From the NCBI GenBank assembly GCA_945869195.1, contig CAMBNV010000004.1, positions 62,001 to 126,000 of the forward strand: DNA of 64,000 bases, written 5' to 3'. The first letter of the stretch is position 1. The number at the start of each line of letters is the position of its first letter. The notes below the pieces were generated by a model. It saw only the letters and a list, made by a program, of their open reading frames with translations, ran no database searches and was not told the DNA's origin. This stretch comes from Gemmatimonas phototrophica. GTDB taxonomy: Bacteria; Gemmatimonadota; Gemmatimonadetes; Gemmatimonadales; Gemmatimonadaceae. Shown here piece by piece: positions 1 through 64,000 of this stretch. The translations under genes and the position numbers were made by a program.

Positions 1-929
1 CCGCGGAGGCCGAAATAGTTGGTGCCGAATCGCGGCTTATGCTCATAAGTGAGCCAGCCCCCCTTGCTCAACGAGGCCACGTCCTCACGCCCATTCGCCG
101 GACCGGAGAAGTTGCCGTAGTCGAAGGTCTCGAAGCCTCGGCGCTCTCGTACGCGACGCCGCAGCTCTGGAAGCATCGTGTCGCGCGTCCACGGGCCCGC
201 GGGTGCGAGGGCATCGGTCATGGCCGCCGGATGTAGCGACGGCGCATAGGTCAGCGCGTAGCCGTGATACGAGCCATCGGTGGTATGCAGGTCGACGAAG
301 ACATCGGGATCCCAGGTGCGGAACATCTTCAGGGAGGCGAGCGTCTCGGGCGCTTCGTTCTTGATGTAGTCGCGATTGAGATCGAGCTGCGCGCCGTTGG
401 GCCGCTGGCCAACCAGCGGGGGGCCGTCCTGCTCGGAGCGCTGGCGCTCCTGCGGCCCCCACGTGTCGTTGCCATCGGCGTTGTAGATGGGCACAGCAAT
501 CAGGACAATCGAGTCGAGCGCATTCTTGCCTCGATCGAGAATCAGATCACGGAGCAACGCCTGCACCGATTCCTTCCCCTCAACCTCGCCACCGTGGATG
601 TTGCCCTGTAGATACACGATCGGTTTGCCGCTCGCCCTGGCTTCGGCCGGCGTGCGCACCAGCGGGCGAGAGACAATCAGGTAGGGCAACGCGAGGCCCT
701 GCATCGTCGTCCCCATCGTGCCGCGCACCCACGCACCAGGGGCGCGCCCCTGGAGCGCGTCGAGGAAGGCGATCACGTCGGCGTACGACGATGTATTGGA
801 ATAATTGGAGGCCTCGGCGCGCGTCTGCTGCGCATCGAGAGGCCCCGACAAGAGCAGCGCGACCAGTGCCGTCACGGCGGCCCGCACGAGGCACCCTCTC
901 CCCGCTCCCCACTCACCACTGCCGTTCAT
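1..929 (-). CDS. M14-family zinc carboxypeptidase, exported (C-terminus beyond the window)
   Basis: Reading the minus strand from ATG at 929 gives 309 open residues that run off the left edge. A signal peptide (about residues 1-34, ending LDAQ) is followed by an M14 domain. Zinc ligands are visible as HGGE (H112, E115) and the later His in VDLHTTDGS (H215), and the substrate-anchoring NRD motif is at 185-187. M14 enzymes remove C-terminal residues from peptides or cell-wall peptides; the specificity cannot be read here, and the catalytic Glu would lie beyond the edge. The start overlaps the stop of the FadJ-type gene by 4 bp (ATGA), so it is probably the last gene of the thiolase-fadJ transcript, although a secreted peptidase has no obvious link with beta-oxidation. 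Confidence 0.85.
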   Translation of the reverse strand, partial: MNGSGEWGAGRGCLVRAAVTALVALLLSGPLDAQQTRAEASNYSNTSSYADVIAFLDALQGRAPGAWVRGTMGTTMQGLALPYLIVSRPLVRTPAEARASGKPIVYLQGNIHGGEVEGKESVQALLRDLILDRGKNALDSIVLIAVPIYNADGNDTWGPQERQRSEQDGPPLVGQRPNGAQLDLNRDYIKNEAPETLASLKMFRTWDPDVFVDLHTTDGSYHGYALTYAPSLHPAAMTDALAPAGPWTRDTMLPELRRRVRERRGFETFDYGNFSGPANGREDVASLSKGGWLTYEHKPRFGTNYFGLR

Positions 930-3088
930 ACTGGTTTTCCTGTTGCTGGGTAAAACGTTCGGCCCGTCTTTGCCATCTCTCGCAGAATCGCTGCCGGGAC
1001 GAACTGTCCGGGCTGCTGCGCATCAAGCCCCTCGAGCTGTTTCACGACCTCGGTGATACCCACCGCATCGATGTAGCGGAACGGTCCGCCGCGGAACGGC
1101 GGAAATCCGATTCCGAACACCGCACCGATATCGCCGTCGCGCGCCGACCGCATGATGCCCTCTTCGAGGCAGCGTGCGGCCTCGTTGACCATCGCCAGCG
1201 AGAGACGGCGCTGGATCTCCTCGCGCGGAATCTCGCGTCGCTTCGCACCGCCGGCATAGAGCGCATACACGCTCTCGTCGACGCCATCCTTTTTGCCACG
1301 CTTGTCGTACGCATAGAACCCCTGCTTCCCCTTGCGACCGAGTCGGCCGGCAGCGAGCACCTGCTGCAGCGCCTCGCTTGGCTTCATCCGGCCGCCGAAC
1401 GCCTCGGCCATGATCGCGCCCGACTGGCCGGCCACATCGAGTCCGACCTCGTCGATCAGGGTAATCGGACCCACCGGGAATCCAAACGTGGTCATCGCCC
1501 GGTCGATCGCGTCGATCGCAATGCCCTCATCGAGAAGTTTCCCGGCTTCGTTCACGTACGGCGCAAGGATCCGGTTCACATAGAAACCAGGGGCATCGTT
1601 CACCACGATGACCGTCTTGCCGATTGTGCGGCCGTACTCGACAACCGTCGCGGTAACCTCGGGCGCTGTCGTCGGCGTCACAATGACCTCGAGCAGCGGC
1701 ATCTTATGCACCGGCGAGAAGAAGTGCATGCCGATCACGCGCTCTGGGCGGATGCTCGCCGACGCCACCTGGGCGATCGGAATCGTACTCGTGTTGGTAG
1801 CGAAGATCGCGGTCGGTGCGAGCACCGCCTCCACCTCCTTCAGCACGGCGTGTTTGATCGCGAGATCCTCAAAGACCGCCTCGATCACAAGCGGCACGCG
1901 GCCGAAGCCCGTGTAATCCACCGTGCCGGAAACGAGCCCGACCTGGTCGTCGTACTGCTGCCGGGTGATGCGGCGCTTGGTGAGCCCCTCGCGAATCACC
2001 TCGCGGACCGCAGCGACCCCCTTGGCGACGCGATCGGCGGCGGTGTCCTTGAAGCGCACCGGAATGCCCTCCCTCACACTCACTGCTGCGATTCCCGCGC
2101 CCATGAAGCCGGTCCCCAGGACGCCAATGCGTGGCACTGGGATCGCCTTCACGCCAGCAGCGACGCCACTGTCCTTCTTGAGTGCGGTCGTGGCGTAGAA
2201 GAGAAACATCAACTGCCTGCACACGGGGGTCATCGACATGTCGCCAAACAGACGCGCCTCCTCGGCGTAACCCTCCGCCTCAGATGCCGCCGAGTATCCT
2301 GCGCGGACCGCCTCGATGGCCGCGAGCAGGGCCGGATAGTGGCCGCCGGACTTCGCGAGGGTCTGCGTGCGCGCCTGCCGAAAGACGACCGCACGACCGA
2401 TACGATTGTCGTCGAGGAGGAGCGCTTTCACCCCATGCGACCGGCTGTCCCGCTGCCGTGGGATCGCTCCGGAGGCGAGCTCTTTCGCGCGTTCTATCGC
2501 GATGGTCCGCAGCCTGCTCGGATGCACCATCTCGTCGACGAGTCCGATCTGCAGCGCCTTCTTGGCGCGCACGTTCTTGCCAGTGAGGATCATGTCAAGC
2601 GCCCCCTGGAGTCCCAAGCGCTTAGGCAGGCGCTGCGTGCCACCCGCCCCGGGAATCAGGCCAATCTTCACTTCGGGCAGCGCGAATACCGTCTTGGGCG
2701 AGTCGGCCGCAATGCGGTACGCACACGCGAGCGCCAACTCCAGGCCGCCCCCAAGGCAGGCGCCGTCGACCGCCACGACGACGGGCACACGCCCCTGCTC
2801 AATGCGACGTAACATTGCGTGGCCAAATGCACTCGCCTTAGCGGCGTCGGCGGCGGTGCGAAACTCCAGGAACTGATCGATATCCGCGCCGGCGATGAAA
2901 GTCCCCGTCTTGCCGGAGATCAGGACCGCGCCACGGATTGACGGGTCGTTCTCGATCCGATCGATGTGCGCGGTGAACTCGTCGATTACCCCGGGCGAGA
3001 ACTTGTTGACCGACTCGCCCGGAAGGTCGAAGGTGAGGACCGCGACCCCGTCGACCAGGTCAACCGTGACGGCGTCCGCGGGGCTCAT
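926..3088 (-). CDS. fadJ: Bifunctional enoyl-CoA hydratase / 3-hydroxyacyl-CoA dehydrogenase (beta-oxidation alpha subunit)
   Basis: 720 residues, the usual length of FadJ/FadB alpha subunits. The N-terminal third is a crotonase domain with both conserved glutamates (GGGLELALA and FALPEVKIGLIPGAGGTQR). The middle is an NAD-binding 3-hydroxyacyl-CoA dehydrogenase domain (VLGTGFMGAGIAA near residue 330, catalytic His in GMHFFSPVHKMPLLEV), followed by the C-terminal dehydrogenase domains. It would hydrate trans-2-enoyl-CoA and oxidise the 3-hydroxyacyl-CoA for the thiolase encoded immediately upstream. ATG at 3088 overlaps the thiolase stop (ATGA) and its own stop overlaps the M14 gene, which indicates translational coupling. 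FadJ and FadB cannot be separated by sequence alone; the FadI-like partner favours FadJ. Confidence 0.9.
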   Translation of the reverse strand: MSPADAVTVDLVDGVAVLTFDLPGESVNKFSPGVIDEFTAHIDRIENDPSIRGAVLISGKTGTFIAGADIDQFLEFRTAADAAKASAFGHAMLRRIEQGRVPVVVAVDGACLGGGLELALACAYRIAADSPKTVFALPEVKIGLIPGAGGTQRLPKRLGLQGALDMILTGKNVRAKKALQIGLVDEMVHPSRLRTIAIERAKELASGAIPRQRDSRSHGVKALLLDDNRIGRAVVFRQARTQTLAKSGGHYPALLAAIEAVRAGYSAASEAEGYAEEARLFGDMSMTPVCRQLMFLFYATTALKKDSGVAAGVKAIPVPRIGVLGTGFMGAGIAAVSVREGIPVRFKDTAADRVAKGVAAVREVIREGLTKRRITRQQYDDQVGLVSGTVDYTGFGRVPLVIEAVFEDLAIKHAVLKEVEAVLAPTAIFATNTSTIPIAQVASASIRPERVIGMHFFSPVHKMPLLEVIVTPTTAPEVTATVVEYGRTIGKTVIVVNDAPGFYVNRILAPYVNEAGKLLDEGIAIDAIDRAMTTFGFPVGPITLIDEVGLDVAGQSGAIMAEAFGGRMKPSEALQQVLAAGRLGRKGKQGFYAYDKRGKKDGVDESVYALYAGGAKRREIPREEIQRRLSLAMVNEAARCLEEGIMRSARDGDIGAVFGIGFPPFRGGPFRYIDAVGITEVVKQLEGLDAQQPGQFVPAAILREMAKTGRTFYPATGKPV

Positions 3089-4380
3089 GCGCGCTCCACG
3101 ACCATCGCGAAGCCGAGCCCACCGGCCGCACAGACGGTCATCAGGCCGAACTGGCCGCCGCGCCGTTCCAGCTCATTCACGAGCGTCGTCGTCACGCGCG
3201 CACCAGTCGCACCGAACGGATGGCCAATCGAGATCGAACCGCCCATCACATTGAGCCTGGTGCGATCCACCGCGCCGAGCGGCGACGAAAACCCCGCGCG
3301 CTCCGCCCAGTACTGCGACTCAAAGCCGCGCAGGTTACTGAGAACCTGTGCCGCGAACGCTTCATGCATTTCGACCAGGTCCATCTCCTTGAGCGTGAGT
3401 CCCGCGCGTTCGAGCGCCATCGGCGCAGCGAGCACCGGGGCCTGAAGCAGCTGCTCGCCTGGGTCGAGCGCGGCGTAGGCATAACTGCGGATATACGCCT
3501 TGGGCTGGAGTCCGGCGGCCTTGGCCGCTTCTTCGCTCATGAGCAGCACCGCCGCGCCGCCGTCGGTGAGCGGTGACGAATTGCCCGCGGTCACGGTACC
3601 ATAGCGTCGGTCGAAGACCGGCCTGAGTGCCGCGAGCGCAGCCGCCGTGGTGTCGCTGCGGATTCCGTTGTCGCTCGTCATCGCGGCGGCGAACTTGGGC
3701 GGCACCATCACCGGCACCATCTCCGCGGTGAGGCGGCCGTCGGCCGTGCCCTTGGCGGCGTTCTCATGCGAGGCCAGCGCGAGCGCGTCCTGCTCGTCGC
3801 GCGTGACGCCGTTGAGCTTCGCCATCTTCTCGGCGGACTGCCCCATCGACTCGCCGGTGGTCGGTTCGGCGATCGCCGGCGTGATCGGGATGAAGTCCTT
3901 GGCGCGGATCTTCGCAAAGGCCTGCAGGCGCGCCGAGAGCGTCTTGGCCTTGCTGGCGGCAACGAGCGCGTCGGAGAAGCCCCGCGAGTGGAGGATCGGC
4001 ACGCTAGAGAGTGCCTCGGCGCCACCGGCGATCGCGACGTGCGCGTGGCCGAGCGCGATCTGATCGGCGGCGTTGGTGATCGCCTGGTTGGCCGAGGCGC
4101 AGGCGCGCGAGACGCTGTACGCGTCGAGCCGTTTGGGGAGCAGCGGCATGAGCGCGATCTCTCGTGCGATGTTGGGCGCGAGCACCGAAGGGAGGACCGT
4201 GCCAAAGACCAGTAGGTCGATCGACGCAGGGTCGAGGTCGGTCCGGTGCACCAGCTCACTCACGGCGATCTTGCCGAGCTCGATCGCACTGAGTGCCCGA
4301 AGGGTGGTGCCGGCCTTGGCGAAGGGGGTGCGGACCCCCGCGATGATCGCGACGCGTCGTCCGGGCTCGTAGATGGGCAT
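3085..4380 (-). CDS. fadI: Acetyl-CoA acyltransferase (3-ketoacyl-CoA thiolase)
   Basis: 431 residues from ATG 4380; the frame is open further upstream to 4452, but that extension is low-complexity and would leave almost no room for a promoter before the divergent glpD. Thiolase hallmarks are the nucleophilic Cys in SRACASANQA, the His in EMHEAFAAQVL, the GHPFGATGARV loop and the second catalytic Cys in VCAAGGLGFA. It cleaves 3-ketoacyl-CoA with CoA in the last step of beta-oxidation and is probably the beta partner of the downstream FadJ-type protein (4 bp overlap). It is first in the operon and diverges from glpD across 74 bp. The FadI-type loop rather than FadA is a judgement from overall resemblance. 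Confidence 0.87.
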   Translation of the reverse strand: MPIYEPGRRVAIIAGVRTPFAKAGTTLRALSAIELGKIAVSELVHRTDLDPASIDLLVFGTVLPSVLAPNIAREIALMPLLPKRLDAYSVSRACASANQAITNAADQIALGHAHVAIAGGAEALSSVPILHSRGFSDALVAASKAKTLSARLQAFAKIRAKDFIPITPAIAEPTTGESMGQSAEKMAKLNGVTRDEQDALALASHENAAKGTADGRLTAEMVPVMVPPKFAAAMTSDNGIRSDTTAAALAALRPVFDRRYGTVTAGNSSPLTDGGAAVLLMSEEAAKAAGLQPKAYIRSYAYAALDPGEQLLQAPVLAAPMALERAGLTLKEMDLVEMHEAFAAQVLSNLRGFESQYWAERAGFSSPLGAVDRTRLNVMGGSISIGHPFGATGARVTTTLVNELERRGGQFGLMTVCAAGGLGFAMVVERA

Positions 4381-4454
4381 CCCGAAAGGTAGGCGCCGCT
4401 CACGCGATGCGCCGAGTCCTCGCGTCGGCGAACACGCGGCGGTAAGCTCCACTC

Positions 4455-5978
4455 GTGAGCTCTCCTCTGATCCCGCGGCGCGCCCAGCGACTCTCGGAAC
4501 TCGGCGACCGGCGATTCGACCTGCTGGTCATCGGCGGCGGGATCACGGGGGCGGGGACCGCGCGCGACGCCGCGCGGCGGGGGCTCGCGGTCGCGCTGGT
4601 GGAGCGCGAGGACTTCGCGGCCGGGACGTCGAGTCGCTCGTCGCGGCTCATCCACGGTGGGGTGCGCTACCTCGAGCATGGCTACCTCCGGCTCGTGTTC
4701 GAAGCGAGCCGCGAACGCCGTCTCCTGCTCAAGCTCGCACCGCATCTCGTGCGGCCGCTGCGGTTCACCTGGCCCGTCTACGAGGGCGCTCGCGTCCCAC
4801 GCTGGCAACTCGCGGCCGCGCTCACACTCTACGACGCGCTCGCCCTCTTCAGAAACGTCGGACGGCATCACCTGCTCGAGCGCTCGGGCGTACTCGAAGC
4901 CGAGTCGGCGCTCTCGCCGGACGGACTGCGTGGAGGGGCGTCGTACTGGGACGCCGCGACCGACGATTCGCGACTCACCCTTGCCAACGCGATCGACGCG
5001 GCCCAGGGGAGTGCGACGGTGGTCAATCACGCCGAGGTCGTTGCGCTCACGCGCGCGGGCACGAACGGACGGGTGGATGGAGCCCTGGTGCGCGACCAGC
5101 TCAGCGGTGCGGAGATTCGCGTGCAGGCACGGGTCGTGCTCAACGCGACGGGGCCGTGGACCGACGAGGTCGGCCGCATGGAGGGGACACCTACCGGTCC
5201 GGCGGTGGGCGGCACCAAGGGGGTGCACATCGCCGTGCCTGCGGCGCGCGTGGGCAACCGCGCGGCGGTCACGATGCTCTCGCCCGACGACGGACGTGTG
5301 ATGTTCGCGCTGCCGGGCGCGACCCACACGATCATCGGCACAACCGACACGGCCACGCAAGAACACCCGTACCAGGTACGGGCGGCGGGCAGTGACGTGC
5401 GGTACCTCCTCGCCGCCTGCAACCGTTTCTTCCCGGCGGCCCGTCTCACGGAGGACGACGTCGTGTGCGCCTGGGCGGGCGTCCGCCCACTCGTAGCACG
5501 GACGAACCGGGGCGACCCGTCGGCAGCGAGTCGCGAGCATGCGATCCAGACGACGGCCGCCGGCGTGATCACGATCACCGGCGGCAAACTCACGACCTAC
5601 CGGGCGATGGCCGAGCAGTGCGTCGACCTGGTCGTGCATCGCGTCGGTCGGTCGGTGCGCACCTGCGACACGCACCAGGCGCCGCTGCCCGGTGAGCGCG
5701 CCGCGGCGAGTGCCCAGGACGTGCTGCTGGACCACACGTTGCCGTGGCGCCTACAGGACATAGACCAGGCCGTGCAGCACGAATTCGCCGAGACGGTGAG
5801 CGATGTGCTGATTCGTCGCACGACCCTGGCGTTCGACCGCAAGGACCAGGGGCGGGCGCTCGCGCCGTTCGTGGCGGCGCGCATGGCGACGACGCTCCGC
5901 TGGACCGACGCGGGGATCCGGATATCGATTGACGAGTTCTATCGCGACGTACAGCGTATCTTCTCGGTCGCGCCCTGA
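4455..5978 (+). CDS. glpD: FAD-dependent glycerol-3-phosphate dehydrogenase
   Basis: 507 residues, GTG start at 4455. The N-terminus carries the dinucleotide-binding signature VIGGGITGAGTARDAARRG and the GlpD-family stretch GTSSRSSRLIHGGVRYLEHG. Further hallmarks are GTKGVHIAVPA and GTTDTATQEHPYQV, with a C-terminal DAO_C domain. It oxidises sn-glycerol 3-phosphate to dihydroxyacetone phosphate at the inner membrane face and passes electrons to quinone. No glpF, glpK or glpR accompanies it, so it looks like a lone gene, divergent from the beta-oxidation operon; together the two regions would catabolise lipid backbone and acyl chains. Length and motifs are normal for the family. Confidence 0.93.
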   Translation: MSSPLIPRRAQRLSELGDRRFDLLVIGGGITGAGTARDAARRGLAVALVEREDFAAGTSSRSSRLIHGGVRYLEHGYLRLVFEASRERRLLLKLAPHLVRPLRFTWPVYEGARVPRWQLAAALTLYDALALFRNVGRHHLLERSGVLEAESALSPDGLRGGASYWDAATDDSRLTLANAIDAAQGSATVVNHAEVVALTRAGTNGRVDGALVRDQLSGAEIRVQARVVLNATGPWTDEVGRMEGTPTGPAVGGTKGVHIAVPAARVGNRAAVTMLSPDDGRVMFALPGATHTIIGTTDTATQEHPYQVRAAGSDVRYLLAACNRFFPAARLTEDDVVCAWAGVRPLVARTNRGDPSAASREHAIQTTAAGVITITGGKLTTYRAMAEQCVDLVVHRVGRSVRTCDTHQAPLPGERAAASAQDVLLDHTLPWRLQDIDQAVQHEFAETVSDVLIRRTTLAFDRKDQGRALAPFVAARMATTLRWTDAGIRISIDEFYRDVQRIFSVAP

Positions 5979-6082
5979 TCGCTGGCCGGCGGGTGTTGCC
6001 CCTTCCAACCGTTCGGGCGAAGTTTCGACCCACGACGACGCGAACGCGCCGACGGCAGCCAGACGCTTTTCCAGACCATCCC

Positions 6083-7363
6083 ATGTCATTCTTTCGCCGC
6101 CGCTCCTCCGCGCTCCTGGGAACGCTCCTAATCGCGACCGGTGTCTCCACCAGCTGTGCGCGCGAACGCGGCCCCGTCCCGCTCGTATTGGAGCCGATCA
6201 CCTCGCCTACCGGTGCTGACGCCGCCGAACCGTTCGTCGGCCGCGGGCCTGACGGGTCGATGACGTTGAGCTGGCTCGAGCGCAACGCCGACTCGAGCGT
6301 AGCACTCCGGCTCGCCCTGCTGGCGGCTGACGGCTCGACCTGGTCCACGCCGACCGACGTCGTGCGGCGCAAGGATCTCTTCGTGAACTGGGCCGACTTC
6401 CCCTCGGTCGTGCCGCTGGGCGAGGGACGACTGCTCGCGCACTGGTTGCAACGCAGCGGGGGCGGCCGCTACGCCTACGACGTCCATCTCTCCGAGTCGC
6501 GCGACGGAGGCACGACCTGGGGCGCGAGCACATTCCCGCATCCTTCGGGTGTCCCGGCCGAGCATGGCTTCGTGACGATCGTGCCCACCGGGAACGGCGG
6601 CGCGAACGTCGTACTGCTCGACGGCACAGCGGGTGCGCGGCTGGCCGATTCAATCCGAGCGAGCACCGGCAAGGAGCCCACCGAGGGTCACGGTGGCGCG
6701 ATGCAACTCGGGTTCGCTACTTGGGCCGACGGTGCGGTGGCGACGACGCGGATCATCGATCCCCGTGTCTGTGACTGCTGCCAGACCACCAGCGCCATGA
6801 CGTCGCAGGGGCCGATCGTGGTCTATCGCGACCGCAGCAGCGACGAGATTCGCGACATGTCGGTGGTCCGCCTAGTGCACGGCGAGTGGACGGCGCCCGC
6901 ACCACTGCACCATGACGGCTGGAAGATCGACTACTGCCCGGTGAACGGTCCCGCGATGTCCGCGATCGGCGACACGGTCGTGGCGGTCTGGTTCACGGGC
7001 GCACAGGACACCTCGCGAGTGAATGTGGTTTTCTCGACCGACGCTGGCGCCAGCTTCAGCGCGCCGGTCCGTGCTGACGGAGGCCTGCCGACGGGACGGG
7101 TGGACGTAGAGCTGCTGAGCGGCAACGCGGCGCTCGTGAGTTGGATCGAGCGCGTGGGCGGTGATACGGCGCAGGTGCGTGCGCGCGTCGTGCGGCGCGA
7201 TGGCACGGTCGAACCGCATCTCGTCGTGAGCCCGTCGAGCGGCGCGCGGTCGAGTGGATTTCCGCGCATGGCACGCACCAAGAACGGCGTGCTGATCGCC
7301 TGGACAGTGCCAGGAAAACCGAGCCGCGTGGAGCTCGCGCGCGTCCGCACGGGCACGCGTTGA
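6083..7363 (+). CDS. Exported beta-propeller (BNR/sialidase-like) lipoprotein with a CxCC motif
   Basis: 426 residues from ATG 6083; the frame is open upstream, but only this start gives a clean lipoprotein signal (RRR, hydrophobic stretch, then STSC). Several repeats resemble Asp-box/BNR blades (SESRDGGTTWG, FSTDAGASFSAPV), so a six-bladed sialidase-type propeller is likely, but I cannot place the catalytic arginines and do not call a sialidase. A Cys cluster, DPRVCDCCQT, is followed about 50 residues later by DYCPVNGP, the feature that sets it apart from ordinary BNR proteins. The next gene is a TlpA-type thioredoxin overlapping by one base (TGATG), so the two are co-translated. The Cys residues may bind metal or undergo thiol exchange with it; this is inference. 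Confidence 0.75.
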   Translation: MSFFRRRSSALLGTLLIATGVSTSCARERGPVPLVLEPITSPTGADAAEPFVGRGPDGSMTLSWLERNADSSVALRLALLAADGSTWSTPTDVVRRKDLFVNWADFPSVVPLGEGRLLAHWLQRSGGGRYAYDVHLSESRDGGTTWGASTFPHPSGVPAEHGFVTIVPTGNGGANVVLLDGTAGARLADSIRASTGKEPTEGHGGAMQLGFATWADGAVATTRIIDPRVCDCCQTTSAMTSQGPIVVYRDRSSDEIRDMSVVRLVHGEWTAPAPLHHDGWKIDYCPVNGPAMSAIGDTVVAVWFTGAQDTSRVNVVFSTDAGASFSAPVRADGGLPTGRVDVELLSGNAALVSWIERVGGDTAQVRARVVRRDGTVEPHLVVSPSSGARSSGFPRMARTKNGVLIAWTVPGKPSRVELARVRTGTR

Positions 7364-7923
7364 TGGGGCATAGCAACCGGCTCCGCAGGCGCCCCTTCCA
7401 CCCCCTCGTCACGACCACGTGGCTCTCGGCGATGCTCGTGATGACCGCGTGCGGCGGCGAGTCCGCCCCGCGCGCAACGGTCGCCGTGGGCGCACCCGTG
7501 CCCAGCTATGCCGCCGAAAAGGCCGACCGCACACCGATTGTACTGGCCGATCTCAATGGTGAGGTCGTATTGCTCAACATCTGGGCGACCTGGTGCAAGC
7601 CGTGCCGGCAGGAGATCCCCGCCCTCGAAACGCTGCACCAGCGGCACCGCGCGGCGGGGCTCGTCGTGGCGGGGGTGAGCATTGACGTCGACGACGACCG
7701 CGCGAAGGTGGCCGAGTACGCAGGGGCGTTGGGTGCTTCGTACGCGATCTGGTACGATCCCGATGATCGCGTGAGCACGACCTTTCTCGCGCTCGGAGTA
7801 CCGGCGAGTTACCTGATCGGTCGCGACGGCACGCTGCGGTGGCGCCACGTGGGGCCGATTACGGCGGACGATGGCGCGCTCAACGCGGCGCTCACCACGG
7901 CGCTCCAAGAGACGCCGCGATAA
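7363..7923 (+). CDS. TlpA-family thioredoxin-like lipoprotein
   Basis: 186 residues. ATG at 7363 is preceded in frame by TTG 7360; ATG is preferred. Lipobox VMTAC near residue 29 implies a membrane-anchored periplasmic protein. A thioredoxin fold follows with the redox centre WATWCKPCRQE and the later cis-Pro loop GVPASYLIGRDGTLRW. Such proteins reduce exported disulfides, for example in cytochrome c maturation or metal-site assembly. Its start overlaps the stop of the CxCC propeller lipoprotein, which is the most likely client. It converges on greA, with 9 bp between the two stops. Confidence 0.88.
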   Translation: MGHSNRLRRRPFHPLVTTTWLSAMLVMTACGGESAPRATVAVGAPVPSYAAEKADRTPIVLADLNGEVVLLNIWATWCKPCRQEIPALETLHQRHRAAGLVVAGVSIDVDDDRAKVAEYAGALGASYAIWYDPDDRVSTTFLALGVPASYLIGRDGTLRWRHVGPITADDGALNAALTTALQETPR

Positions 7924-7945
7924 GTCGACGGACTACGCCGTCGAC
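7924..7945. terminator. Possible bidirectional hairpin between tlpA-like gene and greA
   Basis: Perfect 8 bp inverted repeat GTCGACGG / CCGTCGAC with a 6-base loop, starting directly after the TAA of the thioredoxin gene and covering the last codons of greA on the other strand. No U-tract follows on either side, so intrinsic termination is uncertain; it may only protect 3' ends. Confidence 0.35.
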
Positions 7946-8415
7946 GCCGGGCGGTCGTGGATTGTCACGAGCTTCACCACCTTCAACTTGCGGTTCAGTG
8001 TCGGGAGCTTGAGGAGCACGAGATCGCCGACCTTCTTGCCGAGCAGGGCGCGCCCGATCGGTGACGACATCGTCACCTGACCCTCGTCAAAGTCCTCGGC
8101 GTCGCCGAAGATCATATGGAACTGCTCGAGCTCCTTCGACTCCGTATCCTCGACGGTGACCTTCGACCCCATGCCCACCGCGTCGGTGGCAATCTGAGAC
8201 TCGTCGATCGAGGAGAGCTTGGAGAGACGCTTGGTGAGCTGGCCGAGGCGTGCCTGCACAAACTGCTGGCGTTCGAGGGCCGCCTTGTACTCCGAGTTCT
8301 CGCGGAGGTCGCCGAGTTCAACCGCCTTTCGGATCTCATTGGGGAGCGTGACGTTGAGTTCGAACCGGAGCTTCTCCGCCTCGTCCGTCAGCTTCTGCTT
8401 GAGCGCCTCGATCAT
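7933..8415 (-). CDS. greA: Transcription elongation factor GreA
   Basis: 160 residues from ATG 8415. The open frame continues far upstream, but MIEALKQKLTDEAEKL is the usual GreA start, and the upstream part crosses the promoter described below. The N-terminal coiled coil contains GDLRENSEYKAA, the conserved GreA tip region that enters the RNA polymerase secondary channel; the C-terminal FKBP-like domain carries MSSPIGRALLGKKVGD. GreA stimulates transcript cleavage in backtracked RNA polymerase. Monocistronic: its own promoter lies upstream and it ends convergently with the thioredoxin gene. The tail KVVKLVTIHDRPASTA is slightly longer than usual. Confidence 0.95.
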   Translation of the reverse strand: MIEALKQKLTDEAEKLRFELNVTLPNEIRKAVELGDLRENSEYKAALERQQFVQARLGQLTKRLSKLSSIDESQIATDAVGMGSKVTVEDTESKELEQFHMIFGDAEDFDEGQVTMSSPIGRALLGKKVGDLVLLKLPTLNRKLKVVKLVTIHDRPASTA

Positions 8416-8452
8416 GCCGGCCTGCCTCTCGCGGGGGTAGAAACATCCGACG

Positions 8453-8479
8453 CCCAGCCAGGGGTAGCTAGGGGCTGGG
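8453..8479 (-). other. Hairpin in the greA 5' leader
   Basis: Inverted repeat CCCAGCC / GGCTGGG (7 bp arms, 13-base spacer that itself contains the palindrome TAGCTA) lies between the predicted greA transcription start (about 8493) and the start codon at 8415. It could fold in the roughly 78-nt leader. E. coli greA also has a structured leader, but no homology is claimed. Confidence 0.35.
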
Positions 8480-8499
8480 GACGTTTTGCGTCTCCTCAG

Positions 8500-8528
8500 A
8501 GTATACGCCGCCGCACCTCTTCGTTCAA
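8500..8528 (-). promoter_or_regulatory. Sigma-70-type promoter of greA
   Basis: On the minus strand TTGAAC (8528-8523) is followed by a 17-base spacer and TATACT (8505-8500), a near-consensus housekeeping promoter pointing at greA. The -10 ends 84 bases before the start codon. This is the best promoter in the window. Confidence 0.7.
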
Positions 8529-8651
8529 GCGACGCCCGGCGTGATGGCACGACTCTTTCTGGACGTGTAATCAGGGCATCCAACGTCCTGCCGCGCGAAG
8601 CAGTAATTTGAGATACAAGCCGTTCGCCGTGCTGCTCCCTCGCCGTGGGGT

Positions 8652-9194
8652 ATGACCCGCATGACCTCGACCCGCTCCAGCGCCCGACTGCTCGTGCTTT
8701 CCGCCGTGGGCTTTCTTGCGGTCGTGGCCCCGCTCGCCGCTGACGCGATCCTCGCGGCACAGCAACGGCCGGCCGGTGGAACCCCAGGTGGAACCCCAGG
8801 GGCAACCCCCGTGGCGACCGCGGTCGCCACGAACATCGATTGGCGACTGCTCGGAGGCCTCGACTACGAGACCGGCAAAGTCACCGACACACTCAAGAAG
8901 CTGGACGGCACCAAGGTGCGAGTGCCTGGTTTCATCGTGCCACTCGACGACGCCGACCAGGAAGGCGCAGAGTTCCTGCTCGTTCCCTACTACGGGGCCT
9001 GCGTTCACACGCCGCCCCCGCCGCCCAACCAGATGGCCTTCGTGCACATGCTCGGACGGCAGACGGTGAAGCTCGCGCTCTTCGACGCCATCTGGATGGA
9101 AGGAACGCTTCGGATCACGAACTACGACTCGCCCTACGGCCAGGTCGGATTTCAGATCGAAGGACTCACCATGAAGCCCTACACGGGCCGGTGA
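8652..9194 (+). CDS. Exported DUF3299-family protein
   Basis: 180 residues, ATG at 8652. A signal peptide or membrane anchor (about residues 10-35, ending ILAAQ) is followed by a Gly/Thr/Pro/Ala spacer (GGTPGGTPGATP, a short direct repeat at the DNA level), then a DUF3299 domain with its signatures VPGFIVPLDD and ACVHTPPPPPNQ. The biochemical role of DUF3299 is unknown; the Cys-His loop suggests a metal or redox site. Its stop overlaps the GTG of an ABC ATPase (GTGA), which in turn overlaps an FtsX-type permease, so the three act together. It is probably the periplasmic partner of that transporter. Confidence 0.85.
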   Translation: MTRMTSTRSSARLLVLSAVGFLAVVAPLAADAILAAQQRPAGGTPGGTPGATPVATAVATNIDWRLLGGLDYETGKVTDTLKKLDGTKVRVPGFIVPLDDADQEGAEFLLVPYYGACVHTPPPPPNQMAFVHMLGRQTVKLALFDAIWMEGTLRITNYDSPYGQVGFQIEGLTMKPYTGR

Positions 9195-9922
9195 GCTCGA
9201 CCACCGACGGCGCCGGCGCTCCACCCCGCCCCGCCGCCGAGCTTCGCGACGTCCGTTTCGCCTACCAGGGGGGATGCGACGTACTCGATCTCCCGGCGCT
9301 CACCATCGGTCGCGGGGAGCGGTGCTTTCTGCATGGCCCGAGCGGCAGTGGCAAGACGACGCTACTCGGACTGCTCGCCGGCGTGCTCGTGCCGCGCACC
9401 GGCACCGTGCAGGTGCTCGGCACCACCCTCAGCGCCCTCTCGAGCGGCGCGCGGGATCGGTTTCGCGCCGAGCATCTCGGCTATGTCTTCCAGATGTTCA
9501 ATCTCATCCCCTATCTCTCGGTGCGAGAGAATATCACGCTGCCCTGCCGACTCTCGCCGGCACGGCGCGCCCGGCTCCGCGGTGTCGACGCCAATATTGA
9601 AGCGGCGCAGCTGGCCGCGCGCCTCGAGATCGCCGAGCTGCTCGACCAGCCGGTCACCGCGCTGAGCGTGGGGCAGCAGCAGCGCGTGGGCGTCGCGCGC
9701 GCGCTGATTGGCGCGCCCGAGCTCGTGGTCTGCGACGAGCCGACCAGCGCGCTCGACTCCGACCGCCGCGACCGCTTCCTCGAGCTGCTCTTTGCGCGCT
9801 GCGATGAAGCGGGAAGCGCACTCGTCTTTGTGAGCCACGACCTCTCGCTCGCCACGCGCTTTCAGCGCACAGTCGCGCTCCCCGAGCTCAACACGGCCGC
9901 TGGGCGCGAGATGGTCGGTTGA
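9191..9922 (+). CDS. ABC transporter ATP-binding protein (LolD/MacB-like)
   Basis: 243 residues, GTG start at 9191 overlapping the DUF3299 stop. Walker A GPSGSGKTT, Q-loop within YVFQMFNLIPYLSV, signature LSVGQQQRVGVARAL (Val in place of the first Gly), Walker B LVVCDEPTSALDSD and a switch His in VFVSHD are all present. The IPYLSVREN region resembles the LolD/MacB/FtsE group that powers mechanotransmission rather than substrate import. It is followed by its permease with a 1 bp overlap. The substrate cannot be named from sequence. Confidence 0.92.
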   Translation: MSSTTDGAGAPPRPAAELRDVRFAYQGGCDVLDLPALTIGRGERCFLHGPSGSGKTTLLGLLAGVLVPRTGTVQVLGTTLSALSSGARDRFRAEHLGYVFQMFNLIPYLSVRENITLPCRLSPARRARLRGVDANIEAAQLAARLEIAELLDQPVTALSVGQQQRVGVARALIGAPELVVCDEPTSALDSDRRDRFLELLFARCDEAGSALVFVSHDLSLATRFQRTVALPELNTAAGREMVG

Positions 9923-11169
9923 TGTTCCTGCTCTCTCTCGCCTGGCGTTCACTCGGCAACCGACGCCTCATCTCAGTGTTGACGGCGGCGAGCATCGCAC
10001 TCTCGGTGGCGCTGCTCGTTGGGATCGAGCATGTGCGCATGGGAGTGCGCGAGAGCTTTGCCGGAACGATTCGGGGCACCGATCTCATTGTCGGTGCGCG
10101 TGGCGGCACCACGCAGGTTCTGCTTTCGACGGTCTTCGGCATGTCGATGCCGAACGGCAGCGTCTCCTGGGGGACCTACGAGCGATGGGCCGCGCATCCA
10201 GCAGTGAAGTGGACGATCCCCTACGCGCTCGGAGATGCGCACCGCGGACACCGCGTCATTGGCACCACGGCAGCCTTCTTCGAGCGCTACCGCTTCCGCG
10301 ACCAGTCGGTGACGTTCTCGAGCGGCCGGGCACCGGCGAATGATCGAGAGATCGCGATTGGGTGGGACGTCGCCGCGCGGCTGAGCTATGCCGTGGACAG
10401 CCAGGTCACGCTCGCGCACGGACTCGCCGCCGTCTCATTCGCTCAACATGAGGCGCATCCGTTCACGGTGAGCGGCGTGATCGCGCGGACCTTCACGCCG
10501 ATCGACCGCGCGCTCTACTCGACACTCGAAGGCCTGACCGTGATGCACGACGACGAGGCGGCCTCGGGCGGTCTGATGATGGGGCCACCGCCTGAGGCCA
10601 GAGCGTTGGGCGAGAAGCCGCCGATCACCGCCTTCCTGGTCGGCACCAAGAACCGCTTCGAGACCTTGCAGTTACAACGCGAGATGAACGAGGACCAGCG
10701 CGAGCCACTCACCGCGATTATTCCGGGTGTCGCGCTGCAACAGCTCTGGCAGATTATCGGCAGCGCCGAGGTGGGGCTGCGCCTGGTCGCGCTTTTCACC
10801 GTCCTCGTGGGGCTGATCGGGATGGTCGTCGCACTGTACGCCTCACTCGAGTCGCGGCGGCGCGAGATGGCAATCCTCCGCGCCGTCGGCGCGGGACCGC
10901 GCCTGATTGTCTCGTTGCTCGTACTCGAGTCTGGACTGCTGGCGCTCGTGGGTGCGGTCGGGGGGGTTGGCCTCGTGTACGCCGGAATCACCGTCGCACG
11001 GTCGGCCGTCGAGGCGCGCTTCGGGCTCGCCCTCACGTTGCATCCGCTGGGGGCCACCGAGTGGGCGTATCTCGCGGTCGTAGTAAGTGCCGGCACGCTC
11101 GTGGGTGTGCTGCCCGCGTGGAGAGCGTACCGTTCGTCGCTTGCTGACGGACTCTCCCCCAAGCTGTAG
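9922..11169 (+). CDS. FtsX/MacB-type ABC transporter permease
   Basis: 415 residues from ATG 9922 (TGATG overlap with the ATPase; a TTG codon precedes it). One N-terminal membrane segment (about 15-35), a roughly 230-residue periplasmic MacB-like domain, and three C-terminal segments (around VALFTVLVGLIGMVVALYAS, LVLESGLLALVGAVGGVGLV and the last 40 residues) form the FtsX topology. SRRREMAILRAVGAGPRL is the conserved coupling loop. With the DUF3299 protein and ATPase it forms a three-gene unit. Such transporters move lipoproteins or transmit force to periplasmic partners; metal homeostasis is another possibility given the Cys-rich DUF3299 partner. Confidence 0.9.
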   Translation: MFLLSLAWRSLGNRRLISVLTAASIALSVALLVGIEHVRMGVRESFAGTIRGTDLIVGARGGTTQVLLSTVFGMSMPNGSVSWGTYERWAAHPAVKWTIPYALGDAHRGHRVIGTTAAFFERYRFRDQSVTFSSGRAPANDREIAIGWDVAARLSYAVDSQVTLAHGLAAVSFAQHEAHPFTVSGVIARTFTPIDRALYSTLEGLTVMHDDEAASGGLMMGPPPEARALGEKPPITAFLVGTKNRFETLQLQREMNEDQREPLTAIIPGVALQQLWQIIGSAEVGLRLVALFTVLVGLIGMVVALYASLESRRREMAILRAVGAGPRLIVSLLVLESGLLALVGAVGGVGLVYAGITVARSAVEARFGLALTLHPLGATEWAYLAVVVSAGTLVGVLPAWRAYRSSLADGLSPKL

Positions 11170-11205
11170 TTTGCCCTGCGTCAATTCTATTGACAGGAGT
11201 CGCTC

Positions 11206-12843
11206 ATGTCTGTCCGACCATTCATTGTTCTTGCGCTCGCATCGGCGCCGCTCATCGCGCAGCCGGCCCGCCCTGCCCCCGCGAACCGAGATCGCTTCGC
11301 CGATCCGATTCCGGCCGCGGAGTATCCGGCGTACGTGCGGCGTGACGCCGCAACGAATCCCACGATCCTGAAGCTCTGGGATGAAGGGATGAATCGTTCG
11401 AAGGCGATGACGCTCGCCCAGGTGCTGATGGACCGATATGGACAGCGCCTCACCGGCTCACCGCAGTCGGACGTAGCACAGGCCTGGCTCGTCGAGACCT
11501 ACAAGTCGTGGGGCGTGAACGCGCGCCGTGAGCGCTACGGGACGTGGCTGGGGTGGAACCGCGGCGTGACGCATGTGGACCTGGTCGCACCGCGCGTGCG
11601 CTCGCTCGAGGCGGTCGCGCTCGCATGGAGCCCGTCGACTGCCGGTCGGCCGATCGAAGGGGAGGTCATCGCCTATCCGGCAGAGATCTCCACACCCGAC
11701 GCATTCGACGCCTGGCTGCCGAATGTAAAAGGGAAGGTCTTCCTCATGAGTGTGCCTCGGCTCTCCTGCCGCTCGCCACAGCAGTGGGCGGAGTTCGGCA
11801 CGCCCGAGGAGATCGATCGCGTGACCAACGCACAGCAGGAGATGCAACTCTCGTGGAACAACCTCAACGTCGCGATGAGCGGCGGGCGCTCGGTCTGGCA
11901 GAAACTCAAGGATGCCGGCGCGATTGCGGTGTTCACGTTCCAGTGGTCCAACTACCCGGGTATTAACAAGGTCTTCGGCTCGCCGAACCAGACGGTGCCA
12001 AGCTTCGCGGTCGGCTGTGAGGATTACGGGCTCCTGCACCGTCTTGCACGCGCGGGCCAGGGTCCCCGCGTGCGCGCCTACACCGACAGCGAGCTCCTCG
12101 GAGAGCGCCCGGTATTTAACGTGATCGCCGAACTCAAGGGCAGCGAGCGTGCGAACGAGTACGTGGTCCTCTCGGCGCACTTCGACACCTGGTCATCCGC
12201 GTCGGGCGCGACCGACAACGGCACCGGCACGATCACCATGATGGAAGCGCTGCGGATCCTGCGGCAGGTGTATCCAAACCCCAAGCGCACGATCATCGTG
12301 GGGCACTGGAACGGAGAGGAGCAGGGGCTCAACGGATCGCGCGCGTACAGCGAAGATCATCCCGAGGTCGTTACGGGTCTGCAGGCGCTCTTCAATCAGG
12401 ACAACGGCACCGGACGCATCGTCAACCTCTCGGGCGGCCCGATCGCAGGCGCAGGGGACCGCCTCGCAGGCTACCTCACTGCGATTCCGAATGAGTTCAC
12501 TCGCTACATCCGCTTTCAATCGACGAGTGGCCAGGCGACCGGCGGCAGCGACAACGCGAGCTTTTCCTGCTACAAGGCGCCGGCGTACGGCACGGGGGCG
12601 CTCGGTTGGGATTACGGGTCGACTACCTGGCACACCGACCGCGATACGTACGACAAGGTCGTGGAGGCGGACCTCAAGCACAACGCCACACTGTTGGCCA
12701 TGCTCGCCTTCCTCGCCAGCGAGGACCCGACCTTTCAGGCACATCAGGTGATCGACCCACTCCCGGCCGGCGCGAACGGCCGGCCGGGCGTCTGGACCCC
12801 GTGCTCCAAAGCGCAGCGGCAGCTGCCGGGTGCGGTACGCTGA
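11206..12843 (+). CDS. Exported M28-family metallopeptidase
   Basis: 545 residues, ATG 11206, with ribosome-binding site AGGAG six bases upstream. Signal peptide about 1-20 (ends IAQPARP). A protease-associated-type region occupies the middle, and the M28 core starts near residue 310: SAHFDTW (zinc His/Asp), GATDNGTGT (bridging Asp), GHWNGEEQGLNGS (catalytic and zinc Glu), FNQDNGTG and a late zinc His in STTWHTDRDTYD. It would act as a di-zinc aminopeptidase or carboxypeptidase outside the cytoplasm. It stands alone behind the ABC operon; a short inverted repeat TCAAT/ATTGA sits at 11181-11193 just before the ribosome-binding site. Confidence 0.9.
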   Translation: MSVRPFIVLALASAPLIAQPARPAPANRDRFADPIPAAEYPAYVRRDAATNPTILKLWDEGMNRSKAMTLAQVLMDRYGQRLTGSPQSDVAQAWLVETYKSWGVNARRERYGTWLGWNRGVTHVDLVAPRVRSLEAVALAWSPSTAGRPIEGEVIAYPAEISTPDAFDAWLPNVKGKVFLMSVPRLSCRSPQQWAEFGTPEEIDRVTNAQQEMQLSWNNLNVAMSGGRSVWQKLKDAGAIAVFTFQWSNYPGINKVFGSPNQTVPSFAVGCEDYGLLHRLARAGQGPRVRAYTDSELLGERPVFNVIAELKGSERANEYVVLSAHFDTWSSASGATDNGTGTITMMEALRILRQVYPNPKRTIIVGHWNGEEQGLNGSRAYSEDHPEVVTGLQALFNQDNGTGRIVNLSGGPIAGAGDRLAGYLTAIPNEFTRYIRFQSTSGQATGGSDNASFSCYKAPAYGTGALGWDYGSTTWHTDRDTYDKVVEADLKHNATLLAMLAFLASEDPTFQAHQVIDPLPAGANGRPGVWTPCSKAQRQLPGAVR

Positions 12844-12871
12844 CCAGATCGCGCTCCCTGACCTGATTCTC

Positions 12872-13441
12872 ATGAGTTACCGCCGGATATTGACCGGGCT
12901 CTGGGCCGCTCTCGTACTCGAGGTGCTCGCTTGGTCCCTCCTCGATCCTCAGGATTTCAGCTCTGAGCGCTTCCAGGAGGTGCTGACGGCATGGGGACCC
13001 TGGGCCTTTCCGGGCTTCGTGGCGGTGTCGCTCCTACGAGGGTCGCTCCTGATCCCCAGCACCCCCGTTGTCTTGGCAGGTGGGGCATTCTTCCCCGAAG
13101 CGATTCCGACGGTGCTGGTGATTTCGATGCTGGGGATCGTCTGTTCCGCGACGCTCCTCTACCGCTTTCCGGGGTTTGCAGGGTACGATTCACTGTTGGC
13201 AGAGCGCTACCCAGAGAAGTTGGCCCACCTCCGGGAGAACCTCGCCAAACCGGGAGCGATCTGGTTTGTGGCCGCCTGGGCATTCTTTCCGGCCGTCCCG
13301 ACCGACCTCATCTGCTATGCCGCCGGACTGGTCCGGATGCCGTATCGCCGCCTGATCGCGGGTGTCATCATCGGGGAGCTGCCGTTAGTCACCGCGTACA
13401 TCCTCCTGGGTGCGAAGCTGTCTGCATTCCTCCCGACCTGA
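12872..13441 (+). CDS. VTT-domain (TVP38/DedA-like) inner-membrane protein
   Basis: 189 residues from ATG 12872 (the frame is open from 12830, but the upstream part overlaps the M28 tail). Membrane segments at about 5-22, 40-60, 70-95, 130-150 and 160-185. SLLRGSLLIPSTPVVLAGGAFFP and FFPAVPTDLICYAAGLVRMPYR match the VTT (SNARE-associated) fold, including the Pro-rich re-entrant helices and an Arg near each. Family members act in phospholipid scrambling or membrane homeostasis; the exact substrate is unknown. The next gene, 8 bp downstream, resembles a phospholipid methyltransferase, which fits a lipid role. Confidence 0.8.
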   Translation: MSYRRILTGLWAALVLEVLAWSLLDPQDFSSERFQEVLTAWGPWAFPGFVAVSLLRGSLLIPSTPVVLAGGAFFPEAIPTVLVISMLGIVCSATLLYRFPGFAGYDSLLAERYPEKLAHLRENLAKPGAIWFVAAWAFFPAVPTDLICYAAGLVRMPYRRLIAGVIIGELPLVTAYILLGAKLSAFLPT

Positions 13442-13449
13442 GCACGCGC

Positions 13450-14007
13450 ATGGCCCTGCACATCAAGCATCTCAAGACGTCTGGCACGATTATCCGGAGC
13501 TCGCCGTTCCTGATCAACCGGTTGCTGCGCGCGATCGATTTTGATCGTGCGCTCACCGTGGTCCAGCTCGGCGTCGGGACAGGGTGCATCACGCGAACGC
13601 TGCTGGCCCGCATGCGTCCGGAGGCGCGCCTCGTGGCGGTCGAGCTCAACACGGCATTCATCGAGCAGAATAGCGATCTCACCGACCCACGTCTTTCCCT
13701 CGTAACTGGGTGCGCCGGCGATCTCCCCCAGATTGCGCACGAGCTGGGTCTCGGTGCGCTCGACTACATCGTCTCGAGCCTGCCGCTCGCGATCATGGAC
13801 GATGATCTCGTAAAGCGCATTCTTGTGGCGAGTAACGACCTGCTTGCCCACAACGGGATGTTCCTCCAGTACCAGTATTCCCTCAGTCAGCTAGCAAATA
13901 TGGAGGGCCATTTTCGAGACGTGCGCGTCGGGTTCTCGCTCGCGAACATTCCGCCGGCGTTCGTTTACGAGTGCAGTCCGGGGCTGGTTCGTGCTGGGGC
14001 GCAGTGA
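13450..14007 (+). CDS. Class I SAM-dependent methyltransferase, possibly phospholipid N-methyltransferase
   Basis: 185 residues from ATG 13450. The SAM-binding motif I is VVQLGVGTGCITRTLL, followed by an acidic residue in LVAVELNTAFIEQ (motif II), and SSLPLAIMDDDLVKRIL stands at motif IV. The sequence resembles PmtA-type phosphatidylethanolamine N-methyltransferases and rRNA adenine dimethylases; ssLP rather than NxPY and the short length favour a lipid substrate. Eight bases separate it from the VTT-domain gene, so they are probably co-transcribed. A second methyltransferase-like membrane protein is encoded at 40944. Confidence 0.7.
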   Translation: MALHIKHLKTSGTIIRSSPFLINRLLRAIDFDRALTVVQLGVGTGCITRTLLARMRPEARLVAVELNTAFIEQNSDLTDPRLSLVTGCAGDLPQIAHELGLGALDYIVSSLPLAIMDDDLVKRILVASNDLLAHNGMFLQYQYSLSQLANMEGHFRDVRVGFSLANIPPAFVYECSPGLVRAGAQ

Positions 14008-14040
14008 GGCGCGTCCGGCCGACGGGCGTGCCCCTGCGGT

Positions 14041-15309
14041 TCAGCCGTTTGCCTTCTTAAACTCGCTTCGCAACGTCGCCATCATCGCGCCACGCTTGTC
14101 GTACAACCGCTTGAGCTTCCGCGGCTTCCGTTTCGCCAGCGCATAGCTCGTCAGGATCGGCAGCGCGATTGTCGAGTCCACGTAGCAGACCACCGCATCA
14201 GGCAGCTTGTCGGGATCGATCTTCCCCCAGCTCACCGCCTCGGCAGGCGTGGCACCAGAGAGCCCACCCGTGTCCGGCCGCGCGTCCGTGATCTGCAGGA
14301 AGTAGTCGTGCCCCTTCTCGTCGATCCCGAGCACTTCCTGGATCTGCGGCTCGGTCTGCAGCGCGAAGTTCTTCGGCGAGCCGCCGCCGGCGATGAGGAT
14401 TGCACTCTCGCCGCCGTTCCGTTTGGCATGCAACACGATGCTCGCGGTCTCGTTTACATCCTGGTTGGGATCAATCAGGCAGCTCCCGCCTTCGAGCGCG
14501 AGCGCGGCGATGTTCATGCCGATGCTCGAGTCGCCCGGCGACGAGGTGTAGATCGGCACACCACAGCGGTAGGCCGCCGCCAGCAGTGACTTCTGCGGGA
14601 TCCCGAGCGCCTTTTCGCGCTCCACGAGGTACTTGCCGCACAGGTGGTGGAACTCCGCGCTCGACATAGTGCGCTGAAACTCGGGAGCACGGATGATCTT
14701 CCGAAAGAATGCGTCGGTGCTGAGCAGCACGTCGTAATCGAAGAAGACGTCGTAGATGCGCACCACCCCTTCCTCGCGCAGCACGGTGTCGCTCGCGGTG
14801 GGATTGCCGCGATGCATCGAGAGACCGAGTCCGAAGTGCGTGTCGTGGTAAAGATTGGCGCCGGTTGAGATGATCCAGTCGACGAAGCCCGCTTCCATGA
14901 GCGGAATGATGGTGCTCATCCCGAGTCCGGCCGGCGTGAGGGCGCCAGTGAGCGTCATGCCTACGGTGACGTTCTTGCCAAGCATGAGCTCGGCAAAGAG
15001 CTGGCAACCCTCGCGCAGGCGGCCCGAGTTGTAGCTCTGAAACACGCCATCGACGAGCTCCACCACGGTCTCGGTGCCGTCGATCTTGCGCGGATCGATC
15101 TTCTTTCCGCGCAGAAAACTGCTCGTTGCCTTGGTGCCGACCTTGTGGCTCTTTGACTCGCGCTGCTCGGCCGACCGCTTCTGCTCGGCCTTGTTGCCCG
15201 CGGCGCTCGTGCGCATCGTCGTGGGGCGCGTCGTGGTGGTCGTCGCGCTGCCGTGCCGCGCGGTCTTGAAGCCGCCAGGTGTACGGGCTGTTCCCTTCTT
15301 GGCCGCCAT
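14041..15309 (-). CDS. Deoxyhypusine synthase-like protein
   Basis: 422 residues. About 60 N-terminal residues are Lys/Thr/Ala-rich low-complexity sequence, then a full deoxyhypusine synthase fold: [45 protein letters not shown] and the catalytic-Lys block [12 protein letters not shown] transfers the aminobutyl group of spermidine to eIF5A lysine in archaea and eukaryotes. Bacteria lack eIF5A, and characterised bacterial homologues make homospermidine or related polyamines, so polyamine synthesis is the likeliest role. It stands alone, divergent from the amidase gene. The Lys-rich tail could bind nucleic acid or simply be disordered. Confidence 0.87.
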
Positions 15310-15382
15310 CTCGTCGTTCTCCGCCCGATCTCGGGCCTCGTAGTGGGTCGTGCGCAGGGAAAGATAGCGCTACGATTCCTGC

Positions 15383-17038
15383 ATGCCGAATCTCCTCCGC
15401 AGGTCCAGCGCCGCCCTCATCACCATCTCCGCGCTCCTCGCCACTGGGAGTCAGTCCCTTTCGGCGCAGGGCGCGCCTGGCGCCCCGCCACCCCGGGCGA
15501 CACAACGGGCGACACAACGGGCGACGCAACGGGCGACGCAACGGGCGACGACGAACTTCCGTATCGACGAGACGACCGTCGCGGCAATCCACTCGGCTCT
15601 ACGCGCACGCATCATCACCTGTCGCGCGCTCGTGCAGCAGTACCTCGACCGAATCGACGCCACCGATCGGCGCGGCCCGGAGATCAATGCACTGATCACG
15701 ATTAACCTGGCCGCACTCGCCACCGCCGACTCGCTCGACGCGGTGCAGGCGCGGGCCAGCGCGGCGGACGCGCTTGGCGCGCTGCACTGCGTGCCGATGA
15801 TCGTGAAGGACAACTTCGAGACGCACGACCTCCAGACAACGGCCGGCTCGCTCGCGCTCAAGGGGTGGGTCCCCCAGCGCGATGCGACCCTCGTCGCGCG
15901 CATCCGTGCGGCGGGCGCGATCGTCCTCGCCAAGTCGAACCTCGCCGAGTGGGCATTCTCGCCGAATGAGACGGTGAGCTCGATCCTGCCTGGCTACACA
16001 CGCAATCCGTATGACCGCTCGCGCGTGACCGCTGGTTCGAGCGGAGGCACCGCTGCGGCCGTCGCGGCGAATTCGGGCGCGGTCGGACTCGGCACCGACA
16101 CCGGCAACTCAATCCGGGGTCCCTCCGCGCACAATGCGCTCGTCGGCATCCGCTCCACGATGGGGCTGACGTCGCGCGCCGGGGTGGTCCCACTGAATAA
16201 TCAGGCCGACATCGCGGGGCCGATGGCGCGTACCGTCGCCGATGCGGTCGAGGTATTGCAGGTTGTCGCCGGAGAGGACGCCGATGATGCCGTGACGGTC
16301 GCGAGCCGCGGACGCCGCGAGGTGGACTATCGACGCTTCGTCGTCCCGGGCGGACTTCGCCGGGCGCGGATCGGCATTCTGCGTCAGGCGTATGACCGCC
16401 CGACGATCGATCCAGAAGTCGTGACCATCTTCGGCGCGGCGCTCGACGCGATGCGCACGGCCGGTGCGACGATTATTGACTCCGCGCGCGTGCTGGACCT
16501 CGACTCGATCCTGGCGCTCGGCCGCGGCGGATGCAATCGGTTTCGCGCGGACCTCGAGGGCTATTTCGCCGCGCGAGGCGCCGGCGCTCCGGTGCGGACC
16601 GTCGATGCGATACTCAAAAGCGGATCGTATCATCCCCTGTCGCAGCTCAGGCTCCAGGCAGCGCAGGCGGTCGTGCTCCCGCCCGACTCGATCCCCGCCT
16701 GCCGCGCGCGCGCGGCAATGCGCGACCAGCTCGCCGCCGCGGTGACGGCGCTCATGGATTCACTGCAGCTCGACGCGCTCGTCTATCCCACCTGGAGCAA
16801 CGTCCCGCGGCTCATCGGCGATCTCAATACGCCGTCCGGAGACAACAGCCAGACCTTCTCGCCCATCACTGGCTTTCCGGCGATCACCGTGCCCATGGGC
16901 TACACCCGCGGCAACAGCCTCCCCGCGGGGATCACGTTCTATGGACGCGCCTGGAGCGAGGGACGACTGATCACGCTCAGCTACGGCTTCGAACAGGCGA
17001 CACGCCACCGACGTCCGCCCTCGCTCGGGCCTTTTTGA
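15383..17038 (+). CDS. Exported amidase-signature hydrolase
   Basis: 551 residues, ATG 15383. Signal peptide about 1-29 (ends LSAQG), then a linker of four or five RATQ repeats encoded by tandem 12-bp units. The amidase-signature triad is visible: Lys in PMIVKDNF, cis-Ser in AGSSGGTAAAVA and nucleophile Ser in GTDTGNSIRGPSA. These enzymes hydrolyse amides (amino-acid amides, N-acylated compounds); the substrate is not predictable. The start is 73 bp from the divergent DHS-like gene. Its last 62 bp overlap the convergent LOG gene, and the final residues (RHRRPPSLGPF) are probably a non-essential tail. Confidence 0.9.
   Translation: MPNLLRRSSAALITISALLATGSQSLSAQGAPGAPPPRATQRATQRATQRATQRATTNFRIDETTVAAIHSALRARIITCRALVQQYLDRIDATDRRGPEINALITINLAALATADSLDAVQARASAADALGALHCVPMIVKDNFETHDLQTTAGSLALKGWVPQRDATLVARIRAAGAIVLAKSNLAEWAFSPNETVSSILPGYTRNPYDRSRVTAGSSGGTAAAVAANSGAVGLGTDTGNSIRGPSAHNALVGIRSTMGLTSRAGVVPLNNQADIAGPMARTVADAVEVLQVVAGEDADDAVTVASRGRREVDYRRFVVPGGLRRARIGILRQAYDRPTIDPEVVTIFGAALDAMRTAGATIIDSARVLDLDSILALGRGGCNRFRADLEGYFAARGAGAPVRTVDAILKSGSYHPLSQLRLQAAQAVVLPPDSIPACRARAAMRDQLAAAVTALMDSLQLDALVYPTWSNVPRLIGDLNTPSGDNSQTFSPITGFPAITVPMGYTRGNSLPAGITFYGRAWSEGRLITLSYGFEQATRHRRPPSLGPF
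15494..15550 (+). repeat. 12-bp tandem repeat coding a RATQ linker
   Basis: Four consecutive 12-base units (two CGGGCGACACAA, then two CGGGCGACGCAA) and a partial fifth lie just after the signal peptide of the amidase. In frame they encode repeated RATQ. The 12-bp unit keeps the frame whatever the copy number, so linker length can vary by slippage. Confidence 0.85.
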
Positions 17039-17972
17039 GCTGCAGATCGTACGCGTCCGACACCACCCGCGCCGCCTCGGCGGGATCGTCCGTCACCACG
17101 ATGAGATCTAGGTCTCCGGACGAGATTTTTCCTTCGGCGAGCACCTTGCTGTTGAGCCAGCGGACGAGCCCAGCCCAGTAGTGCGTACCAAAGAGCACGA
17201 CGGGGAACTGTGAGATCTTCCCGGTCTGAATGAGCGTCAATGCCTCGAACAGCTCATCCAGCGTGCCGAAGCCCCCTGGGAAGATGATGAACGCGCTCGA
17301 GTACTTGATGAACATCGTCTTCCGAACGGCGAAGTAGCGAAAGACGACGTGGGTGTCGATGTACGGATTGATCGATTGCTCGAACGGGAGTTCGATATTG
17401 CATCCGATCGACGGGGCACCGGCGAGGCGCGCGCCCTTGTTGGCGGCTTCCATGATTCCCGGGCCCGCGCCGGTGATGATCGAGAACCCCTTCTCGCCGA
17501 GGAGTCGACCAACCTCGACCGCCGCGCGATACTGCGGATCGTCGGGGTGCGTGCGCGCCGAGCCAAAGACCGAGACGCCCTTCTCGATATCCGCCAACTT
17601 GTCAAAACCTTCGATGAACTCCGACATGATGCGCAGGACGCGCCAGGGATCGGTGCTCCGGAAGTCCGATTTGGCACCACCGTACTGGAGCAGCTTGGCA
17701 TCCTCGGTGAGCGCCCAGGACGAATCGCCAATCCAGTCGTCGGTCGCGGCACGCGGCAGTACCTCGCCCGATGTGGCGGCGAAGCGGCCGGAGGCACGGC
17801 GCCCCTCGTCGATGCGCTGCTTGAGTCCAGAAATCGACTCGGTCGCTGCCGCTGACATCCGCTCGGAGCTGACGCGTTTCCCGCTCGCGGCGCGGGGAGG
17901 CTTGGATTGCGGCTTCGAAGTGGGCTTCGCGGCCGATGAGGAGGATCGTTTCGCTGCGCGCTTGGGTGCCAT
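16977..17972 (-). CDS. LOG-family protein (cytokinin-riboside phosphoribohydrolase-like)
   Basis: 331 residues, ATG 17972. A Lys/Ser/Ala-rich basic N-terminus (about 45 residues) precedes the Rossmann-like LOG domain with GPGIMEAANKGA and PGGFGTLDE, the signature of this family (once annotated as lysine decarboxylase). LOG proteins release the base from AMP-like or cytokinin nucleotides; bacterial ones may simply recycle nucleotides. The C-terminus (ARADVGGVSPVRSRS) overlaps 62 bp of the convergent amidase gene. The basic N-terminal tail resembles the one on the neighbouring DHS-like protein, but I see no shared motif. Confidence 0.88.
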   Translation of the reverse strand: MAPKRAAKRSSSSAAKPTSKPQSKPPRAASGKRVSSERMSAAATESISGLKQRIDEGRRASGRFAATSGEVLPRAATDDWIGDSSWALTEDAKLLQYGGAKSDFRSTDPWRVLRIMSEFIEGFDKLADIEKGVSVFGSARTHPDDPQYRAAVEVGRLLGEKGFSIITGAGPGIMEAANKGARLAGAPSIGCNIELPFEQSINPYIDTHVVFRYFAVRKTMFIKYSSAFIIFPGGFGTLDELFEALTLIQTGKISQFPVVLFGTHYWAGLVRWLNSKVLAEGKISSGDLDLIVVTDDPAEAARVVSDAYDLQLKKARARADVGGVSPVRSRS

Positions 17973-18040
17973 GATTTGTGAAGTGTACCTTGCGGTGTGT
18001 ACTCCTGCGACCCGCTGCGGCCGGCCTCGGCGTTAGGCCA

Positions 18041-19435
18041 ATGACCCTCCTCATACTCGTCGCCGACGGCACCCGTCCAGACACGCTCTTTGGCGCGATC
18101 GACGCTGGGCATCTCCCGGCCCTCGCCGCGCTCCGGGCCGAAGGGAGTGCGCACACGATCACATCGGTCTTTCCTTCGGTCACGGGGCCGGCCTACACAC
18201 CGCTCCTCATGGGCCTGCATCCGGGTGACGCCGGCGTTCCGGGCATCAGGTGGTGGGACCGCGCAGGGACGCGCGCCTACGCGCACGGCAACGCGCGGAG
18301 CTATGTAGGCTTCGAAGCGCTACGGCAGGACGGCGATCTCTGCCGCGCGCACCCGACGCTCTTCGAACTCGCCGAACGCCCGCTCGCGGCGTTTACTCCG
18401 ATTGGCCGTGGGCTCCGTGACTCCGAACGTCTTGGAGCAGGGCTCGCGTCGTGGCCACGAGTCGCGTGGCACCACTTTCGCGGCGATGTGCAGGGTTGGC
18501 TGCAGCTCGAACGTGATCTCGCCGCGCGCGTCTGCGCTCGGGTGGACGCGGAGCGACCGGATCTAGTGTTCCTCGTGCACCCCGGCGTCGACAAGCTGTC
18601 CCACCAACTCGGACAGGGCGCCCCAGAGGTGCTCGATGCCCTGCGCGTCGTCGACGAGACGGTCGGGCGCCTCCGCGATGACTCCGAACGCCGCGGACGC
18701 GCGGACGCGTTGGAGTTCATGATCGTGAGCGATCACGGCCACGCGGCGGTGCATTCGCACGAGGACCTCGTGGGCACCATCGCCGCGCTCGGGCATGGTG
18801 TACTCGCACATCCATGGACCTTCGCTGGCGGGCGTGATGTGGCGGTGATGGTAAGCGGCAACGCGATGGCGCACCTCTACCTCGAGCTGGACCGGAAAGA
18901 GCGGCCGCGCTGGCCAGCGCTCGCCAAGCGCTGGAGCTCGCTCGTCGAGTCACTCCTGGCCCGAGAGGCGGTGGATCTCCTGTTGCTCCCGCACGGTCCG
19001 GGAGTGTGCGAAGTGCGCTCGCGCGCGCACGGCGTGGCGATGGTACGACGCGACGCCGGCGGGCACTTTGCGTATCAGTGCGAGAGCGGTGACCCGCTCG
19101 GTCTCCGTGCCGCCCTCGGGTCGGCGGGATCGATTGCCGGCCTCACCGCCGACGAGGTCCATGCCCTGACGCTCGACACCGCGTATCCCGACTCACTCGT
19201 GCAGATCCTCGCGCTCGCCGACTCGTCGCGCGCGGGTGAGATCATCGTCTCGGCGTCGCCCGGCTGGGATCTCCGCGCTCGCTACGAGCCGGTGCGACAG
19301 CTGTCGGGGCACGGTTCGTTACACCGTGATCACCTGCTCGTGCCGCTCATCATGTCGCGGGCGCTGGACGCGGCGCCACGACGAACCGTGGAGCTCTTTG
19401 CCCTGGCACGGAGGATCAGGTCGTCACGGAGGTGA
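18041..19435 (+). CDS. Alkaline phosphatase superfamily (nucleotide pyrophosphatase/phosphodiesterase-like) protein
   Basis: 464 residues from ATG 18041; a longer frame begins at 17978 but lacks family similarity. Metal-site Asp in LILVADGTRPD, nucleophile Thr/Ser region TSVFPSVTGPAYTPLLMG, then HPGVDKLSHQLG and SDHGHAAVHSHEDL supply the two-metal ligands expected for NPP-type enzymes. A signal peptide is not obvious. It would hydrolyse phosphodiester or phosphonate bonds in a nucleotide or lipid substrate. It diverges from the LOG gene (68 bp) and its last 20 bp overlap the convergent acyltransferase gene. Confidence 0.82.
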   Translation: MTLLILVADGTRPDTLFGAIDAGHLPALAALRAEGSAHTITSVFPSVTGPAYTPLLMGLHPGDAGVPGIRWWDRAGTRAYAHGNARSYVGFEALRQDGDLCRAHPTLFELAERPLAAFTPIGRGLRDSERLGAGLASWPRVAWHHFRGDVQGWLQLERDLAARVCARVDAERPDLVFLVHPGVDKLSHQLGQGAPEVLDALRVVDETVGRLRDDSERRGRADALEFMIVSDHGHAAVHSHEDLVGTIAALGHGVLAHPWTFAGGRDVAVMVSGNAMAHLYLELDRKERPRWPALAKRWSSLVESLLAREAVDLLLLPHGPGVCEVRSRAHGVAMVRRDAGGHFAYQCESGDPLGLRAALGSAGSIAGLTADEVHALTLDTAYPDSLVQILALADSSRAGEIIVSASPGWDLRARYEPVRQLSGHGSLHRDHLLVPLIMSRALDAAPRRTVELFALARRIRSSRR

Positions 19436-20756
19436 CGCGGTCGTAGAGACGATGGAGTCGCTCGGCCAGCTCGCGCTGCCGCTCGCGAACGACCTCGAGA
19501 TGTGGGCGCACTCGACGGCGCAGAAAGAAGCGCCGCGCCGCCTGCCATGCCTGTTGCCGGCGCTCGCCCACGGCGAGCGCCGCGAATGCCCAGAGCGGCT
19601 GAAGTACCAGTGACAGCAGCGCCCAACCGAGGCCAGTGAATGGCCAGACCAGCGCGGCGACGAGCAGGAACCAGAGGCCGAACACCACGCCACCGACGAG
19701 CACGCGATACGTCACGAGCGTGTCTTCCCCCTCGGTGGCGGACATCCCGTCGGCCACGCGGGCGGTGACCTGTTTCGGGAGCCAGAAGAGCACACCCCCA
19801 ACGAACGACACCGGCAGCACGACGACCAACGGCACGCGCGCCACGGTCCACCCAAGTGCTTCGCCCACGCGAACGTTGCTCTTCAGTTCCGCCGGGGTGA
19901 GCCCAAGCAGTCGCAGCGCATGCGCATGCTCCTGCAACGCCGCGGCAACCTCCCGCCAAGCGTCGCCACCCCCACCTCGCAGCGCCCGGAGGGCCTCCGT
20001 GGCCACCGCGATCCGTCTGACCCGCGCGAGCGCAACCGTCGCGTCGTCCATCGCCGGCGCGCCGCGCTCCGCCTGCCAGACGTCTGAGGCCGCATCGATA
20101 ATCGGCTGGTCCTCCCACTGCTCGAGGTTGACCGTGACGCGCCGCATCGCCGCCTCGATGCGCCCTGTGAGCTCGCGCACCGCAGCGCGCTCGTTGATCT
20201 CGTCGCGCAGGAGGTCGCCCCAGGTGAACGGCTCGCTGATGATGACATGCGCCTCGGACCGAAACTCGTTGCGGTCGCGGAAGACGAGCCCCATGGCGAT
20301 GATCGGAAAGTCACGCCCCGTCCGTTTCCCTGCCCCAATCGCGATGCGCGCCGCCCCGGTCTTGAGCGGCGCGAGGGCCGACGACGAGTGGCTGATGCCC
20401 TCAGGGAAGATCCCGATGGTGTTTCCGGCAGCAAGCACCGCGTGCACGTCGCGGAACGAATCAATGTTCTGGACGAGTTTGCTCGGATCGTCCTGTTGGC
20501 GGTAGACGGGAACCGACCCGACGCCCTTAATCAGCCAGCCAATAAGCGGATCGGTAAAGAGCGGCGCCTTCGCGAGGAATCGGACCGTGCGATCTGCCGC
20601 GCAGACCACGAGCGCGGGGTCGACCAGCGAGTTGCTGTGGTTGGCAACCAACAACACGGGGCCATCTGCCGGCACGCGCGCACCCGCGACGGTGACGCGG
20701 TAGTACGCGCGCACGGCGAGGTTGGAGACGATCGTCATCACCCAGGGCAGCTGCAT
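19416..20756 (-). CDS. 1-acyl-glycerol-3-phosphate acyltransferase-like (PlsC domain) membrane protein
   Basis: 446 residues, ATG 20756. The N-terminal PlsC domain has the HX4D catalytic motif (VANHSNSLVDPAL), the acyl-acceptor motif GSVPVYR and FPEGISHSSSALAPLKTG. About 200 residues further on, several C-terminal membrane segments occur (VPLVVVLPVSFVGGVLFWLP, VLVGGVVFGLWFLLVAALVW, GLGWALLSLVLQPLWAFAAL). It transfers an acyl chain to a lysophospholipid or glycerol phosphate. It follows the efflux permeases by 13 bp on the same strand and is probably the last gene of that operon. Its 3' end overlaps the phosphodiesterase gene by 20 bp. Confidence 0.82.
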   Translation of the reverse strand: MQLPWVMTIVSNLAVRAYYRVTVAGARVPADGPVLLVANHSNSLVDPALVVCAADRTVRFLAKAPLFTDPLIGWLIKGVGSVPVYRQQDDPSKLVQNIDSFRDVHAVLAAGNTIGIFPEGISHSSSALAPLKTGAARIAIGAGKRTGRDFPIIAMGLVFRDRNEFRSEAHVIISEPFTWGDLLRDEINERAAVRELTGRIEAAMRRVTVNLEQWEDQPIIDAASDVWQAERGAPAMDDATVALARVRRIAVATEALRALRGGGGDAWREVAAALQEHAHALRLLGLTPAELKSNVRVGEALGWTVARVPLVVVLPVSFVGGVLFWLPKQVTARVADGMSATEGEDTLVTYRVLVGGVVFGLWFLLVAALVWPFTGLGWALLSLVLQPLWAFAALAVGERRQQAWQAARRFFLRRRVRPHLEVVRERQRELAERLHRLYDRVTSVTT

Positions 20757-20769
20757 CGTCGAAACCTAT

Positions 20770-21921
20770 TTAGGCCGACCGCTTGTGGTATTGCCGCACC
20801 GCGATGGTGAGCACCACAACGCCGGCGGACGCGAGCACCGCGAGTTGGCGGGCGACGTCAACGAAGCCGGCGCCCTTGAGCATCACGGCACGCATGAGCG
20901 AAATATAGTGCATCATCGGGTTGAACCGCGCGACCCACTGAGCCCACTCGGGCATCGCGCTGATGGGCGTAAATAGCCCGCTCATGAGCAGGTAGACCAT
21001 CAGGAACGAAAAGTTCACGAACATCGCCTGTTGCTGCGTCTCGGTGACGGCCGAGACCCAGAGCCCGATCCCGAGCGCCGCGACCAGGTAGAGCGCCGCG
21101 CCGCCGAAGACGAGAAAGAGGCTTCCGCGCATTGGCACACCGAATGCGACCTTCGCTACGACAAGGCCAATCGAGAGAACGACCATGGAGATGACCCAGA
21201 GCGGAATCAGCTTGGCCGCGATGAACACTGACTTGGTCACGGGCGTCACATTGAGCTGGTCCAGCGTTCCCGCTTCCTTCTCGCGCACGATGTTCATCGC
21301 GGTGAGTAGCGTGCCGACGATCGTCAGGAGTTGCACGAGGATCCCGGGCACCATGTAGTGGCGGTAGTCGAGCTCGGCGTTGTACCACCCGCGGGTGCGC
21401 ACCTGCACGGCGGGGTGCCCCCGCATCGGAGGCCGTTCCACACGCGCGCCAGCAAGCGAGAGCGCTGGAGTGAGCTGCGCGCTAAGGTCGGTCGCATAGC
21501 GTACAAGAATTTCGCGCGCGTAGGCCTGCGTCACGGCGGCGGCGGCGCCATCTTCGGCATTAAGTTGCAGCTGCACCTCCGCGCGATGCTCGCGCACGAT
21601 GGCACGCTCAAACCCCGCGGGAATCACGACGATCAGCTCAACCTCGCGGCGCATGAGCGCCTCGTCGCCCAACGGGACGGAGCCCGAACTGGCCGCGCGC
21701 GCGAAGCGCCCCGAGGCGGCGAGGCGATCGACGACGCTGCGAGACATGGTGCTCGCGTCCTGGTCCACCACGTACATCCTGGCGCGCTTTACCTCGAACG
21801 TTGCCGCGTTCGAGAGCACAAGCAGCTGCACCACCGGGATCATGAACAGCATCCGGACGAGCGCTGGGTCGCGGAAGATCTGCAAGAACTCCTTGCGCAG
21901 CAGAAATCGGAGTGCTCGCAT
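20770..21921 (-). CDS. ABC-2 type efflux permease (YbhR/YhhJ-like)
   Basis: 383 residues, ATG 21921. An N-terminal membrane segment (LVRMLFMIPVVQLLVLSNAA) is followed by a periplasmic domain of about 130 residues and five C-terminal segments. The conserved cytoplasmic loop NIVREKEAGTLDQLNVTPVTKSVFI is typical of ABC2_membrane_3 permeases. It pairs with the second permease immediately upstream (2-base gap) to make a heterodimeric channel driven by the two ATPases of the operon. Substrate unknown; related E. coli YbhFSR exports antibiotics and cations. Confidence 0.88.
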   Translation of the reverse strand: MRALRFLLRKEFLQIFRDPALVRMLFMIPVVQLLVLSNAATFEVKRARMYVVDQDASTMSRSVVDRLAASGRFARAASSGSVPLGDEALMRREVELIVVIPAGFERAIVREHRAEVQLQLNAEDGAAAAVTQAYAREILVRYATDLSAQLTPALSLAGARVERPPMRGHPAVQVRTRGWYNAELDYRHYMVPGILVQLLTIVGTLLTAMNIVREKEAGTLDQLNVTPVTKSVFIAAKLIPLWVISMVVLSIGLVVAKVAFGVPMRGSLFLVFGGAALYLVAALGIGLWVSAVTETQQQAMFVNFSFLMVYLLMSGLFTPISAMPEWAQWVARFNPMMHYISLMRAVMLKGAGFVDVARQLAVLASAGVVVLTIAVRQYHKRSA

Positions 21922-21923
21922 CG

Positions 21924-23045
21924 TCAGGCCAGCCTAGCACGGAAGGACTTGATCGCCACCACGAGCAGCACGGTGAGCATCACCGCGAGTACGAGCAGTT
22001 CCTGCCAGAGGTGCACGATGCCAGCGCCTTTGAGCATGATCCCGCGCACGATGACGATAAACCAACGCGCCGGCACGATATTCGAGATGAGCTGCAGCGG
22101 CCACGGAAGACTCGCGATCGGAAAGATCATCCCTGAGAGCAGCGTGCTCGGTAGCATCGTACCGATCATCGACCCCATCATCGCCGTGCGCTGGGAGTTT
22201 GTGCGCGCAGCGATCAGCACGCCGAGCGCGAGGCCCACCAGTGCGTAGAGCGTCGAGGCTGCCAGCAGGAGGGCGAGGCTGCCGCGAAACGGCACCTGAA
22301 AGACCAGCCACGCCGCGACCATCGCCGTCACGACATTCGCGAAGGCGAGCAAGAGGTAGGGCGCGACCTTTCCGAGGATGATCTGCCAGGGCCGTAGCGG
22401 TGAGACGAGGAGGATCTCGAGGGTCCCACGCTCCTTTTCGCGCGAGAGGGAGATCGCCGTCATCTGCGCCGTCACGAGCGTGAGCACAAGGGAGATCAAT
22501 CCGGGCACGAAGAGGTTGACGCTCTCGAGCGACTGATTGAAGCGCATCCGCACCTGCGGCTCGATCACCACCCCCTGCCTCGCCCCGGGGAGCGCGATCT
22601 GCCAGGCGCCGATCACGGCGCCAGCGTAGGCCTGGATGGTCGTGCCCGTATTCGGGTTGGAGGCGTCGGTGATCAGCTGCAACTGCGCGGGCGTCCCGTC
22701 GGCGAGCGCGCGCGCGAGGCCCGGCGCGATCACGAGCGCCACATCCGCCTGGCCACGCCGGAAGAGCGGCTCGATGACCTCGATCATCGCCGCCGTGGCG
22801 ACCACGCGAAACCGACCATTGCCCGTGAAGTGCGCGCGTAAGGCGAGCGAGGCATCGTCTGGCGCAGCGTCCACGATCGCCAGTCGAATGTCCTTCACGT
22901 CGGTCCGAATCGCAAAACCGAACAACACGACCTGCGCCAGCGGCAGGAGCAATAGAATGACGAGCGTCTGACGGTCGCGGAGGATGTGTCGCAACTCCTT
23001 GACGACGAAGGCCGCGAGCGCGTGAAGCCGTTCAGGGGTGCGCAT
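21924..23045 (-). CDS. ABC-2 type efflux permease (YbhS-like)
   Basis: 373 residues from ATG 23045. The frame is open to 23096, but that would overlap the ATPase stop (23047), whereas ATG 23045 follows it by one base. The N-terminal segment LVILLLLPLAQVVLFGFAIR, a periplasmic region, and C-terminal segments with SLSREKERGTLEILLVSPL (coupling loop) and SQRTAMMGSMIGTMLPSTLL define an ABC2_membrane permease. It is a paralogue of the next gene. Together they match the YbhS/YbhR pair of E. coli. Confidence 0.88.
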   Translation of the reverse strand: MRTPERLHALAAFVVKELRHILRDRQTLVILLLLPLAQVVLFGFAIRTDVKDIRLAIVDAAPDDASLALRAHFTGNGRFRVVATAAMIEVIEPLFRRGQADVALVIAPGLARALADGTPAQLQLITDASNPNTGTTIQAYAGAVIGAWQIALPGARQGVVIEPQVRMRFNQSLESVNLFVPGLISLVLTLVTAQMTAISLSREKERGTLEILLVSPLRPWQIILGKVAPYLLLAFANVVTAMVAAWLVFQVPFRGSLALLLAASTLYALVGLALGVLIAARTNSQRTAMMGSMIGTMLPSTLLSGMIFPIASLPWPLQLISNIVPARWFIVIVRGIMLKGAGIVHLWQELLVLAVMLTVLLVVAIKSFRARLA

Positions 23046-23046
23046 C

Positions 23047-23787
23047 TCAGCCCGCCCCAGCGGTCGTTGGGCGGGCCAGTCGGACGAACACTTCATCGAT
23101 GCTCGACACGCCGAACTCGGCCTTCAACGCCGCTGGCGTTCCGATGGCGGCGATCCGACCGTCCACCATAATTGAGAGGCGGTCGCAGTACTCGGCTTCG
23201 TCCATGTAGTGCGTCGTGACGAAGACCGTCGTACCGCGCGCGGCGGCGGCGTAGATCATCTCCCAGAACTGCCGGCGCGTGACCGGGTCGACCCCGCCAG
23301 TGGGTTCGTCGAGAAAGACCACCGCCGGGCGATGCAACATCGCGACCGAAAATGAGAGCTTCTGCTTCCAGCCAAGCGGGAGCGTGCTCACTAGTTTGTC
23401 GGCGACCTGCATGAGGCCGAGCTCACTGAGCATCGCGGTGCCACGCGCCCGAATGTCGAGATCGCTGAGGCCGTAAATACCGCCGTAGAGCGTGATATTC
23501 TCGCGCGGCGTGAGGTCGTCATACAGGGAGAAGCGCTGGCTCATGTAACCGATCCGCTTCCGGACCTCCTCGGACTGCGTCACCACGTCGAAACCCGCCA
23601 CACGCGCCGATCCACTGGTGGGCGCGAGCAGTCCGATCAGCACTTTGATCGCGGTCGTCTTTCCCGCACCGTTGGCGCCGAGAAAGCCAAAGACCTCGCC
23701 CACCTGGACGTCGACACTGATCGCGTCCACCGCGGTGAAGTCGCCAAAGCGGCGCGTGAGGTCCTTGACCTCGATCGCCAGTGTCAT
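23047..23787 (-). CDS. ABC transporter ATP-binding protein of efflux operon (second ATPase)
   Basis: 246 residues, ATG 23787 (ATGA overlap with the preceding ATPase). Walker A FLGANGAGKTTAIKVL, Walker B VVFLDEPTGGVDP and the switch His in FVTTHYMDEAEYCDRLSI are intact, but the signature is LPLGWKQKLSF instead of LSGGQ, common in CcmA/YbhF-type ATPases. It corresponds to one half of the fused double ATPase YbhF of E. coli. It would hydrolyse ATP for the two downstream permeases. Confidence 0.9.
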   Translation of the reverse strand: MTLAIEVKDLTRRFGDFTAVDAISVDVQVGEVFGFLGANGAGKTTAIKVLIGLLAPTSGSARVAGFDVVTQSEEVRKRIGYMSQRFSLYDDLTPRENITLYGGIYGLSDLDIRARGTAMLSELGLMQVADKLVSTLPLGWKQKLSFSVAMLHRPAVVFLDEPTGGVDPVTRRQFWEMIYAAAARGTTVFVTTHYMDEAEYCDRLSIMVDGRIAAIGTPAALKAEFGVSSIDEVFVRLARPTTAGAG

Positions 23788-24737
23788 GCGGGGGCGCCAG
23801 GCTCGTCACCCATGAGCGCCATGAAGGCGTCCTCGATCCCCGGTGCGATGCGCGACATGGTCATCTCGGCAATGCCGCGTGTGGTGAGCCAGGCGGTCAC
23901 CTCGGCGATCACCTGCGGCGGATGATGCGCCTCGCGCGCATCGCTGTAGTGCAAGGTGTCGCCGAATGGGTGCACCGACGCGGCGTGCGGGAACGCCCGC
24001 AGCGCTTCGATGGTCGCGTGCCGAGGGACCCCGTGCACCGCGTAGAGCGGGCGCGGAAACCGGGCGCCGATCGCGCCCGGTACGTCGATCGCCAGGACCC
24101 GTCCCTTCTGCACGAGCGCCACGCGGTGACAGCGGTCGGCTTCGTCCATGTAGGGCGTGGAGACGACGATCGTGAGTCCCGAGGATTGCAGGTCGTGTAG
24201 CAGATCCCAAAACTCGCGGCGCGAGACCGCGTCCACCCCCGTAGTGGGCTCGTCGAGCAACAACAGCTCTGGCCGGTGCACCAGCGCGCACGACAGCGCG
24301 AGCTTCTGCTTCATTCCACCAGAGAGCTGGCCGGCGCGGCGATGCTTAAACGGCTCGATCTGCGCGTAAATCGGCGCAATGATGTCATATCCTTTTTCGA
24401 TCGTCGTGCCAAACACTGACGCGAAGAAGCGCAGGTTTTCTTCAACGCTCAGGTCGGGATAGAGCGAGAAACGCCCGGGCATATAGCCGACGCGTTTGCG
24501 AATCTCCCAGAGATCGCGCACGACGTCGCGGCCGAGCACCGTGGCGGTGCCGGCGTCGGGCACGAGGAGTGTGGTGAGGATGCGGAATAGCGTCGTCTTG
24601 CCGCCACCGTCGGGACCCACGAGCCCAAAGAGTTCCCCGGCACGGACGTCGAATGTCACGTCATCGAGCGCGACGGTGCTGCCGAAGGTCTTTCGGACCC
24701 CTTCGATTACGACGGGCGACGACGCTTGGGTCACCAC
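23784..24737 (-). CDS. ABC transporter ATP-binding protein of efflux operon (first ATPase)
   Basis: 317 residues from GTG 24737. Walker A GLVGPDGGGKTTLFRIL (Asp-Gly in place of the usual Asn-Gly), signature LSGGMKQKLALSCAL and Walker B LLLLDEPTTGVDAVSRRE are present. A C-terminal extension of about 80 residues after the NBD resembles the linker of fused YbhF proteins. It corresponds to the other half of YbhF, so this operon encodes as two genes what E. coli makes as one chain. A 27-bp gap separates it from the membrane-fusion gene upstream. Confidence 0.9.
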   Translation of the reverse strand: MVTQASSPVVIEGVRKTFGSTVALDDVTFDVRAGELFGLVGPDGGGKTTLFRILTTLLVPDAGTATVLGRDVVRDLWEIRKRVGYMPGRFSLYPDLSVEENLRFFASVFGTTIEKGYDIIAPIYAQIEPFKHRRAGQLSGGMKQKLALSCALVHRPELLLLDEPTTGVDAVSRREFWDLLHDLQSSGLTIVVSTPYMDEADRCHRVALVQKGRVLAIDVPGAIGARFPRPLYAVHGVPRHATIEALRAFPHAASVHPFGDTLHYSDAREAHHPPQVIAEVTAWLTTRGIAEMTMSRIAPGIEDAFMALMGDEPGAPA

Positions 24738-24764
24738 GACACCTTGCTCACGGCGACACCGTGC

Positions 24765-25691
24765 TCAAGGCGCAGCCACCGTGGCGGCGAATGTGATATC
24801 GGCTGGCATGCCGATTTTGAGCGCGCCCTGCCGGTTGGCCACGCGCACCTTCACGGCGTAGACAAGATCGGCGCGTTCGTCACGCGTCTGCACCGGCGTG
24901 GGCGTAAACTCGCTCTGCGTGGCAATCCAAGTGAGGGTGCCTGGCAGCACCAGGCTGCCGTCCGGTCCCTGCTGGACACGAACCTCGACCGTCTGCCCGA
25001 GCTGCACCGCCGAGAGCTGCGCACCCGAGACGTACGCCCTGAGTTCGAGCGTGTCGAGCGACGCCACTTTGTAGAGCGGCTGGCCCGGATTCACCATCTC
25101 GCCCTCGCGCGCGTAGGTCGCGAGCACCGTGCCGGCGAGCGGATTCAACACCGTCGCCCGGGAGACCCGGTCGCGAGCCTGCGCCACCCGTGCCTCCACC
25201 GCCGCCGCCTCGAGCTCCACGCTACGCTGCTGCGCCCGCACCGCATCGAGCTGAGCGGCCACGCCCCGATGATCGCGCTCGGCCTGATCGAGCTGCTGCG
25301 CGGTGGCAGCCTGCTGCCCCTGCAGGCGCTTGGTGCGCTCATAGACCCGTTCGGCAATCTCGCGTTGCACCTCGAGCACGCGCAGCTGTTCTCCGACCTC
25401 GGCGAGACGCGCTATCATGGCGGCACGCTGTGCAGAAAGCTGTGCACGGTCCAACGAAAGTGCGGTCGTATCGATGACCGCGACGAGGGCGCCGCGCCCA
25501 ATCTGCTGGCCCTCAGTGACCAGGAAGCGCCGCACCGGCCCGCTCGTTTGCGCGGCGACAACGACCTCAGTCGCCTCGAAGTTGCCATAGGCGTCTGGCT
25601 CACTCGCAGTGCCACACGCGAGCATGCCGAACACCAGGAGCGACACCACCGCGGACGCGGAGCAGCGAGAGCGAATTGAATATGAGCGCAT
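24765..25691 (-). CDS. HlyD-family membrane fusion lipoprotein
   Basis: 308 residues. Lipobox GMLAC (Cys near residue 26) anchors it in the membrane. A lipoyl-like half-domain (VVVAAQTSGPVRRFLVTEGQ), a long alpha-hairpin (about residues 75-170, rich in Gln, Ala and Arg), the second lipoyl half (PLAGTVLATYAREGEMVNPGQ) and a beta-barrel domain complete the membrane-fusion layout. It links the ABC permeases to the TolC-like channel encoded just upstream (1-base TAATG overlap). It is equivalent to YbhG in the E. coli system. Confidence 0.92.
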   Translation of the reverse strand: MRSYSIRSRCSASAVVSLLVFGMLACGTASEPDAYGNFEATEVVVAAQTSGPVRRFLVTEGQQIGRGALVAVIDTTALSLDRAQLSAQRAAMIARLAEVGEQLRVLEVQREIAERVYERTKRLQGQQAATAQQLDQAERDHRGVAAQLDAVRAQQRSVELEAAAVEARVAQARDRVSRATVLNPLAGTVLATYAREGEMVNPGQPLYKVASLDTLELRAYVSGAQLSAVQLGQTVEVRVQQGPDGSLVLPGTLTWIATQSEFTPTPVQTRDERADLVYAVKVRVANRQGALKIGMPADITFAATVAAP

Positions 25692-26983
25692 TAGCGGACC
25701 TCGAGTCCGACGGTGGTTAGAAAACGGGCCCGCGCTTGCGCAAGCTCAACGCGATGCGCGGCGCGCACGAGGCGCGCCGTCTGCAGGTCGGTCTCGCGGT
25801 CCACGAACTCAGCGACCGTCACGACCCCCTCCTGATAGCGGAGTCGCGTCTCGTGCACGACACGTTCCCGCAGTGCGACAATCGCCGCGTCGGCCTCGAT
25901 CGTTCGCGCGAGCCGGTCGACCGCGGCGAGATCGGCGAGCGTACCGCGCCGGAGTCGGTCGGTGAAGGCGCGCTCCTCGCGCATGATCACCTGTTGCTCC
26001 AACGCGAGGGCCTCGCGCTCGCGCTGCACCGCGCCCCAGTCGAACGGGGCCCATTCCACCTGCACCCCCGCGAGCCAATATCCATCGAACTCACGTGCGA
26101 GCTGGTTGAGACCCGGGCGGCCGTACCCCGAGCGCCCGAACGCCGAGACGCGCGGTTGCTCCTGCGCCGCGACCGCCGTACGACGACGCTCGACCAGCTC
26201 CCGGCCGCGCGCGAACTGCTCGTACTCGGGGCGCGTACGGAGCGAGTCGACAGCACGCCGCGCCGCGATTACAGCCGGACCGCTCTCGGGCATCGCCAGG
26301 GCGTCACTGGCAGTGATGGTGCGGCCGGTGAGATCGCCGAGCAGCGCGAGGGCGACCTGCCGACCCGACTCGACCTCGTCGAGCGACTGTCCCCGGCGCA
26401 GCAGCTCGGCTTCAAGCATCGCCGCTTCGCCCGCGAGGGACGCGCCCGCGGACACGCGCGCGCTGGCCAGACGCAGCTGTACCTCGAGATCGGCGATGCC
26501 AGCCCGAAGCACGCTCGACTGCCCATCGAGCATCAGGGCCGTAAAGAAGGCATCGTTGACCAGCTGACGCTGCGCGTAGAGCACCGCGGCGACGCGCGCC
26601 TCTGACTCCGCGAGCTGCGCGCGTTCCGCTTCCTCGCGCGGTCCGCGCGAGGGATCGAAGAGCCGTACACGCGCCGCGAGACTTGCATCGTACGTGTCCT
26701 TGTAGGGCATCAGCGCGCCAGGGATCGGCACACTCGTCACATCAGACTGATGTTGTGCCTGGCCATTCACGCCGATCGTAGGGAATCGTTCGGCACGCAG
26801 GTTCTCCAGGCGGAGGCGGCTCTGCTCGGTCAGTAACCGTGCCTGCGTGCTGCGCGGATCATGCGCGACGGCGGCGCGTTGGAGATCGGCGAGGTGCACC
26901 GTGTCGAGCGACTGTGCCTGTGTTGGCACCGGACCGAACAGCAGCGTCGCTGAGAGCAGCGTGGGTACGAGGGAGCGGATCAT
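25691..26983 (-). CDS. TolC-like outer membrane efflux protein
   Basis: 430 residues with signal peptide (about 1-23, ending PTQAQS). Two OEP repeats are seen: LADLQRAAVAHDPRSTQARL with helical heptads, and the second half around DWGAVQREREALALEQQVI, each giving one strand-helix-helix-strand unit of the TolC trimer. Length is near the low end for the family. Placed between the TetR regulator (ATGA overlap) and the HlyD gene, it supplies the outer-membrane exit of this efflux machine, confirming a diderm host. Confidence 0.9.
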   Translation of the reverse strand: MIRSLVPTLLSATLLFGPVPTQAQSLDTVHLADLQRAAVAHDPRSTQARLLTEQSRLRLENLRAERFPTIGVNGQAQHQSDVTSVPIPGALMPYKDTYDASLAARVRLFDPSRGPREEAERAQLAESEARVAAVLYAQRQLVNDAFFTALMLDGQSSVLRAGIADLEVQLRLASARVSAGASLAGEAAMLEAELLRRGQSLDEVESGRQVALALLGDLTGRTITASDALAMPESGPAVIAARRAVDSLRTRPEYEQFARGRELVERRRTAVAAQEQPRVSAFGRSGYGRPGLNQLAREFDGYWLAGVQVEWAPFDWGAVQREREALALEQQVIMREERAFTDRLRRGTLADLAAVDRLARTIEADAAIVALRERVVHETRLRYQEGVVTVAEFVDRETDLQTARLVRAAHRVELAQARARFLTTVGLEVR

Positions 26984-27651
26984 GGGCGCAGGGTGTTGAG
27001 GATCTGTTGCGGCAAATCAGCGCGGCGGACGTCAAGAAATCGCTCCCAGTCGGCGGAATCGAGACCGATGAGGTGCGCAAGCATCGGTCTGGCGGCGAAT
27101 GGGAAGACACAGAGCGAGGCGAGGTTTACGACAAACTGTTCGGCGGTGATCAGACGGAAGTCGCCGCGCTTGGCGCGCAACGCGAGATCGCGCCCGAGCA
27201 CGGCGAGCGCGCGGCGCGGCGCGTCCGGAACGCCTGCGCTCACGAGCTCGCTCGCGAGCGCCACCATGCGCTCGGGATTGAAGTTCATCTCGCCAAGCAC
27301 GAAGCCTGGCAGAAACGGATGCGCGCGCAGCGTATCGAGGTAATGGTGGACGACCCGCTCAACGCGCGCCTCGATGGAGGCGTCGGACGAGAGGATGCGC
27401 AGAATGCCCGGAAAGAGCTTGGCTGCGGACTCGCGGAACACGGCGAGCGCGAGGCCGTCCTTAGTGCCGAAGTAGTAGTGAAGGAGCGCCTGGTTCACGC
27501 CCGCCTCCTCCGCGATCTCCTGCATGCGAGCGCCGCCGGAGCCGCGGCGAACAAAGACCGTGCGTGCCGCATCGAGGATGCGACGCTCGGTCTCGCCGTC
27601 GCCTGACTTGGCTGTGGCGGGAGTCTTTACCCTCGTCTTCGTAGCGGCCAT
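26980..27651 (-). CDS. TetR-family transcriptional regulator of the efflux operon
   Basis: 223 residues, ATG 27651. The N-terminal helix-turn-helix (ILDAARTVFVRRG ... MQEIAEEAGVNQALLHYYFGTKDGL) is canonical TetR_N; the all-helical C-terminal domain resembles CecR (YbiH), which controls ybhGFSR in E. coli. It is the first gene of the operon and overlaps tolC by 4 bp, so it is autoregulated together with the pump. The palindrome 18 bp upstream of its start (27669-27684) is the likely operator. The ligand is unknown. Confidence 0.9.
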   Translation of the reverse strand: MAATKTRVKTPATAKSGDGETERRILDAARTVFVRRGSGGARMQEIAEEAGVNQALLHYYFGTKDGLALAVFRESAAKLFPGILRILSSDASIEARVERVVHHYLDTLRAHPFLPGFVLGEMNFNPERMVALASELVSAGVPDAPRRALAVLGRDLALRAKRGDFRLITAEQFVVNLASLCVFPFAARPMLAHLIGLDSADWERFLDVRRADLPQQILNTLRP

Positions 27652-27668
27652 GGTCCCGATTGCTGTAG

Positions 27669-27684
27669 TTAACTAACCAGTTAA
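27669..27684. promoter_or_regulatory. Palindromic operator for the TetR regulator
   Basis: TTAACTAACCAGTTAA is a perfect 6 bp inverted repeat (TTAACT/AGTTAA) with a 4 bp spacer, within an AT-rich island between the regulator and the divergent small gene. The overlapping 8-mer AGTTAACT (27667-27674) is itself palindromic. Placement 18 bp before the regulator start and the size fit TetR autoregulation; CecR-type sites look similar in my recollection. Confidence 0.6.
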
Positions 27685-27756
27685 TAAATAGAATAGGCCG
27701 CGCCAACCGCGAACGCAAGCGACCCCCGCTCCTCGCCTCCCTATATTCCCCCCTCG

Positions 27757-27999
27757 ATGCTCTCGCTCGTCTTTCGGCTCATCCTCCGAGCCCTCGTCAG
27801 CCCCCGTACCGCGATCGCCCTACTGGTGGTCGGCTGGCGATTCCGCCGCAATCACTGGTGGACCCGTGCACCGTTTCTCCCGCTCCCGGCGCGCGACTAC
27901 CTGCGGTGGCGCCTGTACACCGCCTACGGCGATCACGATGCCGTCCCGGCGGTGGAGGACGTGATCCGATACGCGCGCTGGGCGGCGCGTATCGGGTGA
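27757..27999 (+). CDS. Small conserved-type protein, function unknown
   Basis: 80 residues starting at ATG 27757. The first 25 residues form a hydrophobic helix (LRALVSPRTAIALLVVGWRF), followed by RRNHWW and a compact Arg/Tyr/Asp-rich tail (DYLRWRLYTAYGD, VEDVIRYARW). It overlaps the queG start by 4 bp (GTGA), which strongly supports that it is expressed. I do not recognise the family. TATATT at 27742-27747 would place a transcription start only a few bases before the ATG, so this may be a leaderless message. Confidence 0.65.
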   Translation: MLSLVFRLILRALVSPRTAIALLVVGWRFRRNHWWTRAPFLPLPARDYLRWRLYTAYGDHDAVPAVEDVIRYARWAARIG

Positions 28000-28976
28000 A
28001 GCCGGCCGCGCCGAGCGACGTGTCAGAGACCGACCTCGGCGCTTCCTTTGAGTCGCGACTCAAGGCACAGGCGCTCGGACTCGGCTTCGATCTCGCCGGC
28101 ATCGCCCGACTCGGTCCGGCGGAGACCGCCCCGGCATTCCAGCACTGGCTCAACGCCGAGCATCATGGCGAAATGCACTATCTGTACCGGGGTGCCGAGC
28201 TGCGCGCTGACTCGACGCGCCCCGAGCCAGGGATGCTCTCGGCGGTGGTGGTCGCGCTCGACTACGGCGGCCGGCAGCCCAGTGGTCCCATCGCGCGATA
28301 CGCCCGAGGCGACGACTATCATCGGCTGATGTGGGACCGGCTGGATGAACTCCTTGCCTGGGTGCACGCCGAACGCGGCGCAGGGGTGCGTGGCCGAGCA
28401 TATGTCGACACCGGCCCGATCCTCGAACGCGATCTCGCCCGCCGCGCCGGACTCGGCTGGTTCGGCAAGAACACCATGCTAATCAATCCGCGCATGGGGT
28501 CGTTCTTTTTTATCGGATCGCTCTTCCTCGAGCTCGACCTAATCCCCGACGCGCCGTTCGCAGTGGATCACTGCGGGAGCTGCACCCGCTGTCTCGACGC
28601 GTGCCCCACCAATGCCTTCGTCGCGCCCGGTGTAATGGATGCGCGCCGCTGCGTCTCCTATCTCACGATTGAGAGCCGTTCGGCGATCCCGGCAGAGTTC
28701 CACGCCGCCGTCGGCGACCATCTCTATGGCTGCGATATCTGCCAAGACGTCTGTCCCTGGAATGTGCGCTTTGCCAACGCACCACCGACCGACGGACCGC
28801 TCTCGCCCCGCCCGGAGTTCGTCGGCACCGACGCCGCGAAGCTCGCGCGTGAGATCCTCGCGCTCGACGAATCCGCGTATAGGGAACGCTTTCGGAGCTC
28901 GGCGATCCGGCGTGCCAAGCTGAGTGGACTGCAGCGCAATGCGACCGTCGTGCTCGCGAACACTGCAGAGCGCTAG
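27996..28976 (+). CDS. queG: Epoxyqueuosine reductase
   Basis: 326 residues from GTG 27996, overlapping the 80-residue gene (GTGA). The frame is open further back, but QueG homology starts at about LKAQALGLGFDLAGIA. The cobalamin-binding N-terminal half contains YVDTGPILERDLARRAGLGW and GKNTMLINP. Two 4Fe-4S ferredoxin motifs follow, CGSCTRCLDACP and CDICQDVCPWN. It reduces epoxyqueuosine to queuosine in tRNA anticodons, using B12 and Fe-S clusters. The C-terminal HEAT extension of longer QueGs is short. It converges on the decayed VOC gene. Confidence 0.93.
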   Translation: MKPAAPSDVSETDLGASFESRLKAQALGLGFDLAGIARLGPAETAPAFQHWLNAEHHGEMHYLYRGAELRADSTRPEPGMLSAVVVALDYGGRQPSGPIARYARGDDYHRLMWDRLDELLAWVHAERGAGVRGRAYVDTGPILERDLARRAGLGWFGKNTMLINPRMGSFFFIGSLFLELDLIPDAPFAVDHCGSCTRCLDACPTNAFVAPGVMDARRCVSYLTIESRSAIPAEFHAAVGDHLYGCDICQDVCPWNVRFANAPPTDGPLSPRPEFVGTDAAKLAREILALDESAYRERFRSSAIRRAKLSGLQRNATVVLANTAER

Positions 28977-29002
28977 CGCACGCGCAATCGGACCGCTGTA
29001 CC

Positions 29003-29665
29003 TCAGGGATCCCGAACCACGGCGTCCACTCCCTCACGGTCCACCGAGCACTGCGCGACCGCGAGGCTCGTAGCGACGGCAGCGGCGGCGGCGTCCGGCA
29101 GCTCGATCGTCCACTCGACCAATCGCGCCTCGTCGTCCCCCGCTGGTAGCGCGTCCGCGCCAGCCCAGACGTTGGTGCCGACGTGATGGTGATACCCCCC
29201 GGCGCCAAAGAAGCGCGCCCCGGGATAGCTCCACATCATGCGATCGAAGCCTAACGCGCCTGAGTAGAACGCCGACGCGCGCGCGAGGTCGGCAACATGC
29301 AGATGTACGTGACCGATCACGGTGCCGCTCGGCATCCCGGCCCACCGCGTCGGACCCGCCACCGACTCGAGCCCGAGTAGATCCACTGATCCTGCACCCA
29401 TCACGAGCTCGCGTCCGACGCGCTGCCAGTTCTCGCGGGGCCGATCAGCGTAGACCTCGATCCCGAGCCCGTCGGGATCCGTGAGATAGAATGCCTCGCT
29501 CACGAGGTGATCTCCGGCGCCGGCGCGCACACCATGTACCGCGAGGTGCCGCACGAACTGACCGAGTGAGGGACACCCGAGGCGCGTCGACGCAGGAAGA
29601 CGAAAGCCAGGAGGGGCCTCGCCGTAGGTGCCAGGGAGTGCAGCGAGCGTCTCGTTTATGGGCAC
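29003..29665 (-). pseudogene. Decayed VOC-family catechol-2,3-dioxygenase-like gene (in-frame internal deletion and C-terminal nonsense codon)
   Basis: Read from GTG 29665 the frame gives 220 residues against roughly 290 for the family. The N-terminus YGEAPPGFRLPASTRLG is intact but jumps at once to PSLGQFVRHLAVHGVRAG; the usual stretch RVRLQVADL...LLPDR (about 65-70 residues, most of the first VOC repeat) is missing, in frame. The second repeat is intact (GHVHLHVADLARASAFY, FGAGGYHHHVGTN). Near the end VVRDP is followed by TGA and then in-frame GTAVRLRVR and TAG at 28973, so TGA replaced a sense codon, probably TGG. The protein could still be made in part, but the first metal-site repeat is lost. 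Family comparison is from memory. Confidence 0.75.
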
Positions 29666-29752
29666 ACGTTGGAGTTGTGAAGCGAACGCAGCGCAGGCAA
29701 GTTGTGGGCACACCACGCCGGCGTAGCCCTGCCCGCTCCTTCCTACCAACCG

Positions 29753-31348
29753 ATGACCGCTGCGCACGAAGAATACGACTGGATCATCATCGGTTCCGGC
29801 TTCGGCGGCAGCGTCTCCGCGCTTCGCCTGAGCGAGAAGGGCTACAAAGTCGCGGTCATCGAGGCCGGCCACCGCTATGCCGACGACGAGTACGCCAAGA
29901 CGACCTGGGACCTCAGGCGCTTTCTGTGGGCCCCCTCGCTCGGCCTGCGCGGCATTCTCCGGCTCTCGCCGTTCAAGGACATCTTCATTGCATCGGGCGC
30001 CGCGGTGGGCGGTGGGAGTGCGGTGTACGCGAACACACTCTACCGCGCCAAGCCCGCCTTCTTTACCCACGCGCAGTGGGCGCGTCTCGAGGACTGGAGC
30101 ACAGTCCTGCGTCCGCACTACGAGACCGCGGAGCGCATGCTCGGGGTCGCGACCGTTCCCTACGCCAGCGGAGGACAAGACCTCCTCCGCGCGGTCGGTG
30201 AGCACCTTGGCGTTGCCGACACCTTCACGCGTACACCGGTCGGTGTCTTTTTCGGAGAGCCCGGCCGCGAAGTCCCTGATCCGTACTTCGGCGGCGAGGG
30301 GCCGCCGCGCACGGGGTGCACGCGCTGCGGCGAGTGCATGGTCGGGTGCCGCGTTGGCGCGAAGAACACGCTGCTCAAGAACTATCTCTGGTTTGCTGAG
30401 AAGCAGGGCGCGACCGTCATCGGGGACCGCGAAGTAACCGACATTCGCCCCGCGGGCGCGGCGGACGGCAGCCAAGGCTACGAGATCACGACGCAAACAC
30501 CGGGCGCCTGGTTCACCAAGGGTCGACGCACCTTCCGTGCGCGCGGCGTCATCGTCTCGGCAGGCGCGCTCGGTACCAATCGTCTACTCGGCACCTGCAA
30601 AGCCAAGGGCTCCCTGCCGCGTCTCAGTGACCGCCTCGGCGAGCTCGTGCGCACGAACAGCGAATCGATCCTCGCAATCAGTCTCCCCGACGACTCGTCA
30701 CAGCCGTGGAAAGACGTCGCGATCAGCGCCAGCGTGCATCCCGACCCGGACACCCACATTGAGTTCGCGACCTACGGTCGGCACGGCGACTTCATGTCGC
30801 TCCTCATGGCACCGCTCACCGGCAACGGCACGAGGGTCACGCGACCGCTGATGTTGCTTGGGAGCATCCTCCGGCATCCCGTCCGCGCGATCAGGGGCCT
30901 CTCACCGATCGGCTGGAGCCGTCGCTCGCTGATCATTCTCGTGATGCAGTCGAGCGACAACGCGATGGCGTTCCGAGTCCGCCGCGGACTCTTTGGCGGC
31001 ATCTCCCTGCGCACAGAGCAGAATATGGAGCGACCGAATCCGACGTTCATCCCGGTCGCAAACGCGACGGCGCGGTGGCTGGCGCAGCACACCGGTGGCG
31101 TCCCGGCGTCCAGCGCGCTCGAAGCGGCGGCGAACATCCCCAGCACGGCGCATATCCTTGGTGGTGCGGTAATCGGCGCCGACGCGGCACACGGCGTGGT
31201 CGATTCGCAGCTGCGTGCCTTCGGCTATGCGAACCTGATGATCGTGGACGGCTCGACGATGCCGGCGAATCCCGGCGTGAACCCGTCACTCAGTATCACG
31301 GCACTCGCGGAACACGCCATGAGCGGGGTCCCTCCGGCTCCCCGCTGA
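29753..31348 (+). CDS. GMC-family oxidoreductase (cholesterol oxidase-like)
   Basis: 531 residues from ATG 29753; a longer frame from 29702 would run into the divergent VOC leader. FAD-binding WIIIGSGFGGSVSALRLSE is at the N-terminus, then GGGSAVYANTL, a Cys cluster TGCTRCGECMVGCRVGAKN as in bacterial cholesterol-oxidase-like GMC proteins, and the C-terminal substrate and FAD segment VVDSQLRAFGYANLMIVDGS with PANPGVNPSLSITALAE. It oxidises a secondary alcohol, possibly sterol-like or cyclic. It starts 87 bp from the decayed dioxygenase gene and ends 6 bp from the convergent LLM gene. Confidence 0.9.
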   Translation: MTAAHEEYDWIIIGSGFGGSVSALRLSEKGYKVAVIEAGHRYADDEYAKTTWDLRRFLWAPSLGLRGILRLSPFKDIFIASGAAVGGGSAVYANTLYRAKPAFFTHAQWARLEDWSTVLRPHYETAERMLGVATVPYASGGQDLLRAVGEHLGVADTFTRTPVGVFFGEPGREVPDPYFGGEGPPRTGCTRCGECMVGCRVGAKNTLLKNYLWFAEKQGATVIGDREVTDIRPAGAADGSQGYEITTQTPGAWFTKGRRTFRARGVIVSAGALGTNRLLGTCKAKGSLPRLSDRLGELVRTNSESILAISLPDDSSQPWKDVAISASVHPDPDTHIEFATYGRHGDFMSLLMAPLTGNGTRVTRPLMLLGSILRHPVRAIRGLSPIGWSRRSLIILVMQSSDNAMAFRVRRGLFGGISLRTEQNMERPNPTFIPVANATARWLAQHTGGVPASSALEAAANIPSTAHILGGAVIGADAAHGVVDSQLRAFGYANLMIVDGSTMPANPGVNPSLSITALAEHAMSGVPPAPR

Positions 31349-31354
31349 TGACGC

Positions 31355-32386
31355 TCAGCGAAGTGCTTTCCGCACCGCGGGCGCGACGACGGTGCCGTAG
31401 AGCTCGATCGCGCGCAACATCTTGTCGTGGGGCATCGTCCCGACGCTGAGCTGGAGCAGAAACCGCGTGTGACCAAAGAGCTCGTGTTCCCAGAGGATCT
31501 TGTCGATGACCTGCTGCGGGTCACCGACGAAGAGCGCGCCCGGCCGTGAGATTTCCGCGGCGAACTGTTGACGGGTCGGCGCCGGCCAGCCTCGCTCACG
31601 GCCGATCTTCGCCATCTGCGTCATGAAGGGCGGGAAGGCGGCCTCCACGGCAACCCTGGCCGAGTCGGCGATGAACCCGTGTGAGTTGATGCTCACCTCC
31701 AGCGTATCCAGGTCGTGCCCGGCCTTCACCCACGACGCGCGATACAGATCGACGAGCGGCTTGAATCGCTCAGGAGAGCCGCCGATGATAGCGAGCGCCA
31801 TCGGGAGTCCGAGCGTGGCCGCCCGCACCACGGACTCCGGCGTACCACCGACCGCGATCCAGAGCGGGATGGGCGCCTGAACCGGGCGCGGATACACCGG
31901 CTGGTCCGTGAGCGGTGCGCGGTGCTGTCCCTGCCAGGTCACCCGCTCGTTGGCGCGCAACTTGAGCAGGAGCTCAAGTTTCTCGGAGAAGAGCGCGTCG
32001 TAGTCGTGCAGGTCATAGCCAAAGAGCGGGAACGATTCAATGAACGAACCGCGCCCCGCCATGATCTCGGCCCGGCCATGGCTCAGCAGATCGACGGTGG
32101 AATACTCTTGAAAAACGCGTACCGGGTCGTCGGAGCTGAGGACCGTGACCGCGCTGGTCAGCCGGATCCGCCTGGTACGCATCGCCACGGCGGCGAGCAC
32201 CACGGCGGGCGTCGACGCGACGTAGTCCGGACGGTGGTGTTCTCCGACACCGAACACGTCGAGCCCGACCTCGTCGGCGAGCGCGGCCTCTTCCATGAGG
32301 TTCGCGAGCCGCTGTTCGGGCGAGATGACATCGCGCGAATTCGCGTCGGGCGTCGCTTCGACGAAGGTGTAGAGACCGAGTTGCAT
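31355..32386 (-). CDS. LLM-class (luciferase-like) flavin-dependent oxidoreductase
   Basis: 343 residues, ATG 32386. A TIM-barrel luciferase-like protein with [20 protein letters not shown], the FMN-binding segment [31 protein letters not shown] and [20 protein letters not shown]. Members are FMN- or F420-dependent monooxygenases or reductases; the bacterial class with the EHH motif often carries FMN. It lies 7 bp after copA on the same strand, so it is probably co-transcribed with the copper pump, a pairing with no clear reason. Confidence 0.9.
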
Positions 32387-32393
32387 TGGAATC

Positions 32394-34685
<2,292 letters not shown>

Positions 34686-34726
34686 CGGTCTCTCCACGGG
34701 CGGCGTTCCATCCCCTCAGATGGCGA

Positions 34727-34755
34727 AGTCTATATACCCCCCTCCCCTATATCAA
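34727..34755 (-). promoter_or_regulatory. Putative metal-responsive promoter upstream of copA
   Basis: On the minus strand TTGATA (34755-34750) is followed by a G-rich spacer GGGGAGGGGGG and TATATAGA. The spacing from TTGATA to TATAGA is about 15 bp and to TATATA 13, both shorter than optimal. G-tracts flanked by TAT are typical of CsoR-type copper operators, but only one recognisable half is seen. Suggestive only. Confidence 0.35.
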
Positions 34756-34935
34756 GAGAGACCCGCGAGTCGGTTTGTACAAGCCATTCGTACTTAGGTT
34801 TCGGTCTCGCTCCGCACGCGTTGGCGACCTCCTTCCTGGAACTCTCTGTCCTCACTTCCCCCTCGCAACGCCAAGACCCGCTATGTCGACTGGCGTCGGG
34901 GCCGCTCGCGCACGCCCTCGCTCACGCGTCGTACC

Positions 34936-35781
34936 GTGCGAGTGCGCGGTCTCGACTTCGCGGTCTGGGTGAGTCCGCCCGTCGCTGGCGCGACACCGAT
35001 ACTCGCGATCAACGGCGGGATGATCTACGGACATGGCCTGCTCTGGCCGGCCTTCTCACCGTTCGCCGCAGGCCGTCAGGTGATTCTCTACGATCAGCGC
35101 GGCCGCGGAGAAACGCAGACCCCGCCGGGGCTACGTGCGGCACGCGTGGAACACGACGTGCTCGACGTCCCGGCACTCCGTCAGGCACTCGGCATTGCGC
35201 GGTGGGATCTGGTCGGCCATTCGTGGGGCGGTGGGATTGCGTTGCTCGCGGCGGCGGCTGACCCCGACGGCGTGCGTCGGGTGGTGACCTTCGACGCGGT
35301 CGGTGCCACCTCTGGATGGCTCGACGAACTGCATGCCAGCGCGCTCGCGCACCTCAAGCGCCGCGGCGCAGTCGAGGAACATCGACGACTGGCACTCCTC
35401 GACCCGACTGCGCTGTACGAACCCGACGCCGAGCGCCACGCCGGGTACAGCCGCACGATGTACGCGGCCTGGTTCCATGATCAGGAAATGCGCACCTTCG
35501 CGCCGCCGCACTCCTTGAGCCGTACGGGGGCAACGATCGCCTCGCGTCTCAGGCGCGAGGGCTTCGACTGGCGAGATCACTACGCTGCCGTGTGCGCACC
35601 GGTGCTGCTGATCCACGGCAGCGAGGACGCGATCCCGCTCGCCGAAGCGGAACGCTCCGCGGCGCTGATTCCCAAGGCCCGCCTGGTCGCGATACCGGAG
35701 GCAGGTCATATGCCGTTCTTTGAGAACCCAGCACCGAGTTTTGACGCGGCACTGGCCTTCCTCGACGCGCCGGAGGGGTGA
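34936..35781 (+). CDS. Alpha/beta-fold hydrolase (proline iminopeptidase-like)
   Basis: 281 residues from GTG 34936; the frame runs upstream without another good start, so the true N-terminus could be slightly longer. The nucleophile elbow is GHSWGGG, the acid is in IHGSEDAIP and the His in EAGHMPFF; the oxyanion region begins NGGMIYGHGLLWP and YDQRGRGETQTP. The cap region (about 140-210) and the overall plan resemble proline iminopeptidases and related serine hydrolases. It overlaps the next gene, a matrixin-like protease, by one base (TGATG). The 250 bp before it contains the copA promoter but no clear promoter for this gene. Confidence 0.8.
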   Translation: MRVRGLDFAVWVSPPVAGATPILAINGGMIYGHGLLWPAFSPFAAGRQVILYDQRGRGETQTPPGLRAARVEHDVLDVPALRQALGIARWDLVGHSWGGGIALLAAAADPDGVRRVVTFDAVGATSGWLDELHASALAHLKRRGAVEEHRRLALLDPTALYEPDAERHAGYSRTMYAAWFHDQEMRTFAPPHSLSRTGATIASRLRREGFDWRDHYAAVCAPVLLIHGSEDAIPLAEAERSAALIPKARLVAIPEAGHMPFFENPAPSFDAALAFLDAPEG

Positions 35782-36557
35782 TGCGAGGAGGCCTCCCGGT
35801 GTGGATCTCGGCTTGCCTGTTCTTGAGCGCGTGCGGCGAGCGAGGCCGCGGTGCGGACGGGACCGTGCAGACCCCTCCACGAAGCGCCGCGGACAGCGCC
35901 TTTGTCGACTCGGTGTTGCGCGCCGCCGAGGACATCGGGGCAACGGTCACCGAGACCAGATCGAACAACCCGGCACCTCTCCAGAATCCAGACGCTGTGC
36001 GCACGGCGCTCGTGGCATACGCGAGGGGGACCTACATCGGCGAATTTTTCACCACCCACGATTCGACGAACTTCCGATGGCCTGAACGCACGCGCGATCC
36101 CTTGCGCGTCTGGATCCAGTCGAGCACGCTCGACGATTACACCGCCGCCCACTATACCGCGGTGCGTGATGCGTTCGACCCGTGGGTCGCCACGGGCATC
36201 CCCGTCGGGTTCGACGTCACCGAAGACTCCGCGCGCGCCGAAATCCTGATCACCTGGATCGCGCGCTACGAGAGTCGGACAACGGGTCGTACGCGCACCT
36301 TGCGCGACCAGCACGGCTGGCTCACGGGCGGCGGAATCGAGCTCGCGCTCGCACAGCCCGACGGACGGGTGCTCACGGAAAACGAGGTGCGCGCGATTGC
36401 GCGTCACGAGATCGGTCACCTGCTCGGTCTCGACCACACCCGGGACGAGACAAACATCATGGCGGCGCGGGTGCGGGTGACTGAGTTGAGCGAGGCGGAC
36501 CGTGCAACGGTCCGCCTCGTCTACCGGTTGCCGCCCGGCAACCTCCGCGCGCCCTGA
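35781..36557 (+). CDS. Matrixin-like (M10-type) zinc metalloprotease lipoprotein
   Basis: 258 residues from ATG 35781 (overlapping the hydrolase stop; GTG 35778 is an alternative). Lipobox-like FLSACG near residue 18 indicates membrane anchoring. The active site HEIGHLLGLDHTRD supplies three zinc His residues and the catalytic Glu; a Met-turn candidate, NIMAARV, follows. The upstream region RARAEILITWIARYE is the usual strand preceding the metzincin helix. There is no visible pro-domain Cys switch. The two-gene unit with the hydrolase suggests a role in extracellular peptide breakdown. Confidence 0.85.
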   Translation: MRGGLPVWISACLFLSACGERGRGADGTVQTPPRSAADSAFVDSVLRAAEDIGATVTETRSNNPAPLQNPDAVRTALVAYARGTYIGEFFTTHDSTNFRWPERTRDPLRVWIQSSTLDDYTAAHYTAVRDAFDPWVATGIPVGFDVTEDSARAEILITWIARYESRTTGRTRTLRDQHGWLTGGGIELALAQPDGRVLTENEVRAIARHEIGHLLGLDHTRDETNIMAARVRVTELSEADRATVRLVYRLPPGNLRAP

Positions 36558-36677
36558 GCCTGGGGTGGAGCGAGGTGTTCGAAGGGGCGGTGGGCCAAAA
36601 GGATTGCCACTCCGGCCCAGGTGTGCAACCTGAAATGGGGGGAGTTACCTCACGTCGGTCAGAGAGTCAGCCAATAT

Positions 36678-36713
36678 TACGGTACCGTAGTCCGTTCGAG
36701 TCCCCGCACCGCC
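36678..36713. other. 12-bp palindrome and tRNA-3'-end-like sequence before the beta-lactamase-fold gene
   Basis: TACGGTACCGTA (36678-36689) is a perfect palindrome. It is followed by GTTCGAGTCC and then CACCGCC, which look like the T-arm and acceptor end of a tRNA. GGCGGTG at 36586-36592 could pair with CACCGCC, but the span is 128 nt and other tRNA features are missing. It may be a decayed attachment site or coincidence. Confidence 0.25.
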
Positions 36714-36717
36714 ACAG

Positions 36718-37983
36718 ATGCTACTTCCGCTCATCACACTCTCCGCCGTACTGACGTTGGGCCGGGGACTTCCCCTTAACGCCCCTCACGCCGTCGGCAT
36801 GTCTTCCAGTCGCCTCGCCACCGTCGATCATGTGGTGCGCCGCGGCATCACCGCCGGTGCCTACCCTGGCGCTGCGGTCGTGATTGGACGAAAGGGCTTC
36901 TCGGTCTGGCAAAAGGGCTACGGTCGCCTCTCTTGGGCCACGACGAGCACCGCCGTTGTGCCCGACGAGAGCATCTACGACCTCGCCAGTCTGACCAAAG
37001 TCATCGCCACCACCACCGCGGTGATGATTCTCTACGAGGAAGGGACGCTCGACCTCAAGGCGCCCGTCCAGCAGTACCTCCCCGAGTTCACTGGCGAGGG
37101 CAAGGAACGCGTCACTGTCGAGCACCTGCTCACGCACCGCTCCGGCCTCCCACCGGGCCTTCAGCTCTGGAAGACGGCAAGCACGGCAGCGGAGGCCAAA
37201 CAGCAGATACTCGAGACGCAGTTGCAACAGCGCGCCGGTGCCCTCTTCAACTACTCCGATCTCGGTCCCGACGTCCTGGGCTGGATCGTCGAACGTATTT
37301 CCGGCCAGCCCCTCGACGCCTTCACCGCGCAACGCATCTTCGTCCCCCTGGGCATGGACGACACGGGCTTCCGCCCTGCGGCGGCGCAGCGGTTACGGAT
37401 CGCGCCCACCGAGATGACGCCGCCGCGCGGCTATCCGCTTCGTGGTGAAGTCGCCGACGAGGCCGCCTTCACGCTCGGTGGTGTGGTCGGTCATGCGGGC
37501 CTCTTCAGCACCGCCACCGACCTCTCCGTCTTCGCGCAGATGCTCCTGAATGGTGGGATGTACAACGGCGTGCGTATCGTCCGCGAGGCGACTGTCCGCA
37601 AGTTCATCACACCGGTCGCCGATCACCGTGCCCTCGGCTGGGAGGTCGCCGCCGGTGAGCGCGGCGCCGGCGAGTACCTGAGTCAGAGCGCCTACGGTCA
37701 TGTGGGCTATACGGGCACCTCCCTCTGGATTGACCCAAAGCGGGAGCTGTTCGTCATCCTGCTCACCAACCGCGTGCATGCCGCGCGCGCCCGTCGCCCG
37801 GGGATTATCATCGCCGACGTGCGGCACGACCTCGCCGACGCTGCGGCGCTGGCCGTCACCGACGAGCCGCTACTGCGCCAGATTGCGTGGCCGCGTACCT
37901 TCCGCGTTGATCAGGCCGCTGACTGGAGCCCGCGCACGCGGCCCCTGGCGAAGCGGCCCACTACGAAAGCGAAGCGCAAGTGA
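36718..37983 (+). CDS. Serine beta-lactamase-fold hydrolase (class C/esterase-like), exported
   Basis: 421 residues, ATG 36718, signal peptide about 1-25. SxxK nucleophile site SLTKVIATTTAV, the Tyr motif YSDLGPDVLGW (in place of YxN) and the third-site HVGYTGTSLWIDP (HxG) define the beta-lactamase-related fold of class C and esterases. It probably hydrolyses peptidoglycan peptides, esters or D-amino-acid amides; beta-lactam resistance is not implied. The Lys/Arg-rich tail (RPTTKAKRK) overlaps the start of the DUF59 gene by 4 bp (GTGA). Confidence 0.87.
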   Translation: MLLPLITLSAVLTLGRGLPLNAPHAVGMSSSRLATVDHVVRRGITAGAYPGAAVVIGRKGFSVWQKGYGRLSWATTSTAVVPDESIYDLASLTKVIATTTAVMILYEEGTLDLKAPVQQYLPEFTGEGKERVTVEHLLTHRSGLPPGLQLWKTASTAAEAKQQILETQLQQRAGALFNYSDLGPDVLGWIVERISGQPLDAFTAQRIFVPLGMDDTGFRPAAAQRLRIAPTEMTPPRGYPLRGEVADEAAFTLGGVVGHAGLFSTATDLSVFAQMLLNGGMYNGVRIVREATVRKFITPVADHRALGWEVAAGERGAGEYLSQSAYGHVGYTGTSLWIDPKRELFVILLTNRVHAARARRPGIIIADVRHDLADAAALAVTDEPLLRQIAWPRTFRVDQAADWSPRTRPLAKRPTTKAKRK

Positions 37984-38312
37984 ACGACTCAGAGCAGGAC
38001 AGCGCGCCAGCCGGCGCGATCTCCGTGGATCAGGTGAAGCTCGTGCTCCGGAAGGTCAAGGACCCCGATCTTAACCTCAACATCCTCGACCTCGGCCTCA
38101 TCTACGAGATTCGTGTCGAGGGCACTGACGTCCACATCGACATGAGCCTCACTTCGCCGGGGTGCCCATCGGGTCCAGAGATCATGAAGGATGCCGAGGA
38201 TCATCTGAAGGCGCTGCCCGGTGTCGGTGCCGTGCAGGTCAACCTGATCTGGTCGCCGCCGTGGACGCCCGAGAGGATCGAGCCGCGGGTGCGGGCCTAC
38301 CTGGGGTTCTGA
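37980..38312 (+). CDS. MIP18/DUF59-family iron-sulfur assembly protein (SufT-like)
   Basis: 110 residues from GTG 37980, overlapping the serine hydrolase stop. DUF59 signature: PDLNLNILDLGLIYEI, MSLTSPGCPSGPEI with the conserved Cys, and WSPPWTPERI. SufT/MIP18 proteins help deliver Fe-S clusters to target enzymes. The partner SUF operon is 13 kb away. The translational coupling to a secreted hydrolase is probably incidental. Confidence 0.88.
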   Translation: MNDSEQDSAPAGAISVDQVKLVLRKVKDPDLNLNILDLGLIYEIRVEGTDVHIDMSLTSPGCPSGPEIMKDAEDHLKALPGVGAVQVNLIWSPPWTPERIEPRVRAYLGF

Positions 38313-38341
38313 CGCCGCCGCGTTCGCGCGGGCGATAGAGA

Positions 38342-39496
38342 TCACTCGCGGTACGGCGATTCCTTCTGCCAGGGCGCGAGCGCCTTCACGAAACCGTCGC
38401 CCATCTCGGCGATCTGCCACTTTCGGAACTCAGGAATCGTCTCGATGACCGACGTCTCCGTCGGGAGCAGGCGCGCGACCTGTTCCATGCGGTCGCGGGA
38501 GCAGAGGACGCCCGGATCGAGTTCGAGCCGCGCGGCCGTATCGTCACGCACCGACTTGAGCGCACCGACCTTCTGATCGAAGTCCGGGTCGCGATCCCAG
38601 CGCGCCGCCTTTGGAAACCGCGGCAGGTCCGCCTCCGGGACGTCCTGTCCCCGCGCGATCGCCGCCAAGAGCTCGTCCGCGGCCCGTTCAAGGATGCCGC
38701 GCGGCATCCCCTTGATGCGCGCGAGTACGTCCTTCGCCGTGGGGGCGATGCGCACGGCTTCGAACAGGACCTCGTTCGACATGACTCGAAAGGTCGCGCG
38801 ATCGAGTTTAAGCGCCGCGGCATCGCGCCAGACAAAGAGTTCCTTGAGGATCGCGAGTTCACGACGCGTGAGATCGCGGGCGCCCTTCACCTTGAGGAAG
38901 GCGTTACCCGGCTCCTCTTTCGACCAGCCGATCGTCTCGAGGCGAAGGAACTCCTCCTTGGCCCACTCCAGTCGTCCCTTCTGCCGCAACTCCTCGTGCA
39001 GGATGTCGCGCAGGGCGAGCAGATGCATCGTGTCCTGCGCGGCGTAGTCGAGCATGTCGGCCGTGAGGGGGCGCATCGACCAGTCGGCGCGCTGGTGCTT
39101 CTTGTCGAGCTTGAGGCCGAACGACCGTTCAAGCAACGCCGCGAGCCCGAACGCCTTGAGGCCGAGAAGCTGCGCCGCGATGCGCGTATCGAAGACGTTG
39201 CGGATCTGCCAACCATAGTCCTGACGTAGCAGGCGCAGGTCGTAGTCGGCGTCGTGGAAAACGATCTCGACCGCAGGGTCCTGTACAATCTCACCGAGCG
39301 CGGAGGGTGCACTGATCGGCAGCGGATCAATAATCGCATGCTGGTCGCGCGTCGAGAGCTGGAGTAGGTAGATCCGATCGATGAACCGATGGAAACTCGC
39401 CCCCTCGGTATCGAGCGCCAGAATCGCCGACTTGCGAATGGACGCGAGCCACTGCCCGACCGCGGCATCCGTGTCGAGATAAGTGGCGGTCGGCAT
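38342..39496 (-). CDS. rnd: Ribonuclease D
   Basis: 384 residues from ATG 39496, with AGGA six to seven bases upstream (GTG 39511 is an alternative). DEDD exonuclease motifs are ALDTEGASF, IVFHDADYDLRLL, FDTRIAAQLLG and DYAAQDTMHLLAL; an HRDC domain follows (RRELAILKELFVWRDAAA), then a second helical repeat. RNase D trims 3' ends of tRNA and other stable RNAs. It diverges from the AI-2E-type permease over 120 bp that carry a striking inverted repeat. Confidence 0.93.
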   Translation of the reverse strand: MPTATYLDTDAAVGQWLASIRKSAILALDTEGASFHRFIDRIYLLQLSTRDQHAIIDPLPISAPSALGEIVQDPAVEIVFHDADYDLRLLRQDYGWQIRNVFDTRIAAQLLGLKAFGLAALLERSFGLKLDKKHQRADWSMRPLTADMLDYAAQDTMHLLALRDILHEELRQKGRLEWAKEEFLRLETIGWSKEEPGNAFLKVKGARDLTRRELAILKELFVWRDAAALKLDRATFRVMSNEVLFEAVRIAPTAKDVLARIKGMPRGILERAADELLAAIARGQDVPEADLPRFPKAARWDRDPDFDQKVGALKSVRDDTAARLELDPGVLCSRDRMEQVARLLPTETSVIETIPEFRKWQIAEMGDGFVKALAPWQKESPYRE

Positions 39497-39545
39497 CGTG
39501 GTTCCTGTCACGTCTAGTCCGGGCTCGAGAGCGATGAAGTCGTTG

Positions 39546-39588
39546 CAATCTAGTCCGCAGACGAGCCGGCCGGCTCTGGACTAGATTG
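39546..39588. repeat. Nested inverted repeat between rnd and AI-2E-type permease
   Basis: CAATCTAGTCC (39546-39556) pairs perfectly with GGACTAGATTG (39578-39588), 11 bp arms, around a 21-bp centre that contains a perfect 12-bp palindrome AGCCGGCCGGCT (39564-39575). A third TCTAGTCC copy lies at 39513-39520, just before the rnd start. It sits in the divergent promoter gap, so an operator is likelier than a terminator. Confidence 0.6.
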
Positions 39589-39616
39589 TTGTCACCCCAA
39601 CGACCAGCCGCCCTCC

Positions 39617-40852
39617 ATGTCGCCCGCCTCCAAAACCGCCAGGCAGTCCGAGCTCATCCGAGCGGCACTCATTGTCGTCGCGACGCTCGTCGGTCTACAA
39701 CTCCTCTGGTCCGCCCGGCTCCTCGTCCTCATCGTCTTCCTCGGCATCCTCTTCGGGCTCGCCGCTGACCGCGCCGTGGAGTTGATCCAGCGCCGCGTAC
39801 CCATCAAGCGCAGCCTCGCCGCCCCGGTCGTGGTCTTTGGCACGGTGATCCTGCTGGTGCTCGTGGGCGCCTGGGCTGGCCCAACACTGGCTACGCAGTC
39901 GCAGGATCTACGAGTAAAAATCCCAGCAGCGGTCTCCAAGCTGGAGCTCTGGCTCGCGGCCAACCAGCCGAGACTCCTCGACGCCGTCGCACCCCCCGAT
40001 TCGCTTGCGGCGTCACTGCCGACTGTCGTTGCGTCCAGCACCCCGCGCACCAATGGCACGAAAACGCTCGACGCGCCGGCCCCTGGTCCCAGTCGTCTGA
40101 TACACGCGATTGAGCGACAGTCGCTGATCATCACCACCTTTGCGTTCGGCGTGCTGGAGTCGACGATCAGCGTCATGGTGGGAATCTCCCTCGTGATCTT
40201 CCTCGCCCTGTACATCGCGAGCGATCCCGATGTCTACCGCCGCGGTCTACTCCTGCTCATTCCGCCAGCGAAGCGCCAGCGGATGTCGACGCTTCTCACG
40301 AGGCTCAGCAAGACGCTGAAGACCTGGTTTGCCACACAGCTTATCGCGATGGTCGTTATTGGCGTCATGACGACGATCGCGCTCGCGGTGATCGGGGTAC
40401 GCGGCGCGCTCCCCCTTGGTGTATTGGCGGGAATCCTCGAGTTCATTCCCAATGTCGGCCCGATCCTGAGCGCGATCCCCGCGATCCTCATCGGCTTCGC
40501 CGACTCGCCCCGCCTCGCACTCACCGTAGTTGGCGTCTATTGGGTCATCCAGTTCCTCGAAAACAATCTCCTTATCCCGTACCTGATGAAGGAGCAGCTC
40601 GACCTGCCACCCGCGCTCACCCTCCTCGCGCAGGTCGTCATGGCCTACGTCTTTGGATTCCTCGGACTCTTTGTGGCGATCCCGTTGCTCGCGACGATCG
40701 TGGTCGCAGTGCGGATGCTCTGGGTCGACGACGATATCCCCCCCGTCCCAACGATGGAGTTCGCGGCGGTGCGAGCGGCTGAAGCCGTCTCGCGCACCGA
40801 ATCGCTCGGACAGCTTGCTCTCGGACTTCCGAGCGGCGACCATTCGCAGTGA
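39617..40852 (+). CDS. AI-2E family transporter (membrane permease)
   Basis: 411 residues, ATG 39617. Membrane segments at about 13-50, 70-90, then a Ser/Pro-rich soluble linker (about 100-165), and five or six more helices. The hallmark late block GVRGALPLGVLAGILEFIPNVGPILSAIPA and the FLENNLLIPYLMKEQLDLPPAL loop are conserved in AI-2E/PerM/TqsA proteins. Members export autoinducer-2, Na+ or other small solutes; a specific function cannot be deduced. It stands alone in this strand, opposite RNase D. Confidence 0.9.
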   Translation: MSPASKTARQSELIRAALIVVATLVGLQLLWSARLLVLIVFLGILFGLAADRAVELIQRRVPIKRSLAAPVVVFGTVILLVLVGAWAGPTLATQSQDLRVKIPAAVSKLELWLAANQPRLLDAVAPPDSLAASLPTVVASSTPRTNGTKTLDAPAPGPSRLIHAIERQSLIITTFAFGVLESTISVMVGISLVIFLALYIASDPDVYRRGLLLLIPPAKRQRMSTLLTRLSKTLKTWFATQLIAMVVIGVMTTIALAVIGVRGALPLGVLAGILEFIPNVGPILSAIPAILIGFADSPRLALTVVGVYWVIQFLENNLLIPYLMKEQLDLPPALTLLAQVVMAYVFGFLGLFVAIPLLATIVVAVRMLWVDDDIPPVPTMEFAAVRAAEAVSRTESLGQLALGLPSGDHSQ

Positions 40853-40943
40853 CCACACCTGACCGGAAATCCCTCTGAGCACCGACTCCTTCACCGCCGC
40901 GCCCAGCGCCGCCGAACAGACTACGGAAGCCCGCATCGGTGCC

Positions 40944-41504
40944 GTGATGTTCCGCAATCGTGGGTGGCTTCCGATTCCCTTGCTCCTCGTTCCGCTGCTC
41001 TCCGCGGGGACGATCTCGTCCACGACGATCGCCGTCGGCCTCGCGTTGATGGTGCTCGGAGAGTGGTGGCGGATGTGGGGCGTCGCGACGGCGGGCACGG
41101 TGACGCGCCGCCGTTCCCGTGAAGTGCACAAGCTCGTGAGTCACGGCCCGTTCGCCTGGTGCCGAAACCCACTCTACGTTGGGAACTTCGTCATCTGGAT
41201 CGGCGTGATGACGCTCTCTGGCGTGCTCTGGTTCATCCCGGTGGCGACCCTCGTTTTCGCGGTCGAGTACTTCTACATCATCCGCTATGAAGAGGGAGTG
41301 CTCGAAACCATCTTCGGGAAGGAGTATCTCGAATACAAAGCGCGCACCCCGCGCTGGTTCCCCCGTCCGCCGGCGAGTGGGCACGGCGGTGACCTCTTCT
41401 GGCCCGAGGCGTGGCGAAGTGAGGTCAGCACCTTTCTCCAATACACGCTCATCCTCGCGCTATTCGGTGCGAAACACCGATATTTCCCCAACGGGATGAT
41501 GTGA
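40944..41504 (+). CDS. Isoprenylcysteine carboxyl methyltransferase-like (ICMT/PEMT) membrane protein
   Basis: 186 residues from GTG 40944 (or ATG 40947). Four or five membrane helices are seen; the SAM-binding signature HGPFAWCRNPLYVGNFVIW and the late RYEEGVLETIFGKEYLEYKARTPRW, with its conserved Glu and Tyr, match the ICMT/PEMT family. Substrates in bacteria are largely unknown (phospholipids, thiols or quinones). An in-frame peptide continues upstream without an ATG/GTG/TTG start. A strong hairpin terminator lies 21 bp beyond its stop. Confidence 0.85.
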   Translation: MMFRNRGWLPIPLLLVPLLSAGTISSTTIAVGLALMVLGEWWRMWGVATAGTVTRRRSREVHKLVSHGPFAWCRNPLYVGNFVIWIGVMTLSGVLWFIPVATLVFAVEYFYIIRYEEGVLETIFGKEYLEYKARTPRWFPRPPASGHGGDLFWPEAWRSEVSTFLQYTLILALFGAKHRYFPNGMM

Positions 41505-41525
41505 GATAGAACGTAGACGGCAGAC

Positions 41526-41563
41526 AGAAGGGGCGCCGGACTCAAGAGTCCGGCGCCCCTTCT
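41526..41563. terminator. Strong bidirectional hairpin terminator between ICMT-like and ferredoxin genes
   Basis: A perfect inverted repeat with 18-bp arms (AGAAGGGGCGCCGGACTC and its complement) around a 2-base AA centre lies between the two convergent stop codons. The minus-strand transcript has pyrimidine-poor flanks, but the hairpin itself is very stable. Symmetry and placement fit transcription termination in both directions. Confidence 0.8.
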
Positions 41564-41588
41564 CACCTCTTACCGCTTCCCTCGGACG

Positions 41589-41852
41589 CTATCGGGTCGG
41601 CTTCCCTGGCTTTGGATCCTGCTTGAAAACGTCACGATTGATCTGGATGTACTGCTTCTGGTTCGCCGGCACATCCTCTTCCGGAAAGATGGCGGTCACC
41701 GGACACTCGGGCTCGCAGGCGCCGCAGTCAATGCATTCGTCCGGCTCGATGTAGAGCATCTCCGGTCCCTCGTAGATGCAATCCACCGGGCAAACGTCCA
41801 CGCAGGACTTATCCTTCGTGTTGATGCAGGCTTCCGTGATTACGTACGGCAT
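41589..41852 (-). CDS. 7Fe-type ferredoxin
   Basis: 87 residues from ATG 41852, where AGGAT in the leader serves as ribosome-binding site; the upstream 15 residues in frame lack family similarity. Two cluster motifs are visible, CVDVCPVDCIY and CIDCGACEPECPVTAIF, as in FdxA/7Fe bacterial ferredoxins, with a spaced N-terminal Cys (EACINTKDKS). It is a soluble electron carrier. Its acidic helix PDECIDCGACEPE and C-terminal KQDPKPGKPTR tail are normal. It diverges from the Mo-hydroxylase genes and could serve them, but pairing is unproven. Confidence 0.93.
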   Translation of the reverse strand: MPYVITEACINTKDKSCVDVCPVDCIYEGPEMLYIEPDECIDCGACEPECPVTAIFPEEDVPANQKQYIQINRDVFKQDPKPGKPTR

Positions 41853-41978
41853 GGCATCCTCGGTGGGGTAGCGGGCCATCCAGCGGCTGAGATGCAAGAT
41901 AATAGCTCGGAGACCGTCGGGTACCCCACCCCATCACTCGCGCTGGACAGCTCGATCGCCTCAGCCTAATTCCCTCTT

Positions 41979-42449
41979 GTGAACCTCTCCATAAACAGTC
42001 AGCTGGTCGCCGCGGACATCGAGGGCTCGACGACGCTTCTCGAGCTCCTGCGCGAGACCCTCGGACTCACCGGAACAAAGCGTGCCTGTGACATCGGCGA
42101 GTGCGGTGCATGCACCGTGCTGGTCGACGGACGGCCCGTCTACGCCTGCCTCACCCTCGCGCACGCCTGCGCCGGGCAGGCGGTACGCACGATCGAGGGC
42201 CTTGGCGCTCCCGGCGCACCCGACGCACTCCAAGACGCCTTCGTCGCCGAAGATGCGGCGCAGTGCGGCTTCTGCACCCCGGGCCAGCTCATGGCCGCGA
42301 CGGCGCTCCTCGCCGAGAACGCCGACCCCTCCGACGCCGACGTCGTGGCCGCCCTGAGCGGGAACCTCTGTCGCTGCGGGACCTATCCCAAAATCGTGCG
42401 CGCGGTCCGTCGTGCCGCCGCGACCCTTCGGACGCAGACCCATGGCTGA
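41979..42449 (+). CDS. 2Fe-2S subunit of a xanthine dehydrogenase-family molybdoenzyme
   Basis: 156 residues from GTG 41979. First 2Fe-2S cluster: CDIGECGACTVLVDGRPVYAC; second: CGFCTPGQLMAA ... CRCGTYPKI. This is the standard small (PaoA/XdhC/CoxS-type) subunit that relays electrons from Mo to FAD. Its stop overlaps the Mo subunit by 8 bp. The FAD subunit is not adjacent but lies at 48411-49382. Confidence 0.95.
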   Translation: MNLSINSQLVAADIEGSTTLLELLRETLGLTGTKRACDIGECGACTVLVDGRPVYACLTLAHACAGQAVRTIEGLGAPGAPDALQDAFVAEDAAQCGFCTPGQLMAATALLAENADPSDADVVAALSGNLCRCGTYPKIVRAVRRAAATLRTQTHG

Positions 42450-44787
42450 CCCACCGAAGTCGAAGGGCACCAAGGGACGGTTTATCACGACGACCGTCGA
42501 GGTGGAGGGACGTACCGAACAACGCGTGGTCGAGCTCCCCGCCTTCGAGCCAGAGCCGTGGGGTGCGGACGCGCAGCTCACACATGTGGGAGCCCGGGCA
42601 ATCCGAATCGACGGCCCCCTCAAAACCACGGGACGACCCGGCTACACGACCGACGTCCGCCGCCCAAACCAGGCGTACGCGTCCATCGTGCGCGCCACCC
42701 TGCCCCGCGGCCGCATCACCCTGCTCGACCTCGGCGCAGCCCGTACACTCTTGGGGGTGCTCGACGTCATCGTCGCCGCCGACGTCCCTTCGCGGACTCG
42801 GCTCTTCAACCCAGAGATTACGTACACCGGCCAGCCGATCGCCGCCGTCTGCGCGACGACCCAGGCGATCGCCGACGCCGCTGCCCGACTCGTGCGGGTC
42901 ACGGTCGACGCGCTCCCGTTTGCGGTCACGGTCGAGCAGGCGTTGGAACTCGGGCCTGTCCGTGCGCGCCTCGAGAACAACCTCGTCGGTGGCGCACCGC
43001 TCATCGTGGAACGCGGCAACGTCGACGCAGCGCTCGCCAGGGCCGAGGTGACCGTCACCCGCGAGGTCCGCACCCCCTGTGCGCTCCACAGCGCGATGGA
43101 GCCGCACTGCGCGGTCGCCGAGTGGGACGGCGACCATCTCACCGTCTGGGAGAGCACGCAGGGCATCTACCGCGTGCGCGACAACGTCGCCAAGGCGCTC
43201 GGCATCCCGCTCACGAACGTGCGCGTGATCTGCCAGGCGATGGGCGGCGGATTCGGCGCCAAGAACCTCGCTGGACCGCACACCTACATCGCCGCGATCT
43301 TCGCCCAACGGCTTGGGCGCGCCGTCGCTTGCGTCGTCGATCGCGCCGGCGAACAGCTCGACACCGGCAATCGCCCGAGCTCCTGGCAGCGGATCACACT
43401 GGCCGCGACGCGCGCCGGCCAACTCACGGCGATCGATCTTGAGGCACGGATCCCGATTGGCGTTGGTGGCGCCGAGGGCGGGCCGGGCAATATTTATCAC
43501 GAGCTGTACGCTTGCCCTAACGTGCGCACGCGCGAAACATCGGCGTTCGTGAATACCGCCGCGATGGCGGCCTTTCGTGCACCGGGCCACGCAGAGGGTT
43601 CGGTCGGACTCGAGATCGCGCTGAATGCACTCGCGCTCGAGCTGGGGATCGATCCGCTCGCGCTCCGTCTGAAGAACATCGCCACGCGCGATCAGAAGAA
43701 AGACCGTCCCTACACCGGCAATCGACTGGACGAGTGCTACGAAGAGGGCGCGCGACGCATTGGATGGCACGAACGCGAAGCCTCGAAGGGTGCCGCGCTT
43801 CGCGCGGCGTCCGCGCAGGCAGGTGGTGCGCGCGGCCAGCACCTCAAGCGCGGTTACGGCGTCGCGGCGCAAGTCTGGTCCACCGGCGGCGGCCCACCCT
43901 GCTACTGCAACATTCGGTTCAATATCGACGGCACCGCCGACGTGATGGCGGGCTCGCAGGACCTCGGCACCGGCACCCGCACCATCCTCGCGCAGGTGGC
44001 CGCCGAAGCGCTGGGCCATTCGCTCGACGGCGTGCGCGCCGTCATCGGCGACACCGCGAGCGCGCCCTACGCTGGCAACTCGTGGGGCTCGATGACGGTG
44101 GCTTCACTCGCACCGGCCGTGCGCATGGCTGCGGAAGATGCACGACGTTCCCTGCTGGAAGCCGCTGCCGGATTGCTCAGCGTCTCGCCGAACGACCTCG
44201 AGACGCGGAACGGCCGCGTGATGATGCGCGACACCGATCGGTCGCTCTCCTTCGCCGAGGTGACCGGCAAGCTCGGGAATGTGATGATCCAGGGGCAGGG
44301 TTCGCGCGGTCCGAATCCGCAGGATGCGGGCATCGTGACCACCGGAGCGCAGTTCGCCGAGGTTGAGGTCGACACCGAAACCGGCGTGGTGCGCGTGCTG
44401 CGCATTGTTGCGGTGCACGATGCTGGTCGGATCGTGAACCCGACGCTAGCCGAGTCTCAGCTCGAGGGTGGGATCATCCAGGGACTTGGCTTCGCGCTGT
44501 TTGAGGAACGTCGCCTCGATGCGCGCCTCGGGCTGCCGCTCAATGTCGGACTGCACGACTACAAGATGCCGACGCACGCCGACATCCCGGTGATCGACGG
44601 TCACTTCCTCGACGGCGCCGACCCAACGGCGAACCATGTGGGGGTTCGCGGGATCGCGGAGCCGGCGATTATCCCGACCGCCCCGGCGATCGCCGGGGCG
44701 GTGGCGGATGCGTTAGGAGTCGAGGTCAACGAGCTACCGCTCACGCCCTGGCGAGTGCTCGGCGCACTGCGCGGCAATCCGCGGTAG
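42442..44787 (+). CDS. Molybdopterin-binding subunit of a xanthine dehydrogenase-family enzyme
   Basis: 781 residues from ATG 42442, overlapping the 2Fe-2S gene by 8 bp. Cofactor-binding landmarks: QAMGGGFGAKN, FVNTAAMAAFRAPGHAEG, AGSQDLGTGTRTILAQ and GVRGIAEPAIIPTAPAIAGAV, where the Glu stands at the catalytic base position (canonical GxGE). It would hydroxylate an aldehyde or N-heterocycle at the Mo site. The N-terminal Lys/Arg-rich start is unusual, with no Tat signal, so the enzyme is cytoplasmic here. The substrate cannot be inferred from context. Confidence 0.93.
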   Translation: MADPPKSKGTKGRFITTTVEVEGRTEQRVVELPAFEPEPWGADAQLTHVGARAIRIDGPLKTTGRPGYTTDVRRPNQAYASIVRATLPRGRITLLDLGAARTLLGVLDVIVAADVPSRTRLFNPEITYTGQPIAAVCATTQAIADAAARLVRVTVDALPFAVTVEQALELGPVRARLENNLVGGAPLIVERGNVDAALARAEVTVTREVRTPCALHSAMEPHCAVAEWDGDHLTVWESTQGIYRVRDNVAKALGIPLTNVRVICQAMGGGFGAKNLAGPHTYIAAIFAQRLGRAVACVVDRAGEQLDTGNRPSSWQRITLAATRAGQLTAIDLEARIPIGVGGAEGGPGNIYHELYACPNVRTRETSAFVNTAAMAAFRAPGHAEGSVGLEIALNALALELGIDPLALRLKNIATRDQKKDRPYTGNRLDECYEEGARRIGWHEREASKGAALRAASAQAGGARGQHLKRGYGVAAQVWSTGGGPPCYCNIRFNIDGTADVMAGSQDLGTGTRTILAQVAAEALGHSLDGVRAVIGDTASAPYAGNSWGSMTVASLAPAVRMAAEDARRSLLEAAAGLLSVSPNDLETRNGRVMMRDTDRSLSFAEVTGKLGNVMIQGQGSRGPNPQDAGIVTTGAQFAEVEVDTETGVVRVLRIVAVHDAGRIVNPTLAESQLEGGIIQGLGFALFEERRLDARLGLPLNVGLHDYKMPTHADIPVIDGHFLDGADPTANHVGVRGIAEPAIIPTAPAIAGAVADALGVEVNELPLTPWRVLGALRGNPR

Positions 44788-44796
44788 CCCGTACAC

Positions 44797-45105
44797 TCAG
44801 GCGCGCCAGGGCGGCACGCCGGTCTTCCGCTTGAGCTGCGCGTTCTTGCGATAGAACGTCGCCGTCTTGCCGATGGTCTGGATCACCTCAGCCTTCACAC
44901 GCCCAGCGAGCTGGCGCGCCGCATCTTTCGCGGTCATGTCCGCGGTCTGATTGAGCTGCACCTTCACCAACTCACGTGTGCGGAGTGCGTCGTCAAGCGC
45001 CTCGGTGAGCGCGTTGCTCAGCCCTTCTGTGCCCACGTGCACCGTGGGTCGAAGGCGATTGCACTCTGAGCGCAGCTCGGCGCGTTCCTTCGCAGTCATC
45101 GTCAT
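44797..45105 (-). CDS. yhbY: YhbY-type ribosome assembly RNA-binding protein
   Basis: 102 residues from ATG 45105, which overlaps the peptidase stop (ATGA); a second ATG is at 45099. The CRM/YhbY domain is recognised by LRSECNRLRPTVHVGTEGLS and LVKVQLNQTADM ... AEVIQTIGKTATFYRKN. YhbY binds pre-50S ribosome particles. It ends 9 bp from the convergent Mo subunit gene, with no clear terminator in between. Confidence 0.93.
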   Translation of the reverse strand: MTMTAKERAELRSECNRLRPTVHVGTEGLSNALTEALDDALRTRELVKVQLNQTADMTAKDAARQLAGRVKAEVIQTIGKTATFYRKNAQLKRKTGVPPWRA

Positions 45106-45662
45106 CGTTCGTTGCCCGTGCGGTTGAGATAGGGGAGCGGATTGAGCGGTTCGCCGTTCCAGAGCTGGCGACCCGGACCCATGCGCATCAACTGGAAGTG
45201 CAGGTGCGGCGCGTCGGCGGTCGCGTTCCCCGTGGTCCCCACCGATCCGATGAGCTGTCCGCGGCGCACGCGCTGCCCCTCCCTGAGGCCATACTTCCAC
45301 TCATCGAGGTGTGCGTAATAATACACGAATCGCCGCTGTTTATCGGTGAGATAGAGCGACTTTCCGCCGAGATCGTTGCGCGCAATGCGCAGGATGTACC
45401 CGTCGTCGGCGGCCAGCACGCGCGTGCCCTTCTTCGCCATGATGTCGAGCGCCAGATGCGCGCGGCCGCCGCTGCGCGGGGCGCTGTACGTGTCGCGCAG
45501 GTCACCGGGCTGCACTCCGTGCACCGGCACCATCAGGTCGCGTGACCGCAAGTATTGGAGGTCGGTCGCCGCGCGAACGCGCGTGTCCGGACGGGCGCCA
45601 GCACAGGCCACGAGCAGCGCGAGTGCAAGAGGTGAGAGCGAGAACGAAAGAGAGAGGCGCAC
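45102..45662 (-). CDS. M23-family peptidase, lipoprotein
   Basis: 186 residues from GTG 45662, which gives a compact lipoprotein signal (LSFSLSPLALALLVACAG); GTG 45698 would add 12 residues. The LytM/M23 domain carries RAHLALDI (His and Asp zinc ligands), GYILRIARNDLGGKSL, YAHLDEW and HLHFQLM. It would cleave peptidoglycan peptides or act as a degenerate activator; the canonical ligand set appears intact. It is co-transcribed with yhbY. Confidence 0.88.
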   Translation of the reverse strand: MRLSLSFSLSPLALALLVACAGARPDTRVRAATDLQYLRSRDLMVPVHGVQPGDLRDTYSAPRSGGRAHLALDIMAKKGTRVLAADDGYILRIARNDLGGKSLYLTDKQRRFVYYYAHLDEWKYGLREGQRVRRGQLIGSVGTTGNATADAPHLHFQLMRMGPGRQLWNGEPLNPLPYLNRTGNER

Positions 45663-45845
45663 GTATTCGTTAAACGAGCACCGCGCGCGCGGCGTCACAG
45701 ACGACTTCCCTGGCCGCCTGACCGGTCCCTGACCGACGGCTCCAGAGCCGCGGAGGCCGACGGCGACTCCCCGCGTGCAGCGGAACTCCGCGCGTGCGGG
45801 CTGGATTCCCCCTGCAGTACTTCACCATAGACCAGGGATTATTCG

Positions 45846-46451
45846 ATGGATCGCCCGTTCAGACATCGCGAGCCCGCGTCCACCGAATCGCTTGCTTCGA
45901 TCTTCCAGTCCGGCCAGACCTTCGCCGAAATGGTCCTCTCCGCCACTGCCCAAGCGGAGCTCTTCGCGTTCTTCCGCGCCCGAGCGGTCGCGGCGGTGGA
46001 GTACCTGGATCGGATCGGTGCGACACAACGTCGCTGGAATCTCCTGGCCATCAGCGAGGACTGGTGCGGCGACGCCGTGAATATCCTGCCGTGGATCGAT
46101 GCCCTCGACGCGAGCTCGGCGTTCGTGGAACTCCGCATTATCCCCCGCGACCAGCATCTCGAGCTGATGGATGCGCATCTCACCAACGGCCGCTCCCGGT
46201 CGGTCCCGATCGTGATCTTGCTCGACGATCAGTTCGTCGAACAGGCATGGTGGGGGCCTCGTTCGCTGGCGATGCAGCAGTGGTTTGAGACCCCCGAGGC
46301 GCAGGCGCTCACATCGGATGAGCGGTATAAAGAGCTCCGGACCCGCTACGCGCGCGACCGCGGCCGATCGATCCTCGAGGAGATCACGTCGATGCTCGAG
46401 TCGGTTGCCGCGTCCAATAGCGATTCGGCCATCGCGCAGGGCGCCTCGTAA
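45846..46451 (+). CDS. Thioredoxin-like family protein with EDWCGDA motif
   Basis: 201 residues, ATG 45846. A thioredoxin fold with a single-Cys active site, SEDWCGDAVN, cis-Pro loop RSVPIVILLDDQF and typical C-terminal helix RDRGRSILEEI match the Thioredoxin_9 family. The lone Cys suggests bacilliredoxin-like or structural use rather than dithiol exchange. The last 106 bp overlap the convergent helix-turn-helix gene, and the residues after ILEEI look like an unselected tail. Confidence 0.82.
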   Translation: MDRPFRHREPASTESLASIFQSGQTFAEMVLSATAQAELFAFFRARAVAAVEYLDRIGATQRRWNLLAISEDWCGDAVNILPWIDALDASSAFVELRIIPRDQHLELMDAHLTNGRSRSVPIVILLDDQFVEQAWWGPRSLAMQQWFETPEAQALTSDERYKELRTRYARDRGRSILEEITSMLESVAASNSDSAIAQGAS

Positions 46452-47308
46452 GCAAAGACGCGGTCCCGGGCGCGGCCCGTGACCTCACGCGCAAGAGCGA
46501 GCATCACGAGTCGCTCGACCGCGTCGTTCGCCGCCGGTCGCGAGAGCCCAAGCGCCTCGGCGAGCGAGGGGATTGTCGCGGAGAGTCGCTGACGCAGCAG
46601 CGCGAGTACGTCGCGCGCGGTAATCGCGGCGCGGCCGAGCGGGCGCAACGACTCGTCTTCACGCGCCGGCGCGTCGATCACCTTTTTCACGGCGAGTTGC
46701 GCCGCTCTGGCGCGTGTCGCCAATGCGCCAAGCGCGAGCGCCGTCCACTCGCCACTCTGTCCCTCGCGGTACGCGAGGAGGGCTGCGCTGCGTTCGGCGA
46801 CGTCATCGTCAGCAACACGCTCAGCGAACGGCAGAATACGGACACGATCGGTGCGGCCCCCTCCGCAGAGCAGGAGGGCCGCGCTCGCCTCTCCAACGGC
46901 CCGACTCGGGCTCCAGGCCGCCGAGTCGAGCGCGCGCTCAATCACGGACTGGCTCGAGTGCGACTCGCGCCAGATTGCTTCGAGACGATCTTTCTGAAAC
47001 GCCTGGTCACCCAGGAACGCAAAACAGGCCACCGTGAGCCGTGCGCCGCTGCGGGCACGCCGTTCTTCTGTGGTCATGAGTTCACGCCACGCGAGCAGTC
47101 CCGGCGAAAGCAGCGCGTCGTGCAGCGGATCGCCCTGCGCGGCGACCAGCGCGGCGAAGCTCGCAGGTGTAGGTTCCGCGAGTCCGGTGACGGCAAGAAA
47201 GATGAGGGCAATCTCGACTGAACGCGGCGCCAACGCGCAGGTCGCGTCAAGGCGACCGAGCTCGTCGGCTGCCTCTTCAAGTTGACGGCTCAGTTTATAT
47301 TGATACAT
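46346..47308 (-). CDS. Winged-helix protein resembling the Fic-protein C-terminal linker region
   Basis: 320 residues from ATG 47308 (47377 possible). The C-terminal 70 residues, IPSLAEALGLSRPAANDAVERL ... ALAREVTGRARDRVFAYEA, match the winged helix found behind Fic domains, and the middle (YREGQSGEWTALALGALATRARAAQL) resembles the Fic linker, but there is no HPFxxGNGR catalytic motif; GRTDRVRILPFAERV stands where it would be. It may be a Fic-derived DNA-binding protein, or belong to the related RHE_PE00001-like group. The 3' end overlaps the thioredoxin gene by 106 bp. Confidence 0.6.
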   Translation of the reverse strand: MYQYKLSRQLEEAADELGRLDATCALAPRSVEIALIFLAVTGLAEPTPASFAALVAAQGDPLHDALLSPGLLAWRELMTTEERRARSGARLTVACFAFLGDQAFQKDRLEAIWRESHSSQSVIERALDSAAWSPSRAVGEASAALLLCGGGRTDRVRILPFAERVADDDVAERSAALLAYREGQSGEWTALALGALATRARAAQLAVKKVIDAPAREDESLRPLGRAAITARDVLALLRQRLSATIPSLAEALGLSRPAANDAVERLVMLALAREVTGRARDRVFAYEAPCAMAESLLDAATDSSIDVISSRIDRPRSRA

Positions 47309-47450
47309 AATATTTAATGCCTTAATATTTGTTTTCAAATGTTTTTGTTCCAAATCTACCAGAACTGAATCAGGCATATAAACCAATTGAGTAATAATAA
47401 TGCGCTATAACTTGTTTATTGCAATACTAGTCTCTATTGCGGCTACCCCT
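47291..47450. other. Low-GC island covering two divergent gene starts
   Basis: By direct count 47291-47340 has 9 of 50 G/C and 47341-47400 has 18 of 60, against a GC-rich background. It includes the first codons of the Fic-linker-like gene, the 91-bp gap and the signal-peptide codons of the ChaN-like gene. TAATATTT occurs twice (47308-47315, 47323-47330). GC content rises within a few dozen bases inside both genes. Confidence 0.7.
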
Positions 47451-48380
47451 GCTTCCGCCCAGGCCAGAGCAGCCACTGCCGCCACCCAGGCCCGAGCTGC
47501 CACTGAGGTTGCCCACCCCATCGCCGGCTATGCCGCCCACCGCGTCTACGACACGAAGAAAAAGCGCCTGGTCGACTTCGAGGCGATGGCGGCCGATCTC
47601 GCGAAGTCCGACCTCGTCTTTCTCGGTGAGCAGCACGACGACGGGCGGACGCACCAACTTCAAGCCGCCCTCCTCGAGGCCGTCGCGCGCCGCCGGGCTG
47701 GACCGACCGTCCTCGCCCTCGAGATGTTCGAGCGCGACGTGCAGCCCGCGCTCGATGCCTATCTCGCGGGCACCTTGACCGAGGCCAACTTTCTCGCCGC
47801 AGCACGCCCCTGGCCGAACTACCGCACCGACTACCGCCCAATGGTCGAGTTTGCGCGGGCCAACGGATGGCCGGTCGTCGCGGGCAACGTGCCGCGTCGC
47901 CTCGCCTCGCTCGTCGCGCGGAGAGGGCTCGTCGCCCTCGACTCGCTCAGCGCCACTGACCGCGCCTTCGTCGCACAGGAGCTCTCGTGTCCGCGCGATG
48001 AGTACTGGAAGCGCTTCAAAGCCATCATGGGCGACATGTCCGGCCATGGCGTGACGCTCTCCGCCCAAGAGGCCGACCAGATGGTCTGGCGCACCTACGA
48101 AGCGCAGTGCGTCAAGGATGAAACGATGGGTGAGGCCGTCGCCGCAGCGCATGCACCGCGCGGGGCGCTCGTGATCCATCCCAATGGCGCGTTCCACTCC
48201 GACTATCGCTTAGGCACCGCCGAGCGCGCGGCGCGGCGCGCGCCTGGGGCGCGGATGCGGGTGGTGAGCTTCGTGCCGGTCGCCGATCTCGATGCGACCA
48301 ATGGAAAGACGCGGCGCAAGCTTGGTGACTACATCGTCTTCACCCTCGCGGCGCCGGCAGCGCCTACCACGCCGAACTAG
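47400..48380 (+). CDS. ChaN family exported protein (haem/iron-regulated lipoprotein fold)
   Basis: 326 residues, ATG 47400, signal peptide 1-21 (ends TPASAQ), then an Ala/Thr/Gln spacer. FLGEQHDDGRTHQLQAALL, LALEMFERDVQPALDAYL, YRPMVEFARANGWPVVAGNVPR and FHSDYRLGTAERAARR are the signature segments of the ChaN/Tiki-like haem-binding family. It probably handles haem or a peptide in the periplasm. The low-GC codons of the signal peptide contrast with the rest. Confidence 0.88.
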   Translation: MRYNLFIAILVSIAATPASAQARAATAATQARAATEVAHPIAGYAAHRVYDTKKKRLVDFEAMAADLAKSDLVFLGEQHDDGRTHQLQAALLEAVARRRAGPTVLALEMFERDVQPALDAYLAGTLTEANFLAAARPWPNYRTDYRPMVEFARANGWPVVAGNVPRRLASLVARRGLVALDSLSATDRAFVAQELSCPRDEYWKRFKAIMGDMSGHGVTLSAQEADQMVWRTYEAQCVKDETMGEAVAAAHAPRGALVIHPNGAFHSDYRLGTAERAARRAPGARMRVVSFVPVADLDATNGKTRRKLGDYIVFTLAAPAAPTTPN

Positions 48381-48410
48381 CTTTCTGCCACGGTTCATCA
48401 CGCACCAACA

Positions 48411-49382
48411 ATGACAAACTTCGCGTACCATCGCCCCTCGTCCGTACGCGACGCGCTCGCCGCGCTCGCCGAGAAGGGCACGCGCCCGATCGGCGGCGGC
48501 ACCGATCTCCTCCCCTGCATCGACGACGGGCTCGTCCAGCTTTCGCGCGTCGTCGACATCCGTGACCTGCCGGGCGCCAGCGAGATCGCACTGCGCGCCG
48601 ACGGCTCAGCGCGGATTGGCGCCGGGGCGCGTCTCGCCGACGTCGCCGCGCACGCCGGGCTGCGGGAGGCGTTCCCACTCCTCACCGACGCCGCGGCATC
48701 CGTCGGGACCCCCGCGCTCCGCCAGATGGGCACGATCGGAGGCAACCTCGGGCAGCGCGTGCGCTGCTGGTACTTCCGCCGTGGTGTCCGGTGCTTCAAG
48801 AATGGCGGCGGCGGGTGCGCGGCCGTCGCCGGGGAGCACGAGTACCATGGCATCATTCCCAGCGGCAGCTGCCACGCCGTGCATCCGTCCGATCCCGCCG
48901 TAGCGCTCGACGTGCTCGACGCGCGCATCGAGGCGACGCGCCCCGACGGCACGGTGCGGCAACTCAGCGTGGCCGAGCTCTACGCGGGCGCTGCGGCCAA
49001 CCCCACGGGCGAGATGACGATTGCCGACGACGAGCTTATGACCGCCATCGAGCTGCCGGCCGCCGCTGCCGGCGGCGCGCAACACTGGGAGAAGGTGATG
49101 CAGCGCGGTGCCTGGGACTTTGCGCTCGTCTCCTGCGCGGCCGCGCGGCGCACCGACAGCACGGTGCGGATGGCGCTCGGCGGTCTCGGCCTCGGGCCGT
49201 GGCGGATCGCGAGCTCGGTCGAGGAGGACGTCTGTTCAGGAGGACTCGACGAAGAGAGCATCGACGCCCTCGCCGAACGGGCGATGTACGACGCGGTGCC
49301 GCTGGAGCGGAACGGCTACAAGGTCGAGATCGCACGCGCGGTCCTACGTCGGGCCATGCGGGTGTTGGGTCCGACGGCGTGA
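48411..49382 (+). CDS. FAD-binding subunit of a xanthine dehydrogenase-family enzyme with an extra 4Fe-4S motif
   Basis: 323 residues, ATG 48411. Two FAD-binding motifs (PIGGGTDLLP and the TIGGNLGQR block) begin the CoxM-type fold. After NLGQR comes an insertion with four Cys, CWYFRRGVRC (C119, C128), C136 and C154, as in PaoB and 4-hydroxybenzoyl-CoA reductase beta subunits, which carry a 4Fe-4S cluster there. It completes the three-subunit enzyme started at 41979, about 3.6 kb upstream. The start is 30 bp after the ChaN-like gene, so it may be transcribed with it. Confidence 0.9.
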   Translation: MTNFAYHRPSSVRDALAALAEKGTRPIGGGTDLLPCIDDGLVQLSRVVDIRDLPGASEIALRADGSARIGAGARLADVAAHAGLREAFPLLTDAAASVGTPALRQMGTIGGNLGQRVRCWYFRRGVRCFKNGGGGCAAVAGEHEYHGIIPSGSCHAVHPSDPAVALDVLDARIEATRPDGTVRQLSVAELYAGAAANPTGEMTIADDELMTAIELPAAAAGGAQHWEKVMQRGAWDFALVSCAAARRTDSTVRMALGGLGLGPWRIASSVEEDVCSGGLDEESIDALAERAMYDAVPLERNGYKVEIARAVLRRAMRVLGPTA

Positions 49383-49516
49383 GTGGGTTCTCTCTAGATC
49401 GCGTGGGACCCTTTTCGGAGTGACGGCGAGTTGCGCTGCAGCGGCAGACAGCGCGAGCTTCTAGCGACGGTCTGCACGCCGGTCTCCTTCGTCGTCCTCT
49501 GATCTCCGAGGTCCAG

Positions 49517-50542
49517 ATGTCGAACACGCTTCGCCTCCTGCTGACGTTTTCCGTCATCGCACTGCTGGCCCCCGTCCCTGCGCTGGCCCAGGGCATGGTC
49601 GCTCCGTCCCAAGAGTGGAAGGTGCCGTGGGGTTCAGCCGCCGATCGCCCGCGCGATCCGTTTGTCGCTCCCGACGGCAATGTTTTTTTTGTTGGCCAAA
49701 CCGGGAACTACATCGCGCGCCTCGACCCGCGCACGGGTGAGTTCAAACGCTACGAAGTCGACCCGGGCACCAATCCACATAACCTCATTGTTGACCCGCA
49801 GGGATTGGTCTGGTATTCGGGGAACCGCAACGGGATGATCGGCAAGCTCGACCCGCGCACCGGGACGATCACGCGGTATCCGATGCCGGACCCTCGCGTG
49901 AAAGACCCACACACCCTCGTCTTCGATGGCCGTGGCGATATCTGGTTCACGGCGCAGAGCTCGGGCGCGGTGGGCCATCTTGAGACCCGGACGGGGACGA
50001 TCCGGCTCGCATTTACCGGCGCAAATACGCGTCCGTACGGGATCGTGCTCAACTCGAAAGGCGTGCCCTGGTTCAATCTGTTCGGCACCGACAAGATCGC
50101 GACGATCGATCCCTTCACGATGGCCGTCCGCACCTACACGCTCCCCAACGAACGGGCGCGGGGGCGCCGGATTGCCGTGACGAGCGACGACATCATCTGG
50201 TATGGCGACTACACGCGAGGCTTCCTGGGCCGACTCGACCCACGCACTGGCGCGGTCCAAGAAATCGCGATGCCAGCCGGCGGCGGGTCATTGCCGTACG
50301 GCATGGCGTCAGACGACAAAGACCGGATCTGGCTCACCGAGAACGTGCCGAATAAGGGAACTCGACTCGTCGCATACGACCCGAAGACGAAGAGCTGGGT
50401 CGCGAACTCGTCCCTCGGTGAGCCGACCGCCAACACCGTCCGGCACATGTATTTCGACAAGAAGACCGGACTCCTCTGGTTCGGATCGGATCAGGGGACG
50501 ATTGGCCGGGCCGACGTGGGGCGCCTGCGGACCGCGATGTGA
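49517..50542 (+). CDS. Vgb-like (streptogramin lyase-type) beta-propeller, exported
   Basis: 341 residues, ATG 49517, signal peptide about 1-25 (PVPALAQG). Repeats of the form DPRTGEFKRYEVDPGTNPHN, RTGTITRYPMPDP and RTGTIRLAF give about six blades with the Vgb spacing. True virginiamycin B lyases open streptogramin rings with a conserved His/Glu pair that I cannot place, so a lactonase-like or sugar-binding role is equally likely. It is a single gene flanked by a 134-bp gap and the broken membrane protein. Confidence 0.82.
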   Translation: MSNTLRLLLTFSVIALLAPVPALAQGMVAPSQEWKVPWGSAADRPRDPFVAPDGNVFFVGQTGNYIARLDPRTGEFKRYEVDPGTNPHNLIVDPQGLVWYSGNRNGMIGKLDPRTGTITRYPMPDPRVKDPHTLVFDGRGDIWFTAQSSGAVGHLETRTGTIRLAFTGANTRPYGIVLNSKGVPWFNLFGTDKIATIDPFTMAVRTYTLPNERARGRRIAVTSDDIIWYGDYTRGFLGRLDPRTGAVQEIAMPAGGGSLPYGMASDDKDRIWLTENVPNKGTRLVAYDPKTKSWVANSSLGEPTANTVRHMYFDKKTGLLWFGSDQGTIGRADVGRLRTAM

Positions 50543-50546
50543 GGCG

Positions 50547-51095
50547 TTAGACCGGCCAGAGCCATCCGAACACCCCACCCGCGACTCCGGCGTAGAGCAG
50601 AGAATCCACCGTGTTGAGCGCGAGGCTCTTCCACGGTTTTGCGAACCAGCTTGACTCGGAGATCGTGCCCATCGCGTACGCCATGAAGGTCGCGGTCCCG
50701 GTGATCCGGAAGACCTCGAGACAGTTGGATCCGGGCGGAAGCGCGTGCTAAGCGAGATAGGCGACGAAAACCGAGATAAGCGTCGCCGAGCAGAGACTCT
50801 GGAGCATCATCGGGCCCATGTTGGGCAACCCCGAGCTCTGTACCGTGATGTACGCGATCGGTCCCCGCTCGAGCAGCGCCCTCCCCTCGGGCGTGCTTTC
50901 GCTCACCTGCGGGGTCACGTAGCGACCAGACACGCTGCCGCCCGCGCGCAACGCGTCCATCACGGCGACCTCATTTTCTAGCGGCGCGAATTCCTGCTTG
51001 TGATGCGGCAACACGGTCCAGGCGAGCGCGGACATGATAAAGACGCCGGCACCGCTGTCAACGATCGGAAGCCACCGGTCGGTCAGAAACAACAT
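50547..51095 (-). pseudogene. Membrane protein interrupted by an in-frame amber codon
   Basis: From ATG 51095 the frame gives 115 residues (a membrane start and ITVQSSGLPNMGPMML) ending VAYLA at TAG 50750-50748. The same frame then continues without interruption for 66 residues, HALPPGSNCLEVFRI ... AYAMGTISESSWFAKPWKS ... LLYAGVAGGVFGWLWPV, to TAA 50547, which looks like the natural C-terminal membrane half of the family. One base change (TCG to TAG or similar) would explain it. Total length about 182 residues if read through. It is either a pseudogene, a sequencing artefact or a translated stop; I favour a disabled gene. Confidence 0.75.
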
Positions 51096-51490
51096 GGGAG
51101 CGCCAGAGAAGAGGGTGGATGCGTGCCCTACTTATGTTGTGTGGGTGCGAAATAAATCGCGCAAGGGGATCGTATCAATGGGACGTATCGAGTGTGGTTT
51201 AAACAACTCGTAACCATCTATATGTCAGCAGTTTACGCCTTACTTAACGTCGTTTGTTTATCGCTATTTCTGTGATGACTGTACGCCGAAAAGGCAGTTT
51301 TCGGAGCGCTCGCGCCAAGAAAAATCGACCGTGCCGAACTGCACCGCACCTCCACGAATCGCGAGAGTCCGTGTCGATAGAGCACTACCGGCCCGCGTAG
51401 ACCGAGAACCGCAGTCCAATCCTTTGATTGATGGTCAAATCCGACTAGATTGCTTGCATATCCCGCTGGGCCCCTGAACCTGCTGAATTA
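51096..51490. other. 395-bp non-coding region upstream of sufB
   Basis: It is less GC-rich than its surroundings (51201-51270 has 26 of 70 G/C by direct count). It contains a 7-bp perfect hairpin CCGAAAA/TTTTCGG (51286-51304) and an optional 17-residue hydrophobic peptide frame (51222-51275, MSAVYALLNVVCLSLFL) without a visible ribosome-binding site. The last 70 bp carry the putative suf promoter. No longer gene is seen. Confidence 0.6.
51424..51451 (+). promoter_or_regulatory. Putative suf operon promoter
   Basis: TTGATT (51424-51429), a 16-base spacer and TAGATT (51446-51451) form a weak sigma-70 type promoter 40 bp before the sufB ATG. An inverted repeat TTTGA/TCAAA (51423-51439) overlaps it, and TCCGACTAGATT resembles half of an Rrf2-family (IscR/SufR-like) site. 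No regulator gene is nearby. Confidence 0.35.
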
Positions 51491-52924
<1,434 letters not shown>

Positions 52925-53029
52925 GGGTCAATCTGGGCGGAGACGATTCACGCACGACTCCCCCAACATTCACCGCGACTCGCCGGACCTCGTACCTCTC
53001 ACCTACCATCTCCCCCCTGCATCTCCGCT

Positions 53030-53782
53030 ATGCTCAAGATCACAGACCTCCACGCCTCCGCCTCCGACAAGGAGATCCTCAAGGGGATCTCCCTTACGGT
53101 CAACGCGGGTGAAGTCCACGCCATCATGGGCCCCAACGGCTCCGGCAAGTCCACGCTCGCACAGATCATCGCTGGCCACCCCGGCTATGAAGTGACCAGT
53201 GGCACCATCGAGTACGACGGAAAGGACCTGCTCGACATGGAAGCCGAGGAGCGTGCGCAGGCCGGCGTCTTCCTGGCGTTCCAGTACCCGGTCGAGATCC
53301 CGGGCGTGACCAACGCGTACTTCCTGCGCGCCGCCTTCAACGAGCTCCGCAAGGCGCGCGGTGAGGAAGAAGTCGACCCCATGGAGTTTCTCGACATCAT
53401 GGAGGAGAAGCTCAAGCTCGTGGAGATGGATGCCACGATGATGCAGCGCTCCGTGAACGCCGGGTTTTCCGGTGGCGAGAAGAAGCGCAATGAGATCCTG
53501 CAGATGGCGGTGCTCGCGCCGAAGCTGGCGGTGCTCGACGAAACGGACTCAGGCTTGGACATCGATGCCCTACGCATCGTGGCCGGCGGCGTGAACGCGC
53601 TCAAGCGCCCCGACAACGCCACGATCGTCGTCACGCACTATCAGCGCCTGCTCAACTACATCGTGCCCGACTTCGTGCACGTGCTCGCAGGTGGACGGAT
53701 CATCAGGTCTGGTGGTAAGGAGCTCGCGCACGAGCTCGAAGCCAAGGGCTATGACTGGCTCCTCGAGCCGGTGAGCGTCTGA
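53030..53782 (+). CDS. sufC: Fe-S assembly ATPase SufC
   Basis: 250 residues, ATG 53030. Walker A IMGPNGSGKSTLAQII, signature FSGGEKKRNEILQMAVL, Walker B LAVLDETDSGLDIDALR (Glu followed by Thr, typical of SufC) and switch His in VVTHYQRLLNYI are present. It powers structural change in SufBC2D. It lies 105 bp after sufB and two bases before sufD. Confidence 0.96.
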   Translation: MLKITDLHASASDKEILKGISLTVNAGEVHAIMGPNGSGKSTLAQIIAGHPGYEVTSGTIEYDGKDLLDMEAEERAQAGVFLAFQYPVEIPGVTNAYFLRAAFNELRKARGEEEVDPMEFLDIMEEKLKLVEMDATMMQRSVNAGFSGGEKKRNEILQMAVLAPKLAVLDETDSGLDIDALRIVAGGVNALKRPDNATIVVTHYQRLLNYIVPDFVHVLAGGRIIRSGGKELAHELEAKGYDWLLEPVSV

Positions 53783-53784
53783 CT

Positions 53785-55095
53785 GTGACTGAATCGTACA
53801 GAGACCAGTTCGCGGCGAACGCCGCGAATGGCGGAGGTGAGGGGCCAACCTGGCTCCCCGCGCTCCGCGCACAGGCGTTCGAGCGCTTCACCGCACTTGG
53901 CTTCCCGACAACACGCGACGAAGATTGGCACTTCACGTCGGTCACGCCGATCGCCGAGCGCACGTTCAAGGCGGTGAAGTCCGCCCCGACGACGCTGACG
54001 CTCACCGACATCGCGCCCTGGCTTGTGAACGAATCGTGGCAGCGGCTTGTTTTCGTCAACGGTCGACTCGAACCGTTGCTCTCGCATTTCTCGGAACTCC
54101 CGGCTGCCGTGCAGCTGAGTACGCTCTCCGACGCACTTCGCGAAGAGCCGGAGTGGGTCAAGCAGCACCTCGGAACGCTCGCCGGCTTCGATCGCGCGGC
54201 ATTCACCGCACTCAACACGGCGTTCATGCAGGACGGCGTCGTCGTGCGGATTCCGGAGGGAGAGTGCGTCGAAGTCCCGCTGCACATTCTCCATATCTCC
54301 GACGCGCATGCCGCCGGCGCCGCAGTGCATCCGCGCCTGCTGGTCGTCGCCGAAGCCCAGTCGCAGGTCGTGCTGGTCGAGAGCTACGTCGGGCTCGGCC
54401 AGGCATCGTACTTGGTCAATACGGTCGCCGAAGTCTCCGTCGGTGACGGTGCCCGGGTGGATCATTACAAAATCCAGCGCGACGGCATCGAGGCGTTCCA
54501 CGTGAGCACGGTGCAAGTCACGCAGGGCCGCGACTCGATCTACCACTCGTTCTCGTACGCCGCAGGTGCGGCGCTCTCGCGCACGAACGTCTACACGAAG
54601 CTCCTCGGCACGGGTGGCGAAGCACGGCTCAACGGACTCTACATCCTCGACGGGACACAGCACGCCGACCACCAGACGTTCGTGGAACATCTCGCCGAGT
54701 CGTGTGCGAGCCGTGAGCTCTACATCGGCATTCTCGATGGCTCCTCGCACGGCGTCTTCAACGGCAAGGTCTACGTAGATCCGATCGCCCAGAAGACAGA
54801 CGGCAAGCAGACCAACAAGGCGCTCCTGCTCTCGGACAAGGCGCGGATCGATACCAAACCGCAGCTCGAGATCTTTGCCGACGACGTGAAATGCACGCAC
54901 GGCGCGACGATCGGCAAGCTCGACGAGCAGGCGCTATTTTATCTCAAGAGTCGCGGCATTGGCGGCGAGAATGCGCGGGCGCTGCTCACCTACGCCTTCG
55001 CAGCCCAGGTGCTCGAGACGATCGAGATCGATTCGCTTCGCCTGTTGCTCGAGCGCGCAATCTTTGCGCGTTTCACCAACCTCGCACTGGAGTAG
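53785..55095 (+). CDS. sufD: Fe-S cluster assembly protein SufD
   Basis: 436 residues from GTG 53785. N-terminal LRAQAFERFTALGFPTTRDEDWHFTSVTPI, then a right-handed beta-helix core with SYVGLGQASYLVNTVAEVSVGDGARVDHYKIQ and C-terminal VDPIAQKTDGKQTNKALLLS and GATIGKLDEQALFYLKSRGI shared with SufB. SufD binds SufC and aids iron loading. Two bases separate it from sufC; sufU follows 8 bp downstream. Confidence 0.95.
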   Translation: MTESYRDQFAANAANGGGEGPTWLPALRAQAFERFTALGFPTTRDEDWHFTSVTPIAERTFKAVKSAPTTLTLTDIAPWLVNESWQRLVFVNGRLEPLLSHFSELPAAVQLSTLSDALREEPEWVKQHLGTLAGFDRAAFTALNTAFMQDGVVVRIPEGECVEVPLHILHISDAHAAGAAVHPRLLVVAEAQSQVVLVESYVGLGQASYLVNTVAEVSVGDGARVDHYKIQRDGIEAFHVSTVQVTQGRDSIYHSFSYAAGAALSRTNVYTKLLGTGGEARLNGLYILDGTQHADHQTFVEHLAESCASRELYIGILDGSSHGVFNGKVYVDPIAQKTDGKQTNKALLLSDKARIDTKPQLEIFADDVKCTHGATIGKLDEQALFYLKSRGIGGENARALLTYAFAAQVLETIEIDSLRLLLERAIFARFTNLALE

Positions 55096-55103
55096 CCGGA
55101 CCT

Positions 55104-55586
55104 GTGGCCGACGACGCAGCACTCGACGCGCTGTATCAGGAGATCATCCTGGATCACAACCGGCGCCCGCGGAACTTCCGCGAGCTGCCGGACGCGACGT
55201 GCTCGGCCGACGGCAAAAACCCGAACTGCGGCGACGCCCTCACGATCTGGCTGCGGTTTGACGGCGAGAGGGTCTCCGACATCTCGTTCCAGGGCGTGGG
55301 CTGCGCGATTTCCAAAGCCTCCGCGTCACTCATGACGCTGGCGATCAAGGGTCGTACGCGCAGTGAAGCGGCGCTGATCTTCGAAAAGGTGCACAATCTC
55401 GTGACCGGCACGGCACTCGACGCGGCGACCGCGAAGGAGCTCGGTGCGCTCCGCGCACTGGGCGGTGTTTCCAAGTTTCCGATGCGCGTGAAGTGCGCCT
55501 CACTCGCGTGGCATGCGCTCAAGTCGGCCATGGACGTCTCCGAGTCGGTGGTGGCGGTGCAGACCGGCGCCCCGACACCCGCGTGA
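55104..55586 (+). CDS. sufU: SufU-type zinc-dependent sulfurtransferase
   Basis: 160 residues from GTG 55104. IscU-like fold with YQEIILDHNRRPRNFREL, the first Cys-Asp pair NPNCGDALTI, GVGCAISKASASLM and the third Cys in MRVKCASLAWHAL. Spacing and extra segment (KGRTRSEAALIFEKV) mark the SufU group, which takes sulfur from SufS as a zinc protein rather than a scaffold. The overlap with the Rieske gene start (GTG 55583) supports an operon. Confidence 0.93.
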   Translation: MADDAALDALYQEIILDHNRRPRNFRELPDATCSADGKNPNCGDALTIWLRFDGERVSDISFQGVGCAISKASASLMTLAIKGRTRSEAALIFEKVHNLVTGTALDAATAKELGALRALGGVSKFPMRVKCASLAWHALKSAMDVSESVVAVQTGAPTPA

Positions 55587-55591
55587 CTAGG

Positions 55592-55945
55592 ATGGACGCA
55601 GCAGGCGCGGCGCTGATTGGCGAGAGTTTCGCGCTCGTGCCGGGCCTCACCGCCGCCAACATCGTGGCCGGCTCCCTCGTGCCTGGCAAGCACCCTAACG
55701 GAGCCGCGCTCTGTGTCGGTCGGCACGAGGGCGCGCTCTTTGCCGTGAAGGACAGCTGCCCGCACGCGGAGTTCCCGCTCTCTGACGGCACGCTGTACCC
55801 CAACGGCGAGCTCGAGTGCTGCTGGCATGGCGCGCGTTTCGACTGTCGCACCGGCACGGTGCTGCGCGGACCGGCACAGGATGCGCTCGTCCGCTACGAC
55901 GTCGAAGAGCGCGATGGTGGCATCTGGGTCCGGAGAGCCCGATGA
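55592..55945 (+). CDS. Rieske-type 2Fe-2S protein in the suf operon
   Basis: 117 residues from ATG 55592 (GTG 55583, overlapping the sufU stop, is an alternative). Rieske cluster motifs SCPHAEFPL and CCWHGARFDC give Cys-His and Cys-His ligation; the overall plan (GKHPNGAALCVGRHEGALFAVKD at the start, VLRGPAQDALVRYDV at the end) matches small NirD/dioxygenase-type Rieske ferredoxins. It sits between sufU and sufS with a 4 bp overlap at sufS. It may supply electrons for cluster assembly. Confidence 0.93.
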   Translation: MDAAGAALIGESFALVPGLTAANIVAGSLVPGKHPNGAALCVGRHEGALFAVKDSCPHAEFPLSDGTLYPNGELECCWHGARFDCRTGTVLRGPAQDALVRYDVEERDGGIWVRRAR

Positions 55946-57192
55946 GTACATCGAACTCGGCGCCGAGTGGCGCGCATGCACTGGCCCCTCGGAGCGACTT
56001 TCCGCTCCTCGCCGCGCAGCCGGGCCTCGTCTACCTCGACTCGGCGGCAACGTCTCAGAAGCCGCGCATGGTGCTGGACGCGCTCACCGCGTACTACACG
56101 ACACACAACGCCAATCCCCATCGCGGTGCCTACACGCTCGCCGCGAACGCGACGCAGGCCTATCACGACGCGCGGCGGCGACTCGCCGAGTTCATCGGCG
56201 TGGCCGACACCGACACCGTGATATTCACGCGTGGGGCGACCGAGTCGCTCAACCTCGTCTCGGCCGCGTGGGGACGTGCTAATGTGCACGCCGGCGACAA
56301 CATCGTGGTCACGCGCATGGAGCATCACGCGAACTTCGTTCCCTGGCAGCAGCTTGCGCTGACGACAGGCGCGGAGTTCAGAATCTGCGAGCTCGACGCG
56401 GCCGGCGGGATCGACCTCGCACTGCTCGCCACGTTGGTGGATTCGCGTACGAAGGTCGTCGCATTTGGTCAGGTGTCGAATGCGCTTGGCACTATCAACC
56501 CGGTCACGGAGATGGTGCGGATCGCACGAGCCGCCGGGACCGCCCTGGTGGTCTGCGACGGGGCGCAGGCCGTGCCGCACCTACGCGTGAACATCGACGC
56601 GCTCGGTGTGGACGCCTATGTGTTCAGCGGCCACAAGATGGGTGGGCCCATGGGCAGCGGCGCACTCGTGATGCGCCGCGCGCTCCTCGAGACGATGTCA
56701 CCGTATCACTTTGGTGGCGACATGATCGAGTGGGTGCATGACGACACCAGCACTTGGAACCTACTCCCGCACAAGTTCGAGGCGGGGACGCCGAACGTGG
56801 AGGCTGCGGTGGGCCTCGCGGCAGCCTGCGACTATCTCGATGCGCTCGGTATGGATGCGGTGCGCGCGCACGAGGTCGCGCTCACGGCGGCGGCGATGCA
56901 GGCGCTCACGGCGATTCCTGGGGTCACGCTGTACGGCACCGCTGATGCGGCCGGACGCAGCGGCGTCGTAAGCTTCAGTGTGGCCGATGTGCATCCGCAT
57001 GACATCGCGACGGCGCTCGACGTGGACGGAGTCTGTGTGCGGGCAGGGCACCACTGCGCCCAGCCGCTTATGCGGGCGCTTGGGGCACACTCGACGGTGC
57101 GGGCGTCGTTCTGGGTCTATAGCACGGCCGATGATGTCACCCGGCTCGTGGCCGGGGTGCGCGCGGCGCAGAGGCGGTTCGCAGACGGTTGA
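55942..57192 (+). CDS. sufS: Cysteine desulfurase SufS
   Basis: 416 residues from ATG 55942, overlapping the Rieske stop (ATGA). The PLP-lysine is in FSGHKMGGPMG, the Asp/Gln site in VVCDGAQAVPHLRVN, the active Cys in RAGHHCAQPLM and the N-terminal LVYLDSAATSQKPRMVLDAL block is typical. It releases persulfide sulfur from cysteine for SufU. Last gene of the suf set, ending about 98 bp before the next gene. Confidence 0.96.
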   Translation: MSTSNSAPSGAHALAPRSDFPLLAAQPGLVYLDSAATSQKPRMVLDALTAYYTTHNANPHRGAYTLAANATQAYHDARRRLAEFIGVADTDTVIFTRGATESLNLVSAAWGRANVHAGDNIVVTRMEHHANFVPWQQLALTTGAEFRICELDAAGGIDLALLATLVDSRTKVVAFGQVSNALGTINPVTEMVRIARAAGTALVVCDGAQAVPHLRVNIDALGVDAYVFSGHKMGGPMGSGALVMRRALLETMSPYHFGGDMIEWVHDDTSTWNLLPHKFEAGTPNVEAAVGLAAACDYLDALGMDAVRAHEVALTAAAMQALTAIPGVTLYGTADAAGRSGVVSFSVADVHPHDIATALDVDGVCVRAGHHCAQPLMRALGAHSTVRASFWVYSTADDVTRLVAGVRAAQRRFADG

Positions 57193-57290
57193 TTGAGGGG
57201 GAGAGTTGCGTCGCCTGTGCGTGTGCGCGTCCTCGGCGTGGCGCGTGGCAGATCGACGGTGCAGTTTTCGCAGACTCCAACCCCATCCTC

Positions 57291-59174
57291 ATGCGATCCA
57301 CCCGACTTGTTGCGACGCTTCTTGCATCAGCCCTGCTGGCCGTCGCGCTCCCCGCTCCCGCCGAGGCGCAGCGCACTGAAAAACCTCAACTCCACGGAAA
57401 GCACTGGATCGCCGTGACCGGCAAGCCCCTCGGCGCGACCGCTGGTGCGATGATCTTTCAGCAGGGCGGCAATGCCGTCGACGCTGCCGCCGCCATGCTC
57501 GCCGCGGTCTGCACCATGTGGGACACGCTCGCGTGCGGCGGTGAGACGCAGGCGCTCATCTATCATCCAGGACTCAAGAAGGTCATCGGCATCAACGCAC
57601 TCGGCGTGGCGCCCTCCGGGGCGACGGCCGAGTTCTATCGCAGCCGAGGGATGCAGTTCCCGCCGGAGTTTGGGCCGCTCGCCGCGGTGACGCCCGGGAC
57701 ACCGGGCGGGCTGATGACGATGCTCGCCGAGTACGGCACACTGTCACTCGAGCAGGTCCTCACGCCAGCCCTACAGATGGCGTCGGAGGGCTACCCCATG
57801 GAAGCTCAGCTTGCGAACAGCATCGAGAGCAACAAGGAACGGATCAAAGGCTGGAAGTACTCGCCCGCGGTGTTCCTCACGCACACGGGCGAGGCGCGTG
57901 AGGCACCGAAGCCCGGTGAGATCTTCAAGCAGGCCGATCTCGCCGCAACGTTTCGCAAGCTCATCGAGACCGAGCGGGCGGCGCTGCGCGCGAAGAAGAC
58001 GCGCAAAGAGGCGATTTACGCCGCCCAGGATCGTTTCTACAAGGGTGATATCGCCGAAGAGATCGTCCGCGCGGTGCAGGAGGAAGGAGGGCTCTTCACC
58101 CGAGCGGACCTGGCGAACTGGCGGGTGCGCATCGAGGAGCCCGTGTCCACGACGTATCGTGGCGTCACGGTATACAAACTCCCGTTCTGGCAGCAGGGAC
58201 CAGCGCTGCTGCAGGCGCTCAACATCCTCGAGAACGCGGACCTGAAGCGGATGGGCTACAACAGCGCGGAGTACATCCACACGGTGTACCAGGCGATGAA
58301 CCTCGCCTTCGCCGACCGTGACTTCTACTACGGCGATCCGTACTTCGGGCCTGAGGAGCCCACCGCCGGCCTGCTGAGCAAGGCATACGCCAAGCAGCGC
58401 TGGGGCATGATGAGCCTGGACCAGAACGACGCGGCCGTGCGGCCTGGCGACCCGTACCCGTTCCAGAACGGGACGAATCCGTTCACCTCGCTGCTCGCGC
58501 AGTGGTCGACCACCGGCCCTCGCGCCGACACCACGGCACTCGGGCGTACGCCGCAACCGTCTGACGACGCGGCCTTCTACGACGCGTTCACGCGCGGCAC
58601 GACAAGTATCCAGGCGGCGGACAAGAACGGCTGGCTCGTGTCCATCACGCCGAGCGGTGGCTGGGTGCCGGCGGTGATCGCGGGACGCACCGGGATCGGT
58701 CTCTCTCAGCGTGCCCAGTCGTTCGTCACACGCGACGAGGATGGTCCATTCAACGTGATCGAACCGGGTAAGCGCCCACGCGTGACGCTCACGCCGACGA
58801 TTGCGCTCAAGGATGGTGAGCCCTGGATGGCCTTCTCGGTGCAGGGCGGCGACACGCAGGACCAGGACCTCCTGCAGTTCTTCCTCGCGATGGTCGAGTT
58901 TGGGCAGACCGTGCAACAGGCGGCCGAGCATCCGGGGTTCCACAATTACCAGATGCGATCGAGCTTCGGCGCGCACGAGGCACGTCCCGGTCGCATTCAG
59001 CTAAATGAGCGGGTGCCCGACTGGGTGCGCGCCGACCTCGCACGCCGCGGCTATCAGGCGGAGTTCACGCGCTGGACGTCGGGGCCGATCACCGCCATCT
59101 GGGTGGACCGCGTGCATGGGTCGCTCTGGGGCGCCGCTAGCAACTTCGGCGAGGATCACGGAATCGCGTGGTAG
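57291..59174 (+). CDS. Gamma-glutamyltransferase-family protein, exported
   Basis: 627 residues from ATG 57291, with signal peptide (LLASALLAVALPAPAEAQ); the open frame starts earlier, at 57189. GGT fold landmarks GATAGAMIFQQGGNAVDAAAAML, TPGTPGGLMTMLAEYG and FADRDFYYGDPYFG are present, and GTTSIQAADKNGWLVS gives the Thr where autoprocessing occurs. It lacks the usual His after TT and the conserved SS in the MSP loop (here RVTLTPTIALKDG), so the substrate may differ from glutathione. Likely a periplasmic Ntn hydrolase. Confidence 0.88.
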   Translation: MRSTRLVATLLASALLAVALPAPAEAQRTEKPQLHGKHWIAVTGKPLGATAGAMIFQQGGNAVDAAAAMLAAVCTMWDTLACGGETQALIYHPGLKKVIGINALGVAPSGATAEFYRSRGMQFPPEFGPLAAVTPGTPGGLMTMLAEYGTLSLEQVLTPALQMASEGYPMEAQLANSIESNKERIKGWKYSPAVFLTHTGEAREAPKPGEIFKQADLAATFRKLIETERAALRAKKTRKEAIYAAQDRFYKGDIAEEIVRAVQEEGGLFTRADLANWRVRIEEPVSTTYRGVTVYKLPFWQQGPALLQALNILENADLKRMGYNSAEYIHTVYQAMNLAFADRDFYYGDPYFGPEEPTAGLLSKAYAKQRWGMMSLDQNDAAVRPGDPYPFQNGTNPFTSLLAQWSTTGPRADTTALGRTPQPSDDAAFYDAFTRGTTSIQAADKNGWLVSITPSGGWVPAVIAGRTGIGLSQRAQSFVTRDEDGPFNVIEPGKRPRVTLTPTIALKDGEPWMAFSVQGGDTQDQDLLQFFLAMVEFGQTVQQAAEHPGFHNYQMRSSFGAHEARPGRIQLNERVPDWVRADLARRGYQAEFTRWTSGPITAIWVDRVHGSLWGAASNFGEDHGIAW

Positions 59175-59213
59175 GCCGTTCGTGGGCGCGCCAATCACGC
59201 CCGTGCGATCCGC

Positions 59214-60293
59214 TCAGCAGAGATGGACCGCCATCGCCTTAAACGTCGCGACCACCGCGAGGCCGGGTGCGATACCCAACTCGCTCGCGGAGCGCGTCGT
59301 CAACGCCGCAACGAGCGGCGTACCGCGCACGTCGATCGTCACCCGTGTGAGCGCGCCGAGCGTGGTGACCTCGATCACGCGCCCCGCGAACCGGTTCCGC
59401 GCCGAGTCGTGCGAGTGGTCGCGCGCGACCGTGATCTCCTCGGCGCGGATCACCGCATGCCCCGCACCCGCTGCGAAGTCGCCGACGGCGTAGAGGGTCA
59501 GCCTCTCGGTCTCAAAGGCAAAGGCACGGTGACCCTGCGCGAACGTGCCCGATGCGCTGTCGATCCAGTCCGGCGCCGCCTCGCCTAAGTCGCGCGCGAT
59601 ACCGCCAAGCACGTTCTCCGCACCGAGAAACTCGGCGACATAGGGGGAGGCCGGGCGCCGGAAGACCTCTGCTGGCGTCCCCGACTGCAGCACACGACCC
59701 CCGTCGAGTAGGATCGCCTGATCGCCTAGCATACCCGCCTCGGCGAAGTCATGCGTCACCTGGAGGGTCGTGAGTCCCCACTCCCGGTGCATCGCGCGCA
59801 CCTCGCGGCGGATAATCGCGCGCCGGCGCGGGTCGAGCGCACTGAACGGTTCGTCCAGCAGCAACAGCCGCGGCCGTCGTGCCAGCGCGCGCGCGAGTGC
59901 CACGAGCTGCCGTTCGCCGCCCGAGAGCCCTCGTACGTCGCGCGCGAAGAGCGAGGTAACACCCATCCGGCCAGCTGCCTCCTCGAGCGTGGCGGCGTCG
60001 GCAGCACCGTAGGCGACGTTTTCACGCACCGAAAGGTGCGGAAAGAGGAAGGCGTGCTGGTACACGAGTCCGACACCGCGCGACTCCGGCGCGAGGCGGC
60101 GCGCGTCGACGCCGTCGAGCAGGAGCGTCCCGGCACGCGGTATCAGTAGGCCGGCCACGACCTCGAGTAGTGTGGTTTTCCCAGACCCCGCGGGCCCGAT
60201 CACGACGCCAAAGCTTCCCTGATCGAGCGCGAAGCTCACGTCCGCGAGCGTGAAACGGCCCTTCTTTGCACTGATGCCGTCGAGTCGGATCAC
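59214..60293 (-). CDS. wtpC: Molybdate/tungstate ABC transporter ATP-binding protein
   Basis: 359 residues from GTG 60293, which overlaps the permease stop (GTGA); the frame is open to 60491 without similarity. Walker A IGPAGSGKTTLLEVV, signature LSGGERQLVALARAL, Walker B LLLLDEPFSALDPRRRA, switch His in QVTHDFAEAGML, and a C-terminal TOBE-like domain (from about residue 240) that binds oxyanion. It drives WtpB. Third gene of the operon. Confidence 0.88.
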   Translation of the reverse strand: MIRLDGISAKKGRFTLADVSFALDQGSFGVVIGPAGSGKTTLLEVVAGLLIPRAGTLLLDGVDARRLAPESRGVGLVYQHAFLFPHLSVRENVAYGAADAATLEEAAGRMGVTSLFARDVRGLSGGERQLVALARALARRPRLLLLDEPFSALDPRRRAIIRREVRAMHREWGLTTLQVTHDFAEAGMLGDQAILLDGGRVLQSGTPAEVFRRPASPYVAEFLGAENVLGGIARDLGEAAPDWIDSASGTFAQGHRAFAFETERLTLYAVGDFAAGAGHAVIRAEEITVARDHSHDSARNRFAGRVIEVTTLGALTRVTIDVRGTPLVAALTTRSASELGIAPGLAVVATFKAMAVHLC

Positions 60294-61090
60294 CGCTCGC
60301 TCCGCGATTCGGTACGCAGCGCGCGCAGGATCGAGAGTGGCAGGAGTGCGAGGAGCGCGAGTGCCGCCGCGACCGGCAGCGCCTCGGTGAGCCCGTAGCT
60401 CGTGAATCGGTCGTAACTCAGGATGCTCGCGACTTTGGGATTGTACGTGAGGATCACGATCGCGCCGAACTCGCTGACCGCACGCGCCCACATCACCACC
60501 GACGACGCCAGCAGTCCGCGACGGGCAAGAGGAAGCGTCACGCGATAGAACGCGCGCCAGGGCGAGTCGCCGAGGGTTCGAGCGACGCCCTCATACCGCG
60601 GATCAACCTTCGCGAACGCCTCCCGCGCGCCACTCACGAAGAGCGGCGCGGAGACGAAGAGCATCGCGGCAATGATTCCGAGCGGCGTGCCGACGATCCG
60701 GAGGCCGAGTTCGAGCGCCGCGCCGCCGACGGCGCTCTCGCGTCCAAGCAGGAGCAGTAGGGCGATGCCGGCCACCGGATGCGGGATGAGCAGCGGCAGG
60801 TCGAGCACCGCCGCGAGCAGTGCGCGCCCGGGAAATTCACGGCGTGCAAGCAGGTACGAGAGCGGTGTCCCACAGATCACGCCCACCAACGTTGCCGTGG
60901 TCGCGCAGAGGGCCGTGAGGAGAAGCGAGTCGCGCAGTTCGGCGTCGCTGCCAAGGCGGCGAAGCCCTTCGCCACCACTCGTGCCGACGAGCTCGACGAG
61001 CGGCGCCGCAAGAAAGAGTAGCAGGAACGACCCCGCGAGCGCGGCGATGACGCTGAGGACGCGCGGCCCGAGCCGCGACCCCGGCGTCAT
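60290..61090 (-). CDS. wtpB: Molybdate/tungstate ABC transporter permease
   Basis: 266 residues from ATG 61090, overlapping the binding-protein stop (TGATG). Six membrane segments (for example LSVIAALAGSFLLLFLAAPLV and LLAAVLDLPLLIPHPVAGIALL) and the EAA-type coupling loop EGVARTLGDSPWRAFYRVTLPLARRG define a ModB/WtpB permease. It imports the oxyanion handed over by WtpA. Its stop overlaps the ATPase start. Confidence 0.9.
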   Translation of the reverse strand: MTPGSRLGPRVLSVIAALAGSFLLLFLAAPLVELVGTSGGEGLRRLGSDAELRDSLLLTALCATTATLVGVICGTPLSYLLARREFPGRALLAAVLDLPLLIPHPVAGIALLLLLGRESAVGGAALELGLRIVGTPLGIIAAMLFVSAPLFVSGAREAFAKVDPRYEGVARTLGDSPWRAFYRVTLPLARRGLLASSVVMWARAVSEFGAIVILTYNPKVASILSYDRFTSYGLTEALPVAAALALLALLPLSILRALRTESRSER

Positions 61091-62043
61091 CAAGGTTGCC
61101 TGTCTGGCATCGCGGGCATCCAAAGGGGGCGCACGCCGCGCGCGACCGGGACCTCGCTCGCATCGAGCCACTCGCGTCGCAGGATCGCCCGTCCTTCGTC
61201 GGAAAGCAGGAAGGCGGCGAATCGTGCGGCCAACACCGGATGCGGCGCCTCCCGCGGTATCGCGAACGCATAAACGATTGGCGCCCCGCGAAAGGTGACA
61301 GAGTCACCGACACTCGCGCCCCGCACCGTGATTGTCGCGCGCGCGTAACTGCCCGCCGAGTCCGGCATGCTCAGATCGATGGCGGCGGGTAACCGCACAT
61401 ACCTCAGGCCGATCGCACGCGCCATCGACTCGTACGACCAGATGTAGTCGAGCTCACCCGCCTGCAGCAGTCCCACTAGGTCGGCCTCTTTCGGCCGCAG
61501 GTTGCGCGACGGGCTCGCGGCTTCGAGTCGCCCAGCCAGCCCCGGCTCTCCGTAGTGCTGTTCCGCGAGCTGCCAGACCAGCAAGCTGCGATAGCCATTG
61601 GGGTCGAGTTGCGGATCGGAGCGCCCCGTCTCGACGCCCGGGCGCAGCGCGATTCGCCACCAGGTGTCGGGTCCCATCTCCTGCGCGAACCGCGACCGAT
61701 CGGTGTAGGCGAGCACCATGCGGTTCTGCGCGAACTCCACGTACCCGTCCACCTGCTCGGGCATGAGGTAGCGCGGAAAGACGTCGGCGTCGGCGAGGGC
61801 GACGAGATCGGGCACCTTGCCGAGTTCGGTGAGTTTTCGCGCGGTCTCGAGCGAGCCCGCGCTCTCTTGTTCCACCCGCACGCCTTCGTGCGCGGCGAAG
61901 CTGTCGAGCGCGGCCCGAAGGGGACGAGCGAGACTACCGGCGTTGAAGACGACGAGCACTCGATCGCCACCGGCACGGTCCGTACCGGTGCAGGCGAGCA
62001 GGAACGCGGTCAGCGCCGCGAGAGTGAAGCCGGGGGTACGCAT
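61090..62043 (-). CDS. wtpA: Tungstate/molybdate-binding lipoprotein
   Basis: 317 residues from ATG 62043, lipobox LLACTG near residue 18. The binding protein hallmarks are VFNAGSLARPL, QESAGSLETARKLTEL, VALADADVFPRYLMP, TGRSDPQLDPNGYRSLLV and YIWSYESMA, as in WtpA-type oxyanion receptors. It binds molybdate or tungstate; W versus Mo is undecided from sequence. First gene of the operon, divergent from the ABC exporter. Confidence 0.9.
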   Translation of the reverse strand: MRTPGFTLAALTAFLLACTGTDRAGGDRVLVVFNAGSLARPLRAALDSFAAHEGVRVEQESAGSLETARKLTELGKVPDLVALADADVFPRYLMPEQVDGYVEFAQNRMVLAYTDRSRFAQEMGPDTWWRIALRPGVETGRSDPQLDPNGYRSLLVWQLAEQHYGEPGLAGRLEAASPSRNLRPKEADLVGLLQAGELDYIWSYESMARAIGLRYVRLPAAIDLSMPDSAGSYARATITVRGASVGDSVTFRGAPIVYAFAIPREAPHPVLAARFAAFLLSDEGRAILRREWLDASEVPVARGVRPLWMPAMPDRQP

Positions 62044-62122
62044 CGCCCGTAGTGTCGCGGGACGATGGCACCCACGCCAGCCCCCGTCCCTATATTCTCT
62101 GCTTCTCCCTACTCGACGACGG

Positions 62123-63088
62123 ATGACCGAACTCGCGATTGACATCCGCGGCATCTCCAAGCGTTACGCGGATCATGTCGCCGTCCGCGACCTGAACCTC
62201 GCAGTCCCCCGCGGCGCGGTCTACGGACTGCTCGGGCCCAACGGCGCCGGCAAGACGACCACCATTCGGATGATTCTCAACATCATCGGCCCCGACACGG
62301 GATCGATCCATCTCCTGGGCCGACCCAATACGGACCGGGCGATCCTCGACCGACTGGGCTACCTGCCGGAGGAGCGCGGACTCTACAAGAAGATGGCGGT
62401 ACGCGACGTGCTCCGGTTTCTCGCCGAACTCAAAGGCCTTGACCGTCGCACCGCGGACCTGCGTATCGAGGAGTGGCTCGAGCGGCTCTCACTCCGCTCC
62501 GCCGAGAAGGACTGGGGGAAGGCGAAGGTCGAGGAGCTCTCGCGCGGGATGCAACAGAAGGTTCAGTTCATCGGGACACTGTTGCACGACCCGGATCTCG
62601 TGATCCTCGACGAGCCCTTCAGCGGCCTCGACCCGATCAATGCGCAGGCACTTAAAGACACCGTGGTCGAGCTCAAGCGCCGAGGCAGGACGGTGATCTT
62701 TTCGACGCACCTCATGGACAACGCCGAACGGCTCTGCGACTCGGTCTGCATTATCGCGCGCGGCGAGAAAGTGCTCGACGGTACCGTCGCCTCCGTGAAA
62801 GCCGAGAACGCCGGGCGCACCGTCGCACTCGCCCTCGACGGCAGCGCCACGCCCGAGGTCATGGCGGTGCTGCAAGACCGTACACTCGTCGAACGCGTCG
62901 ATGATCAGAACCGATTCTTCGAGGTGGAGCTCGTCGCCGGTGCCGATTCACAGACGCTGCTGCGGCGCGTGCTCGAGACTGGCGCGTGTATCCAGCGATT
63001 TGAACGCGTGCAGCCATCGCTGCATCAGATCTTCCTGCAACGAGTCGGCGCTACGGGCGTCGAAGAGGGGATGAGCGGCCATGGGTAA
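62123..63088 (+). CDS. ABC exporter ATP-binding protein (NatA-like)
   Basis: 321 residues from ATG 62123; the longer frame starts in the divergent wtpA. Walker A GLLGPNGAGKTTTIRMIL, signature LSRGMQQKVQFIGTLL, Walker B LVILDEPFSGLDPINAQAL and STHLMDNAERLC are conserved; a C-terminal DUF4162-like region (ALDGSATPEVMAVLQD) is as in NatA/EcsA families. TATATT at 62091-62096 is a possible -10 element, about 26 bp upstream. It overlaps the permease gene by 8 bp. Confidence 0.92.
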   Translation: MTELAIDIRGISKRYADHVAVRDLNLAVPRGAVYGLLGPNGAGKTTTIRMILNIIGPDTGSIHLLGRPNTDRAILDRLGYLPEERGLYKKMAVRDVLRFLAELKGLDRRTADLRIEEWLERLSLRSAEKDWGKAKVEELSRGMQQKVQFIGTLLHDPDLVILDEPFSGLDPINAQALKDTVVELKRRGRTVIFSTHLMDNAERLCDSVCIIARGEKVLDGTVASVKAENAGRTVALALDGSATPEVMAVLQDRTLVERVDDQNRFFEVELVAGADSQTLLRRVLETGACIQRFERVQPSLHQIFLQRVGATGVEEGMSGHG

Positions 63089-64000
63089 GCTCTTCGCGGT
63101 CATTCGGCGCGAATACCTCGAGCGCGTCCGCAACAAGTGGTTTGTAATCGTGACCGTCTTCGGGCCGGTCTTCTTCGCCGTCGTCATGATCTTGCCAGCG
63201 TATCTCTCGGTGCGGGGCCTGCGCGACGCGAAGGTCGTGGACCTGCGCGTGGTCGACGCCACCGGCACTGGGCTCGGCGCGCGCGTCGCGCAACGGATCG
63301 CCGATCCGAGGCGCGGGGGGAACCCACCGTCAGGCCCGGATGCCGAGACAACCACCCCACGCCAACTCGTGCGCGTGGACACGGTAAGCGCGGCGAGTCT
63401 CGCGGCCGCCGAGTCCACGCTTGTCCTTGAAGTAATGGCCAACCGGCTCTCCGGCTATCTGATCCTAGACTCAGCAACTCTCGGTAACGGCCAGGCGAGG
63501 TACGCCGGCCGCAACGCGTCGTCGGTCGGCCAGAACGAACAGTTGGAGACCGCCGTGCGCAGCGCCGTCATGGGCATGCGACTCGAGAACGCGGGCGTTG
63601 TGGCCGCGAACGCCGACTCCATCACCCGCCTGCGCGTGAACGTCGCTGCCGTGCGCATCACGGACTCCGGCAAGAGCGGCTCCGGCGTGGGCGGAATCAT
63701 CTTTGGCGGCGTCATTGCCTTCATGCTCTATATCGCCATCATCCTCTACGGCCAGGCGATCTTGCGCGGCGTACTTGAGGAGAAGACGACACGCGTCGCC
63801 GAGGTGATCCTCGCGAGTGTGAAGCCGGACATCTTGCTCGCGGGCAAGGTGATCGGCGTTGGCGCGGTTGGGCTCACGCAGTTTGGCATCTGGATCGCGA
63901 GCGCGCTCTTCTTCTGGGGCGAGCGCACGCGTCTGATCGGTGCGATCGTCGGGCCCAGCGCGGCCACCGCGCCGACCGGATTTGACTTCCCTAGTATCGA
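63081..64000 (+). CDS. ABC exporter permease (NatB-like), cut by the right edge
   Basis: ATG 63081, overlapping the ATPase stop; 306 residues are visible before the window ends. A first membrane segment (WFVIVTVFGPVFFAVVMIL) is followed by a periplasmic region of about 170 residues and a second block GIIFGGVIAFMLYIAIILYG. The loop LEEKTTRVAEVILASVKPDILL is the ABC2_membrane_3 signature. It pairs with the preceding ATPase; the C-terminal membrane helices are beyond the edge. Confidence 0.9.
   Translation, partial: MGKLFAVIRREYLERVRNKWFVIVTVFGPVFFAVVMILPAYLSVRGLRDAKVVDLRVVDATGTGLGARVAQRIADPRRGGNPPSGPDAETTTPRQLVRVDTVSAASLAAAESTLVLEVMANRLSGYLILDSATLGNGQARYAGRNASSVGQNEQLETAVRSAVMGMRLENAGVVAANADSITRLRVNVAAVRITDSGKSGSGVGGIIFGGVIAFMLYIAIILYGQAILRGVLEEKTTRVAEVILASVKPDILLAGKVIGVGAVGLTQFGIWIASALFFWGERTRLIGAIVGPSAATAPTGFDFPSI

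What the first reader, a model, noticed from the sequence alone, without database searches (positions are those of the whole stretch)
47291..47450. Sharp low-GC island spanning the starts of two divergent genes
About 25 percent G/C over 110 bp (27 of 110 counted) inside GC-rich DNA. It includes coding sequence on both sides: the signal-peptide codons of the ChaN-like gene and the first codons of the Fic-linker-like gene. Both 5' ends may have been replaced together by foreign DNA, or it is an unusually AT-rich regulatory region. A direct repeat TAATATTT is inside.
Basis: partly seen in the sequence, partly recalled or inferred. Interest (0 to 1): 0.55.

Follow-up and report, generated by a model that had tools for sequence, protein, structure and literature searches.

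The report
Ancestral AT-rich switch between two genes
The AT-rich patch is not borrowed DNA but an old, inherited control region, probably a two-site switch worked by a regulator that descends from Fic enzymes and has lost the enzyme's active-site motif.

Summary
In detail: 47292-47401 is 23.6% G+C, the lowest 110-bp window in 464 kb sampled from this genome (next 39.1%). Foreign replacement is rejected: all 15 congeners with the leftward gene ("wh") have an AT-rich island at the same place (27-41%), as do 14 of 14 usable loci of two other genera (17-39%). The island goes with wh, not ChaN: ChaN genes of GC-rich relatives without wh lack it, and one species keeps wh and island without ChaN. 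wh has the full Fic-plus-winged-helix fold (VIA Z 25), but 0 of 17 members match Pfam Fic, against 10 of 10 true Fic relatives. The island holds two imperfect dyads, aAAgnAaatTTA-N6-TAAattTncTTt, at the two gene starts: inverted half-sites 18 bp apart (0 of 400 controls), the dyads separated by about whole helical turns, 50-95 bp. Best reading, inferred: wh represses itself and controls the opposite gene by cooperative binding. CccR, a Fic-HTH autorepressor (PMC9755527), is the published precedent. Binding, transcription starts and the signal are untested.

The parts
47292..47401 (.). AT-rich island, minimum 110-bp window (23.6% G+C); divergent control region
   Evidence: shared by relatives
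47305..47334 (.). dyad O1, at the start of the leftward gene; 7 of 12 arm positions complementary in this genome
   Evidence: (matrix score 21.5, part of training)
47388..47417 (.). dyad O2, over the ChaN start codon and codons 2-6; 6 of 12 arm positions complementary in this genome
   Evidence: (matrix score 16.7, not in training)
47335..47387 (.). spacer between the dyads (32% G+C); dyads 83-84 bp apart, about 8 helical turns
46346..47308 (-). wh: Fic-fold protein without the Fic motif, with C-terminal winged helix; likely ATG at 47308, 320 aa
47309..47386 (-). open extension of the wh frame to TTG 47386; not conserved, probably not translated
47400..48380 (+). ChaN-family gene (PF04187) with N-terminal signal-peptide-like segment
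47309..47338 (-). promoter-like site for wh (TTGAAA, 18 nt, AATATT), consensus match only
47300..47328 (+). promoter-like site for ChaN (TTGATA, 17 nt, TAATAT), consensus match only; overlaps O1

Best explanation
The island is an ancestral divergent promoter-operator region. It holds two similar AT-rich dyads (each two 12-nt half-sites in inverted order, 18 bp apart), O1 at the start of the leftward gene and O2 at the start of ChaN. The most likely reader of the dyads is the leftward gene's own product, a Fic-fold protein that has lost the Fic motif and keeps the winged helix. It would bind as a dimer at each dyad; two dimers on the same face of the helix would cooperate or loop the DNA, holding down its own gene and the gene opposite until a signal releases it. 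Shown by computation here: conservation of the island, its association with wh, the fold, the dyads and their spacing. Inferred: that wh is the protein that binds, that binding represses, that the dimers touch, and that control of ChaN is the purpose.
For: Island in all 15 wh-bearing congeners and in 29 of 29 usable loci of three genera. Absent before 13 of 13 ChaN genes of the family and order without wh; present with wh but no ChaN in G035. Inverted half-sites 18 bp apart next to wh: z 4.8, 0 of 400 controls, 21 loci; the same 18 bp in a test anchored on the ChaN ATG, z 3.1, highest of 38 offsets, 15 loci. Leave-one-out matrix finds the second dyad among its top two sites in 14 of 16 congeners. 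Two best matrix hits in 463 kb of the own genome are O1 and O2. Genera not used in training: pooled best and second sites above all 300 local shuffles. Dyad spacing in phase with the helix: R 0.80, p 0.0003, 11 lineages; 0 of 1000 shuffled controls. Fic-wHTH precedent: CccR represses its own promoter through an AT-rich inverted repeat (PMC9755527); 10 of 11 true Fic-wHTH genes examined here have an AT-rich inverted repeat within 90 bp upstream.
Against: Near-perfect inverted repeats are not enriched in wh islands (16 loci, Fisher 15.2 on 32 df); in this genome only 7 and 6 of 12 arm positions pair. In g13 a direct-repeat matrix does as well as the inverted one. L005 has only a weak and L017 no second dyad. 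Much of O2 lies in ChaN's first codons, so its conservation can be partly coding. Loci are related, so control counts overstate independence; lineages were grouped by eye. The half-site consensus was set by hand after motif fitting. No regulon was found by pattern. Nothing links wh to DNA binding directly.
Confidence: 0.66

Rival explanations
1. Bent or easily melted promoter: the island is kept AT-rich for RNA polymerase or a general DNA-bending or nucleoid protein, and the dyad-like, helix-phased pattern is A-tract curvature rather than operators of a specific repressor.
For: Very AT-rich, with A- and T-runs; promoter-like sites on both strands (4 found, 0.3 expected from shuffles that spread the AT over the region); best spacing period 10.9-11.0 bp.
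Against: In the 464 kb sampled no other promoter region of this genome is like it; it goes with wh, also without ChaN; the inverted 18-bp arrangement exceeds shuffles that keep local composition, though such shuffles also break A-tracts.
Confidence: 0.2
2. Plain divergent promoter whose regulator is some other protein; wh is only a neighbour in a conserved gene order and acts elsewhere.
For: Binding by wh is inferred only; ChaN and wh sit in a conserved block, so association with the island could be inherited.
Against: Island and two dyads kept in G035, where ChaN is not beside wh; Fic-wHTH proteins have a published autoregulatory precedent (PMC9755527).
Confidence: 0.12
3. Recent joint replacement of both 5' ends by foreign AT-rich DNA.
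For: Composition is extreme for the genome.
Against: Island at the same place in all 15 wh-bearing congeners and in two other genera, with related motifs; no second copy in the genome.
Confidence: 0.02

Closest known systems
CccR of Yersinia pseudotuberculosis (N-terminal FIC domain, C-terminal HTH; autorepressor; PMC9755527, passages and the regulator section's first part read)
   Same: Fic fold plus C-terminal HTH; AT-rich inverted repeat at its own promoter; dimer needed for repression (paper).
   Different: CccR keeps the Fic motif and AMPylates FtsZ; its boxes are 10 bp with a 26-bp spacer at one promoter. wh lacks the motif; its half-sites are 18 bp apart, in two dyads at two opposite genes.
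Shewanella oneidensis Fic (SO_4266, PDB 3eqx; 3zcn) and Mycobacterium marinum FIC (7cb8)
   Same: Whole-length fold match: Z 25.2 over 291 residues (7cb8_A), Z 23.5 over 289 (3zcn_A).
   Different: wh lacks HPFxxGNGR and no wh member matches Pfam Fic or Fic_N.
Helix-phased two-operator repressors (lambda CI, AraC, Lac; recalled, no call)
   Same: Operators separated by about whole helical turns on a short control region.
   Different: Different protein family; cooperativity or looping is untested here.

Membership tests
Fic (Fido) AMPylase family, for wh | Fic fold | tested here: met
   AlphaFold2 model pLDDT 92; best solved matches are Fic proteins by Foldseek and VIA-align; profile match to true Fic proteins, probability 99.6 over 288 columns
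Fic (Fido) AMPylase family, for wh | HPFx(D/E)GNGRxxR active-site motif | tested here: not met
   Absent from all 17 rows of A1, invariant HPFLDGNGR in the 10 rows of A2; Pfam Fic and Fic_N match 0 of 17 against 10 of 10
Fic (Fido) AMPylase family, for wh | AMPylation or other transferase activity | not testable with these tools
   Needs an assay; loss is expected from the missing motif
Fic-HTH autorepressor (CccR-like) | C-terminal winged-helix DNA-binding domain | tested here: met
   MarR_2 or HTH matches in members of A1; fold matches over residues ~210-295
Fic-HTH autorepressor (CccR-like) | AT-rich inverted repeat at its own promoter | tested here: met
   As an imperfect dyad only: half-sites 18 bp apart; the test for near-perfect repeats was negative
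Fic-HTH autorepressor (CccR-like) | Binding to and repression of its own promoter | not testable with these tools
   Needs footprint and reporter assays
Recently acquired (foreign) AT-rich segment | Absent from relatives at the same site | tested here: not met
   Island present in 15 of 15 wh-bearing congeners and in 14 of 14 usable loci of two other genera

The most novel reading that the evidence does not exclude
A Fic enzyme lineage lost its active-site motif and became a dedicated repressor, kept in three genera, that holds two operators at two opposite gene starts; selection lets the distance between them change only by about whole helical turns (5 to 9 turns seen), so the two bound dimers must touch. 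The former Fic pocket would serve as the signal sensor.
Probability: 0.4. Interest if true: 0.62.

Novelty: new variant of a known kind. Interest (0 to 1): 0.47.

Why it matters
It turns a composition oddity into a testable control circuit in a poorly studied phylum. If true, it would be a Fic-derived pseudoenzyme turned into a transcription switch, and a natural record, across three genera, of operator spacing changing by whole helical turns. It also suggests that AT-rich inverted repeats before Fic-wHTH genes are common (10 of 11 examined), which would extend the CccR result.

Tried and rejected
Foreign replacement: rejected. RNA element: the Rfam search of 46000-49000 gave one hit, far below its gathering score. 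Leftward ORF from the TTG at 47386: rejected, extension not conserved. Second copy of the island in the genome: none at E 0.001. Near-perfect inverted repeats in wh islands: negative. Palindromic motif fitting beat shuffles strongly, but those shuffles spread the AT block over the flanks, and part of the g13 and ChaN-side fit is conserved coding sequence; I do not lean on it and used the offset tests and the untrained genera instead. Regulon: a pattern search of the whole genome with up to 3 mismatches gave O1 and one 3-mismatch site, with 4+4 hits of the control pattern; O2 itself is too divergent for that pattern; no regulon is claimed. Leaderless wh transcripts (a -10-like hexamer 6-8 nt before the start in some congeners): seen by eye, not tested. 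Literature: searches; CccR was the only Fic-HTH regulator I noticed in their listings, and I saw no motif-less Fic repressor and no report of this island there; other papers were seen as listings only, and most subscription papers are not held.

Rows left out or set by hand: the ChaN loci L105-L141 (37 loci, other phyla) are not used in the comparison, because many are low-GC genomes and show low values without wh (for example L109 0.164, L135 0.309); L069 was skipped there for lack of upstream sequence; several named loci (such as L068, L088) repeat genomes already among L019-L031, and L062-L066 repeat congeners. L056 was left out of alignment A2 (10 of 11 Fic loci used). In one search one of 30 fetched loci (L200) was too near a contig end, and 6 of the 36 matches were not fetched (one, G007, had been examined as L011). 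L207 (dyad region identical to L205) was left out of the motif calls. L003 and L013 were re-anchored by hand for and L002 shifted by one base; the offset tests used the automatic anchors. One search left out L005 and L017; one search kept them. An earlier count said the pair is in 15 of 16 congeners; the calls show ChaN in 14, wh in 15, both in 14.

Full report
What was claimed and what is there. It is by far the most AT-rich stretch of the window and of 464 kb sampled from the same genome, where the next lowest 110-bp window has 39.1%. Samples of three congeners held no window as low as their own island, by a small margin in two of them.

Genes. The right-hand gene is a ChaN-family gene (PF04187, E 2.7e-59) starting at 47400. 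The left-hand gene, here called wh, has a weak winged-helix match. Its open frame runs back to a TTG at 47386, but in relatives the upstream part differs and is broken by stops in most, while the part from about LEEAADELGRLD onward is conserved; the ATG at 47308 is the likely start. The island is then mainly the 91-bp gap 47309-47399 (25.3% G+C) plus about 9 codons of wh (33%) and 17 of ChaN (41%).

Relatives. The window lies in a 2.33-Mb genome that I infer to be Gemmatimonadaceae from the names of near relatives. Among 16 congeners, 14 have ChaN and 15 have wh; G013 has neither. In 14 of 14 with both, the genes are divergent neighbours and the lowest 110-bp window of the 3-4 kb locus lies between them, at 29-41% G+C. 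G004 has wh and an island at a contig end (27%). A profile search of 179 genomes of the family at E 1e-30 found wh in three genera, 35 genomes, 36 matches. Of the 30 loci fetched, 29 had enough flank (15 of the window's genus, 5 and 9 of the other two), and all 29 have an island of 17-41% next to the wh start, while the rest of each locus stays at or above 44.5%.

The island goes with wh. Before 13 of 13 ChaN genes of the family and order that lack wh (L019-L031) the lowest nearby window is 54.5-69.1%; in 36 named loci (L068, L070-L104, partly the same genomes, a few from other phyla) it is 46.4-65.5%. The 37 remaining loci of that call (L105-L141) are from other phyla, many of low G+C, and are not comparable. 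Conversely G035 has no ChaN match but has wh and a 30% island with a different small signal-peptide-like ORF on the other side. These groups are related by descent, so this is association, not proof.

What wh is. A profile of 17 wh proteins aligns with 10 true Fic proteins of the family and order at probability 99.6 over 288 columns. AlphaFold2 gives pLDDT 92. The best solved matches are Fic proteins: Mycobacterium marinum 7cb8 and Shewanella oneidensis 3zcn and 3eqx, by Foldseek and VIA-align (Z 25.2 over 291 residues, rmsd 3.1; Z 23.5 over 289, rmsd 3.4). Yet 0 of 17 match Pfam Fic or Fic_N while 10 of 10 true Fic relatives match both. The HPFLDGNGR stretch is invariant in the latter and absent from all rows of the former. 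So wh is a Fic descendant that has very probably lost catalysis, with its winged helix conserved (T277, G278, R281 and R283 invariant).

Dyads. Motif fitting pointed to a half-site of about TAAwATTnCTTw. I then asked where its inverted copy lies. With the half-site next to wh fixed by a consensus, its reverse complement is enriched exactly 18 bp upstream: z 4.7 against shuffles within 10-nt blocks, highest of 48 offsets, 21 loci; 0 of 400 controls reach it; 17 cluster representatives z 3.9; the genus alone, 14 representatives, z 4.6. The consensus and its weights were set by hand after the motif fits. A second test, anchored only on the 12 nt before the ChaN ATG, again peaks at 18 bp (z 3.1, highest of 38 offsets, 15 loci; no control for the maximum was run there). 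A matrix built from wh-side dyads alone, leave-one-out, puts a second dyad at or just inside the ChaN start among its top two sites in 14 of 16 congeners; L005 is weak and L017 has none. In 463 kb of the own genome the two best matrix hits are O1 (21.5, part of training) and O2 (16.7, not part); the next is 10.9. In this genome the arms are imperfect: 7 and 6 of 12 positions pair. In 13 loci of the two other genera, none used in training, the pooled best and second sites exceed all 300 local shuffles; in g20 the best site is reached by 0 and the second by 2 of 300, and direct-repeat versions of the matrix are not above control there (89 or more of 300), while the everted best site is reached by 17 of 300. 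In g13 the inverted matrix is at 0 of 300 for both sites, but so is one direct-repeat version, so the inverted order is not established in g13.

Phase. Distances between the two dyads in 11 lineages are 84, 85, 74, 74, 93, 95, 50.5, 62, 62, 71 and 73.3 bp, that is 8.0, 8.1, 7.05, 7.05, 8.9, 9.05, 4.8, 5.9, 5.9, 6.8 and 7.0 turns of 10.5 bp. R is 0.80 (p 0.0003); 0.78 (p 0.0011) with L196 and L197 merged; 0.81 (p 0.0053) in the genus alone; allowing any period from 8 to 13 bp, p is 0.0008, 0.0027 and 0.023. With all 13 groups and no exclusions R is 0.69 by group medians; by the first member of each group R is 0.78, reached by 0 of 1000 locally shuffled controls (there L006 takes another site at 60 bp and L017 scores below zero). 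Lineages were grouped by eye. This fits two bound dimers that must sit on the same face of the DNA; phased A-tract bending could also give it.

Precedent. Fic-wHTH genes of this family and order have their own AT-rich inverted repeats within 90 bp upstream: 10 of 11 at p up to 0.03, L056 not. CccR of Y. pseudotuberculosis, a Fic-HTH protein, binds an AT-rich inverted repeat in its own promoter by its C-terminal part; reporter activity was 3.3 times higher without it (PMC9755527; passages and the first part of the regulator section read). That makes autorepression the natural reading for wh. The same near-perfect repeat test is negative for wh islands (16 loci); their dyads are looser.

Mechanism proposed. 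wh dimers bind O1 and O2. O1 overlaps the wh start and the promoter-like sites found on both strands (consensus matches only); O2 overlaps the ChaN start and codons 2-6, which would explain why the low G+C reaches into both genes. Cooperative binding keeps both genes low until a ligand, perhaps in the former Fic pocket, releases it. Binding, repression, cooperation and the signal are inferred. A bent AT-tract promoter without a specific repressor remains the main rival.

Noticed in passing
L051-L061, within 90 bp upstream of Fic-wHTH genes: 10 of 11 true Fic genes with a C-terminal winged helix have a significant AT-rich inverted repeat just upstream, each with its own sequence; likely autoregulatory operators.
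   Followed up: partly
window 51169-51278: Second most AT-rich stretch of the window (39.1%), upstream of an ORF at about 51491 that by eye resembles SufB; possible regulated promoter.
   Followed up: no
window 46346-46451: The wh ORF and the convergent Thioredoxin_9 ORF (45846-46451, PF14595) overlap by 106 bp tail to tail.
   Followed up: no
L150:600-629 (G000:C3, about 150600): Third-best hit of the dyad matrix in the own-genome sample (10.9), about 90 bp before an ORF that by eye looks like a TonB-linked or carboxypeptidase-regulatory-like outer-membrane protein; may be chance.
   Followed up: no
L048 and L197 (G035): wh, island and two dyads kept, but the opposite gene is a small signal-peptide-like ORF followed by a xanthine-dehydrogenase-FAD-like ORF, not ChaN.
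   Followed up: partly
G013 (congener, 1.8 Mb, listed 100% complete): No match to ChaN or wh at the cut-offs used, consistent with joint loss.
   Followed up: no
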